Shown: in pieces, positions 1 through 6,801 of the stretch
Position numbering within the stretch: the first letter of the stretch is position 1
Layout of the letters: every line of letters starts with the position of its first letter
DNA from: a bacterium
Lineage (GTDB): Bacteria > BMS3Abin14
Length of the DNA stretch: 6,801 bases
Direction: 5' to 3'
NCBI GenBank assembly: GCA_029210545.1
Contig: JARGFV010000125.1
Location: 1-6,801, forward strand
Position numbers and translations under genes: made by a program
Notes under the pieces: model-generated
Database searches by the model: none
What the model was told of the DNA's origin: nothing
What the model saw: the letters and a program-made list of their open reading frames with translations, nothing else

Positions 1-14
1 GCATACACTTGCAT
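1..14 (-). CDS. Start of an unidentified gene leaving the window (5' end only)
   Basis: Only the first four codons and two bases of a fifth are visible, reading Met-Gln-Val-Tyr-(Ala) on the minus strand. The case for a real gene start is the ribosome binding site: AGGAGG (complement of 21-26) lies six bases before the ATG at 12-14, a textbook Shine-Dalgarno and spacing. A perfect TATAAT hexamer lies further upstream at 70-75 on the same strand. The gene is divergent from the M24 peptidase gene at 312. Nothing can be said of its product. Confidence 0.6.
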
Positions 15-69
15 TGGGCACCTCCTGTTTAGGGTTAAGAAACCAAAAGTGATGTGGCTAATTAACCTG

Positions 70-75
70 ATTATA
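70..75 (-). promoter_or_regulatory. Candidate -10 box for the left-edge gene
   Basis: The minus strand reads TATAAT here, in a locally AT-rich stretch. Transcription would start near position 63, giving a leader of about 50 nt before the ATG at 14. No convincing -35 hexamer is seen at 16-18 bp spacing (the minus strand reads TCATAT around 93-98), so the assignment rests on the -10 box and its position. Confidence 0.35.
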
Positions 76-129
76 ACCGGTGGTGCCCACTTATATGATT
101 ATCGCAGGGACGGCCGCTCCCAAGCCTGA

Positions 130-257
130 CCACAGGGAGCCACAGAGTCACGGAGAAAGTCAAAGGCGGTCTCTGCGAGAGGCTGCCCTTATCGCTTTTA
201 CAGGACCCGGGATTGCTTCCTGATGTGGAATTTCGTCTTCCTTCGTGTCACTTTGTG
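130..257. repeat. Degenerate word repeat with complementary arms in the spacer before the M24 gene
   Basis: The 297-bp spacer 15-311 holds no gene. It carries related words CCACAGGGAG (130-139), CCACAGAG (140-147) and TCACGGAG (148-155). Their near-complement lies at 241-257, a CTTCGTG/CACTTTGTG stretch that includes the perfect palindrome GTCAC-TTT-GTGAC (247-259). Arms 141-155 and 241-257 can pair over about 12 positions if G-U wobbles and a two-base bulge are allowed in plus-strand RNA. This is similar in style to the phased word repeats in other spacers of this window. Function is unknown. Confidence 0.4.
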
Positions 258-302
258 ACCTTCTCGATTCCGTTGTTGTAGCTCGTCGGTAAGGTCGGTT
301 AC

Positions 303-308
303 TATAAT
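303..308 (+). promoter_or_regulatory. TATAAT hexamer immediately before the M24 start codon
   Basis: A perfect TATAAT ends three bases before the ATG at 312. If it is used, the transcript would begin at or next to the start codon (leaderless mRNA), consistent with the absence of a good Shine-Dalgarno upstream of 312. No -35 hexamer is recognisable at normal spacing, so chance is a serious alternative. Confidence 0.3.
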
Positions 309-311
309 CGG

Positions 312-1421
312 ATGAGCGTGCCACCCCTCTTCCATTTCGCTGAATCTTATAACGACGCCGACCAGTTCTACCTGTCCGGTTTCCTGTGCCCGGACCCTTT
401 CGCTGTCCTCGAGCTGGGCAGGGGGAAGGTCGTCCTGGCGGTCTCCCCCATGGAGGAGGAGAGGGCCCGGACCGAGTCGACGGGTGAGCGGGTGATCGCC
501 CTGCGCCGCCGCAAGGGACAGAACCTGGTCCAGGGCCTGGCCGGGTTCATCCGCGGCAACGGCGCCGAACACGTCAGGGTCCTCCCGGGCTTTCCCCTGG
601 GCCTTGCCAGGGAGCTGAGCAAGGAGAACATCGGCATCGAGGTGGACGGGAAAAGCCTGGCTGTCCGTCGGCGGAAAAAGACGGGGGGACAGATCCGGGC
701 CATCCAGCAGGTTCAGCGGGGGTGTGAATCCGCCATGGAGATGGCGCGGTCCCTCCTGGCAGGATGCCCGGTTCGAGCCGGGGTGCTGATCTTCGAAGGC
801 CGTCACCTCACGGCCGAACGCCTTCGCGCCCTCATCGAGATCCACCTCCTCGAAAGGGGCCTTGAGACTGCCGACACCATCGCCGCCCCCGGACGGGGAG
901 GCGCCCGGCCCCACTGGCGGGGCGAGGGGCCCGTCAGGGCCGGGGTCCCCATCGTCATCGACATCTTTCCAAGGTCCCGGGAGACACGGTACCATTCGGA
1001 CATGTCCCGGACCTTCGTGGTGGGCCGGGCGTCCGCGACGGTCCGGGAGATGCACCGGGCGGTGTGCGAGGCCCAGGATGCCGCCCTTCACGTCCTGGGG
1101 GCGGGAGTCGCCCTCGACGACGTCCACAAGGCTGTGTGCGACGTGTTCCGCAGGAGGGGATACGGGGTCCCCGCAGGGGGAAAAACGCCCCGGCGGGGAT
1201 TCCTCCACGGGACCGGCCACGGGCTGGGTCTCGAGGTCCACGAGACCCCCTCGGTTTCGGTGACGGGGGATATCTTCGGACCCGGGGACGTGGTTACCGT
1301 GGAGCCGGGCCTTTACGACCGCCGGATCGGGGGTGTCCGGGTGGAGGACGTGGTGGCGTGTATGCCGGACGGGTCGGTCCGGAATTTGACAAAATTTCCC
1401 AGGGACCTGGAAATTTTGTAG
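312..1421 (+). CDS. M24-family metallopeptidase, Xaa-Pro dipeptidase/aminopeptidase-like
   Basis: A predicted cytoplasmic peptidase of the 'pita-bread' fold (369 aa) that would release N-terminal residues or split dipeptides with proline in the second position, using two divalent metal ions. Residues 1 to about 125 form a creatinase/prolidase-type N-terminal domain; about 130-369 form the catalytic domain. All five metal ligands are visible: Asp217 (VIDIFP), Asp230 (HSDMSRTF), His303 (GTGHGLG), Glu331 (TVEPGLY) and Glu345 (GVRVED). His201 and His310 sit where the family has its accessory active-site histidines. Length is normal for PepQ-like members. The ATG at 312 is the first possible start after an in-frame stop at 279-281; it has only a weak upstream AAGG. 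There is no signal peptide. The last 15 codons lie in a long hairpin. Family assignment is firm, but exact substrate specificity cannot be read from sequence. Confidence 0.93.
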   Translation: MSVPPLFHFAESYNDADQFYLSGFLCPDPFAVLELGRGKVVLAVSPMEEERARTESTGERVIALRRRKGQNLVQGLAGFIRGNGAEHVRVLPGFPLGLARELSKENIGIEVDGKSLAVRRRKKTGGQIRAIQQVQRGCESAMEMARSLLAGCPVRAGVLIFEGRHLTAERLRALIEIHLLERGLETADTIAAPGRGGARPHWRGEGPVRAGVPIVIDIFPRSRETRYHSDMSRTFVVGRASATVREMHRAVCEAQDAALHVLGAGVALDDVHKAVCDVFRRRGYGVPAGGKTPRRGFLHGTGHGLGLEVHETPSVSVTGDIFGPGDVVTVEPGLYDRRIGGVRVEDVVACMPDGSVRNLTKFPRDLEIL

Positions 1422-1436
1422 GTCAAATTCCGGACC
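1376..1436 (+). repeat. Long near-perfect hairpin spanning the stop codon of the M24 gene
   Basis: The outer arms GGTCCGGAATTTGAC (1376-1390) and GTCAAATTCCGGACC (1422-1436) are perfect 15-bp complements. Inside them AAAATTT (1391-1397) pairs with AAATTTT (1411-1417), and CCAGG (1399-1403) pairs with CCTGG (1406-1410), leaving a two-base loop, a bulged C and a four-base bulge GTAG that contains part of the stop codon. The left arm encodes the conserved C-terminal RNLTKFP of the peptidase. There is no T-run after it, so it is not a classical terminator. It may act as an mRNA 3'-end stabiliser, or be a by-product of template switching. Confidence 0.85.
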
Positions 1437-1439
1437 CAT

Positions 1440-1534
1440 GAAACGGTGAATCGGCGAAACGGTGAAACGGAGATAAAACGAACCAACGAAACAGTGCCTT
1501 TCCCCCGTGTCTCCCCATCCCCGCATCCCCGTGT
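1440..1534 (+). repeat. Degenerate octamer array between the M24 and DUF362 genes
   Basis: Seven consecutive 8-nt units fill 1440-1495, all starting with GA. GAAACGGT is found at 1440-1447 and 1456-1463, GAAACGGA at 1464-1471, and the later units are more diverged. After a short gap a second array of four 8-nt units covers 1503-1534, with CCCCGTGT as first and last member and CCCCGCAT third. Unit length is kept exactly while the bases drift. No coding potential is evident and it does not resemble CRISPR repeats, which are longer and separated by unique spacers. Function is unknown. Confidence 0.75.
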
Positions 1535-1563
1535 CGTTGAGAGCATCCCGGAGCTAATTCACC

Positions 1564-2721
1564 ATGACATCAAATAAAATTCCCGTAGCTATTGAACGTT
1601 GTAAGAGTTATGAGCCGGAAAAAGTAAAGGATGCTCTCAACAGGGCACTCGATCCCCTTGGGGGAATGAGTGCCTTCGTTTCCCCCGGTGATCGAGTGCT
1701 CCTCAAGCCCAACTTCCTGGCTCCCCGACCCCCTGAAAAGGCCGTCTGTACCCACCCGCAGGTTGTCAGGGCTGTAACGCAGGAGGTCATGGAAGCCGGG
1801 GGGAGAGTGTTCCTGGGCGACAGCCCGGGGGTGGGTTCTCTCACCGGCGTCCTGAAAAGATCGGGAGTTATGGAGGTGGTGGAGGAGCTCGGGATCGGGC
1901 TCGTGCCGTTCAGGACCCCGGTCCAGGTCCCTGTTCCGGAAGGCGGGGTCTACAAATCCATCCTGCTGGCCGAAGAGGCCCTCGGGTTCGACCGGATCAT
2001 CAACCTGCCCAAGTTCAAGACCCACGGGATGATGACCCTGACCCTGGCGGTGAAGAACATGTTCGGTACCGTTGTGGGCGCGGCCAAGCCGGGGTGGCAT
2101 CTCCAGGCTGACGAACACGCCCGGTTCGCCGACATGCTCCTGGACCTGTGGCGCGCACTGCCCCCGGAGCTTTCCATCCTGGACGGGATCACCGCCATGG
2201 AGGGCAACGGCCCGGGCTCAGGCGACCCGTTCCACCTCGGGCTCGTCATCGCGTCACCTTCAGCCCTTGCCCTGGACCAGGTCGCCGGTGAGATCGCCGG
2301 TGTGGGCCCCGAACGTCATCCGATCATCTACCGCGCCCGGCAAAGGGAGCTTAAGGGGAGCCGGCCAGGCGAAGTGCAGGTTCACGGCAGGCAGGTCGGC
2401 GAGGTGAAACGTGATTTCGCGCTTCCCGGCAGCGCTTCCAGGGTGGACTACAAGCTTCCCCCGTGGGCCAAACGGCGCCTCAAGACTTCCCTTAACTCCT
2501 ATCCGGCACTGGACCCTGAAAGGTGCACTACCTGCGGGGAGTGCGCCGGGATCTGTCCGGTTAACGCCATCACCCTCCACGCCATGGAAAAGGGGGGCGG
2601 CATCGTTGACCGCGACCTTTGCATCAGCTGCTTCTGCTGCCAGGAGATCTGCCCGGAAAGGGCGATCGAGCCGGTTCCGGGAAGACTTCTCAGGCTGTTA
2701 AAGGTGATCGGTGCAGCCTGA
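1564..2721 (+). CDS. DUF362 domain protein fused to a C-terminal two-[4Fe-4S] ferredoxin domain
   Basis: A 385-aa predicted cytoplasmic iron-sulfur protein. Residues 1 to about 300 carry the DUF362 (COG2006) signature elements: KPN at 48-50, GDSPG at 85-89, LPKFKTH at 148-154 and KNMFG at 164-168. Residues 318-366 form a bacterial ferredoxin domain with two CxxCxxCxxxCP motifs: Cys321, 324, 327, 331 and Cys353, 356, 359, 363, plus an extra Cys358. All eight cluster ligands are intact, so two [4Fe-4S] clusters and an electron-transfer role are expected. The DUF362 half has no established reaction that I can assign, and such proteins are common in anaerobes. The start is supported by GGAG at 1550-1553, ten bases upstream. 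It follows the M24 gene on the same strand after a 142-bp repeat-filled gap, so an operon is possible but not shown. It converges on moaA. Confidence 0.93.
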   Translation: MTSNKIPVAIERCKSYEPEKVKDALNRALDPLGGMSAFVSPGDRVLLKPNFLAPRPPEKAVCTHPQVVRAVTQEVMEAGGRVFLGDSPGVGSLTGVLKRSGVMEVVEELGIGLVPFRTPVQVPVPEGGVYKSILLAEEALGFDRIINLPKFKTHGMMTLTLAVKNMFGTVVGAAKPGWHLQADEHARFADMLLDLWRALPPELSILDGITAMEGNGPGSGDPFHLGLVIASPSALALDQVAGEIAGVGPERHPIIYRARQRELKGSRPGEVQVHGRQVGEVKRDFALPGSASRVDYKLPPWAKRRLKTSLNSYPALDPERCTTCGECAGICPVNAITLHAMEKGGGIVDRDLCISCFCCQEICPERAIEPVPGRLLRLLKVIGAA

Positions 2722-2726
2722 GAAGT

Positions 2727-2835
2727 GCACGTGCGTCCGTGGAGCGTAGGTGCGTACGTGCGACAGAGCAGGATAGCAGAGGTGAAGGTTGTGATGTTTT
2801 TACGCACACACGCATGCACGCTTTACGCACAAACG
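2727..2835. repeat. Degenerate octamer words with complementary arms in the convergent DUF362/moaA spacer
   Basis: The spacer between the two convergent genes holds GTAGGTGC (2746-2753), GTACGTGC (2754-2761), GACAGAGC (2762-2769) and AGGATAGC (2770-2777) in strict 8-nt phase. A second set, ACGCACAC (2802-2809), ACGCATGC (2810-2817) and ACGCACAA (2825-2832), is in nearly the same phase, with one 7-nt unit. The two sets are complementary: 2750-2762 can pair with 2803-2815 around one two-base internal loop. Placed between converging genes, the fold could serve as a two-way terminator, although no clear T-run follows either arm. Confidence 0.6.
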
Positions 2836-2841
2836 ATTACG

Positions 2842-3870
2842 TTACCCGCCAATATGGCTCATCGTCCTGGCACACGCCCGCACGACCTTCCCCCCCGCCA
2901 TCCCGTGACCCTCAGGTTTTCGCGACAGTGCCCCCCCGATGAGGGAAAGGATCTCCTCGTCCGAGGCCGCTGACCGCAGGGGTGTGAGAAGGTCGGTCTC
3001 GTTATCGGAAAACAGGCATGTGCGCAGGTGACCGTCGGCGGTGATGCGGATGCGGTTGCAGTTGACACAGAAGTGTTCGGAGATGGGGGTGATGAATCCA
3101 ACGGTCCCTTCGTGTCCGGGGATGCGATAGCGCACTGCCGGACCGGATCCCCTCCCCTTGCCCATGCGCTCCAGTGAACCGTGGACCGTCTCCAGGCGGG
3201 CGATGGCCTCGGCGGCGCTCATCACCTTTTCCAGCCCCCAGAAACCGTCGGGGCCCATGGGCATGAACTCGATGAACCGGACTTCGCAATCCTGCTCCCG
3301 CGTAAGCTCGGAAAACGCTTCCAGCTCGTCGTCGTTGAACCCCCGCATGAGGACCACGTTTATCTTGACGGGATCCAGGCCTTCCTCCCTGGCTTTTTCC
3401 AGCCCCTTGAGCACCGTCTGGACCCCCCCTCCGTGGCCGTTGCCGTTGGGATCGGTCACCCACTTGAACCGGTCGTCCCTGAGAGTGTCCAGGCTCACGT
3501 TCACCCGGGACAGGCCCGCCCGGCGAAGGTCCGGAGCCATCTCCGCCAGGAGGAGTCCATTGGTGGTAAGGCTGATGTCGGAGATCCCGGGGATCCCGGA
3601 CAAGATGGTGATGAGGGAATCCAGGTGCTTGCGCACCAGGGGTTCCCCGCCGGTGATGCGGACGCTTGTAACACCGCGACGCGACAGGATCCCGGCCAGG
3701 CGGCCGATCTCCTCGTAGGAAATGATGTCGCTGTGGTTCAGGGCCGCGAAACCGGCCCTCGGCGCACAGTAGCGGCAGCGCAGGTTGCACCGGTCGGTGA
3801 CCGAGACGCGCATGTAGCGGACTGGCCTGCCCTTCCCGTCAGCCAGCACTGTATTTTCTCGAGTTGTCAT
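2842..3870 (-). CDS. moaA: GTP 3',8-cyclase MoaA (radical SAM, molybdenum cofactor biosynthesis)
   Basis: Catalyses the first step of molybdopterin synthesis in the cytoplasm: radical-SAM conversion of GTP to 3',8-cyclo-GTP, which MoaC then turns into cyclic pyranopterin monophosphate. The 342-aa length is usual. The radical-SAM cluster motif is Cys28-x3-Cys32-x2-Cys35, followed by GGEP at 74-77. The second, GTP-binding [4Fe-4S] cluster is held by Cys268-x2-Cys271-x13-Cys285 within the family's CNRIRITADGHLRTCLF stretch. The chain ends in the conserved Gly-Gly tail (341-342). A glycine-rich stretch, DPNGNGHGGG (140-149), looks like a small insertion relative to typical MoaA. The ATG at 3870 has AAGG about eight bases upstream. 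No other moa or moe gene is in the window. A Moco riboswitch and terminator lie in its leader, predicting repression by the cofactor. Confidence 0.96.
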   Translation of the reverse strand: MTTRENTVLADGKGRPVRYMRVSVTDRCNLRCRYCAPRAGFAALNHSDIISYEEIGRLAGILSRRGVTSVRITGGEPLVRKHLDSLITILSGIPGISDISLTTNGLLLAEMAPDLRRAGLSRVNVSLDTLRDDRFKWVTDPNGNGHGGGVQTVLKGLEKAREEGLDPVKINVVLMRGFNDDELEAFSELTREQDCEVRFIEFMPMGPDGFWGLEKVMSAAEAIARLETVHGSLERMGKGRGSGPAVRYRIPGHEGTVGFITPISEHFCVNCNRIRITADGHLRTCLFSDNETDLLTPLRSAASDEEILSLIGGALSRKPEGHGMAGGKVVRACARTMSHIGG

Positions 3871-3900
3871 GTGTTCTGCCTTGTTGGTGGTCAGGTCAGC

Positions 3901-3935
3901 CCGTTACAGTAACGGTGTGATCACGCCTTTGGCGT
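3901..3935 (-). promoter_or_regulatory. Palindromes in the moaA leader between terminator and start codon
   Basis: Three inverted repeats cluster 31-65 bases before the moaA ATG: CCGTTAC-A-GTAACGG (3901-3915), GTGATCAC (3917-3924) and ACGCC-TTT-GGCGT (3923-3935), the last two overlapping by two bases. They could be hairpins in the leader RNA past the terminator, or a protein operator. GTTAC/GTAAC segments offer alternative pairing between the first and third elements. I recognise no known regulator's site; they do not match the ModE consensus as I know it. Confidence 0.4.
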
Positions 3936-3993
3936 AACAGGCGGGGTGTCGGTGTGCCGGAGAAAAACATCAGTGTGATTCTTTCCCTCATAA

Positions 3994-4030
3994 CTGAAAA
4001 AACAGGCCACGGAAAGGGCCTGTTTTTCAG
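3994..4030 (-). terminator. Intrinsic terminator forming the riboswitch expression platform before moaA
   Basis: On the minus strand CTGAAAAACAGGCC (4030-4017) pairs with GGCCTGTTTTTTCAG (4008-3994), giving 14 bp with one bulged base and the loop CTTTCCGT. The descending arm contains six U (4002-3997), a good Rho-independent terminator. It begins exactly where the Moco aptamer ends and lies 124 bp before the moaA ATG, so it fits premature termination of the moaA transcript. The stem also has a U-run when read on the plus strand, so it could stop plus-strand transcription too. Confidence 0.85.
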
Positions 4031-4136
4031 GTCTCCTTTCCAAGAAACGGGAGGCCGGGCCGTTTCCAGCCGGACCCATCGGCCGGCCGCCGTGGGCATT
4101 TCGATCGGCCCCTGCAGGCGGTTCGGCTCGGAGAAA
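4030..4136 (-). promoter_or_regulatory. Moco riboswitch (molybdenum cofactor RNA motif) upstream of moaA
   Basis: On the minus strand the segment starts CTCCGAGCC (4133-4125) and ends with GCCTCCCG (4055-4048), a short linker and GGAAAGGAG (4041-4033). As I remember it, this 3' block closely matches the E. coli moaA leader, the founding member of the Moco RNA motif. The fold fits: closing helix TCTCC (4134-4130) with GGAGA (4036-4032); an internal helix GCCCA/TGGGT flanking a GC-rich hairpin; and a small stem GGCTG-GAAA-CGGCC (4071-4058) with a GNRA-type loop. Position and orientation, directly before a terminator and then moaA, are as expected. Such elements switch moaA off when the cofactor is bound. 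A form sensing tungsten cofactor has been proposed for members lacking one helix; the extra stem here favours Moco, but this is inference. Confidence 0.85.
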
Positions 4137-4156
4137 ATATGTAAACGCAGTACACC

Positions 4157-4162
4157 CTTATA
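4157..4162 (-). promoter_or_regulatory. Weak candidate -10 box for the riboswitch-moaA transcript
   Basis: The minus strand reads TATAAG here (overlapping TAGTAT at 4160-4165). Transcription would start about 15 nt before the aptamer, a sensible place. The -35 region at 17-bp spacing reads TTCCTT, a poor match, so this is only a positional candidate. Confidence 0.3.
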
Positions 4163-4194
4163 CTAGGTAAGTTACGGAAAAGGAAGGAGAAATA

Positions 4195-4225
4195 TAGTGT
4201 CTGGTGTCTTGGGTCTAGTGTCTGG
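4195..4225 (+). repeat. Degenerate heptamer array in the moaA upstream spacer
   Basis: Four 7-nt units run without gaps from 4195: TAGTGTC (4195-4201), TGGTGTC (4202-4208), one diverged unit, then TAGTGTC again (4216-4222), followed by TGG. TAGTGTCTGG thus recurs 21 bases apart. The rest of 4226-4345 shows no gene, only pyrimidine-rich sequence such as CCACC repeats at 4272-4284. Confidence 0.7.
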
Positions 4226-4260
4226 AACGATCCTGGGCGAAGGATAAAGAGTGAAGAACA

Positions 4261-4318
4261 AAGGCCTGATTCCACCTTCCACCCCTTCGATCGCGCCGTG
4301 GACGTGACTCAGGGCCTT
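4261..4318 (-). terminator. Possible weak terminator after the tat operon
   Basis: AAGGCCTGA (4261-4269) and TCAGGGCCTT (4309-4318) are complementary apart from one bulged base, with a 39-nt loop. On the minus strand the last arm is followed by a T-rich stretch (TTTGTTCTTC). It lies about 30 bp beyond the stop codon of the last tat-operon gene. The loop is long and the T-run broken, so this is tentative. Confidence 0.3.
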
Positions 4319-4345
4319 GGGCTTCCCCTTTCCACTTCCTGAATT

Positions 4346-5461
4346 TTACAGCATCAATATCCGGCTCTTCAATATCAGGATCTCGAAAGCCACCGAGGCC
4401 TTCTGCATGACCCGGACGAGGAAGGCGGCCTCTTCCTCGGTGATGCCGGAGGTGAACTTGAACCCGACGATGACCGAAACGGTGTGCTTTTTAAGCAGCA
4501 GGGGGCAGATCACCACCTCCCCGGGCACTTTCATGCTGAGTTCCTTGAGCCAGGGGTTGCTCTCGAAAAGGTCCACTCCCCGGAACCGCTCCAGGGTCCT
4601 CGATTCCCGGATGTTGAACAGGACGTTCTGGAAGTTCACCGGCAGGGCCATGCTCCCGAAATCGACCACCGGTTTGGCCGATCCCCCGGACATCCAACCC
4701 AGCGCCTCGTCTCCCTTGATGATGAACAGGAAGGCGTCATCCATGAACCTCAGGCCGGCCCTGATGAGGGTCTGGGCGACATCGTCCCTGTTGTGGATGC
4801 CGAAAAACGCGTCGTTGATCCCGGTGATGTCGAGGGGGTCGAAGGGCTCCATGTCCTCTTCGGTGAGCTCCACGAGTTCAACCAGCTCCGCCTCCACCAG
4901 CTCCGCTTCCGCAAACTCCGCTTCCGCGGAATCCGGTACTGCCGGAACCGGGGCCGGCGCCTGCCCGGAGGCCGACATCCGTTTCTGTTCGGCGGCCACA
5001 TCCTGGCTGACGGCGATGTACCGGGCTTCGCGCCTTATGCTGTAGTACTTCTCCAGCGCCTGGACGATGCGCAGCTCGCTGGCGATGACCGGCTGGATGA
5101 TCATGTTGGTCTGGAACGCTACCTCGTCAACGATGTCCAGCTTGTGGGGGTCGGTCATGGCCAGGGTGATACGCTTCCCGTCGAGGGCGATGGGCACGAT
5201 GCGGTACATTTCGAGGAGCTTCTTGGGGACCGAGTCCAGGACGGGCCTGGGGATCTTTTCGAAGTGCTGCGGCTCGGCGTAGGCGACGTTGAACTGAAGG
5301 GCGAGAAGCTTCATGAGAGCGTCTTCGGTGATCGCTCCCATCTCCAGGAGGTTGGTCCCGAGGCGGCCGCCGAAGATGACCTGGCGCTGGAGGCCTTCAG
5401 CCAGGATCTTCTCGGTCACCAGACCTTTTTCAATCAGCAGTTGACCCAGGTTCTTCTTCAT
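4346..5461 (-). CDS. MshEN (GspE/PilB N-terminal, c-di-GMP-binding type) protein with GAF-like C-terminus and no ATPase
   Basis: A 371-aa soluble protein. Residues 1 to about 145 form an MshEN domain, the N-terminal module of type II secretion and type IV pilus ATPases. Two 24-residue motifs are seen at 4-27 and 33-56, separated by exactly five residues, the arrangement known for c-di-GMP binding. The second keeps the leading RLG; the first has NLG, so ligand binding is not certain. Residues 160-206 are an Ala/Pro- then Glu-rich linker with EAELVEAELVELVEL repeats. Residues about 210-371 resemble a GAF-like alpha/beta domain. No Walker A (GxxxxGKT) is present, so it is not a secretion ATPase despite the likely automatic name GspE. 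GGGAGAG (minus strand, 5475-5469) seven bases before the ATG fixes the start. Its first 32 bases overlap the end of tatC, arguing for coupled translation. Function is unknown; a regulator or adaptor is plausible. Confidence 0.85.
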   Translation of the reverse strand: MKKNLGQLLIEKGLVTEKILAEGLQRQVIFGGRLGTNLLEMGAITEDALMKLLALQFNVAYAEPQHFEKIPRPVLDSVPKKLLEMYRIVPIALDGKRITLAMTDPHKLDIVDEVAFQTNMIIQPVIASELRIVQALEKYYSIRREARYIAVSQDVAAEQKRMSASGQAPAPVPAVPDSAEAEFAEAELVEAELVELVELTEEDMEPFDPLDITGINDAFFGIHNRDDVAQTLIRAGLRFMDDAFLFIIKGDEALGWMSGGSAKPVVDFGSMALPVNFQNVLFNIRESRTLERFRGVDLFESNPWLKELSMKVPGEVVICPLLLKKHTVSVIVGFKFTSGITEEEAAFLVRVMQKASVAFEILILKSRILML

Positions 5462-6209
5462 CGGTCAACTCTCCCGAGGTATCCGTGAGGGGTTTCCTGC
5501 CGAAAATCCGGGCCACGACCACGCTGATCTCGAAAAGGATGATCAGGGGGCCTGCCATGAAAAGCTGGGTGACGACGTCAGGGGGTGTCAGTACGGCGGC
5601 CCCGATGAAAGCGACCACGATGAAATAGCGCCGGTTCTTTGTCAGCATCTGGTGGGTCAGGAGGCCTATGCGCGCAAGGAAATAGGTGATAAGCGGCATC
5701 TCGAAGACGAAACCGAAGGCCAGCAGGAGCTTGGTGGCGAAGGAGAGGTACTCCTTGAGCGAGGGGAAGGGACGGATGACGTCGGTGGCAAATCCGAGCA
5801 GGAACTTGAACCCGAAGGGGAAGACGACAAAGTAGCCGAAGCTGGCTCCCGTGATGAAGAACAGGGTGGAAAAGATGACGAAGGGAACAACCGTCCTTCG
5901 CTCCTGGGCGTGCAGCCCCGGAGCGATGAAGGCCCAGAACTGGTAGAAGAGGATCGGCAGGGAGAGAAAAACGCCTGCCAGGAGCGAGACCTTGAGGTAG
6001 GTGAAAAACGCCTCGGTCACCCCTGTAAAGATCATCCACGAGTTGTTTTCCGGCAGCGACGCGATGAGAGGGATGGCGACGAATTCGAAGATCCGGTCCT
6101 TGAAGGCGTAACAGACCAAAAAGCCCACACCCACCGCAATGGCGCTCACGATGAGCCGCTTGCGCAGTTCCTCGAGGTGGACTGTGAAGGGGAGCCGGTT
6201 TTCAGACAT
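5430..6209 (-). CDS. tatC: Sec-independent (twin-arginine) protein translocase subunit TatC
   Basis: The inner-membrane receptor for twin-arginine signal peptides, which works with TatA/TatB to export folded, often cofactor-containing proteins. The 259 aa show six hydrophobic segments (roughly 19-36, 70-92, 107-130, 155-178, 194-208 and 213-233). Family motifs are intact: HLEELRKRL at 11-19 with the signal-peptide-contacting Glu14, PFGFKF at 131-136, Glu170 in FEMPL, and RRYFIVVAFIGAAVLTPPD at 193-211. An acidic tail follows residue 245. Its ATG overlaps the end of the upstream tatA/B-like gene by eight bases (ATGTCTGA), and its end overlaps the downstream MshEN gene, so the three genes form one translationally coupled unit. 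Confidence 0.97.
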   Translation of the reverse strand: MSENRLPFTVHLEELRKRLIVSAIAVGVGFLVCYAFKDRIFEFVAIPLIASLPENNSWMIFTGVTEAFFTYLKVSLLAGVFLSLPILFYQFWAFIAPGLHAQERRTVVPFVIFSTLFFITGASFGYFVVFPFGFKFLLGFATDVIRPFPSLKEYLSFATKLLLAFGFVFEMPLITYFLARIGLLTHQMLTKNRRYFIVVAFIGAAVLTPPDVVTQLFMAGPLIILFEISVVVARIFGRKPLTDTSGELTDEEEPGSTAD

Positions 6210-6606
6210 TCCCGGGTTCGTCGGTGGAATCGTCCGGGGTCTCGCCGCCGCCTTCGATCTCCTCCAGGTTGTACGAGATCCCGGACTCGGCTTCGGGTGC
6301 GGTTTCGGCGGATGCCGATGCGGTTTTTTCGTCCCCGGTCACAGGGGGGGTGGTTTTGTCCCCGGAAGGCCCGCCCTGGTCGTCTTCCTCTTCCGGGACC
6401 AGGTCGGGGTACTTTTTGCGGAACTGCTCATGCTTGTCGCGCTCCAGGTCCACACGGACTGTGGACTGGAGGTCGTCGGCCGCCTTCTTGAACTCGGCGA
6501 GCCCCTTGCCCAGTGTCCGGGCCAGGTCGGGAAGCTTCTTGGGCCCGATGACGATGAGGGCGACGACGAGGATGATGATGATTTCCTGCATTCCAATGCC
6601 TAACAT
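6202..6606 (-). CDS. TatA/TatB-family twin-arginine translocase subunit
   Basis: A 134-aa single-span inner-membrane partner of TatC. Residues 7-20 form the short N-terminal transmembrane helix, followed by the Gly-Pro hinge (21-22) and the amphipathic helix (about 23-50). The remainder is an acidic, low-complexity tail that is probably disordered. Glu8 at the start of the membrane helix and the long tail are TatB-like, while the overall N-terminus (MLGIGMQE) is also seen in TatA, so I do not choose between tatA and tatB. An ATG ten codons upstream (6636) is in frame, but ATG 6606 is preferred: GGAG (minus strand, 6615-6612) lies five bases upstream and the N-terminus then matches the family. 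It is the first gene of the tatA/B-tatC-MshEN operon. No second TatA-type gene is in the window. Confidence 0.93.
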   Translation of the reverse strand: MLGIGMQEIIIILVVALIVIGPKKLPDLARTLGKGLAEFKKAADDLQSTVRVDLERDKHEQFRKKYPDLVPEEEDDQGGPSGDKTTPPVTGDEKTASASAETAPEAESGISYNLEEIEGGGETPDDSTDEPGNV

Positions 6607-6621
6607 GAGATCTCCAGGGAT

Positions 6622-6723
6622 GAGTGCAGAGTACAAAGTGCAGGATGCAGAGTTATAATGAAATACAAGGAATTGAGAATTGAGAACAAAAGCGGCTTAT
6701 GCATTACTTCCTCAACCCTCAAC
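6622..6723. repeat. Degenerate heptamer arrays upstream of the tat operon
   Basis: Units GAGTGCA (6622-6628), GAGTACA (6629-6635), AAGTGCA (6636-6642) and GGATGCA (6643-6649) follow in exact 7-nt phase. Further on, AATTGAG occurs twice in tandem (6671-6684) and CCTCAAC twice in tandem (6710-6723). The last two pairs are complementary in minus-strand RNA if G-U wobbles are allowed (GGUUGAG with CUCAAUU, twice), with a 25-base loop. The 195-bp segment 6607-6801 contains no gene. Confidence 0.7.
6653..6658 (-). promoter_or_regulatory. Candidate -10 box for the tat operon
   Basis: The minus strand reads TATAAC here, 47 bases before the tatA/B ATG, giving a plausible leader of about 40 nt. No -35 match is visible at 17-bp spacing (ATTCTC), and the complementary plus strand also reads TATAAT (6654-6659). 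The alternative is transcription from a gene beyond the right edge. Confidence 0.25.
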
Positions 6724-6731
6724 CATGATAG

Positions 6732-6766
6732 GGTCGCAAAAAGTCCAATCCGGGACTTTTCGCTCC
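6732..6766. repeat. Hairpin with AAAAGTCC/GGACTTTT core at the right edge
   Basis: AAAAGTCC (6739-6746) pairs perfectly with GGACTTTT (6753-6760) across a six-base loop. After a mismatch the flanks continue GC/GC (6736-6737 with 6762-6763) and GG/CC (6732-6733 with 6765-6766). A/T runs on both outer sides of the core make a two-way terminator possible. The flanking genes to the right are not in the window. Confidence 0.6.
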
Positions 6767-6768
6767 AC

Positions 6769-6798
6769 GGAAAGGGAAAAGCGTCGTTTTCCCTTTCC
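6769..6798. terminator. Second, perfect 12-bp hairpin at the right edge
   Basis: GGAAAGGGAAAA (6769-6780) and TTTTCCCTTTCC (6787-6798) are perfect complements with the six-base loop GCGTCG. It begins three bases after the preceding hairpin. The stem is strong but no T-run follows within the window, so a terminator role is likely rather than certain. Confidence 0.5.
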
Positions 6799-6801
6799 TT
6801 A

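Follow-up and report, generated by a model that had tools for sequence, protein, structure and literature searches.

Degenerate heptamer and octamer arrays in the spacers of a bacterial family: a shared lexicon and a unit length that seems to be inherited at the site

The window analyzed here, the entire 6,801 nt contig G000:C125 of a bacterial genome (2.72 Mb in 241 contigs, 97.5% complete), encodes an M24 peptidase, a DUF362 ferredoxin protein, MoaA, an MshEN-domain protein, TatC and TatA/B. Between these genes, short words return in phase every 7 or 8 nt, raising the questions of how such arrays are generated, whether each spacer owns its word, and whether the arrays serve a role. Autocorrelation compared with dinucleotide shuffles returned a lag-8 signal for the spacers at 1422-1563 (z 5.4) and 2722-2841 (z 5.0) and a lag-7 signal for those at 3871-4345 (z 2.8) and 6607-6801 (z 3.8), with the remaining lags mostly flat. 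The arrays were also scored singly against shuffles of their own spacer, P being the chance of an equal score at any lag from 5 to 10 anywhere in the shuffled spacer (Table 1). Six of the eight are significant by this measure (P <= 0.03), while two are marginal; the arrays listed in an earlier, sequence-only reading are real, all reside within spacers, and had been placed to within a few bases. The first array begins 18 nt after the stop codon of the M24 peptidase gene and is worn toward its 3' end, while the one at 2802-2835 precedes the MoaA stop codon, in a spacer between convergent genes.

Table 1. Periodic arrays in the spacers of the window.
Array	Positions	Detection and single-array P
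Period 8, TGAAACGG/TGAATCGG...	1439-1493	TRF, shuffles; P<0.01
Period 8, TCYCCGYG family (CCGTGTCTCCCCATCCCCGCATCCCCGTGTC)	1503-1535	shuffles; P 0.007
Period 8, around GTGCGTAC, after DUF362 stop codon	2744-2777	TRF, shuffles; P 0.03
Period 8, weak, around ACGCACAC	2802-2835	shuffles; P 0.10
Period 7, GTGTCTG/GTGTCTT/GGGTCTA	4193-4226	TRF, shuffles; P<0.01
Period 7, GTGCAGA..., 5' side of tatA/B gene	6619-6650	shuffles; P<0.01
Period 7, GAATTGA	6669-6687	TRF, shuffles; P 0.013
Period 7, weak, CCTCAAC	6708-6725	TRF, shuffles; P 0.07

To place the window in its genome and family, we sampled 0.8 Mb of the window genome and 0.4 Mb each of G008 and G001, which belong to two other genera of the same family; genes were called by a simple codon model, and spacer and coding DNA were measured separately. 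The spacers of the window genome displayed a lag-7 z of 25.5, with echoes at 14 and 21, and a lag-8 z of 7.8, and the coding DNA responded mainly at multiples of three. Congruently, a segment detector recovered 220 arrays in 157 kb of spacer against 2 in Markov-simulated spacers, 119 of them with period 7 and 61 with period 8; the corresponding numbers were 131 and 25 in G008, and 118 and 26 in G001. The genome-wide spacer autocorrelation proposed in the sequence-only reading is hence positive, and its picture of degenerate 7/8-mers largely restricted to spacers and alike in style holds. Phase-variation repeats, which are near-perfect and switch contingency genes, do not match these arrays, which are degenerate, have a median of about four units and, in the window, adjoin housekeeping genes. 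Over four unit steps, unit identity decreased from 0.80 to 0.59 in the window genome (period 7) and from 0.71 to 0.41 in G001, a fall that is partly built in because arrays are detected by neighbor similarity. In all three genomes, the G+C content is higher in period-8 than in period-7 words (0.61 against 0.45 in the window genome, P 4e-5, with words within the lexicon not being independent). G-quadruplex formation was rejected, with a pattern of three-G tracts present in 11 of 180 window-genome arrays.

The arrays are unevenly distributed. Their density reaches 1.4 to 2.8 per kb of spacer in the window genome, G008, G001 and G003, and most of the family bears them, whereas genus g5 is nearly free of them, with about 0.1 per kb in G004 and G009. 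The spacer between the M24 and DUF362 genes measures 142 nt in the window and 12 and 27 nt in these two genomes, and the orthologous spacers of g5 are far shorter, in line with a general compaction. Among other taxa, the density of period-7 or period-8 arrays at TatC-bearing loci is about 0.1 per kb, apart from a few rich loci, and array-rich genomes also occur in unrelated families, up to 2.3 per kb in G076 for stretches picked by pattern match. The trait is thus patchy across taxa. This pattern bears on the notion that an error-prone polymerase makes the arrays, the candidate being a second DnaE of about 1013 aa adjoining a Y-family polymerase. The cassette is intact in the window genome, G001, G003, G007 and G010, split or partial in others, and absent in G004 and decayed in G009, precisely the two array-poor genomes. 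However, this is one phylogenetic contrast, confounded by the compaction of g5, and the array-dense G076, outside the family, possesses an ordinary DnaE only, so that we consider this origin very improbable. Other candidate makers were also rejected: no reverse transcriptase was found in the array-rich window genome and G001, MutS-domain proteins are present in 12 of 12 genomes, arguing against loss of mismatch repair, and Y1/REP transposases occur both with and without arrays. Reverse transcription, MutS loss and the second DnaE cassette are unlikely general causes.

The six-gene order of the window is kept over much of the family, and the orthologous spacers reveal which property of an array persists. 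Where both genomes carry arrays, the main period agrees in 32 cases and differs in 7. In a concordance test, with the four window spacers entered by hand and periods permuted among loci within each genome, agreement was seen for 41 of 54 genome pairs against 32.8 expected (permutation P 0.007), a figure that rests on about 17 loci, with those of the window weighing most. The words behave differently, since their similarity at orthologous spacers, 9.6 of 14, equals the chance level set by non-orthologous arrays (9.4). Presence of an array correlates weakly between orthologous spacers of 80-450 nt (P 0.04), and not at all overall. Sites thus seem to pass on their unit length and not their word, and slippage in whole units combined with point mutation would give both. 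An array may grow and shrink by slipped-strand copying, one unit per step, which would lock the unit length even as point mutations arise and are propagated along the array; words would reach further loci when longer stretches are copied. Whole-unit slippage, together with copying of words among loci and with a subset of arrays acting as 3'-end hairpins, is in our view the best reading of the data, and we hold it to be slightly more probable than all else combined.

Copying among loci is addressed by the words themselves. We counted array pairs with an identical doubled word and compared them with letter-permuted words. For period 7, the window genome contained 69 such pairs (12.9 for permuted words), G008 145 (8.3) and G001 284 (14.2), and between genomes we found 108 for the window genome and G001 (8.5) and 20 for G008 and G001 (9.8). 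Period-8 words were shared by 17 pairs within the window genome and by 16 between it and G001, against 1.2 in either case. As these values lie far above those of permuted words, the lexicon is common to loci and mostly to genera. The claim that each spacer has its own word consequently did not survive: the word of the array at 1503, for which one search gave 17 or so places elsewhere in the window genome, occurs at 22 loci of the window-genome sample (0 for its reverse), and it is spread family-wide, the word at 4195 is found at 8 loci in G008, and that at 6622 recurs at other window-genome loci and in G008 and G003. The words at 1440, 2746, 6671 and 6710 were seen once each in the sample. Variation falls on certain letters of a word, as in TCYCCGYG and GTGATTN. 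The latter is strong within the family, matching in 8 of 12 genomes; a universal heptamer lexicon across phyla nonetheless finds no support, as GTGATTN matched in 7 of the 374 outside genomes and a permuted word in 4 (the reversed control is confounded here, since both it and the word are matched by (GTGATTA)n).

Dispersed homology covers more than half of the arrays, and the earlier view that they represent a shared style rather than one dispersed repeat is correct as to style, but underrates dispersal and the sharing of words. One could suppose that mobile, MITE-like hairpin elements, inserted as multi-word composites whose arms later decayed and slipped, left the arrays behind as debris. 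Such an origin is congruent with the homology and with G001, where long mosaics of several heptamer words repeat their order at several loci and dispersed composites of nearly 200 nt share 90% identity. Pointing the same way are a hairpin form of about 55 nt, alike in its loop and in the order of its arms, which recurs in four genera (G008, G003, G002 and the window genome), and a separate REP/MITE family active in the window genome. On the other hand, the commonest word has unrelated flanks, no fixed ends or target duplications were found, many arrays are solitary, and the presence of Y1 transposase does not track array density. Moreover, orthologous spacers agree in period and not in word, and overall we judge mobile debris a rather unlikely source.

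The word at 1503 extends beyond the family. In its TCTCCGTG form (TCYCCGYG) it gave 32 matches in the window genome and 0 for a control of the same composition. Allowing one mismatch, TCTCCGTGTCTCCGTGTC was found in 10 of 12 family genomes and in 14 of 374 outside genomes, the same-composition control in 2 of 12 and 1 of 374, respectively (Fisher P 0.0009 for the outside genomes). The separate permuted control was employed because the reversed octamer is itself a cousin, CACAGAGG, present in 17 outside genomes. G213, likewise not a family member, has its matches on opposite strands, separated by a few tens of bases and paired in the same order. Although TCYCCGYG arrays are mostly unpaired, the family sample holds nine close inverted pairs with gaps of 10-124 nt, all nine outward-facing. 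Carriage by phages was rejected, as the octamer occurred in 16 stretches among 2.9 million viral contigs and the control in 3.

These observations invite the idea that a DNA- or RNA-binding protein, either IHF/HU-like or a global regulator, uses the arrays as multi-site landing pads, where it would read a short core at 7-8 nt spacing; variable letters would then be free positions, and opposite-strand pairs would bring two assemblies together. Recurrence of words over loci and genera, variation at certain word positions, the single orientation of the TCYCCGYG pairs and the identical octamer in unrelated genomes, set against its matched control, all speak for a bound site, and IHF/HU binding has been proposed for the same kind of pairs in Geobacter metallireducens (PMC2700814). 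However, several dozen unrelated words coexist within the window genome, orthologous spacers carry different words, no co-occurring protein was identified, and a location after stop codons is unusual for a transcription regulator. As a general account of the arrays, we regard protein binding as improbable, about on a par with mobile debris. Still, slippage alone explains neither the octamer in unrelated phyla nor the one-way TCYCCGYG pairs. A bolder combination, to which we give a little more credit while considering it doubtful, is that CACRGAGR/YCTCYGTG, with its tandem units and one-way inverted pairs, constitutes a real cross-phylum element that owes its retention to a shared protein or its spread to a shared agent, and that individual sites inherit their repeat length over genus-level time but have their word rewritten.

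Pairing is also seen for other words. Counting arrays of one spacer as an inverted pair when at least 16 of 20 positions match in reverse complement within 150 nt, we found 29 of 172 arrays paired in the window genome, where three control transformations gave 2-6, and 41 of 148 in G008 (controls 2-7). The numbers were 11 of 46 in G003, where one control reaches 8, and 16 of 143 in G001, where direct neighbors are commoner (47). About 11-28% of arrays thus face a reverse-complement array, and pairs of high score numbered 37 against 4. The inverted pairs begin at a median of 15 nt after the stop codon (KS P 0.0006), and arrays are densest in the first quarter of tandem spacers (P 6e-5); between divergent genes they are mildly depleted, except in G001. 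When unit i was compared with its opposite unit, the dyads exhibited no special complementarity (mean P 0.71). As complementarity is not register-specific, we make no claim of selection at the level of base pairs, and fold-back copying is likewise unsupported. The window's own pairs, 1439/1503 and 2744/2802, are weak. The array at 1439-1493 may form a weak dyad with that at 1503-1535, of which it would be the left arm (arm score 8 against -2), and the arrays at 2744-2777 and 2802-2835 together give a good RNA fold (z -3.5) with an ordinary DNA fold (z -0.3), single-strand DNA folding of the spacer 2722-2841 showing nothing unusual. Returning to whole-unit slippage with word copying, opposed arrays around a short loop could form a hairpin in the 3' UTR of the RNA or a cruciform in the DNA, and hairpins behind stop codons may be tolerated, or used as mRNA-end or insulating structures, in the manner of the paired octamers of G. 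metallireducens and the paired heptamers of Xanthomonas. Judged from position and pairing in the sequence, a structural role is possible for the inverted-pair subset. The sequence-only reading had left the choice between an unknown generating process and a structural role; slippage with dispersal would fit most of the data, hence the process need not be an unfamiliar one, while a role is retained as possible for this subset.

Similar architectures have been described under other names. The genome paper on G. metallireducens reports paired opposite-strand sites with tandem GTTGCTYN (class 1), TCTCCGTS[Y] (class 2) or MTYCTGA (class 3), as well as four GGACCGG units in 49 copies (PMC2700814). 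Like the present arrays, these sites are multicopy, with three to five tandem units of 7 or 8 nt at two opposite-strand sites separated by a variable distance. Among the octamers of the window genome the class 2 word dominates, fitting the 1503 word family and not the other words of the window. In contrast, the window genome holds many single, strongly drifted arrays along with its dozens of words; binding by IHF/HU is a proposal for either system. In Xanthomonas, 70-75 inverted heptamer pairs lie near stop codons, the type of pair being conserved between species (PMC4692102). These GGGNATC repeats of Xanthomonas and Nostoc share with our arrays the heptamers, the location in spacers near stop codons, the rarity between divergent genes, the inverted pairs (in Xanthomonas) and a position conserved between species, but their words are others, and in the window family period 8 is common too and words turn over at a site; GGGAATC, GGGGATT and GGGGACT were each carried as doubled word by no array. 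TAACTGA, an intergenic heptamer direct repeat of marine Beggiatoaceae, Cyanobacteria and Bacteroidetes (PMC4679880), is similarly patchy over phyla and mixed with other heptamers in some genomes. It is placed just before start codons in Maribeggiatoa, whereas arrays of the window family prefer the region after stop codons, and 0 arrays in four genomes carry it.

Kinship with the cyanobacterial heptamer repeats, suggested by the earlier reading, is supported: the arrays consist of head-to-tail units of 5-11 nt, exceed a Markov model and are most commonly heptamers, as in the general STRR class. To the extent that the citing papers (PMC4692102, PMC4679880) relate the STRRs of Calothrix and the long simple sequence repeats of Mrazek 2007, the heptamer excess of some genomes is shared, slippage with a polymerase-related unit length has been proposed for it, and the degenerate arrays, large period-8 class and inverted pairs of the window family differ. 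Given the paired repeats described in Geobacter and Xanthomonas, the architecture is already known; within the open-access literature, the additions made here are the large mixed lexicon, the two periods and period agreement without word agreement.

The origin and role of bacterial heptamer and octamer spacer repeats have been a question since the cyanobacterial STRRs, and the findings join three literatures, on STRRs, GGGNATC repeats and the paired octamers of Geobacter, that describe a similar architecture under different names. The window family gives a handle on this question, offering sister genera with and without arrays, one conserved gene neighborhood, and agreement in unit length without agreement in word. 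A further handle is the recurrence of the octamer in unrelated genomes, which stands out against a control of the same composition.

The arrays of the genome studied here and of two other members of its family (G001 and G008) share one compositional pattern, in that the 8-nt units are GC-rich and the 7-nt units AT-rich in each of the three. Adjoining octamer arrays in G001 and in a further family member, G003, a palindromic sequence, GATTGCTTCAC...TTCGCAATGACA, recurs. A long inverted repeat in the window directly precedes the period-8 array that begins at 1439.

The contig, and with it the window, breaks off at 6801 inside a copy of a REP/MITE-like dispersed element, of which some 50 copies were found in 0.8 Mb of the same genome, many of them at 94-100% identity. 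In its full form, the element has inverted repeats at its termini, and the palindromic modules in its interior duplicate in tandem (81 and 42 nt).

A gene for a Y-family polymerase, followed by that of a second DnaE-family polymerase of ~1013 aa, is intact in most of the family. The pair is absent from G004, and G009 retains it only as decayed pieces. This genome and G009, both lacking an intact pair, represent the genus that is nearly free of arrays, and only there do two additional short MutS-domain proteins occur, adjacent to each other.

Features located in the window and in related genomes (G, genome; C, contig; L, sampled stretch)
Feature	Location	Strand	Remarks
Inverted repeat	window 1376-1432		81% over 57 nt; spans end of M24 peptidase gene
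Molybdenum/tungsten cofactor riboswitch	window 4017-4145	minus	RF01055, 63.9 bits; upstream of moaA
REP/MITE-like element	window 6726-6801		TTGATAGGGTCGCAAAAAGTCC..., two hairpins
Polymerase pair	G000:C87:1796-6111 (= L265:1796-6111)		own genome
Polymerase pair	G001:C1:766389-770638 (L266)
Polymerase pair	G009:C46:29153-31506		decayed pieces
Paired MutS-domain proteins	G004:C7:6182-8190
Paired MutS-domain proteins	G009:C8:73800-75793
Palindrome	L121:17600-17760
Palindrome	L127:6900-7100
Palindrome	L134 near 5647	minus
Palindrome	L146:2940-3000

Outside the family, the word GATGTT, included as a control, returned 42 heptamer-array matches in the whole genome of G159. Thus, other lineages carry repeat lexicons of their own.
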